Source: Burkholderiaceae bacterium | GTDB taxonomy: Bacteria; Pseudomonadota; Gammaproteobacteria; Burkholderiales; Burkholderiaceae_E | Assembly (NCBI GenBank): GCA_021463505.1 | Contig: JAJTYR010000036.1 | Location: forward strand, 1-36,070 | DNA: 36,070 nucleotides | Direction: 5' to 3' | Shown: positions 1-36,070 of the stretch, piece after piece | Numbering within the stretch: the stretch's first letter is position 1 | Layout of the letters: the number at the start of each line of letters is the position of its first letter | Made by a program: the position numbers and the translations under genes | Notes under the pieces: model-generated | Database searches by the model: none | Seen by the model: only the letters and a program-made list of their open reading frames with translations | Told to the model about the DNA's origin: nothing

Positions 1-357
1 CTGCTCATGCTCTGTGCTCCTGTTTCTCTGGGCTCTATCCTCGCCCATCGGAGCAGCTTTTCCACTTTGGGCCGTGTTCAGATTTCCGGCGCCATCTCTC
101 TCTCCCATTACGTGACGGCATTCGACCCGAGCTTTGTGGGTCTGCGCGGCGATGCAGAGGCTACGGCCCAGGTGGCCAGGGACTTCATGATCTTCTATCA
201 GAAAGCCTCCGGCACGGCACCGGACAGATACACCATCGATCATTCGACCGACAGCTACGTTTTTGACCCCACGGGCCGCCTGCGCCTTGTCATTCGTTAT
301 GGGCAAGCCGCTGATGCAATTGCTGCCGATATCAAGCTGCTGCTTGCCGGGTATTAG
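1..357 (+). CDS. SCO1/SenC family copper chaperone, C-terminal fragment
   Basis: SCO proteins are membrane-anchored thioredoxin-fold chaperones that bring copper to the CuA or CuB site of heme-copper oxidases. The frame is open from the left edge and ends TAG at 355-357. From about base 100 it matches the end of the family: HYVTAFDPSFVGLRG, then DHSTDSYVFDP with the metal-binding His (base ~241), then the last helix ending IAADIKLLLAGY. The CxxxC part would lie further upstream and is absent. Bases 1 to ~100 (starting MLCAPVSLGS) do not resemble the part of SCO expected there, where a VDPxRDTP-like stretch should precede HYV. The gene is therefore truncated by the window edge, disrupted, or joined to foreign sequence. 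It is visibly poorer in GC than the genes that follow. The copper genes further right fit the assignment. Confidence 0.75.
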   Translation: MLMLCAPVSLGSILAHRSSFSTLGRVQISGAISLSHYVTAFDPSFVGLRGDAEATAQVARDFMIFYQKASGTAPDRYTIDHSTDSYVFDPTGRLRLVIRYGQAADAIAADIKLLLAGY

Positions 358-414
358 CCGACTGCTGTCGACGTATGGGCTGGGCGGGCAAGGCCAGAGG
401 GTGCTCATCGGGCT

Positions 415-433
415 GCCGGCACGCGGTGCCGGC
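415..433. terminator. Perfect hairpin between convergent genes
   Basis: GCCGGCAC at 415-422 pairs with GTGCCGGC at 426-433 around the loop GCG. It lies just after the minus-strand stop of the YitT-type gene (436-438) and about 60 bases after the SCO stop. No T-run follows on either strand, so it may be a weak or Rho-assisted terminator or only an RNA-stabilising stem. The rest of 358-435 shows nothing else. Confidence 0.4.
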
Positions 434-435
434 GG

Positions 436-1053
436 TCAGACCGCCATATAGCGCCCGGGCCGGTGATTCACGGCCAGCGTGAGGTTGAGCGCTACGGCAC
501 CGATCAGCGACAGTGCGACGATCGACGGCGTCAACACGCTGAGTGACGCCAGCAGGATCGCCGCGTCCATCGCCAGCTGTACCCAGCCCGCGCGCCAGCC
601 GAAGCGCTCCTGCAGATACAGCACCAGCACGTTGAAGCCGCCCAGGCTGCCGCGGTGCCGGAACAGGATCAGCAAGGCGATGCCGAGCAGCAGGCCGCCG
701 ACCAGCGCTGCCCAGGCGGGATGCACCGCGCCAAGCGGCAACAACGGACGCTGGAACTCGGTGATCGCAGAAAGCAGAATGACCGCCACCGCCGTCCTGA
801 CGGTGAACCGCCAGCCCATGCGCCAGAGCGCCAGCGCGAAGAACGGCAGGTTCACCAGCACGTACGCAGCGCCGAAAGGCAGGCCGAAGCGGTAGGTGAG
901 CAGCAGCGCGAGGCCCGTCGTTCCGCCGGTCATCAGGCCGGCCCGCTCGAACACGGCAATGCCGAGCGCCGCGAGGACCGCGGCCGACAGGAACGCGAGC
1001 ACGTCCTCGATCGTCGAGTGGTGCTGGGCGGGTGATGGAGGGGCTTCGGGCAT
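436..1053 (-). CDS. YitT/DUF161-type integral membrane protein
   Basis: This 205-residue inner-membrane protein has five to six hydrophobic segments. The glycine-rich start of the family is clear: AGLMTGGTTGLALLL near residues 38-52, and a second GSLGGFNVLVLYL motif near 135-147. YitT-like proteins are putative transporters of unknown substrate, and this is at the short end because the usual soluble C-terminal DUF2179 domain is missing. The ATG at 1053 (MPEAPPSPAQ) was chosen because upstream in-frame sequence is Arg/Pro-rich and overlaps the divergent ampG. It ends ...RPGRYMAV before TGA at 436-438. It is transcribed away from ampG across a 79-base gap that must hold both promoters. The family is fairly certain; the function is not known. 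Confidence 0.8.
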   Translation of the reverse strand: MPEAPPSPAQHHSTIEDVLAFLSAAVLAALGIAVFERAGLMTGGTTGLALLLTYRFGLPFGAAYVLVNLPFFALALWRMGWRFTVRTAVAVILLSAITEFQRPLLPLGAVHPAWAALVGGLLLGIALLILFRHRGSLGGFNVLVLYLQERFGWRAGWVQLAMDAAILLASLSVLTPSIVALSLIGAVALNLTLAVNHRPGRYMAV

Positions 1054-1132
1054 GCGCAGGCGGATCGGCGTCGGGTGGTCGCATCGTACGCCGGGCAAGC
1101 GCGGCAGCGCCGGCAGGTAAACTGCCCGCCCA

Positions 1133-2587
1133 GTGACCCGAGCGACTCGCCCCCTCCTGCAGGTGTTCGGCAACCGCCGCATCGCGGCGATGCTGCTGCT
1201 CGGGTTCGCCAGCGGCCTGCCGCTCGCGCTGTCGGCCGGCACGCTGCAGGCCTGGCTGACCGTCGAGGGGCTCGACATCCGCACCATCGGCTTCTTCGCG
1301 CTGGCGGGATTGCCGTACACCTTCAAGTTCGTCTGGGCGCCGCTGGCCGACCGCTTCGAGCCGCCGCTGGTGGGGCGGCGCCGCAGCTGGCTGGTGGTGA
1401 CGCAGCTGGGGCTGGCCGCGCTGTGCTTCGTGATGGCCACGCTCGACCCGAAGGCCTCGGTCGCCGCGGTGGGTGCCTGCGCGGTCGCGATCGCGTTCCT
1501 GTCGGCGTCGCAGGACATCGTCTTCGATGCCTATCGCACCGACCTGCTGCACGAGAACGAGCGCGGCGCCGGCGCCGCGGTGTCGGTGCTCGGCTACCGC
1601 CTGGCCATGCTGGTCTCCGGCGGGCTCGCGCTGATCCTCGCCGACCAGTGGCTCGGCTGGCCCGGCATGTTCCGCGCGATGGCGGCGCTGTTCGCGCTGA
1701 TGGCTGCGATCACGCTGTGGGCGCCGGCGACCCCGCCGGTGGCGTCCTCGAAGAGCGGCGTGCGTCGCGAGCTGGTCGGTTTCGTCGCGATGGTGGTCGC
1801 CGGCGCGGGGACGTTCTGGCTGTTGCGACAGCTGCCATGGCAACTGCTCGGCACGGGGCGCTTCGTTGCGCTGGGTGCCGACACGGTGATGTTGCTGGCG
1901 GCGATGTTCGCGGCCCTGCAGGCAGCGCGCCGCGCCGGCTTTCCGTCGTTTCTCGCGCCGTGGGACGCGTTCTTCGCTCGCGAGCGGGCAGCGGTGCTGC
2001 TGGCGATGATCGTGCTCTACAAGCTCGGCGATGCATTCGCCGGCAGCCTGTCGACCACCTTCCTGATTCGCGGGGCCGGCTTCACGGCGACCGAGGTCGG
2101 CGCCGTCAACAAGGTACTGGGCCTGGCGGCGACGATCGTCGGCGCACTCGCCGGTGGCGCATGGCTCGCGAGGCGCCCGCTCTACGGCTCGCTGATGCTC
2201 TTCGGAGTCCTGCAGGCCGTGTCCAACTTCGGCTACTGGCTGTTGTCGGTGCTGCCGAAGGACTACGCGCTGATGGCCGCGGCGATCGGCTTCGAGAACC
2301 TGTGCGGTGGCATGGGCACCGCGGCTTTCGTCGCGTTCCTGATGGCGCTCACCGACCGGCGCTTCTCGGCGGCGCAGTACGCGCTGCTGTCGGCGCTGTC
2401 GGCCGTGGGACGCGTCTACGTCGGACCGGCGTCGGGGGTCATGGTCGAGGCGCTCGGGTGGCCGACGTTCTTCGTGTTCACGGTGGGTGCGGCGCTGCCC
2501 GGACTGGCGCTGCTGCGGTGGCTCAAGCCACAGGTGGTCGGGCTCGATCGCCCCGCGCCAGCGCAGGCGGGCCGGGCGCGCGGATGA
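1133..2587 (+). CDS. ampG: AmpG-family muropeptide permease (MFS)
   Basis: AmpG imports GlcNAc-anhydroMurNAc peptides released during peptidoglycan turnover so that they can be recycled in the cytoplasm. The protein has 484 residues, close to the E. coli length. The N-terminal signature is strong: LLGFASGLPLALSAGTLQAW, then IGFFALAGLPYTFKFVWAPL, then SASQDIVFDAYRTDLL. Twelve or more hydrophobic helices follow the MFS pattern. The start is GTG at 1133, the only start that keeps the conserved NRRIAAMLLLGFASG stretch with a short leader; the ribosome site is poor. It is divergent from the YitT-type gene. No beta-lactamase or ampD lies nearby, so cell-wall recycling is the likely role rather than a local resistance circuit. 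A related sugar or siderophore MFS carrier is a weaker alternative. Confidence 0.85.
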   Translation: MTRATRPLLQVFGNRRIAAMLLLGFASGLPLALSAGTLQAWLTVEGLDIRTIGFFALAGLPYTFKFVWAPLADRFEPPLVGRRRSWLVVTQLGLAALCFVMATLDPKASVAAVGACAVAIAFLSASQDIVFDAYRTDLLHENERGAGAAVSVLGYRLAMLVSGGLALILADQWLGWPGMFRAMAALFALMAAITLWAPATPPVASSKSGVRRELVGFVAMVVAGAGTFWLLRQLPWQLLGTGRFVALGADTVMLLAAMFAALQAARRAGFPSFLAPWDAFFARERAAVLLAMIVLYKLGDAFAGSLSTTFLIRGAGFTATEVGAVNKVLGLAATIVGALAGGAWLARRPLYGSLMLFGVLQAVSNFGYWLLSVLPKDYALMAAAIGFENLCGGMGTAAFVAFLMALTDRRFSAAQYALLSALSAVGRVYVGPASGVMVEALGWPTFFVFTVGAALPGLALLRWLKPQVVGLDRPAPAQAGRARG

Positions 2588-2631
2588 TCGACGAGAGGCC
2601 GGTACACCGCCAGCGTCCGACGACGACGCCC

Positions 2632-2637
2632 TACAAT
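2632..2637 (+). promoter_or_regulatory. Candidate -10 element TACAAT before the thiolase gene
   Basis: TACAAT stands 55 bases before the thiolase ATG in a 105-base gap. It resembles sigma-70 -10 boxes common before genes of GC-rich betaproteobacteria. No good -35 hexamer is visible, so this is tentative. Confidence 0.35.
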
Positions 2638-2692
2638 TGCGCCGAGGCGGCGCGCGACAGCACGGGCCATCCATTCACCGAGGAACGCGAAC

Positions 2693-3895
2693 ATGACCGA
2701 AGTCTTCATCTGCGACGCCGTGCGCACCCCGATCGGCCGCTACGGCGGCGCCCTGTCGCGCGTGCGCACCGACGACCTGGCAGCGATCCCGTTGCGCGCG
2801 CTGCTGGCGCGCAACCCGAAGCTCGACCCGCGGGCGATCGAAGAAGTGATTCTCGGTTGTGCGAACCAGGCGGGCGAAGACAACCGCAACGTGGCGCGCA
2901 TGGCCGCGCTGCTGGCCGGTTGCCCGGCCGAAGTGCCCGGCGCGACGGTGAACCGGCTGTGCGGTTCGGGCATGGACGCCGTGGGCATGGTGGCACGGGC
3001 GATCCGCTGCGGCGAGATCGATCTCGGGATTGGCGGGGGCGTCGAGAGCATGTCGCGCGCGCCGTTCGTGATGCCCAAGGCCGACTCGGCGTTCTCGCGC
3101 AGCAACGCCGTCTACGACACGACGCTCGGCTGGCGCTTCGTCAATCCGTCGATGAAAAAACAATACGGCATCGATTCGATGCCCGAGACCGCGGAGAACG
3201 TCGCGGCCGAATTCGCGGTGTCGCGCGAGGACCAGGACGTGATGGCACTGCGCAGCCAGCAGCGCGCGCTGGCTGCGCAGAAGAGCGGTTTTTTTGCCGG
3301 CGAGATCGTGCCGGTCACGATTGCCCAGCGCAAGGGCGAGCCACTGGTGGTCGAGCGCGACGAGCATCCGCGCGAGACCAGCGCCGAGGCGCTCGCAAGG
3401 CTCGAGCCGATCGTCCGGCCGGGCGGAACGGTGACCGCGGGCAATGCGTCGGGGGTCAACGACGGCGCGGCCGCGATCATCCTCGCCAGCGAGGCGGCGG
3501 CGCAGCGCCACGGCCTGACGCCGCGCGCGCGCCTGGTCGCGATGGCGACGGCCGGCGTCGCGCCGCGCATCATGGGCATGGGCCCGGTGCCGGCGACGAA
3601 GAAGCTGCTCGCCCGGACCGGCCGCTCGATCGGCGAGATCGACGTGATCGAACTGAACGAGGCGTTCGCGGCGCAGGGCCTCGCGGTGCTGCGCGAACTC
3701 GGCGTGACGGATGACGCGCCACAGGTGAATCCGAACGGCGGGGCGATTGCGCTCGGCCACCCGCTCGGCATGTCCGGTGCGCGGCTGGTGCTCACCGCGG
3801 TCAATCAGTTGCACCGTGGCGGCGGGCGGTTCGCGGTGGCCACGATGTGCATCGGCGTCGGTCAGGGCATCGCCACGCTGATCGAGCGCGTCTGA
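2693..3895 (+). CDS. pcaF: 3-oxoadipyl-CoA thiolase-type acetyl-CoA acyltransferase
   Basis: Thiolases of this group cleave 3-oxoadipyl-CoA with CoA to succinyl-CoA and acetyl-CoA, the last step of the beta-ketoadipate and phenylacetate routes. The 400-residue length is exact for the family. The nucleophile is Cys90 in [10 protein letters not shown]; His356 in [16 protein letters not shown] and Cys386 in CIGVGQG complete the active site. [17 protein letters not shown] near 55-71 is typical of PcaF/PaaJ rather than PhaA or FadA. GAGG about 7 bases before the ATG supports the start. It stands alone: no other pca, paa or fad gene is in the window, so the real substrate could be another 3-ketoacyl-CoA. 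Thiolase identity is nearly certain, the PcaF subtype likely. Confidence 0.85.
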
Positions 3896-3956
3896 CGCGC
3901 GCCGGCAGCGATCGCAGGTGTCGCTGGCGGCCGGCGGCCGATCCGCAGGCCTGTCC

Positions 3957-3970
3957 TTGCGCTGGATCAA
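3957..3970 (+). promoter_or_regulatory. FNR/ANR-type half-palindrome before hsp20
   Basis: TTGCG-CTGG-ATCAA matches the FNR/ANR consensus TTGAT-N4-ATCAA at eight of ten positions, with a perfect right half. Its centre is 139 bases before the small heat-shock start, in the only gap over 200 bases in this part (3896-4102). Copper ATPase and NnrS genes nearby make oxygen-responsive control plausible. No convincing -10 was seen at the expected distance. Confidence 0.4.
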
Positions 3971-4102
3971 GCTGCCCGCCCTTCCGCGTGCCGCACCATT
4001 CACGCTGGCCGGCACCGGCTTGAAATCGGCCCGCCGAGCACTCATTTGACGGGAACGGGCCGGCAGCAGGCGCCGGCCGTCATCCATTGCAGGAGTGTTG
4101 CC

Positions 4103-4522
4103 ATGACCCGACTTTCCGTCTACGACCCGTTCGCCGAGGTCTTCCCCGAACTGTTCCGCGGCTTCTTCCAGCCGGCACGCGCGGCGGGTGCCGAAGCGCT
4201 CGAGATCCGCGTCGACGTCAAGGAGAACGACGGCGAATACACGGTGAATGCCGAGATTCCCGGCGTGAAGAAGGAAGATATCCAGGTACAGATCGACGGC
4301 AATCGCGTCTCGATCAGCGCCGAGGTCAAGCGCGAGTCCGAGAAGAAGGACGGCGAGCGCGTGCTGCGCAGCGAGCGCTACTACGGCGCGGTGGCGCGCA
4401 GTTTCTCGCTCGCCGCCGAACTGGACGAATCGAAGGCCGTGGCGAAGTACGACAACGGCGTGCTGACGCTGACGCTGCCGAAGAAAGCCACGCCGTCGGC
4501 CCGGCGCCTGGCGGTCAGCTGA
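4103..4522 (+). CDS. Hsp20/alpha-crystallin small heat-shock protein
   Basis: Small heat-shock proteins are ATP-independent cytoplasmic holdases that bind unfolding proteins and pass them to DnaK/ClpB. The product has 139 residues. After a short N-terminal arm (MTRLSVYDPFAEVFPELFRG) comes the alpha-crystallin domain, from EIRVDVKENDGEYTVNAEIPG near residue 33 to the family signature GVLTLTLPKK near 123-132. The C-terminal IxI-type anchor is not obvious; the tail ends SARRLAVS. AGGAG 7 bases before the ATG at 4103 fixes the start; an in-frame ATG at 4046 has no such site. An FNR-like site lies in the long leader. Its stop overlaps the end of the convergent metal-binding gene by 8 bases. Small heat-shock genes beside microaerobic and copper genes are common in betaproteobacteria. 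Confidence 0.92.
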   Translation: MTRLSVYDPFAEVFPELFRGFFQPARAAGAEALEIRVDVKENDGEYTVNAEIPGVKKEDIQVQIDGNRVSISAEVKRESEKKDGERVLRSERYYGAVARSFSLAAELDESKAVAKYDNGVLTLTLPKKATPSARRLAVS

Positions 4523-4715
4523 CCGGCCTGGCTTCGTAGCCCGCCTCGACGATCGCCCTGGCGATCGCGTCGGCGGGCCGGCTGGACTCGACCTTGACGA
4601 TGCCGCCGGCGAGGTCGACGTCGACCTTCGCCGCCGGGTCGAGTTCGTGGATCGAGGCGGTCACGGCTTTCACGCAATGACCGCAGGTCATGCCTTGGAC
4701 GTCGAAGGTGGGCAT
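4515..4715 (-). CDS. CopZ-type heavy-metal-associated (HMA) chaperone
   Basis: This is a 66-residue single-domain ferredoxin-fold metallochaperone. GMTCGHCVKAVT carries the two metal-binding cysteines of the MxCxxC motif near the N-terminus, and GYEARPV is the usual C-terminal edge strand. Such proteins carry Cu+ in the cytosol and hand it to the N-terminal domain of CopA, which is encoded divergently 40 bases away. GGGGAG 7-8 bases before the ATG at 4715 supports this start over the ATG at 4736. The coding end overlaps hsp20 by 8 bases, tail to tail. A mercury or zinc chaperone is possible in principle, but the neighbours point to copper. No CueR-type inverted repeat was recognised in the 40-base divergent gap. 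Confidence 0.88.
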   Translation of the reverse strand: MPTFDVQGMTCGHCVKAVTASIHELDPAAKVDVDLAGGIVKVESSRPADAIARAIVEAGYEARPVS

Positions 4716-4755
4716 ACTGGGGCTCCCCGGGTTCACCGATGAGGCTTTTTAGCAC

Positions 4756-7119
4756 ATGAGCGAAGCTGCCGCGCAGGCCGACCTCTCGGCGACCATGCTT
4801 GCGCTCGACATTGGCGGAATGACCTGCGCGGCCTGCGCGACGCGGGTGGAGAAGAGCCTGCGCAGGGTCGACGGTGTCGCCGACGCGGGCGTCAACCTCG
4901 CCACCGAGGTGGCGAGCGTGCGCATCGCGCCGGGTGCGGTGCGCGTCAGCGAGCTGATCGCCGCGGTCGAGGCGGCCGGCTACGAGGCGCGCGTGCACAC
5001 CGACACCGTCGCGGGCGTGCCGGCGATGCCGGTGCGCGCCGATCGCGGCGGATGGTGGGTTGCGGGCGCGGCGCTGCTGTCGCTGCCACTGGCCGCGCCG
5101 ATGTTTGCCGCGCCATTCGGCATCGACCCGATGCTCCCGGGCGGGTGGCAATTGTTGCTGGCGGCGCCGGTCCAGTTCGTGTTCGGTGCACGCTTCTACC
5201 GCGACGGCTGGAAAGCCGCACGCGCGCTCAGCGGCAACATGGACCTGCTGGTGGCGATCGGCACCTCCGCCGCGTTCGGCCTGAGCGTCTACGAATGGCT
5301 TGCGCACGGCGACGGCCACGACACGCACTACTACTTCGAAGCGTCGGCAGTGGTGATCACGCTGGTGCTGCTCGGCAAGTGGCTCGAAGCGCGTGCCAAA
5401 CGGCGCACCGTCGACGCGATCCGCGCCCTGCAGGCGCTGCGCCCCGACATCGCGCGCGTCGTCGTCGGCGCGCGCGAGCTCGAGTTGCCGATCGCGCAGG
5501 TGGCGTTGGGCGACGAGGTGCTGGTGCGCCCGGGCGAGCGCATTCCGGTCGATGGCGAGATCGTCGACGGGTTCACGCACGTCGACGAGTCGATGCTGAC
5601 GGGCGAGAGCAATCCGGTCTCGAAAGGCCCGGGCGCCCGGGTCGCCGGCGGCTCGATCAACGGCGAGGGGCTGCTGCGCCTGCGCACCGCGGCGATCGGC
5701 ACCGAGACCGTGCTGGCGCGCATCATCCGCCTGGTCGAGGACGCGCAGGCGGCGAAGGCGCCGATCCAGCGGCTGGTCGACCGCGTCAGCGCGGTATTCG
5801 TGCCGGTGGTGCTGGGCATCGGGTTGCTCACCCTGCTCGGCTGGGGGCTGGGCACCGGCGAGTGGACGCGCGCGGTGCTCAACGCGGTGTCGGTGCTGGT
5901 CATCGCGTGTCCGTGTGCGCTCGGCCTGGCCACGCCCACGGCGATCATGGCCGGCACCGGCGTGGCGGCACGCCACGGGATCCTGATCAAGGACGCGCAG
6001 GCGCTGGAACTGGCCCATGCGGTGCGCGCGGTGGCCTTCGACAAGACCGGCACGCTGACGCTCGGGCAGCCCACGCTGCTGGCCGCCGAGCCGGCGGCCG
6101 GGGTCGATCGCGCTGCGCTGCTGGCGCTGGCGGCGGCTGTGCAGCATGGCAGCGAGCATCCGCTGGCGAAGGCGGTGCAGCGCGCGTTCGATGCCGAGGC
6201 GGCAGGCGCAGCGCTGCCGCCGGTGTCCGGCATCCGCGCGGTTGCCGGTCGCGGGGTCAGCGCCACGCTGCCGCAGGACGGTGCCGAGGTGTTCATCGGC
6301 AGCGAGTCCTGGATGGCCGATCGCGGGGTCGACCTGACCGAGTTTGCGGCCTTCGCGACGGCCCAGCAGACCGATGGACGAACCGTCTCGTTCGTCGCGG
6401 TCGCGCCGACACGCGCCGGCGCGCGCCAGGCAATCGGCTCGGGCCCGGCAGGCCAGGCGCGCGAAGCGGGCGAAGCGGCGGACGAAGCAGATGTTGCGGG
6501 GGATGCAGCACGGGCCGATGACGGTGCCGGTGCGAATGCGCGGCCGCGGGCGCTCGGTCTGTTCGCCTTCGGCGATGCGATCAAGCCGGGTGCGGCCGAT
6601 GCGATCGCCGCGCTGCACCGGCTCGGGGTTCGCACGGTGCTGCTCACGGGCGACAACGCGGGTGCGGCGGCATCGGTGGCACGCAGGATCGGCCTGGACG
6701 AGGTCCGGGCGCAGGTGCTGCCCGAGCAGAAGGCCGAGGCGATTCGCTCGCTGCGCGTGCCCGGTACCGGTGGCACTCCGGTGGTCGCGATGGTCGGCGA
6801 TGGCGTCAACGACGCTCCGGCGCTGGCGGCCGCCGATGTGGGCATCGCGATGGGCACCGGCACCGACGTGGCGATGCACACCGCGGGCATCACGCTGATG
6901 CGCGGCGATCCCGCGTTGGTGCCGGCGGCGATCGACGTCTCGCGGCGCACCTACGCGAAGATCCGCCAGAACCTGTTCTGGGCGTTCGTCTACAACGTGA
7001 TCGGCATTCCGCTGGCCGCGCTCGGCTACCTGAGTCCGGTGGTCGCCGGGGCGGCGATGGCGCTCTCCAGCGTCAGCGTCGTCACCAATGCACTGACCCT
7101 GAGACGCTGGCGACCTTAA
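4756..7119 (+). CDS. copA: CopA Cu+-exporting P1B-type ATPase
   Basis: This inner-membrane pump uses ATP to move Cu+ out of the cytoplasm, for detoxification or to feed cuproprotein assembly. Domain order in the 787 residues: an N-terminal HMA domain with GMTCAAC (Cys24, Cys27); two helices before the actuator domain with TGES; the copper channel Cys385-Pro-Cys387; DKTGTLT with phospho-acceptor Asp429; HP in [18 protein letters not shown] near the end of the P-domain; and a final NALTLRRWR after MALSSVSVV. There is one HMA domain, where many homologues have two. An Ala/Gly/Glu/Asp-rich insertion of about 45 residues (residues ~550-598) separates the N- and P-domains. The ATG at 4756 has GAGG upstream. 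It is divergent from the CopZ-type gene. CPC and the HMA domain make Cu+ (or Ag+) the substrate. Confidence 0.95.
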
Positions 7120-7133
7120 GCCTGCCCTAAGTC

Positions 7134-7150
7134 GCGATCGGCAAGATCGC
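7134..7150 (+). terminator. Small hairpin after copA
   Basis: GCGATC at 7134-7139 pairs with GATCGC at 7145-7150 around a five-base loop, 14 bases after the copA stop. There is no U-run. It may mark the end of the copA message or lie in the leader of the next gene. Weak evidence. Confidence 0.2.
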
Positions 7151-7184
7151 ATCCACGGTTCGACTTCGATGAAGGGAGTGATTG

Positions 7185-7616
7185 GTGGAAGCCTTGCCCG
7201 TACGTTTCACGATCGATCTGCCCCTCGAGCGCGCCAGTGCGCTGCTGCGCCGCGAACTCGAGCGCGAGGGTTTCGTCGTCGCCGGTTCGGTGCAGCCCGA
7301 AGGTGAAGATCAGGACGACCGGCCGGCATCGCTGGCCCTGTACGCCTACCACGGACCGACGATGCAGGCGGCGTCGCGCGCGGATCGCCGGGTGGGTCTC
7401 TACATGCTGTGCGCGGTGACCATCCGGCCGCAGAACCAGGGTTGCAGCGAAATCCAGGGCATCTCGCCGAACCAGCTCGCCGGCGTCTGGGGCGGGCGGC
7501 GGCTCGAGCAGCACGCGGTGGCCCAGCGCCAGCACTTCGAGCGCGCGCTCAGCCGGCTGGAGTTCGACTACGCGCCCGCCGAGGCCGCCGGTTCGATGCG
7601 ACGCAGGGCGGCCTGA
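7185..7616 (+). CDS. DUF302-like small protein
   Basis: A 143-residue soluble protein with no signal peptide or membrane segment. The pattern resembles the DUF302 fold: a start RFTIDLPLERASALLRRELEREGF, then a central block running YHGPTMQAASRADRRVGLYM to CAVTIRPQN, equivalent to the helix before the LPC-like strand of DUF302. DUF302 proteins are dimeric, of unknown function, often found with redox or metal genes; copA lies 65 bases upstream on the same strand. AAGGGAG six bases before GTG at 7185 supports this start, with TTG at 7182 as an alternative. The C-terminus is Ala/Arg-rich. The gene looks real from codon bias and spacing. The family call is by eye and moderate. Confidence 0.6.
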   Translation: MEALPVRFTIDLPLERASALLRRELEREGFVVAGSVQPEGEDQDDRPASLALYAYHGPTMQAASRADRRVGLYMLCAVTIRPQNQGCSEIQGISPNQLAGVWGGRRLEQHAVAQRQHFERALSRLEFDYAPAEAAGSMRRRAA

Positions 7617-7634
7617 CGCCGCCTGATACCGCAA

Positions 7635-7658
7635 CCGGTGGCGAATGCGTGCCACCGG
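7635..7658. terminator. Hairpin between convergent DUF302-like gene and nnrS
   Basis: CCGGTGGC at 7635-7642 pairs perfectly with GCCACCGG at 7651-7658 across an eight-base loop. It sits in the 62-base gap between two convergent stop codons (7616 and 7679), the usual place for a bidirectional terminator. No T-tract follows, so factor-independent action is uncertain. Confidence 0.45.
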
Positions 7659-7678
7659 CAGTGCGCCGCGGACGCGCC

Positions 7679-8896
7679 TCAGCCGTCGCGGCCGTCGAGC
7701 CGGGGCGCAGCCAGCATCGGCGCGTATTTCAGGAAATAAAGCGCGAACGCCAGGCTCCAGGCGCTGGCGGCCGCCGTCGCCCACGGCAGGTACGGCAGCT
7801 CGGGAACCAGCATCGGCAACAGTCTGGTCAGTGCTGCGGCCTGCACCAGCAGGTAGGCCGCCACTTCGATGCGTCCGGCCTTCAGCGGCCGTGCGGTGTG
7901 GCCGAGCGCAGTGCGCGTGATCATGCCGATGATCAGCCCGCCGATGGCGCCGAGGGTCAGCGCGTGGATGCCCGCCGACATCGGCAGCTCGCCGGCGACA
8001 CCGCCGGCCAGCAGCACGAGGCCCAGTGGAATCCACGCGTACGAGACGTGCAGGATCCACAGCAGGGCCTGCTGACGCGCCGCCCACGGATTCCAGCCCG
8101 CCAGCCGCAATGCCTGCAGTGCGGCCGCGGCCATGCAGGCCGCCACCGTCGGCGCCACCGGGGCGCCGACCAGCACCAGGAGCAGTGCGACGCCGGTGCC
8201 CGCCAGCGACAGCGCGTCGAGCCAGCGGTTACGAAACTGCCAGATGCCGCGCAGCGCATTGGCGGTGAACGACGGGATCACGCGTCCGCCGATCACCGTG
8301 ATCAGCATGATCACGGTGAACACGAAGAAATGCACCGCGATGATCGGTGCGAAGGTGACGCGTTCCGCCACCGCAAGATGGAACAGCGTATTCGCGATCA
8401 GGAATGTGGTGAGCACGGCCAGCACGAACAGGTTGCGATCGCTGCGCGCCTTCACCAGCACCAGGCCGAGCGCGATCATCGGCAGGATCAGGAAGGCCGC
8501 ATCGGCGAGTATCGCCGCCGGTAATGGTCCGAAATAGTTGAAGACGCGCGCGGCCACCCACAGTGCGGCCAGCCCCGCGAGATGGCCGCCGGTGGGCGTG
8601 GGCAGGCCGGTCCAGACGCGCGCCGCAGTGAGCAGGAAGCCGACGATCACCGCCAGCACGAAGCCGTAGCTCATTTCGTGCGCATGCCAGAGCATTGCGG
8701 GGAACGGCGCCGGCGCCGGCAGCAGGCCCGCGTACTGCGCGATCCACAGCGGCACCGACAGCGCCGCGAACAGCGCAGCCAGCAGGTAGAACGGCCGGAA
8801 GCCGAGTCGCAGCAGCGCGATGCCGCGCGGCGCGGCGGATGCGCCCTGCGGTTCGAGCAGCGGTACGAGTACGGTACGGGCGGGAACGGGCTTCAT
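7679..8896 (-). CDS. nnrS: NnrS family heme/copper membrane protein
   Basis: NnrS is a polytopic membrane protein that relieves nitric-oxide stress and is often controlled by NO-sensing regulators in denitrifiers and betaproteobacteria. The 405 residues hold about twelve hydrophobic helices. Family marks include GFRPFYLLAALFAALSVPLW at the start, the MLWHAHEMSYGFVLAVIVGF block with its histidines, GGRVIPSFTANAL, and GMITRTALGHTARPL. The ATG at 8896 (MKPVPARTVL) was chosen; an in-frame ATG at 8971 would read through the NsrR-like site. No clear ribosome site precedes either. It follows the PCuAC gene by 126 bases on the same strand. The copper neighbours agree with the reported heme and copper content of NnrS. 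Confidence 0.92.
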   Translation of the reverse strand: MKPVPARTVLVPLLEPQGASAAPRGIALLRLGFRPFYLLAALFAALSVPLWIAQYAGLLPAPAPFPAMLWHAHEMSYGFVLAVIVGFLLTAARVWTGLPTPTGGHLAGLAALWVAARVFNYFGPLPAAILADAAFLILPMIALGLVLVKARSDRNLFVLAVLTTFLIANTLFHLAVAERVTFAPIIAVHFFVFTVIMLITVIGGRVIPSFTANALRGIWQFRNRWLDALSLAGTGVALLLVLVGAPVAPTVAACMAAAALQALRLAGWNPWAARQQALLWILHVSYAWIPLGLVLLAGGVAGELPMSAGIHALTLGAIGGLIIGMITRTALGHTARPLKAGRIEVAAYLLVQAAALTRLLPMLVPELPYLPWATAAASAWSLAFALYFLKYAPMLAAPRLDGRDG

Positions 8897-8910
8897 GTCG
8901 GCCGGACTCG

Positions 8911-8933
8911 AAGAGTCAAACGAGATGCATCTT
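8911..8933 (-). promoter_or_regulatory. NsrR-like operator before nnrS
   Basis: Read on the minus strand, the left half AAGATGCATCT matches the NsrR half-site AAGATGCATTT at ten of eleven positions. After one base (C) the right half GTTTGACTCTT matches the mirrored half AAATGCATCTT at six of eleven, including the terminal TCTT. The 23-base site ends 14 bases before the nnrS ATG. NsrR is an NO-sensing [Fe-S] repressor known to control nnrS in some betaproteobacteria. Confidence 0.5.
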
Positions 8934-9022
8934 AATGGCCGGACCCGACCCGGACAAGTCCGCTCGGGCACGCACGAGCGGCACGCCGGCCCGCCGCATC
9001 GGTGCTGCGGCGGCCGCCAGCG

Positions 9023-9475
9023 TCAATGCTTCATCGCACCGTGTCCGGAAGTGAGCGCACGCACTTCGGCTTTGATTGATACTGTCTCGCGGGACTGGTC
9101 GGAGTGTTCGAACACCAGTTCGAGAGGCACCGTCTCGCCGGCCGTCAACGGGCCTTTCAGTTGCATCAGCATCAAGTGGTAGCCGCCCGATTCGAGCTTG
9201 ACTGCCTTGCCGGCCGGCAGGGCCAGCGCATCGATCGCGCGCATCCGCATCACGTTGTTCTCCAGCGCCATCGTGTGGATCTCGACCACGCCGGCCACGG
9301 GCGAGCGCGCCGCCACCAGGCGGGCGTCGCGTGTGGCCGTCAGCGTCATGAATGCGCCGCTGGCCTTTTGCGCGGCGACGGTCGCGCGCACCCAGGGGTC
9401 GGACACCGTCACCTGCGCGAAAGCGGTGCCGGCAAGCAAGAGCGAGAGAATCGAGGCAGTGAGCAGGCGTTTCAT
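9023..9475 (-). CDS. PCuAC periplasmic copper chaperone (DUF461)
   Basis: PCuAC proteins bind Cu+ in the periplasm and, with SCO, load copper into cytochrome oxidase subunits. The 150 residues start with a signal peptide (MKRLLTASILSLLLAGTAFA, cleavage before QVTV). The metal motif H(M)X10MX21HXM is exactly present: His66, Met77, His99, Met101, with extra methionines at 68, 75 and 103. The start at 9475 has AAAGGA about 8 bases upstream. The C-terminal GHGAMKH adds two histidines and a methionine that could also bind copper. It lies downstream of the DUF2946 gene and upstream of nnrS on the same strand, with gaps of 126 bases on both sides, so separate promoters are possible. With the SCO fragment and CopA it forms a consistent copper-delivery set. 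Confidence 0.92.
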   Translation of the reverse strand: MKRLLTASILSLLLAGTAFAQVTVSDPWVRATVAAQKASGAFMTLTATRDARLVAARSPVAGVVEIHTMALENNVMRMRAIDALALPAGKAVKLESGGYHLMLMQLKGPLTAGETVPLELVFEHSDQSRETVSIKAEVRALTSGHGAMKH

Positions 9476-9601
9476 GTTCGGGTTCCTTTCGCGTCCCGGA
9501 GTCTGGCCCGGGGCGCTGGCAGTGGGTGCGCACGACCGGCGGCGGCGCGCACCCCTCGTGTCGGAAGATCGGAAATGTCGGGAAGTCGGGATCGAAGCGG
9601 A

Positions 9602-10021
9602 TCAGGCGCTGGCGGGCGGTGCCCGTGGATTCGCCGGGGTCCGTGCGGGCGCAGCGCCGGTGGGCGCAGCGGCAAGGACCGGCAGAGGCCGACCCGGCAC
9701 GACGGCGGCCACGAACGACGGTGCGGCTGTCGGTGGCGGGCCGCCGGGGTCGGCCGCACCGGGGCAGGCCGGGCAATGCGCGAAACCCGGGGTGTTGCGC
9801 CCGGTCGGGCCGGGGGGCGGCGTCGCGGGAGCGCCATCGGCAGCGACCGGCACGCGGATCACGGTCCGCCCGATCGGGTGGGCCGAACACCGCTCTGCCA
9901 CGAGCAGCGGGGATCCGCGAGTCGCGGTGACGAGCTGGCCGATCGATGGCGTCAGCACGCCGGTCAGGACGGCCAGGCAGGCGATCCAGGCGGTGCGTCG
10001 ATGCGATCGGCGGCGGGTCAC
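9602..10021 (-). CDS. DUF2946 family small protein
   Basis: The 139-residue protein has one N-terminal hydrophobic segment (AWIACLAVLTGVLTPSIGQL), probably a signal peptide or anchor. The family pattern follows: ERCSAHPIGR, then HCPACPGAADPGGPP with a CxxC-like pair and His, then a low-complexity Ala/Pro tail. DUF2946 proteins are of unknown function and are repeatedly found with PCuAC and other copper genes, as here (PCuAC 126 bases downstream); a copper role is an inference from that pairing. The start is GTG at 10021 (VTRRRSHRRTAW), the only plausible start before the hydrophobic segment; no strong ribosome site is visible. TGA at 9602-9604 ends the frame. Confidence 0.72.
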   Translation of the reverse strand: MTRRRSHRRTAWIACLAVLTGVLTPSIGQLVTATRGSPLLVAERCSAHPIGRTVIRVPVAADGAPATPPPGPTGRNTPGFAHCPACPGAADPGGPPPTAAPSFVAAVVPGRPLPVLAAAPTGAAPARTPANPRAPPASA

Positions 10022-10089
10022 GAGCCGGATTCTAGCCCAGTGAAACCGGGGAATCGGCTGTGCACCGGGGCCGGCGAGGGCGCGCTGGC

Positions 10090-11718
10090 TCAGTCGCGTC
10101 GCACCGGCTCGGCGATGTAGCGCGTCACCACCGGCGGCTTTTCGCCGAGATGGAACGACAGCCGGCGCGCGCGCAGCGCGACGTCGGAGGCGGTGACGCG
10201 GTCGAAGCGGCGCAGGTGCTCGACCCACGATTCGTCGACGAAGTACTCGACGAAGCGCCCCGGATCTTTCGTGTCGCGGAACAGCTCCCACGACAGCGCC
10301 CCCTGACGCAGCCGGCTGCTGCGACTCTCGTGCATCACCGCGCGGAACTCCGCGGCACGCGCCGGATCGATCAGGTACTCGATGGTCGTCATGACCGGCC
10401 CGGCGTCGGGCTGCACCGGCAGCGCCGTCACCGGCACCTTCCAGTCTTTCGATGGCGTGAGGTCCTCCGGAACGGCACCCTCGACCCGGTAGTGCCGTGT
10501 CAGCCACAACGCCGCCACGCCGGTGAGCGCCGCGAGCGCAAGGCTGATGCGCACGCTCGTCAGACTGGCGACCTGACCCCAGACGGCGGCACCGGCGCCG
10601 GCGCCGCCCATCAGCGCCACCTGGAACGTGGACATGCCGCGCGCGCGCACCCAGTTCGGAAGCGCCAGCTGTGCGGCCACCGAAATGGAATTGGCCACCG
10701 TCAGCCACGCCATGCCGGCGACGATCATCACCGGCACGGCAACGTAGACGTTGGGGGAGATGCCCGCGGCGACCATCGCCAGCGCCTGGACCACGGAGCC
10801 GTCGCGGATCAGCTGGTCGCGCGAGCGCGCGTGGCGCATCCGCGGCAGCAGGAACACCGACAGGATCGCACCGAAGCCAAGCGAAGCGAACAGCAGCGTG
10901 TAGGTGCCGGCCGAGCCGCCGTGCATGCCGCGCGCCACCAGCGGCAGCAGTGCGATCAGCGCGGTCGACTGGCCGAAGAAGGTCATCACCCGCACCAGCA
11001 CCGCACGCATCGGCACCGACTGGCGCACGTGCTGCACGCCGACCCGCATCGCACCGATGAAGCGCTCGCCGGGCAGCGCGCTGGGCTCCTCGACGGTCTT
11101 CCAGCGCAGGATCAGGAACGCAGCGATGACCGACAGCACGACGTTGATCACGAACACCCATTCGGTGCCGGCACCGGCGATCAACGCGCCCGCGAACACC
11201 GGACCGACGATGCGCGATGCGTTCATCGCGAGCCCGTTCAGTGCCAGCGCAGCCGGCAGCTGCACGCGCGGCACCAGCCCGGGCACGATGGCCGAGTAGA
11301 CCGGCCAGCGCATCGCCAGCCCGATGCCGTTGAGGAACACCAGCATCAGCAGCAGCGTGGGATTGATCGCGTCGGTGATGATCGCAAGGCACAGCAGCAG
11401 CGCGGTGACCGCCACCCAGAACTGGGTGACGACGAAATAACGCCGCCGGTCGAGGATGTCGGCGAGCGCGCCGCTGGGCAGGCCGAGCAGGAACACCGGC
11501 AGCGTCGCCGCGGTCTGCACCAGTGCGACCATCACCGGAGAGGTCGTGAGCGTGCTCATCAGCCAGGCGGCCGCAACGTCGTTCATCGCCATGCAGACGT
11601 TGGCGGTGAACCACACCACCCACAGCATGCGGAAGACCGGATCGGCCAGCGGCGCGAACGCGGCCTGCGGCAGCGCCGGCCCTTCGGGTTCGTGTGCGCT
11701 GGAGGGCGAGTCGGACAA
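10090..11718 (-). CDS. MFS_3 family transporter with C-terminal ferredoxin-like domain
   Basis: The 542-residue protein has two parts. Residues ~20-410 form a 12-helix major facilitator of the MFS_3 (PF05977, enterobactin-exporter-like) group, starting DPVFRMLWVVWFTANVCMA, with RRRYFVVTQFW after helix 2. Residues ~435-540 are soluble and resemble the ABM/ferredoxin-like fold: MTTIEYLIDPARAAEFRAVM, LSWELFRDTKDPGRFVEYF, then SWVEHLRRFDRVT. This fusion is seen in proteobacterial members of the family. Substrate is unknown; small-molecule export is the family theme. The chosen start is TTG at 11718 because AGGAA lies six bases upstream and the frame further up is Arg/Pro-rich; the ATG at 11886 would overlap malQ. 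It follows malQ by 112 bases on the same strand and may share its message. Confidence 0.82.
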   Translation of the reverse strand: MSDSPSSAHEPEGPALPQAAFAPLADPVFRMLWVVWFTANVCMAMNDVAAAWLMSTLTTSPVMVALVQTAATLPVFLLGLPSGALADILDRRRYFVVTQFWVAVTALLLCLAIITDAINPTLLLMLVFLNGIGLAMRWPVYSAIVPGLVPRVQLPAALALNGLAMNASRIVGPVFAGALIAGAGTEWVFVINVVLSVIAAFLILRWKTVEEPSALPGERFIGAMRVGVQHVRQSVPMRAVLVRVMTFFGQSTALIALLPLVARGMHGGSAGTYTLLFASLGFGAILSVFLLPRMRHARSRDQLIRDGSVVQALAMVAAGISPNVYVAVPVMIVAGMAWLTVANSISVAAQLALPNWVRARGMSTFQVALMGGAGAGAAVWGQVASLTSVRISLALAALTGVAALWLTRHYRVEGAVPEDLTPSKDWKVPVTALPVQPDAGPVMTTIEYLIDPARAAEFRAVMHESRSSRLRQGALSWELFRDTKDPGRFVEYFVDESWVEHLRRFDRVTASDVALRARRLSFHLGEKPPVVTRYIAEPVRRD

Positions 11719-11830
11719 GCGGGGTTCCTGGTGGAGCGCGAAGCCGATCCGGCGCGCACAGCCCGCATTGTCGCTCAGCCGGACGCCGGCGCGATCCTGC
11801 GGCTGGCCGGGCGGCGTCCACGACCCCGAT

Positions 11831-13950
11831 TCAGGGCCGTTCGCGCGCGAGCGTGGCCGCCAGGCGCGCGCCGGCCAGGTCGGCACGCAGTTCGTCCACG
11901 GTGAGCGGCAGTCTGCGCCGCCAGTTCGGGTGTTCCTCGACGGTGCCCGGCAGGTTGTTCTGCTCGACGACGCCCAGCCAGTCTTCGGGCTGTACCATCA
12001 TCAGTCGCGACGGGCAGGCGGCGAGCCAGCCGTGGATCGCCTCGATCAGCGCGGCCGCGAGCGGGCCCTGCGCCAGCGCCTCGATGTCGGCATCCGCGGG
12101 CAACCGGCCCGCGCGCACGAGCGCATCGAGCAGGCGCACGCGGTCGAGCGCACGCTCGCGGCGGTGCCGGTCCCGCGTGGTTTCGTCGGGGAACAGGCCC
12201 AGGCTTTCACGCAGTGCGATGTCGCGACCCTGCCACCATCCGCCCAGCGTCGGCAGGTCGTGCGTGCCGATCGCGACCAGCGCGTCGCGCGGGTAGTCCT
12301 GCGGCGGCAGGAACCCGCCCGAGGCGTCGCGCTGGAAGTAAAGCAGCCGGTACGAGAGCACCCGTGCGCGCGCGAGCGCCTCACGCACCGCGTCGGGCAC
12401 CGTGCCGAGATCCTCGCCGATCACCACGCAGCGATGACGCAGGCTCTCGAGCTTCACGATCGCCAGCAGCTCGTCGAGCGGATAGCGTACGTAGGCGCCG
12501 TCGCGTGCGCTGGCGCCCGGCGGCACCCAGTACAGCCGCATCAGCCCCATCACGTGGTCGATGCGCAGTGCGCCGGCGTGACGCATGCTCGCGCGCAACG
12601 CGAGCACGAACGGCTCGTGGCCGCACTCGCGCAGCGCCTGCGGCAGCAACGGCGGCAGGCCCCAGTCCTGGCCCGACAGGTTGAAGTCGTCGGGCGGTGC
12701 GCCGACGCTCGCGGTTGCGGCGTAGCAGCCGGGGAACGACCGGACGTCCGAACCCTCGCGGTCGACCGATACCGCGAGGTCCAGGTACAGACCGATCGCC
12801 ATGCCGCGCTCGCGGCAGCGTGCCGCGACCCGCGCCAGCTGCAGATCGGCCTGCCACTGCAGGTACTCGTGGTATTCGATCTGCGGCAACGCCGCGTCGG
12901 CGTCGTGCATCGCGTCGGCCGCGTGCGTTGCCTCGAAGCGCGCGTATCGGCGCAGCGTGTCACCGGCACGCGCCTGGAAGGCGCGAAAATCGCGTGCACG
13001 TTGCGTGTCGTGTGCCAGGTGGCAACCGCGAAAGTGCGCGTAGAGTTCGCGCAGCACCTCGTGCTTGGCCCGTGCGACGCCTGCGTAATCGACCAGGCTC
13101 GCCGCGCGCAGCGCCACCAGCCGCGACCGGAACGTCGGTGCGTCTGCGCGCGCGCGCGCCGCCGCGCATTCCGCGAAATCGTCGAGCGCCTCCACGTCGA
13201 TCGCCAGCACGTCGAGCCAGAATCGCGACGACGGCGCGTACGGGCTGGTGCGTTGCGCGTCGTGCGAAAAGCGCGCGTGCAGCGGATTCAGGCCGATCGC
13301 GCAGGCCCCGCGCAGCGCTGCGAGGTCCACCAGGTCGAGCAGGTCGCCGAGATCGCCGATGCCCCAGTTGCGCGACGAGCGCAGTCCGTAGAGCTGGACC
13401 GACCAGCCCCAGACGCGCGCATCGCCGGCGAGCCACGGCGGCTGGTAGCAGGTGGCGGGCGCGGCGAGGACGAGCACGCGGGCGGCGGCTTCGCCCGCAC
13501 GCAGCTCGAGCTGGTGGTAGCCGGGGGGCAGCGTCACCGGGATCGCCAGCGTGCGTGCCTCGTGTACGACACCCGCCACTTCGCTGCGCTCGCGCAGTGC
13601 GAGCGCGTCGATGTCCGCGTCGCCGCCGGCCGGCTCGCCCGCTTCGATCCGCAGGTCCCAGGCGATGCGCTCGCCGGCTCCGCGCCGCGCGATCCTGACC
13701 AGCACCTCGAGCGGTGCGGCACCCGCCGCCACCGCGACGACCGGCTCGGCGAGGCGGCACCAGTAGCGCCGGTGCGTGGCGGCCAGCCCGCGATCGACGT
13801 CGGCGGCGCTGTCGGCCGGCACGCCCAGTTCGCGCAACAGTGCGCGCAGCGTGGCCTCGGGCGCCTCGTGGTGCCGCCCCCAGATGTCGTGAAAGCCCGG
13901 CTCGATGCCGTGTGCGCTGGCGAGCCATTTCAGCCGCTCGCGCGCGCTGC

Positions 13951-13954
<4 letters not shown>
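11831..13954 (-). CDS. malQ: 4-alpha-glucanotransferase (amylomaltase, MalQ)
   Basis: MalQ is a cytoplasmic GH77 enzyme that moves 4-alpha-glucan segments between maltodextrins, lengthening short ones and releasing glucose. At 707 residues it is the long, E. coli-like form with an extra N-terminal region (residues 1-~150) before the barrel, which begins around [20 protein letters not shown]. Catalytic groups: nucleophile Asp466 in [13 protein letters not shown], acid/base Glu514 in [10 protein letters not shown], and the third Asp in [13 protein letters not shown]. The ATG at 13954 overlaps the glgX stop in an ATGA, so translation is probably coupled. It is the third gene of glgB-glgX-malQ. 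In this context it would rebuild the short chains released by GlgX during glycogen breakdown. Confidence 0.96.
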
Positions 13955-18007
<4,053 letters not shown>

Positions 18008-18068
18008 ATGGTAAGCCAGTGGTCACGGCGCCGGCTGCGGCATGGTCCGGCGCCGGCCCGCTTCCGGG

Positions 18069-18395
18069 TCATGGAGCCGACGGCCCGTGCAGGTGCGCTT
18101 CTCCGACGACCCTGTCGACCGGCAGCACGAAGGCGATGCCGCGCCCGGTCTCGTCGAGGTCGGTGGCCTGCACGATGGCGGCGAGGATGTCGTCGGCGCG
18201 CGCCGCAGGCACCAGCGTGAGAACGATCTCCTTTTCGGGTTCGATCGCGAGGCCGAAGAGCTTGTCCTTTTCGTGGATGCCGGCGCCGCGGCCGCCGAGC
18301 ACCGTGCTGCCGCGCGCGCCGGCGGCGACCGAGGCCTCGAGCACGGTACTGCCCCAGCCCTTGTGGACGATGGTGACGATCAGCGAGATGTTCAT
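18069..18395 (-). CDS. PII-like regulator paired with DUF1538 proteins
   Basis: PII proteins are trimeric cytoplasmic sensors that bind small effectors and block or release membrane or enzyme partners. The 108-residue product shows the fold: ISLIVTIVHKGWGSTVLEAS, then the turn AGARGSTVLGGRGAGIHE (residues ~26-42), then IEPEKEIVLTLVP. The T-loop is shorter and different from GlnB, with no uridylylated Tyr51, so it is not a classical nitrogen regulator. Its ATG overlaps the stop of the DUF1538 gene upstream (ATGA), indicating coupled translation. This pairing implies that it gates the DUF1538 transporter. The effector is unknown. Confidence 0.85.
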   Translation of the reverse strand: MNISLIVTIVHKGWGSTVLEASVAAGARGSTVLGGRGAGIHEKDKLFGLAIEPEKEIVLTLVPAARADDILAAIVQATDLDETGRGIAFVLPVDRVVGEAHLHGPSAP

Positions 18396-19144
18396 GGGTG
18401 ATCTCCCGGGGACGAAGGAGCGGGCCGTGTGCGCGATCGGATGACGAGGCCCAGCAGCATCACGGACAGGATCGGGGCCAGCGCGATCAGCGCGACCAGA
18501 CCGAGGCCGTCGAGCAGGGGATCGGCCTGTTCGTCGCCCGCGGCCAGGCCGAGCGCCAGCGCGAGCAGGAAGCTGTTGGCCAGCGGCCCGGTGGCTACGC
18601 CGCCGGCATCGGCGCCGATGGCGACGAAGGCCTTGTCGCTGAAGTGCATGAGCACCAGAGCCAGCGCATAGCCCGGCAGCAGCAGATGGGCGACCGGGAT
18701 GTCCAGCGTGATGCGCAGCATGCCCAGCCCCACCGAAACGGCGACACCGGCGCAGATCGTGGTCAGCACCAGCCCGCGGCGGATCGAGCCGCCCGATGCA
18801 TCCTCGACCTCGTCGGCCAGGATGCGCACCGCTGGCTCGCCCCAGGTCGTGACGAAGCCGAGCACCAGGCCGATGGCCAGCATCCAGGCTGGATGCGGCA
18901 GGCCGGCCACGGCTTTGCCGATCAGCGCACCGAAGGGCAGGAAGGCCAGGCTCACGCCGGCGATGAACAGGAACAGGCCGAGCGCGGCCACGAGCGTGCC
19001 CCGCAGGATTCGCGCCACCTCGCGTGGAGGCAACTTCACCAGCAGCGCCTGGAACGCGAGGAAGACCAGCACCAGCGGCACGACTGCAACGACGACGCTG
19101 CGCGCCGTCTCGGCCAGCAATTGCAGCAGCGCGGCCCCGTTCAC
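18392..19144 (-). CDS. DUF1538 membrane protein, second subunit
   Basis: A 250-residue inner-membrane protein with about seven hydrophobic helices. Family marks are FVTTWGEPAVRILADEVEDASGG (near 93-115), a polar stretch in a membrane protein, and the later HFSDKAFVAIGADAGGVATGP near 170-190. The upstream protein carries the matching motif FVTTVAEPDVLVLASQV, so the two are homologous halves. DUF1538 pairs have been reported as a two-component Na+(Li+,K+)/H+ antiporter (UmpAB, Halomonas); that is recalled knowledge and transfer to this protein is inference. The GTG start at 19144 overlaps the upstream stop as GTGA; no ATG fits. Its own stop overlaps the PII-like ATG. The three genes therefore make one coupled unit. 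Confidence 0.85.
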   Translation of the reverse strand: MNGAALLQLLAETARSVVVAVVPLVLVFLAFQALLVKLPPREVARILRGTLVAALGLFLFIAGVSLAFLPFGALIGKAVAGLPHPAWMLAIGLVLGFVTTWGEPAVRILADEVEDASGGSIRRGLVLTTICAGVAVSVGLGMLRITLDIPVAHLLLPGYALALVLMHFSDKAFVAIGADAGGVATGPLANSFLLALALGLAAGDEQADPLLDGLGLVALIALAPILSVMLLGLVIRSRTRPAPSSPGDHP

Positions 19145-19839
19145 CGCAACCAGCCGATCAGCAGGACGACGATCACCGGACCGGTGGAAGCCAGCCCCAG
19201 CAGCCCGAAGCCGTCGAGCGTGCCGGCGCGTCGTGCCAGCACGGCACTGAGCCCCAGCCCCAGAGCCAGCAGCACGGGGCCGGAGAGCACTCCGGTGGTG
19301 ACGCTGCCGGCGTCGTAGGCCAGGGCCAGGAACGCCGGCGGGGACAGCAGCGACAGCAGCACCATCAGCGCGAAGGCCACGGACAGCAGCCGCGTCAGCG
19401 CCCGCCCGTGCGCGATGCGCCACAGCGCGGCGGCCGTGAACAGCCCCACGCCGCTCGCGATCAGGTACGTCAGCGCCGGCCCACCGACCGGGCTGCCGTC
19501 GATCGACGCGACCTGCGAGGCGAGCACGAGCACGTCGGGCTCGGCCACCGTGGTCACGAAACCGAGCGCCGCGGCCACGGCGACGATCAGCCACCCCGAG
19601 CCCCTGCGCGGCAGCTCGGCGCCGACGTAGCGACCCATCGGCAGGATGCCGTGCTCGATGCCGGTCAGCAGCAGCAGCATGCCCAGGGTGGCCAACACCG
19701 CGCCGCCGAGGAACTGCAGGAACAACGACGACGGCGCGTGCACGATCGTCACCTGCAGCACGCACACCGCCGCCACCAGCGGCGCGATGGCGCGCAGCAC
19801 CTCGGCCAGCCTGGCACGCATGAAGGTCCACAACGACAT
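19141..19839 (-). CDS. DUF1538 membrane protein, first subunit
   Basis: A 232-residue polytopic membrane protein and the first gene of the DUF1538-DUF1538-PII unit. The family motif FVTTVAEPDVLVLASQVASI lies near residues 92-111, and YDAGSVTTGVLSGPVLLALG near 180-200 parallels the DAGGVATGPLANSF motif of its partner. ATG at 19839 (MSLWTFMRARLAEVL) was chosen for its fit to the family start, with GAGGGT 12 bases upstream; ATG at 19863 is possible. The product ends VLLIGWLR, and TGA overlaps the GTG of the next gene. The gap of 107 bases to the upstream ygiD can hold a promoter. Together with its partner it probably forms a cation transporter gated by the PII-like protein. Confidence 0.85.
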   Translation of the reverse strand: MSLWTFMRARLAEVLRAIAPLVAAVCVLQVTIVHAPSSLFLQFLGGAVLATLGMLLLLTGIEHGILPMGRYVGAELPRRGSGWLIVAVAAALGFVTTVAEPDVLVLASQVASIDGSPVGGPALTYLIASGVGLFTAAALWRIAHGRALTRLLSVAFALMVLLSLLSPPAFLALAYDAGSVTTGVLSGPVLLALGLGLSAVLARRAGTLDGFGLLGLASTGPVIVVLLIGWLR

Positions 19840-19946
19840 CGGGCACGCACCCTCGAAACGCATCGCGCCGGCATGGCGGATCGCCAGCGTCACCAGCATG
19901 CCACGAACACGGCAGCGCACCCGGGGTGCGGGCGCGAGCGCGGCTT

Positions 19947-20792
19947 CTACTTCGACGGTCCCGACGGCCAGTGCCCGGAAGCGTCGACGCGCGCATCCGG
20001 CCGGCCGATTTCGCCGAGCAGGTAGCCGGTCATCGTGATCGAGCCCATCGAGCCGCCCTCGACGAAGACACGCGCGGGCTCGCCGGCGACGTCGCACAGG
20101 CCGGCGAGGTATGCGAGCGGCAGGAGATGCTCGGGCGTCGGCACCGACAGCGCGAAGTCGCGATGCGAGGCGATCGACGGCAACCGGCCCGGGTCGGTGG
20201 TCATGATCGTCTTCACGTCGGCGTCGAAGCGCTCGCCCCAGGCGTAAGCGGTGTCGCCGAGCGCGGGGTTCATCCGGCGCAGGTTGTGCACGACGTTGCC
20301 GCTGCCGACGATGAAGATGCCGCGCTCGCGCAGCGGCGCGAGACGCCGTCCGAGATCGAGGTGGTCATCCAGCGGCGCTGCGCCGTTCAGCGACAGCTGC
20401 AGCACCGGCACGCGCGCATCGGGGAACACGTGCGCGAGCACCGACCAGGTGCCGTGGTCGAGCCCCCAGCTGTCGCGGTCGAGCTCCACGCATGCCGGCT
20501 TCAGGACGTCGACGATCTCCTGGGCGACGCCGGGTGCACCGGGGGCAGGGTAGTCGTACTCGAAGAGCTCGCGCGGAAAGCCGTAGAAGTCGTGGATGAC
20601 GCGCGGTCGCGGCATCGCGGTGACTGCCGTGTTCTCGATGAACCAGTGCGCCGAGATCGAGAGTACGGCGCGCGGTCGCGGCAGTTTCGTGCCGAGATCG
20701 CGCCAGGCCGCAGTGAACCGGTTGACCCCGAGCGCGTTCATCGGGCTGCCGTGGCCGATGAAGGCAGCGGGCATGCGGGCAACGTCGGTCAT
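19947..20792 (-). CDS. ygiD: YgiD/LigB-type extradiol dioxygenase (4,5-DOPA dioxygenase)
   Basis: A cytoplasmic LigB-superfamily enzyme. Homologues open the ring of DOPA between C4 and C5, but the physiological substrate in bacteria is uncertain. The 281-residue length is near that of E. coli YgiD. The metal ligands are visible: His14 in FIGHGSPMNAL, His49 in ISAHWFIENT, and His169 in GSGNVVHNLR; His222 in PTPEHLLPL matches the fourth conserved histidine. LDHGTWSVLAHVFP near 111-124 is also typical. The ATG at 20792 is used. There are no aromatic-catabolism neighbours except the distant thiolase. It may be transcribed from a promoter within the mosaic gap after glmS. Confidence 0.9.
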   Translation of the reverse strand: MTDVARMPAAFIGHGSPMNALGVNRFTAAWRDLGTKLPRPRAVLSISAHWFIENTAVTAMPRPRVIHDFYGFPRELFEYDYPAPGAPGVAQEIVDVLKPACVELDRDSWGLDHGTWSVLAHVFPDARVPVLQLSLNGAAPLDDHLDLGRRLAPLRERGIFIVGSGNVVHNLRRMNPALGDTAYAWGERFDADVKTIMTTDPGRLPSIASHRDFALSVPTPEHLLPLAYLAGLCDVAGEPARVFVEGGSMGSITMTGYLLGEIGRPDARVDASGHWPSGPSK

Positions 20793-21002
20793 CGGTTTTG
20801 TCCAGGCAACGCCGTCAGCGCCGACGGTGCGGGTTCACCCGGTGATGATCGTGGCGTCGCCTGCAGCCCGCCGACGAGCGCCGGGCGTGCGTTCAGGAGC
20901 CCTTCCAGCGCGGCAGGAACCGGCGGCTGCGCGAGCGAAGGACACGGCTTCGGGTCAGGAAGACAGTCTGCCTCGTCCAGGAAACCCGGGGCCACCCGCA
21001 TC

Positions 21003-21041
21003 TCATTCGACGGTAACCGATTTCGCCAGGTTTCTCGGCTT
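21003..21041 (-). pseudogene. Displaced copy of the glmS catalytic tail (attTn7-like)
   Basis: On the minus strand this reads [12 protein letters not shown]-stop, identical in protein to the last twelve residues and stop of the true GlmS 126 bases upstream. At DNA level most codons differ at the third position: CCG AGA AAC CTG GCG here against CCT CGC AAC CTT GCA in glmS. Homology stops exactly at the Lys; the residues before it (RSY) do not match GlmS. This tail is the region bound by TnsD of Tn7, and the copy reads more like the E. coli attTn7 codons, as recalled, than the real gene does. It looks like the scar of an element, or of another glmS allele, inserted at the glmS end. Confidence 0.7.
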
Positions 21042-21053
21042 GTAGCTCCGGCC

Positions 21054-21091
21054 GGCGCTTCGCGCCTTGACCTGCGCCTGCGGCGCAGGTC
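21054..21091. repeat. Doublet of adjacent perfect hairpins
   Basis: GGCGC-TTC-GCGCC (21054-21066) is followed after two bases by a ten-base perfect stem: GACCTGCGCC at 21069-21078 and GGCGCAGGTC at 21082-21091, loop TGC. The close pairing of two palindromes resembles REP/BIME-type units. A transcription terminator for glmS is the alternative, though no U-run follows. Confidence 0.5.
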
Positions 21092-21103
21092 AGCCTTCGC
21101 TGT

Positions 21104-21167
21104 AAACCTCGCGCAAAGAGCGTGCCGGTCATTCGACCGTCACGCTCTTTGCAAGGTTGCGAGGTTT
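21104..21167. repeat. Long inverted repeat across the glmS stop codon
   Basis: The left arm 21104-21124 is the reverse complement of 21141-21152 plus 21159-21167; the right arm carries six extra bases (AAGGTT, 21153-21158). Between the arms CGGTC (21126-21130) pairs with GACCG (21135-21139) around ATTC. In the glmS transcript this gives a 26-base-pair stem that includes the last thirteen codons and the stop. The left arm is thus a nearly exact inverted copy of the gene's own tail lacking the Asn-Leu codons. Confidence 0.8.
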
Positions 21168-22982
21168 ATCCACGTCCGTTCCACGCGCCAGCGCCGCGTG
21201 ATACGCCAGCAACTGCAGCGGAATCACGTGCAGGATCGGCGACAGCAAGCCGGCGTGGTCGCCGAGGTTGATGATGTTGATCCGGTCTTCGGGCTCGATG
21301 TGCGTGTCCTGGTCGGCGAACACGAAGAGCTCGCCGCCGCGTGCCTTGACTTCCTGCAGGTTCGACTTCAGCTTTCCGATCAGCGCGTCGTTGGGGGCCA
21401 CCACGACCACCGGCATCTCGCTGTCGACCAGCGCCAGCGGGCCGTGCTTGAGTTCGCCGGCGGCGTAGGCCTCGGCGTGGATGTAGGTGATCTCCTTGAG
21501 CTTGAGCGCACCCTCGAGCGCGATCGGAAAGTGCACGCCGCGGCCAAGGAACAGCGCGTGCTGCTTGGGCGCGAAGCGGTTGGCCCAGTGGCGCACGACC
21601 GGCTCGCACTCGAGCACACGCGCGATCGCCGCCGGCAGGTGGCGCAGTTGCGCGAGCAGTTCCTGTTCGCGTGCCGGCGAGAGCCGCTTGCGCTGTCTGG
21701 CGAGCACCAGCGCCAGCACGAACAGCGAGGCGAGTTGCGTGGTGAACGCCTTGGTCGACGCAACGCCGATCTCGGGGCCGGCGCGGGTGAGAAAGCGCAG
21801 CCTGCTCTGGCGGATCAGCGCGGATTCGGGCACGTTGCAGATCGACAGCGTGTCGCGCAGGCCCAGCGACCTGGCGTGCTGCAGCGCTGCGATGGTGTCG
21901 GCGGTCTCGCCCGACTGCGAAATCGTGATCACCAGCGTGTCGGCCAGGGCGACCGAATCGCGGTAGCGGTATTCGCTGGCGATCTCCACCGACACCGGCA
22001 GTCCGGCGATCGACTCGATCCAGTATCTGGCGACGTAGCCGGCGTGATAGCTGGTGCCGCAGGCCAGGATCAGGATCTGCCTGGTGCGGGCGAACACTTC
22101 GGCCGCTTCGGCGCCGAACAGTCCGGCCGACAGCCACGCCGCGTTCATCACCATTTCGAGCGTGTTGGCGACCGCGCCCGGCTGCTCGAAGATCTCCTTC
22201 TGCATGAAGTGCCGGTACTTGCCCAGCTCGATCGCGTCCGTCGACAGCTGGCTCTCGACGATCGGACGTTCGACCGGGTGGCCGTCGCGATCGACGATCG
22301 AATAGCCGTCGAGCCGGATCTGCACCACGTCGCCTTCCTCGAGGTAGGCAACGTACTTCGTCACCTGCAGCAGCGCCGAGGTGTCGGACGCGAGGAAATT
22401 CTCCCCCTTGCCCGAGCCCGCGTTGCCGATGCCCAGCAGCAGCGGCGAGCCCTTGCGCGAGCCGACCACGGTGTTGGGCTCGCTCTTGTTGATCGCTGCC
22501 ACCGCATAGGCGCCCTCGAGCTCGCGCGCCGCCTTCTGCATCGCTTCGAACAGGTTCGATCCGGCCGCGACGTGGCTGTGCAGCAGGTGCGCGATCACCT
22601 CGGTGTCGGTGTCGCTGGCGAACTGGTAGCCGGCTCCGGCCAGGCGCCGGCGCAGCGCCTCGTGGTTCTCGATGATGCCGTTGTGCACCACCGAGACTTC
22701 GATGCCCCCGCCGGCCGAGAAATGCGGGTGCGCGTTCTTCTCGGTGACGCCGCCGTGCGTGGCCCAGCGGGTGTGTGCGATGCCGGTGGGTGCGTCGGCG
22801 CGTGCTTCGCGCGCGCGAGCTTCCAGGTCGGCGACGCGACCCACCGCGCGCACCCGCTCCATCGTGCCGTTCATGATGGCGATGCCGGCCGAGTCGTAGC
22901 CGCGATATTCGAGCTTGCGCAGCCCTTCGATCAGGATCGGGACGACGTTACGTTGCGCGACGGCTCCGACGATTCCACACAT
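21129..22982 (-). CDS. glmS: Glutamine--fructose-6-phosphate aminotransferase GlmS
   Basis: GlmS makes glucosamine-6-phosphate from fructose-6-phosphate and glutamine, the first step to UDP-GlcNAc. The 617 residues start [12 protein letters not shown], with Cys2 the glutaminase nucleophile after Met removal. The glutaminase domain runs to ~240 ([25 protein letters not shown]), followed by two SIS domains ([42 protein letters not shown]). It ends with the catalytic C-tail [13 protein letters not shown], whose Lys is the Schiff-base residue of the family. The ATG at 22982 is fixed by the essential Cys. It follows glmU by 25 bases, so one operon makes two steps of the same path. The tail codons (AAA CCT CGC AAC CTT GCA) are less GC-rich than the body, and the end sits in an inverted repeat. 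Confidence 0.98.
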
Positions 22983-23007
22983 GTTGCGATGTCTCCAGGT
23001 CGGCGTA

Positions 23008-24387
23008 CTAGGGTTTGCCGGCGGGTTTGCCGCCGGCCTTGCCCGCCGGGCGTTGCCATGACTCGACCGTCGTCTGCGGCGCGCGGGACAGGGTCAGCTT
23101 GTCTTCGGGTGCGTCGCGCGTGAGCGTGGTGCCGGCGCCGAGCGTGGCGCCGCGGCCCACGCGCACCGGCGCCACCAGCTGCGTGTCGCTGCCGATGAAC
23201 GCGTCGTCCTCGATCACGGTCTGGTGCTTGCTGGCGCCGTCGTAGTTGCAGGTGATGGTGCCGGCGCCGATGTTCACGCGCTCGCCCACCACCGTGTCGC
23301 CGAGATAGGACAGGTGGTTGGCCTTGGACTTCGCCGCCATCCGCGTGTTCTTCATCTCGACGAAGTTGCCGACGTGGGTTTCCTCGCCGAGTTCGGTGCC
23401 GGGTCGCAGGCGTGCAAACGGGCCGATGCGCGCGCGCGCGCCGATCGACGCGTTCTCGATCAGCGTGAATGGCAGGATCTGCGCGCCCGCGCCGATGCGC
23501 GTGTCGCGGATGACGCAATGGGCGCCGATGCTGGCGCCGTCGCCGATGTCCACCTTGCCCTCGAAAATGCAGTTCACGTCGATCGACACATCGCGCCCGC
23601 AGGTCAGTTCACCGCGCACGTCGAGTCGCGCCGGGTCGGCCAGCTGCACGCCTTCGTCCATCAGCCGCTGCGCGAGCCGGCCCTGGAAAGCGCGCTCGAG
23701 CGCCGCCAGTTGTGCCTTGCTGTTGACGCCGAGCGTCTCCACGACATCGACCGGCCGGGCCGAGGCCACTTCGACGCCATCGTGCACCGCGGCCGCCACC
23801 ACGTCGGTGAGGTAATACTCTTTCTGCGCATTGTCGTTCGACAGCGCGCCGAGCCAGCGCGCCAGCGCGGCAGTTGGGGCCACCAGGATGCCGGTGTTCA
23901 CTTCGCGGATCGCGCGGGTGGCCGGGTCCGCGTCCTTGTGCTCGACGATGCGGACGATGCGGCCGCCTTCGCGCACCACGCGGCCGTAGCCCGACGGATC
24001 GTCCAGTTCGACCGTCAGCAGGCCGAGCCTGTCGGAGCCGGCAGCGGCGATGAGCCGCCCGAGCGTCTCGCGCCGGATCAGCGGCACGTCACCGTAGAGC
24101 ACCAGCGTGGGGCCGGCTGCGTCGAGGTGCGCGAGTGCCTGCATGACGGCGTGGCCGGTTCCGAGTTGCGGCGCCTGCAGCGCCCAGCACAGGTCGCTGC
24201 CGTCGATCGCGCGCGGCACCAGGTCGCCACCGTGGCCATACACGACGACGATGCGCGCAGCCCCGAGGCTGCGCGCGCAATCGACGACGTGCGCGAGCAA
24301 GGGCTGGCCCGCCAGTGGGTGCAGCACTTTCGGCAGGTCCGAACGCATCCGCTTGCCCATCCCGGCAGCGAGGATGACGACATTCAT
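23008..24387 (-). CDS. glmU: Bifunctional GlmU uridyltransferase/acetyltransferase
   Basis: GlmU acetylates glucosamine-1-phosphate and then adds UMP, giving UDP-GlcNAc for peptidoglycan and lipopolysaccharide. The 459 residues show the N-terminal pyrophosphorylase with [20 protein letters not shown] (usual LAAGxGTRM, with Lys in place of Thr), LYGDVPLI and EVNTGI. From about residue 250 comes the left-handed beta-helix of hexapeptide repeats with the active-site stretch [21 protein letters not shown] and [17 protein letters not shown]. The C-terminus is a short Gly/Lys repeat ([11 protein letters not shown]) not needed for activity. ATG at 24387 with AGGGA upstream is the start. It leads the glmU-glmS operon and is divergent, across 33 bases, from the lipoprotein gene. 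Confidence 0.98.
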
Positions 24388-24420
24388 ATTTCCCTTGTTT
24401 TTCAGGAAGTTAAGGAAAGC

Positions 24421-24915
24421 GTGATTCCCAAAAAGCTTATCACGCACCGCTGGCCACTTCTGTTGCCGCTGGGTGCCGCCTGTCTGCTGGCGAGCGCGTG
24501 TTCGTCGATCCGCCTGGGCTATGGCGCGATGCCGATGTGGCTCGGTTGGCAGGTCGACCGGCACCCGGGGCTCGACGACGCTCAGCGCGAGCTGGTTTCG
24601 GCGCAGGTCGATGCACTGCATCGCTGGCATCGGCAGACGCAACTGCCGGCTTGTACGACGTTCCGGGCCTCGGTGCAGGCGCGCCTGGCTCCGGACGTGG
24701 CCGCACTGGCGCGGACTCTGCGCCCGGAGCAGTTCGGGCGGATGCACTTTTTCGTCGGCGACCTGCCCGGACAACGCGAACGGGAGGTGAGGATGCTGGC
24801 GGCGGCCGGCGATGCGCTGTCGGCCACCGTGCTGGCGCAGCCCGAGCAGCGCCGGCAACTGCACGAGCGACTGCGCGGTCTGGCCGATGACTTCAGTGCC
24901 CTCGCCGCCCGCTGA
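24421..24915 (+). CDS. Short DUF6279-like lipoprotein
   Basis: The 164-residue protein begins with a lipoprotein signal: [18 protein letters not shown], Cys as the lipidation site, so it is probably anchored in the outer membrane. The following [27 protein letters not shown] and [10 protein letters not shown] match the start of DUF6279 proteins, and the end [23 protein letters not shown] matches their C-terminus. The family is usually longer (well over 200 residues), so the middle seems shortened. The start is GTG at 24421, with AAGGAA a few bases upstream. Its end overlaps the convergent symporter gene by 23 bases, and it is divergent from glmU. Function is unknown. Confidence 0.7.
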
Positions 24916-26350
24916 CCGCGTCGGGGTGGCCGTGGCCGCCGGCGATCTGCGGCGCGAGCGAGCCGGCGATCATGCCGAAGATGGCCGCACCCAGGCCGAC
25001 GATCTGCGGAGGTAGCAACGCATCGGGCGCCGACAGTTCCATGATGCCCCAGGCGGTCAGGCCGAGCACGATCGACATCATCGCGCCCTGCGGGGTCGAG
25101 CGACGCCAGAACAGGCCGAAGGCGAGCGGCGTGAACGCCGCCACCAGCGTCACCTTGTAGGCGTTCTGCACCATCTGGAACATCGAGGATTCGCTGTTCA
25201 GCGCGAACATCATCACGCACAGCGCGAAGATCACCAGCACCATCCGCAGCATCATCAGCATCTGCTTCTCGGGCACGCGCCCGCCCATCAGCGGGCGCAG
25301 CACGTTCTCGGTGAACACCGCGGTGGGCGCCAGCAGCGCGCCGCTGGCGGTGGACAGGATCGCCGACAGCAGAGCGCCGAAGAACATCACCTGCGCGAAC
25401 AGCGGCGTCCTGGCGAGGATCAGCTGCGGCAGGATCAGCTGGAAGTCGAGCCCTTCCTCGGCGAGCACGGCGCGCACCTTTTCGGGTTCGACGAGCAGCG
25501 CCGAGACCGCGATGAACATCGGCACGAACGCGAAGACCAGGTAGAAGCTGCCGCCGATCAGCGTGCCGCGCATCGCGGTGCGCTCGTCCTTTGCCGAGGT
25601 GACGCGCTGGAACACGTCCTGCTGGGCGATCGAGCCGATCGCCATCGTGGCCCAGGCGGCGACGAACGCGATCCAGTCGCGCAGTTGCGCCTTCGGCCAG
25701 AATTCGAGCTTGCCTTCGCTCACCGCCGCGTCGAACACCGCGCCGAAGCCGCCCGCCATGGCGCCGAGCAGCCAGGCGATGTAGAGCAGCCCGAGCACGA
25801 TGATGACGGTCTGGAACAGGTCGGTGAACGCCACCGACCACATCCCGCCGAACAGCGTGTAGACGAGCACCACGCCGGCGCCCAGCACGATGCCCTGCGC
25901 CAGCGTGATCGCGCCGCCCGACAGCGTGTTGAAGACGATGCCCAGCGCGACCATCTGTGCCGAGGTCCATCCGAGGTACGACAGCGTGATCGCCACGCCG
26001 GTGGCGATCTCGACCGTGCGGTTGAAGCGCTTGCGATAGAAGTCGCCGATCGTGAGCAGCTCCATCCGGTAGAACGGCCGCGCGAAGACGAGTGCCACGA
26101 TGATCAGGCAGAACGCCGCGCCGAACGGGTCGGCGACCACGCCGCGCAGCCCGTCGCGCAGGAAGGTGGAGGAAACCGCGAGTACCGTTTCCGCGCCGAA
26201 CCAGGTTGCGAAGACGGTCGCGATGTTCATGTACAGCGGCAGGCTGCGGCCGGCCACCAGGTAGTCCCTGGCGTTCTTCACCCGCTGGGCCGCGTACAGG
26301 CCGATGCCGACGGTGACCGCCAGATAGACCAGGACCAGGAAAGTGAGCAT
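24893..26350 (-). CDS. Sodium:solute symporter (SSS family)
   Basis: An inner-membrane carrier of the SSS/SLC5 family, which couples Na+ entry to uptake of sugars, amino acids, carboxylates or similar solutes. The 485 residues hold about thirteen helices. Family marks are [28 protein letters not shown] near 30-57, [10 protein letters not shown] near 102-111, and the SSS signature [20 protein letters not shown] near 168-187. [21 protein letters not shown] near 330-350 contains the Ser/Thr pair typical of the Na+ site. ATG at 26350 is the start. The C-terminus is short and His/Gly-rich. It follows ubiB by 79 bases on the same strand. Substrate cannot be read from sequence; the neighbours give no hint. 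Confidence 0.88.
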
Positions 26351-26429
26351 GTCGGGGGAGGGGTGTCCGGCGAAGCGGGCGAAACAGTAGCCTAACTGGC
26401 CGACGCGGTAAAGCGCCGCGCCGCGCCCG

Positions 26430-27992
26430 CTACCCGCCGAGCCAGCGAGCCGCTTCGAGCGCCAGCAAGGCCGCCAGCGCGGCCCCGATCAGGCCGAGCC
26501 GGCGCCGCGTACGGCGCTGGTCGTCGCCCAGTCTTTCGATCAGCGCGCGTGTGGCCGGATCCGCCTCGTTGCGTCCGGCCCGGGCGAGCGCGGCGTGCGC
26601 GAGCCGTGGCAGTTCGGGCAGCAATCGACCCCAGTGCGCCGATTCCCTGCGCATCCGCTCGTTGAAGCCGGCCACGCCGAGCTGATCCTGCATCCAGCGC
26701 TCGAGGATCGGCTTGGCCGTCACCCAGAGGTCCAGGTCGGGGTCGAGCTGCCGTCCGAGTCCCTCGACGTTGAGCAGCGTCTTCTGCAACAGCACCAGTT
26801 GCGGCTGGATCTCGACGTTGAAGCGGCGCGACGCCTGGAACAGGCGCAGCAGCACGAGCCCGAGCGAGATCTCCTTCAGCGGCCGGTCGAAGAACGGCTC
26901 GCAGCAGGCGCGCACTGCACCTTCGAGTTCCTCGACGCGGGTCGACGGCGGCACCCAGCCCGACTCGACGTGCAGTTCGGCCACACGCCGGTAGTCGCGG
27001 CGGAAGAAGGCGAGGAAATTCTGTGCGAGGTAGTTCTTGTCGAAGTCGGACAGCGTGCCGACGATGCCGAAGTCGAGCGCGATGTAGCGGTTGAAGTCCG
27101 GGCCCGGACCGCCGACCAGGATGTTGCCCGGATGCATGTCGGCGTGGAAGAAGCCGTGCCGGAAGACCTGCGTGAAGAAGATCTCGACGCCGTCGCGCGA
27201 GAGCAGTCTCAGGTCGATTCCGGCCTCGCGCATGCGCTCGATCTGGCCGATCGGGAAGCCGTGCATGCGCTCCATCGTCAGCACGTTGGTGGCGCACCAG
27301 TCCCAGTGCATCTCGGGGATGCGCAGCAGGCGCGAGCCCGCGAAGTTGCGCCGCAGCTGGTTCGCGTTGGCCGCCTCGCGGATCAGGTCGAGTTCGTCGT
27401 GCAGATACTTGTCGAACTCGTCGATCACGTCGAGCGGGCGCAGCCGGCGCGCATCGGCCGACACGCGCATCAGCAGGCTGCCGGCGGTACGCAGCAGCGC
27501 GAGGTCGCGGTCGATCACCGGTGCCATGTTCGGGCGCAGCACCTTCACCGCCACTTCGCGGCCGTCCTTCAGGCGCGCCAGGTGAACCTGCGCGATCGAC
27601 GCCGATGCCACCGGCACACGGTCGAAGTCGTCGAACAGTTCGTCGAGCCGCCGGGCGAGACCGCGTTCGATCTCGCGCACCGCGAGCTCGCCCGGGAACG
27701 GCGGCACGCGATCCTGCAGCCGCGCCAACTCGTCGGCGACGTCGGCCGGCAGCAGGTCGCGCCGCGTCGACAGCACCTGGCCGAACTTCACGAAGATCGG
27801 CCCCAGACTCTCGAGCGCGCGGCGCAACCGCTCGCCGCGCGGCGCGTCGAGCCGCCGGCCGAAACGCAGCACGCGCGCCGCCGCCAGCGCCCAGCGCGAG
27901 CCGGTGGTCGCGGCGGCGCCCGAGGCGGCCAGTTCGTCCAGCCCGTGACGCCAGGCGACGAAGACGATGCGGATAAGTCGGGTGGTGCGCAA
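26430..27992 (-). CDS. ubiB: UbiB/ABC1-family atypical kinase
   Basis: UbiB is a membrane-bound kinase-like ATPase needed for aerobic ubiquinone synthesis. The 520 residues show the hallmarks: [12 protein letters not shown], with the KxGQ motif at 69-72; the Ala-rich loop [10 protein letters not shown] in place of a Gly-rich loop; Lys150 in [16 protein letters not shown] at 283-290; and ALDFG with Asp307. The last ~20 residues ([19 protein letters not shown]) form a membrane helix. Start TTG at 27992 ([14 protein letters not shown]) agrees with family starts, but no ribosome site is visible. Unlike the usual ubiE-ubiJ-ubiB operon, no ubi neighbours are present. It is divergent from the secreted protein across 192 bases. 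Confidence 0.9.
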
Positions 27993-28150
27993 GGCGTGGG
28001 GGAACGGATGGCCCGGAGCAGGGTGGCCCGGAGCGGACGCGCCATTCTAGGCCGGACCGGCCGGACCGAACCCGCGGGCCGCGACCGCCCACGCGTTGGG
28101 CGGGCGCGCACCCCGCGCTGGAGCGATGTCGCGAAGCCCTTGCGGCGGGA

Positions 28151-28156
28151 TATGAT
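28151..28156 (+). promoter_or_regulatory. Candidate -10 TATGAT before the secreted-protein gene
   Basis: TATGAT lies 29 bases before the ATG at 28185, in the 192-base divergent gap 27993-28184. No clear -35 hexamer was found 17 bases upstream. The remainder of that gap is featureless GC-rich sequence. Confidence 0.35.
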
Positions 28157-28184
28157 CGTGGCGTCTTTCTGCCGGAGTCCGTCC

Positions 28185-29504
28185 ATGAGACCGTCGCTTC
28201 GCTTCGCTTGCCTCGCCGCCGCCGGATGCGCAACGGGTTTCGCTGCGGGTGCGGCGGCCCAGCAGGTGGTCAAGCCGCCGATCGCGCAGTACTGGATCGA
28301 CGTCGCGACCCATTCGATGGCGGGGATGCCCGAGATGCCCGAGATACCGGGGATGCCGGGGTTGCCCGGGTTCATGGGCGGCGGCGCAGCGGCGGGCAGC
28401 AATCACTACGGCAACGCCCGCGGCATGGCGCCGGGCCGCTGGCTCGATCTCGCGCTGTACACGCGCAACAAGCCGTCGGGCAGCCAGGCGTCGCATTCGA
28501 TCCCGCCGGGCATGCAGATGGGGGAGCGCCTGCCGCTGGTGCCGCTGGTCGCGCAGCCGCGCGGCGAGCGCGAACCCGGTGAAGTGACCGAAGACCTGCG
28601 TGAGCGGCCGACCGGCCGCGTGCTGATCTACTGGGGCTGCGGCGAGGCGGTGCGCGCCGGGCAGCCGCGCGTCATCGAACTGGGCAGTGCCGACCCGCAG
28701 GCGTTCGGCCGGGCGTTTGCCGGCCGCTACGCGCCCGATCGCGGCGCGCGCGTCGCGCCCGGCTACTCGATCTGGCCCAACGAGGAGAACCGCGCGAGGG
28801 TGCCGCGCGGCGCCTCGCTGGCCGGCGACCACGCGATCGGCGGCGAGGGTGTTCCCGCGAGCATGAAGTTCGCGATCGGCCCGGCGCAGGACTTCATGCC
28901 GGCGATCGAACTGGGCGCCAGCGGTGCGCTCGCCGACAGCATTGCGCTGCAGTGGCCGGTCGTGCGCAACGCGCGCGCCTATTTCCTGCACGCGCTGGCC
29001 AGCGCCGGACGCGACCTGGTGCTGTGGAGCTCGGCCGAGACCCCGGACACCGGGATGGGCCTGTTCGACTACCTGTCCAATGCCACGATCGATCGCTGGC
29101 TGGCCGAGAAGGTGCTGCTGCGGCCGGCGACTACCCACTGCGCGGTGCCCAGGGGGATCTTCGCGTCGGCCAGGGAAGGCGGTGCGATGTTGCGGATGAT
29201 CGCCTGGGGCAGCGAGTTGAACCTGGCGCATCCGCCACGCCCGAGCGATCCGCGCACGCCGTGGGAGCCGGAGTGGAGCGCGCGCGTGCGGGTGAAGGCG
29301 AGCACGATGGCGATGCTGGGTGTCGACATGCCTGCCGCCTCGCGGCGGGTGCCGGAATCGCGGGCGCAGCAGCCCGGTGCGCCCGCGCCCGGGCAGGACG
29401 CGCAGGACGCGCAGAATGCGCAGGATGCGACGTCGTCGATCCCGGGCCTTCCCGGCGGCGCGGGTCGCGCCATCGACACGCTCCGCGGCATCTTCGGCCG
29501 CTGA
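28185..29504 (+). CDS. Conserved secreted protein with Met/Pro-rich N-terminus, unknown function
   Basis: The 439-residue product has a signal peptide (MRPSLRFACLAAAGCATGF to AAGAAA, cleavage before QQ) and is probably periplasmic or extracellular. Just after comes a run of Met/Pro/Gly triplets, MPEMPEIPGMPGLPGFMGGG (residues ~48-67). The body has no domain that I can name. Distinct blocks are PTGRVLIYWGCGEAVRAGQP near 139-158, SIWPNEENRARVP, and EVLL-type helices near DYLSNATIDRWLAEKVLL. The tail holds four Gln-Asp/Asn-Ala repeats. I recall similar unnamed proteins in Xanthomonadales and Burkholderiales but cannot assign a role. GGAG seven bases before the ATG supports the start. It is 25 bases upstream of the rhomboid gene on the same strand, so the two may be co-transcribed. 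Confidence 0.75.
   Translation: MRPSLRFACLAAAGCATGFAAGAAAQQVVKPPIAQYWIDVATHSMAGMPEMPEIPGMPGLPGFMGGGAAAGSNHYGNARGMAPGRWLDLALYTRNKPSGSQASHSIPPGMQMGERLPLVPLVAQPRGEREPGEVTEDLRERPTGRVLIYWGCGEAVRAGQPRVIELGSADPQAFGRAFAGRYAPDRGARVAPGYSIWPNEENRARVPRGASLAGDHAIGGEGVPASMKFAIGPAQDFMPAIELGASGALADSIALQWPVVRNARAYFLHALASAGRDLVLWSSAETPDTGMGLFDYLSNATIDRWLAEKVLLRPATTHCAVPRGIFASAREGGAMLRMIAWGSELNLAHPPRPSDPRTPWEPEWSARVRVKASTMAMLGVDMPAASRRVPESRAQQPGAPAPGQDAQDAQNAQDATSSIPGLPGGAGRAIDTLRGIFGR
29394..29429 (+). repeat. Four 9-base tandem repeats in the coding tail
   Basis: CAGGACGCG, CAGGACGCG, CAGAATGCG, CAGGATGCG follow each other without gaps and encode (Gln-Asp/Asn-Ala)x4 near the C-terminus of the secreted protein. 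Such in-frame repeats can change in number by replication slippage without breaking the frame. Confidence 0.85.
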
Positions 29505-29529
29505 GCCTCGCGCCGGGCGCAAGGGCACG

Positions 29530-30129
29530 ATGCTTCCTCCGTTCGTCAAGTGGCTGATCATCGCCAACTTCGCGGCTTTCTTCGCGCAGGGTGCGTTCGG
29601 CGCGTTGTTGATCGAGTGGTTCGCGCTGTGGCCCGGCGATCCGGTCGCGTTGTGGTCGATGCCCTGGACGCTGGTGACCTACGGGTTCCTGCACGCCGGC
29701 CTCACGCATCTGCTGTTCAACATGTTCGCGCTGTGGATGTTCGGCGCCGACCTCGAACGGGTCTGGGGCGCCGCGCGCCTGGCACTCGGCTACTTCGGCG
29801 GTGTCGTGATCGGCGCGCTCGCGCAGGTTGTCGTGGTCGTCGCGTTCGGTGTCCCGGGCGTGCCGGTGATCGGTGCCTCTGCCGGTGTGTTCGCGATGCT
29901 CGCCGGCTACGCGATCGTCTTTCCGAACCGTACCGTGATGCTGCTGATTCCGCCGATTCCGCTGCCGGCGCGCGTCTTCGTGCTGCTGTACGGTGGGCTC
30001 GAACTGGTGCTCGGCGTCACCGGCACCGCCACCGGGGTGGCGCATTTCGCGCACCTGGGCGGATTGGCCGGCGGCTGGATCGCGTATCGCTACGGCGGGC
30101 GCCTGTCGGGCCGCTGGCGCGGCCGGTGA
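29530..30129 (+). CDS. Rhomboid-family intramembrane serine protease
   Basis: Rhomboids cut membrane proteins within their transmembrane segments. The 199 residues have about six helices. The family residues are present: HLLFNMFALWMFG with His60 and Asn64 that stabilise the oxyanion; the nucleophile Ser117 in GASAGVFAML (Ala follows Ser where Gly is more usual); and His175 in AHFAHLGGLAGG. The dyad is thus intact and the protein probably active. ATG at 29530 (MLPPFVKWLIIANF) starts directly before helix 1. Its TGA overlaps the ATG of the next gene by one base, so the two are coupled. No soluble domain is attached, and the substrate is unknown. Confidence 0.9.
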   Translation: MLPPFVKWLIIANFAAFFAQGAFGALLIEWFALWPGDPVALWSMPWTLVTYGFLHAGLTHLLFNMFALWMFGADLERVWGAARLALGYFGGVVIGALAQVVVVVAFGVPGVPVIGASAGVFAMLAGYAIVFPNRTVMLLIPPIPLPARVFVLLYGGLELVLGVTGTATGVAHFAHLGGLAGGWIAYRYGGRLSGRWRGR

Positions 30130-31175
30130 TGAGTGGCGGGCGCCCGGGCCTGCTCGCGGGGCTCGACGATCTGTCGCCGGCGTACTTCGCGCTGGTGATG
30201 GCGACCGGCATCGTCTCGCTCGCATCGCAGCAGCTCGGCCTGCAGGTGGTCGCGGCCGTGCTGTTCGGCCTGAATGCGCTCGCGTGGATCGTGCTGTGGG
30301 TGCTCAGCGTTCTGCGGATGCTGCGCCATCGACGGCGCTTCTTCGGCGATCTCGTCGATCACCTGCGCGGGCCGGGCTTCTTCACCACGGTTGCCGGCAC
30401 TGCGGTGCTCGGCAGCCAGTGCGCGCTGCTGGCGAACGCGTACCGGGTTGCGGTGGCATTGTGGGTGCTCGCCCTGATCCTGTGGGTGGGCCTCACCTAC
30501 ACGGTGTTCACCGCCTTCACCATCAAGGAGGTCAAGCCGACGCTGGACCGCGGCATCACCGGCGGCTGGCTGCTCGCGGTGGTCGCCACGCAGTCGATCG
30601 CGGTGCTCAGCGCGCTGCTCGCGACCCACATCGAGCAGCCGTGGAAACTCGAGCTGAACTTCTTCGCGCTGTCGATGTGGCTGTGGGGTGGCATGCTCTA
30701 CATCTGGATGATGTCGCTGATTTTCTATCGCTACACCTTCTTCCCGTTCTCGCCGGGCGATCTCGCACCGCCGTACTGGATCAACATGGGGGCGATGGCA
30801 ATCTCCACGCTCGCCGGCTCGCTGCTGATCGTCAACGCGCCCGACGCGCCGTTCCTGCGTTCGCTGCTGCCGTTCCTGAAGGGCTTCACCGTCTTCTACT
30901 GGGCCACCGGTACCTGGTGGATCCCGATGCTGCTGGTCCTGGGCGTCTGGCGTTACGTCTACAAGCGCTTCCCGCTGCGCTACGACCCGCTGTACTGGGG
31001 CGCGGTGTTTCCGCTCGGGATGTACGCGGCGAGCACGCACGAGATGGCACGCGCGATGGGGTTCGATTTCCTGGGCTTCCTGCCGCCGGTGTTTCTCGGC
31101 GTGGCATTGCTCGCGTGGTCGGCGGCGTTCGTCGGCCTGTTGCGCCGTCTGGCGAAGATCGCGCGGCCTGTATGA
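30129..31175 (+). CDS. TDT/SLAC1-family (TehA-like) membrane transporter
   Basis: A 348-residue inner-membrane protein with about ten helices, of the tellurite-resistance/dicarboxylate transporter (TDT) family that includes E. coli TehA and the plant anion channel SLAC1. Recognisable parts are LSPAYFALVMATGIVSLASQQLG at the start, the motif RGPGFFTTVAGTAVLGSQ near 80-97, and a helix pair around FLKGFTVFYWATGTWWIPML near residue 250. The ATG at 30129 overlaps the rhomboid stop (TGATG), so translation is likely coupled. Anions or dicarboxylates are the family's cargo; a role in tellurite resistance cannot be assumed. The stop codon lies inside the TATGAT -10-like element of the next gene. Confidence 0.82.
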   Translation: MSGGRPGLLAGLDDLSPAYFALVMATGIVSLASQQLGLQVVAAVLFGLNALAWIVLWVLSVLRMLRHRRRFFGDLVDHLRGPGFFTTVAGTAVLGSQCALLANAYRVAVALWVLALILWVGLTYTVFTAFTIKEVKPTLDRGITGGWLLAVVATQSIAVLSALLATHIEQPWKLELNFFALSMWLWGGMLYIWMMSLIFYRYTFFPFSPGDLAPPYWINMGAMAISTLAGSLLIVNAPDAPFLRSLLPFLKGFTVFYWATGTWWIPMLLVLGVWRYVYKRFPLRYDPLYWGAVFPLGMYAASTHEMARAMGFDFLGFLPPVFLGVALLAWSAAFVGLLRRLAKIARPV

Positions 31176-31176
31176 T
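31171..31176 (+). promoter_or_regulatory. Candidate -10 TATGAT before the HAD gene
   Basis: TATGAT overlaps the stop codon of the TDT gene, 33 bases before the HAD ATG at 31209. Position fits a short leader. No convincing -35 was seen. Confidence 0.3.
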
Positions 31177-31208
31177 GGGCCGCATGCCGTCACCTCGTGG
31201 AAAGATCG

Positions 31209-31937
31209 ATGCACGCCGGCCGCCCGAATGACACGCACGCTTCCGGAGCCCCGGCCGGCCGCAGCGGCGGGCTTCGGTTCGATGCCCTGCTGCTCGACTT
31301 CGGCAACGTGATCTCGATCTCGGTCTTCGAGCGACAGCGCGAGAACGAGGCGGTTCTCGGCCTGGCGCCGGGTACGCTCGACTGGCGCGGCCCGATCGAC
31401 CCGGACGGCGATTCCCTGTGGCAGAAGATGACCGCCGGTGCCTTGAGCGAGCGCGACTACTGGGCGCTGCGCGCGGCCGAAGTCGGACGCATGCTGGGCC
31501 ACGATGCGTGGACGCCGCTGGACTTCCACAGGGCGATTCGCGGCACGGACCCGAATCGGATCGTGCGCGAGGCGGCGCGGCGCACGGTCCGGGCGGCGCG
31601 TGCCGCCGGCCTGCGCGTGGGCGTGGTTTCGAACGAACTCGAACTGTTCTGGGGGCGCGATTTCATGGATCGGCTCGATCTGCTGCGCGAGGTCGACGTG
31701 CTGGTCGACGCCACGCACAGCGGCGTGCTCAAACCCGATCCGCGTGCCTACCGCACTGCGCTCGGGGCGCTCGGTGTGGCTGCGCAGCGCGCGCTGTTCG
31801 TCGACGACCAGTCACGCAACGTCGAGGGTGCGCGTGCGGCGGGCCTGGATGCAGTCTTCTTCGACATCGCGGACGCCGAAGGCAGCTTCGCGCGTGTGCG
31901 TGCCCGGCTCGGCATCGACGATCGCGCGTTCGCGTGA
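31209..31937 (+). CDS. HAD-superfamily hydrolase, YihX-like
   Basis: A 242-residue cytoplasmic HAD phosphatase. Motif I is LLLDFGNVIS with nucleophile Asp30; the usual second Asp is Gly, as in YihX and related HAD-IA enzymes. Motif II is VGVVSNE, motif III the Lys in SGVLKPDPRAY, and motif IV LFVDDQSRNVEGARAAGL. The cap is small and helical (residues ~45-110). YihX-like enzymes dephosphorylate sugar phosphates such as glucose-1-phosphate, but substrate here is open. ATG at 31209 with GGAAAGA just upstream is preferred to GTG at 31197. The first ~22 residues are a polar extension. It ends three bases before the convergent ttcA stop. Confidence 0.85.
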   Translation: MHAGRPNDTHASGAPAGRSGGLRFDALLLDFGNVISISVFERQRENEAVLGLAPGTLDWRGPIDPDGDSLWQKMTAGALSERDYWALRAAEVGRMLGHDAWTPLDFHRAIRGTDPNRIVREAARRTVRAARAAGLRVGVVSNELELFWGRDFMDRLDLLREVDVLVDATHSGVLKPDPRAYRTALGALGVAAQRALFVDDQSRNVEGARAAGLDAVFFDIADAEGSFARVRARLGIDDRAFA

Positions 31938-31940
31938 TTC

Positions 31941-32846
31941 TCAGGGCGGGTCGCGATCGGGCGGCCGGACAGGCGCATCGAGCGCCGGATCGGCGTCGAA
32001 CGCGATGTCGCCGCCGGGCATCGGCTCGCCGGTGGCGCGCAGGCCCGCGAAGTCGAAGCGCTCGCGGTCCATCAGGTGCGAAGGCGTGAGGCGGCCGAGC
32101 GCCGCGAACGCGTTCTCGACGCGCCCGGGAAAGCGCCGCTCCCAGTCGCGCAGCAGCTGCTTGATCTCGCGGCGCTTGAGGTTTTCCTGCGAGCCGCACA
32201 GGTTGCACGGGATGATCGGGAACTCGCGCCACTGCGCAAACCCGGCGAGATCTTCCTCCTTCGCGTAGGCGAGCGGCCTGATCACGATGTGCCGGCCGTC
32301 GTCGGAGACGAGCTTGGGCGGCATCGCCTCGAGCTTGCCGCCGAAGAACAGGTTCAGGAAGAAGGTCTCGAGGATGTCGTCGCGATGGTGGCCCAGTGCG
32401 ATCTTCGTCGCGCCGAGCTCGTCGGCCACGCGATACAGGATGCCGCGGCGCAGCCGCGAGCACAGCGAGCACAGCGTGCGCCCCTGCGCAATCACCCGGG
32501 TGACGATCGAATAGGTGTCCTGGTTCTCGACGTGGAAGGGCACCCCGCGCGACGCGAGGTAGCGCGGCAGCACGTCGGCCGGAAACCCCGGCTGCTTCTG
32601 GTCGAGGTTGACCGCGACGAGGTCGAAGGCCACCGGGGCGCGGCTGCGCAGCGTGATCAGCAGGTCGAGCAGCGCGTGGCTGTCCTTGCCGCCGGACAGG
32701 CAGACCATCACCCGGTCGCCGGCCTCGATCATCCCGAAGTCGGCGATCGCCTGCCCGGCCTGGCGCAGCAGCCGCTTGTGCAGCTTGTTGCGCTCGTAGG
32801 CGAGCTTTTCCTCGCGGCGCGTGGCCGGCGGGTCGATCGCGTTCAC
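31941..32846 (-). CDS. ttcA: tRNA 2-thiocytidine biosynthesis protein TtcA
   Basis: TtcA puts sulfur on cytidine 32 of some tRNAs, using ATP and an iron-sulfur cluster. The 301 residues show the PP-loop SGGKDS at 51-56 and two CxxC pairs, Cys126/Cys129 ([11 protein letters not shown]) and Cys214/Cys217 ([13 protein letters not shown]), which bind the cluster. [21 protein letters not shown] near 15-34 is typical of the family start. The start is GTG at 32846, which overlaps the folB stop as GTGA, so translation is coupled. The C-terminal ~30 residues are Asp/Pro-rich and dispensable-looking. The order pteridine reductase - folB - ttcA agrees with what I recall for Burkholderiales. Confidence 0.95.
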
Positions 32847-33217
32847 GGATGCCTCCAGACCTCGACGCGCACCGCGCGCGCGCGCGGCAGCGGTTGCGGC
32901 TTGGTGACCGACACCTTCAGTGCGCGCAGGCCGGGCAGTCGCGCGAGGTCGTCGGCGAGCTCGGCGCACAGCGTCTCGACCAGCTTGAAGCGGCGCTCGG
33001 CGACGATGCGCTCGACCGTCTCGACGACGCGTTCGTAGTTGACCGTCTCCGACAGCGTGTCGCGGCGCGAGATCTTCGCCGCGTGCGGCACGTACAGCTC
33101 GACCTCGATCACCACCGGTCGGCGCCGTGCCTGCTCGCGCTCGTACACGCCCAGGAAGCAGTCGATCTCGATCCCTTCGACGAGAATGCGGTAACAGTCG
33201 TGGAACGTGTCCTGCAT
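32843..33217 (-). CDS. folB: Dihydroneopterin aldolase FolB
   Basis: FolB cleaves 7,8-dihydroneopterin to 6-hydroxymethyl-dihydropterin and glycolaldehyde in folate synthesis. The 124-residue length is right. Family signatures are [28 protein letters not shown] (in parts, residues ~15-42), the substrate-binding [30 protein letters not shown], and the catalytic Lys in [10 protein letters not shown]. The ATG at 33217 is used. It lies 32 bases after the pteridine reductase stop and overlaps ttcA by 4 bases. The three minus-strand genes probably form one transcript. Confidence 0.95.
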
Positions 33218-33249
33218 GATGGACCGGTGCGAAAGGTGCCGCGCCCGGT

Positions 33250-34008
33250 TCAGCGCGGCTCGACCCAGTGCGAGACCAGGCTGGCGCCGCCGTCGACGTT
33301 CAGCACGTGGCCGGTGACGTAGTCGTTGCCGAACAGCAGGAACTCGACGGCGCGGGCGACGTCGTGACCGGTGCCGAGCCGGCCCAGCGGAATGGCAGCC
33401 TCGCCGGCGCGGCGCTCGCGATCGGTGAACACCGGTTGTTCGGGCCAGTCGAGCGAGCCCGGGGCGACCGCGTTCACGCGCACCTGCGGCGCCAGTTCGA
33501 GCGCGTGAGCCCGGGTGAGCGCGACGATGCCCGCCTTGGCGGCGGTGTACACCGAAAACTGCGGCAGCGGGCGTTCGGTGTGCACGTCGCAGAGGTTGAC
33601 GATCGCGCCGCCACGCAGGCGCAACCACGGTGCCGCCGCCTGCGTGGCGAACAGCGCCGCCTTCAGGCTGCCGTCGACCAGTTCCGACCACTGCCGCTCA
33701 TCGACGCTGCCCAGCGGAGTGCGGTAGAAGCTCGATGCGTTGTTGACGAGCGCGTCGAGGCGGTTCTTCCAGTGCGCCGCTTCGTCGACCACGCGGGCGC
33801 ATGCGTGCGCACTGGAGAGATCGGCAGCGATCGCCAGCGCCGAGTCGGCGCGTGACCGGTTCAGCGACGCGGCCAGCTGCCGGGCGTCGTCGGCCGAGTG
33901 CCGGTAGTGCAGCACGACGCTGCATCCCAGCGCGTGCAGGTGGCGTGCGATCCCGGCGCCGATGCGTCGGGCCGCGCCGGTGACGAGGACGACGCAGTCC
34001 GTTTCCAT
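33250..34008 (-). CDS. Pteridine reductase-type SDR
   Basis: A 252-residue short-chain dehydrogenase, NADPH-dependent by its Arg-rich nucleotide loop (TGAARRIG, residues 10-17). The active site is that of pteridine reductases (PTR1): the usual catalytic Ser is Asp141 in LCDVHTERP, thirteen residues before Tyr154 in VYTAAK with Lys158, the same Asp-Tyr spacing as in PTR1. NNAS at 89-92 is the standard SDR motif. Such enzymes reduce dihydrofolate, dihydrobiopterin or dihydromonapterin. Position directly before folB supports a pterin role. The ATG at 34008 is the start; no clear ribosome site. An ordinary 3-oxoacyl-ACP reductase is excluded by the Asp. Confidence 0.88.
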
Positions 34009-34082
34009 CTGGAGGTCAATGAAGGGGTCAGGCGAAGCGTCGGCAGTTTAATGCATTGCATCCGGGTGGCTGGCCGGACTGG

Positions 34083-34088
34083 TACGAT
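34083..34088 (+). promoter_or_regulatory. Candidate -10 TACGAT before the acyltransferase gene
   Basis: TACGAT is 65 bases before the ATG at 34153 in the 144-base divergent gap 34009-34152. TTGCAT at 34056-34061 could be a -35, but the 21-base spacer is too long to be convincing. An imperfect CCCGGG-rich palindrome follows near 34100, in what would be the leader. Confidence 0.3.
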
Positions 34089-34152
34089 CGCCGCATCGCC
34101 CCGGGATCCCCGGGCGCACCACCGCTATCCCCATTTCACCGCACCGGCGAGT

Positions 34153-35112
34153 ATGTTGAGCTTCCTGCCACCGATCGCGCGCGGCGTCGTGGCGTTCCTG
34201 ATGCTGACGGCGAACACGCTGTTCTGGTGCCTGCTGCTGTTCGCGCTGGCGCTGGTGAAGCTGGCGCTGCCGTTCGCGCCGGTGCGCGCCGCGATCGACC
34301 CGCTGCTCAACGGTGTTGCCACGCGCTGGATTGCCGGCAACAGCGGCTGGATGCGGCTGACCCAGCGCACCGTCTGGGATGTCGCGGGGCTCGAGGGCTT
34401 CGCCTGGCGCGGCTGGTACATGGTCTGCGCGAACCACCAGGCCTGGGTCGACATCTTCGTGCTGCAGCACCTGTTGAACCGGCGCATCCCGCTGCTCAAG
34501 TTCTTCCTGAAGCGCGAGCTGATCTACGTGCCGATCATGGGGCTGGCGTGGTGGGCGCTGGACTTCCCGTTCATGCGCAGGCACTCCGAACAGTACCTGA
34601 GGAAGCACCCCGAAAAGCGCATGGAAGACCTCGAGACGACACGGCGTGCCTGCGCGAAGTTCGCGCTCGTGCCCACCAGCGTGATGAACTTCGTCGAAGG
34701 CACGCGCTTCACCGCCGCGAAACACGCGGCGCAGCGCTCGCCGTACCGCCATCTGCTCAAACCGAAGGCCGGCGCACTCGCGCTGTCGCTGGCCGCGCTG
34801 GGCGACAGGTTCGATTCGATGATCGACGTGACGATCGTCTACCCGGGCGGCGTGCCCACGTTCTGGGAGTTCCTGCGCGGTGACGTCGCGCGCATCGTCG
34901 TGCGTGTCGAGCGCCATCCGATTCCGGCGGGCTTCGCGAGTGGCGACTTCATGGGCGATTCGAAGCTGCGCAAACGGGTGCAGGCGTGGCTGCACGAGAT
35001 CTGGGAACGCAAGGATCACCGCGTCGGCGAACTGCTGGCGGCCGCCGGCTCGCCGGGTGCGCACGACGCGGCGTCATCCCCGGGAGCGTCGGGGCGTGGC
35101 GAGCGCCGATAG
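34153..35112 (+). CDS. PlsC-type 1-acyl-glycerol-3-phosphate acyltransferase (YihG-like)
   Basis: A 319-residue membrane-associated acyltransferase that adds a fatty acyl chain to lysophosphatidate or a similar acceptor. An N-terminal helix pair (LMLTANTLFWCLLLFALALVKL) precedes the catalytic HX4D, His95 to Asp100 in NHQAWVD. FFLKRELIYVPIMG and the acceptor motif FVEGTRF (Glu182-Gly-Thr-Arg) follow. The order and the long spacing fit the YihG subgroup of PlsC-like proteins, which favours polyunsaturated or special acyl groups in other bacteria; substrate here is inferred. The ATG at 34153 begins MLSFLPPIARG. The tail is Ala/Gly/Ser-rich. Its stop overlaps the next gene by 17 bases. Confidence 0.88.
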   Translation: MLSFLPPIARGVVAFLMLTANTLFWCLLLFALALVKLALPFAPVRAAIDPLLNGVATRWIAGNSGWMRLTQRTVWDVAGLEGFAWRGWYMVCANHQAWVDIFVLQHLLNRRIPLLKFFLKRELIYVPIMGLAWWALDFPFMRRHSEQYLRKHPEKRMEDLETTRRACAKFALVPTSVMNFVEGTRFTAAKHAAQRSPYRHLLKPKAGALALSLAALGDRFDSMIDVTIVYPGGVPTFWEFLRGDVARIVVRVERHPIPAGFASGDFMGDSKLRKRVQAWLHEIWERKDHRVGELLAAAGSPGAHDAASSPGASGRGERR

Positions 35113-36070
35113 CCTGCCAGCGCCGGCGGCAGCGGCCGCACAGGCCTCGCGCGAACTGGCGGGGCGCATCGCCGGTGCGATTGGCCGCGCTGGCGGCTGG
35201 ATCGGCTTCGATCGCTACATGTCGATGGCGTTGTACGAGCCGGCGCTCGGTTACTACGCCGGCGGCAGCCGCCAGTTCGGTGCCGATGGCGACTTCGTGA
35301 CCGCGCCCGAATTGTCGCCGCTGTTCGGGCAGTGCCTGGCGGCGCAGAGTGCGCACTGGTTCGATGCGGCGCCGGCGACGATCGTCGAGTTCGGCGCCGG
35401 CTCGGGGGTGCTGGCCGCGCAACTGCTCGCCTCGCTCGATGCGCTCGGGGCCACGCCCGAGCGCTACCGCATCGTCGAACTCTCGGCGCCGCTGCGTGTG
35501 CGCCAGCGCGAGACGCTGACGGCGCGCGTGCCGACCCTCGCCGGTCGCGTCGAGTGGCTCGATGCGCTGCCCGAGCGGATCGAAGGGGTCGTGGTGGCCA
35601 ACGAGGTGCTCGACGCGATGCCGGTGCGACTGTTTCGCTGGCGCGAAGGCGTGGTGTTCGAACGCGGCGTGACCTGCGTGTCCGGGGACGGGGGCTTCGC
35701 GTTTGCCGACCGGCTCGCCGACGACGCCTTCGCCGCCAGCGTGTCGGCCGTCGCCCACGACGCCTGGCCGACACCCCACGCCCTGCCCGAGCACGGCCGC
35801 CTCATCCCCGCCCTGGCCGAGCTGGCCTACCGCATGCAAGACCGGCACCCCGGCGCCGGGTCCGCCCAGGTGCGCGTCCCGTACGCCACCGCCGTCGGCC
35901 TGCTCGACGAACGAGACGCCGAGGCCGTCCTCGGCGCCGCGCTGGACCTCGGCGTGCTCGACGAAGACACGCCCCACGAGGCCGTGCAGTTCTTCCACCA
36001 GCTCCTCCAGGAGTACTTCGCCGCGCGCCGCCTGGCCGCCGCGCCCGAGCCCGAACGCGTCCGCGCCCCG
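35096..36070 (+). CDS. MidA/DUF185 methyltransferase start joined in frame to a NACHT-type tail, runs off the edge
   Basis: The frame is open for 325 codons to the window end. Residues 1-~208 match the MidA/NDUFAF7 (DUF185) methyltransferase: IGFDRYMSMALYEPALGYYA near 36-55, GDFVTAPELSPLFGQCLA near 65-82, the SAM loop EFGAGSGVLAAQLL at 98-111, and VVVANEVLDAMPVRLF near 165-180. MidA methylates an arginine of complex I subunits. From about residue 215 the family's second half (with its LIDYGYP motif) is missing. Instead comes PEHGRLIPALAELAYRMQD near 231-249, LLDERDAEAVLGAALDLGVL and FFHQLLQEYFAARRL (299-313), the conserved C-terminal signature of NACHT NTPases. Codon use shifts to mostly C-ending codons at the same place. 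Start is GTG at 35096, overlapping the acyltransferase gene by 17 bases. Chimera or recombinant; see findings. Confidence 0.75.
   Translation, partial: MASADSLPAPAAAAAQASRELAGRIAGAIGRAGGWIGFDRYMSMALYEPALGYYAGGSRQFGADGDFVTAPELSPLFGQCLAAQSAHWFDAAPATIVEFGAGSGVLAAQLLASLDALGATPERYRIVELSAPLRVRQRETLTARVPTLAGRVEWLDALPERIEGVVVANEVLDAMPVRLFRWREGVVFERGVTCVSGDGGFAFADRLADDAFAASVSAVAHDAWPTPHALPEHGRLIPALAELAYRMQDRHPGAGSAQVRVPYATAVGLLDERDAEAVLGAALDLGVLDEDTPHEAVQFFHQLLQEYFAARRLAAAPEPERVRAP

Follow-up and report, generated by a model that had tools for sequence, protein, structure and literature searches.

Why is the end of glmS encoded twice at this locus? In the window, the stretch of 36,070 nucleotides analysed here from a Burkholderiaceae bacterium, the last 39 nt of glmS (21129-21167) and a downstream copy (21003-21041) encode the same 12 residues and a stop codon. 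Both tails lie on the minus strand, with a start-to-start distance of 126 bp. They are identical at 27 of 39 nt and differ in 9 of 12 sense codons, and the peptide is the same in both. The earlier note had described a same-strand repeat with this spacing and with most codons changed, and the description is borne out. Chance is excluded as the source of the second tail, as 15 triplet shuffles reach at best 5-7 of 13 letters (stop included), and the best match is 6 of 13 in the reversed window and again in the window with both tails masked. An assembly error, which the earlier note had considered, is unlikely, because other assemblies carry whole or partial second tails behind glmS (loci L008, L018, L026, L052, L232, and L336), that of L336 coming from a single-contig genome.

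The region is composed of a left hairpin, a structured core that we call M, and the second tail (Table 1). Positions 21103-21112 pair with 21159-21168 and positions 21113-21130 pair with 21135-21152, leaving 6 nt of the working tail without a partner. Left hairpin and M together account for the unit length of 126 bp. The working tail is a hairpin arm, and its unusual codons are therefore the codons of that arm. The strand from 20990 to 21180 has a predicted folding energy of -96.3 kcal/mol, compared with a shuffled mean of -69.9 (z -5.86; 0 of 200 shuffles). The model match to M covers 21040-21104, and the ends in Table 1 were set by eye. Downstream of the unit, the stretch 20930-20972 aligns with L009 (28 identical, 3 mismatched, 3 gaps) and with L016 (32/42) in alignments that have no control, and is possibly an insertion-sequence end. 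Near a stretch similar to it, L014 contains sequence that by eye resembles a piece of an integrase-type transposase.

Table 1 Features of the glmS 3′ region in the window. T1 and T2, the two tail versions; T1′ and T2′, their inverted copies.
Feature	Position	Strand	Remarks
glmS	21129..22982	minus	617 aa; TIGR01135 match to profile position 607/607
Working glmS tail, version T2	21129..21168	minus	left arm and loop of the unit's hairpin
Unit start	A|TAA, between 21169 and 21168	minus	inside glmS
T2′, inverted copy of the working tail	21103..21130	minus	pairs with 21135-21168 to form the left hairpin
Core M, 60 nt	21043..21102	minus	outer 3-bp stem, GNA/GNA internal loop, GGCU/GGCC stem, two variable hairpins
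Second glmS tail, version T1	21003..21042	minus	starts at A|CAA immediately after M
T1′, degenerate inverted copy of the second tail	20977..20996	minus	first part aligned to the sister's first unit, rest by eye
About 40 bp resembling sequence behind glmS in L009 and L016	20930..20972	minus	possible insertion-sequence end

The second tail is probably the right flank of a very small insertion unit that encodes no protein and sits within the 3′ end of glmS, a unit whose left hairpin re-supplies the end of the gene and leaves glmS intact. The second tail itself is best read as the resident or a duplicated glmS end. The earlier note had proposed that an element brought a replacement tail and left a scar. 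There is indeed an element, to which the working tail belongs, but the unit is still there, and is not the scar of an excised Tn7-like element. Tn7 inserts downstream of the glmS stop codon, and the glmS 3′ end is its classical target. The unit shares this gene end with Tn7, but starts at 21168, inside the gene. TnsD, the only tns gene searched, exceeds the cut-off in 0 of 61 genomes (6 matches are sub-threshold) and has no match in the window's own genome, and the common core M also occurs at proB, pilT, ftsW, and tRNA genes. We regard a scar of a Tn7-like transposon or of an integrase island at attTn7 as extremely unlikely.

Among the 61 genomes of the relatives search, nine have M immediately after glmS (G000, which is the window's own genome, G003, G008, G009, G010, G012, G014, G030, and G059), and G021 and G029 have a glmS-like tail beside M, with glmS itself cut off or masked. 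The unit layout, partly degenerate, is found behind glmS at L008, L015, L017, L018, and L026. Relatives with the same spacer and no second tail, which the earlier note had named as a case that would refute its observation, are found in part: no second tail is recognised behind the unit in G010, G012, and G059, and a degenerate one is present in G003, G008, and G021. At G010:C135:10666-12505, glmS is in two pieces meeting at residue 565/566, as if frameshifted.

The sister species G014 has a glmS body identical to that of the window at 1683 of 1812 nt. The sister holds T1-M-T2-M-T1 (the last degenerate), whereas the window holds T2-M-T1; as read from the sequences, the two species use two synonymous tails in opposite order. 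The T2 unit of the window aligns with the displaced second (T2) unit of the sister with 118 positions identical, 11 mismatched, and 1 gap. The second tail of the window matches the sister's working tail at 56 of 62 positions and its third tail at 42 of 51, in local alignments of unequal length. The window's tail order could equally stem from the loss of one unit in a longer array. In G351, from another family, the second glmS tail is identical (39/39 nt) and is followed by a third tail that differs at 8 of 33 nt, and the two intact tails of a Rhodoferax MAG have 7 mismatches over 39 nt, with 5 falling among the first 18. Identical copies fit duplication, and different copies fit later divergence, import, or array exchange.

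Two alternatives bear on these comparisons. The locus could be a minisatellite, with units born once at glmS and growing or shrinking in number by slippage or recombination without any insertion, so that the state in the window would derive from a sister-like T1-M-T2-M-T1 array in which deletion of the first unit joined glmS to the following tail. In favour of this, some loci (L063, L048, and L134) carry arrays whose units are identical or nearly so, and the window's first unit closely matches the sister's second unit. However, the second tail of the window is closer to the sister's first tail than to its third, with the alignment lengths differing as above, and a common M at unrelated genes with other arms, as well as empty sites, would go unexplained. 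We consider a minisatellite unlikely. Alternatively, homologous exchange with another species could have swapped in a unit-bearing glmS 3′ end and displaced the resident tail downstream. A foreign glmS allele, as proposed in the earlier note, is a possible source of the different codons, and the exchange would fit the identical protein with 9 of 12 codons changed, the opposite tail order in two species with similar glmS genes, and the different intact tails of the Rhodoferax MAG. It accounts for the codons, but not for the inverted arm, M, or the recurring layout at other genes, and the second tail of G351 is identical. An imported tail is given a still smaller chance than a minisatellite, and the insertion unit is kept as the probable reading.

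M is a repeat family. A covariance model built from eleven copies has five matches at E<=0.001 in the window's own genome, the window copy included. The four further copies lie at the end of proB (three, split over contigs C42 and C46) and at nuoD (one); three weaker matches (E 0.012 to 0.32) were left out of the count. The proB unit array probably breaks the genome assembly at the end of C42 and the start of C46 of G000. M is present in 27 of 61 genomes of the relatives search, in 14 of 18 genomes of the window's genus (own genome counted), and in 79 of 250 genomes of the order, representing 44 of 120 genera. The single-contig genome G351 has 52 matches, and G055 has 34. In a class-wide search of 274 genomes, the own genome is the sole match; with strict filters and 19 candidates scored per listed genome (8 in one), this absence is soft. 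A pattern scan finds at least 118 stretches in named genomes and 2 on viral contigs. Among the matches listed in named genomes, the titles are ones that we take to be betaproteobacterial or belong to MAGs named to a high rank only; two MAGs are titled Gammaproteobacteria. The two viral contigs are L252 and L253; the L252 copy adjoins the 3′ end of an RpoD gene, and the contig may therefore be bacterial. An autonomous version, with a gene inside M, is not favoured by a scan for separated M halves (315 loci, 1.43 Mb). The scan yields 219 normal pairs and 3 distant pairs, and all 3 of the latter trace to a single array in the sister. A further 11 left halves are followed by another left half, and 73 have no right half in reach.

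The layout seen at glmS recurs in many copies at proB, pilT, ftsW/murG, nuoD, tRNA, and other genes, as target end, inverted arm, M, and target end. Read in the direction of M, many sites run from the gene through A|HAA to arm and loop, inverted arm, M, a second A|HAA, and a further copy of the gene end, where H is A, C, or T and the A|HAA sites are near gene ends. At these sites the left hairpin consists of the target's own end and a further copy adjoins M, so that one complete copy of the gene is left. Flank statistics are based on 139 listed pattern-found copies (two on viral contigs), of which 119 have enough flank and 118 were scored; the copies are partly non-independent, owing to arrays and related genomes. 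In 62 of 118 copies, the 160 bp upstream contain a reverse complement of the 14 nt to the left of M (at least 11 of 14 matching), compared with 28 of 2341 shuffled-partner controls; with each locus counted once, the figure is 57 of 98. A right-hand target copy exceeds the controls' 99th percentile of local score in 48 of 112 copies with longer flanks. Both arm and right-hand copy are present in 29 of 112 and neither in 31; 56 of 118 copies have no inverted arm at the threshold, and 64 of 112 have no right-hand copy above control. Some M copies of G351 have a generic mini-hairpin only, with no target sequence, and several copies of that genome are in longer repeats.

Of the 62 arm-bearing copies, 34 are spanned by an open reading frame of at least 80 codons whose stop codon lies within the hairpin; in 19 a long crossing frame stops elsewhere, and 9 have no such frame. 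Genes ended by a unit are complete by NCBIfam (ProB 362/363, FtsW 356/357, DapD 271/271, and GlmS 607/607 profile positions). The NCBIfam scan covered 18 proteins, 16 of which adjoin M in named or viral loci, the other two being the PilT tail of L286 and the GlmS of the window. Names adjoining M are ProB, DapD, an AlaC/LL-DAP-type aminotransferase, DksA, FolE2, FtsW, ornithine carbamoyltransferase, GlmS, MetK, GAPDH, RpoD, TrpE, SmpB, a flagellar motor protein, and a flavin reductase-like protein; the L206 protein matches no NCBIfam family, and NuoD, LivH, and MurG were named by eye. At ftsW/murG (L085 and L087-L091) and at proB, the right-hand copy departs from the left arm over its first ~10 nt, a stretch that also varies from genome to genome, and the remainder is kept. 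Such divergence is not expected from fresh duplication.

At tRNA sites, the 5′ half of the gene breaks off in the anticodon loop; a hairpin and M come next, then the opposite strand of the anticodon stem, filler, and a complete tRNA gene. ARAGORN identifies this complete gene, for Ser, Leu, or Phe, in 7 of the 8 stretches picked by eye as tRNA-like (L142, L157, L166, L171, L182, L190, L130, and L108, the first seven with the gene behind). By eye, six of the eight loci have a repeat that starts ~2 nt or less from the mature 5′ end; in L182 it starts 8 nt before this end, and in L142 further upstream. At nuoD, the unit is oriented against the gene and lies at the gene start, which speaks against an mRNA route. 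These sites also bear on whether M is a cis-acting RNA element, acting as a terminator or stability hairpin, favoured by selection at the 3′ ends of genes and spread through ordinary duplication. The transcript strand has a very stable predicted fold, and wherever the stop codon falls in the hairpin (34 copies), unit and gene run in the same direction. However, the unit is also found reversed at the start of nuoD and in 5′ halves of tRNA genes, and no Rfam family is matched: the two matches of M (E 2 and 4.9) score 16.5 bits against a gathering score of 55 and 12.6 bits against 40. A cis-acting RNA element is therefore very unlikely, and a known structured RNA is rejected for want of an Rfam match above the gathering score.

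Occupied and empty versions of the same sites are found within the genus. The ftsW/murG site is occupied in 6 of 16 genus genomes with a MurG match, and the pilT site in 5 of 17 with a readable tail, plus one degenerate copy. In the window's own genome, the pilT site is empty and the palindrome GGCTGACATGTCAGCC already surrounds the stop codon; in G014, the same palindrome is lengthened by the inverted arm. Empty ftsW sites have shorter palindromes only, for example TCATGC..GCATGA in G004. The palindromes at pilT and ftsW suggest fold-back synthesis starting from a natural palindrome. G014 has two pilT-type junctions on different contigs (L075 and L084), one of which may be a contaminant, and the apparent L075/L079 swap of tail versions is therefore only suggestive. 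Movement of the unit as a whole we infer from the scattered sites and the empty relatives; copying of the target at insertion would be part of the same event.

The conserved structure of M is a three-way junction. In 117 distinct copies, 93.9% of the cells in 20 pairs are standard pairs. Covariation supports the fold, with 257 cells changed on both sides, compared with 68.3 (sd 6.2) for shuffled partners and 20-32 with the pairing slid; the alignment was fitted to the model, and slid partners are the better control. The helices are a 3-bp outer stem, GGCU/GGCC, and two sequence-free hairpins; a fifth helix, of a single pair, is formed in only 55% of cells. The 5′ internal loop reads GNA in 100 of the 104 readable copies among the 117 (GCA 41, GTA 23, GAA 21, and GGA 15), although the A of the loop was required by the search for pattern-found copies. 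GNA triloops make up 89 of 209 predicted hairpin loops of M. GNA triloops are very stable in single-stranded DNA, and a DNA fold of M is therefore as thinkable as an RNA fold.

A mechanism can tentatively be proposed, which would be a new mode of mobility without a protein of its own: M, as folded single-stranded DNA, would be attached at A|HAA, and the cell's own polymerase would copy the gene end and snap back. Each insertion would thereby build a hairpin specific to its target and give the gene a new end, often with synonymous changes. The 3′ end of M would be joined to the cut A|HAA, and the freed 3′ end would copy the gene end. The copied strand would fold back at a palindrome near the stop codon, on the displaced strand, and the arm would be copied back to the folded M and sealed to it, yielding end, inverted arm, M, and end. 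Later recombination within arrays would switch which synonymous tail the gene uses. As part of this proposal, which we regard as possible but doubtful, arrays would serve as a store of tails and may hide glmS from other elements. Under the fold-back model, the arm should end at A|HAA, a palindrome should lie close to the stop codon, and the outer stem of M should continue into the paired arms. The arm end and the continuation of the outer stem are present at the sites read; pilT has a clear palindrome and ftsW a weak one. Outside these predictions are the changes in the right-hand arms of ftsW and proB and the generic hairpins at tRNA sites; the arm changes may reflect selection against unstable direct repeats.

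A search for a mover covered TnsD, Y1 transposase, and reverse transcriptase and singled out none of them; neither of the last two clearly tracks the M family. Y1 transposase (PF01797, E<=0.001) occurs in 9 of the 27 M-bearing genomes and in 12 of the 34 that lack M, and has no match at this threshold in the window's own genome. For reverse transcriptase (PF00078), the counts are 10 of the 27 and 6 of the 34; the own genome has two matches, and G055, with its 34 copies of M, has none.

The units resemble several known systems. Integrases landing in gene or tRNA ends rebuild them, and here too the inserted DNA restores a working gene end. However, the M unit has neither a gene nor a fixed attachment core, is ~70-150 bp long as read here, has many unrelated targets, and carries an inverted target arm. 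A self-splicing intron is rejected, as a complete gene copy stands beside M (the glmS frame is intact, and the tRNA gene after M is complete in 7 of 8 stretches). Integron attC sites are folded, occur in tandem arrays, and have a conserved GTT at the R′ box. M units are likewise folded and arrayed, but have two hairpins, no constant GTT core (GTC in the window), and no cassette genes. The pair of columns 14-81 of M is AU in 97 copies, GC in 9, GU in 3, CG in 1, and other in 4. In this comparison of sequence features, the lack of the conserved GTT sets M apart from attC.

MITEs are small, protein-free, and multi-copy, and so are M units. Unlike MITEs, M units at gene-end sites have arms that follow the target and no constant terminal inverted repeats, and their repeated flanks vary (~20-90 bp by eye) in place of a short fixed target duplication. 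The gene-end units are thus not MITEs, yet copies in G055 (L109-L117) and in G351 (L329, L330, L332, L333, L337, L340, L341, and L344) are embedded in longer repeats with terminal repeats of their own, CAGGCCGTTGAAAAAC or GGAAACGCTGAA. These long repeats look as if a MITE captured M and multiplied with it.

The nearest known kind is the REP/BIME elements. REP/BIME elements, which have RAYT transposases, are short, protein-free, palindromic repeats, tandem or scattered, outside genes or at gene ends. Four cases are reported in which a BIME has taken in the 3′ end of a rayt gene, so that there is a precedent for the capture of gene ends (PMC2817692). The M foot GNAGGC is near the enterobacterial REP GTAGGCC given there. 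M differs in being a three-way junction of ~60 nt, in having a tag that is not fixed, and in being often preceded by a target-matching arm. Membership in the REP/RAYT class is rejected, since M has a GNA loop in a three-way junction rather than a fixed GTAG-type tag at a single palindrome, and the own genome has no RAYT match (PF01797, E<=0.001). No earlier account of the M family turned up in literature searches of a library lacking most subscription journals, which is weak evidence of novelty; the terms sought in PMC3733652 do not occur there.

If units with target-derived arms insert in this way, they would form a class of gene-less mobile DNA able to recode the ends of essential genes and yet leave those genes unbroken. 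Such units would help to explain synonymous recoding at conserved gene ends, would be an added confounder for work that relies on the glmS end, and would offer a clean system for studies of fold-back synthesis. With recurrent occupied and empty sites at hand, the mechanism is directly testable.
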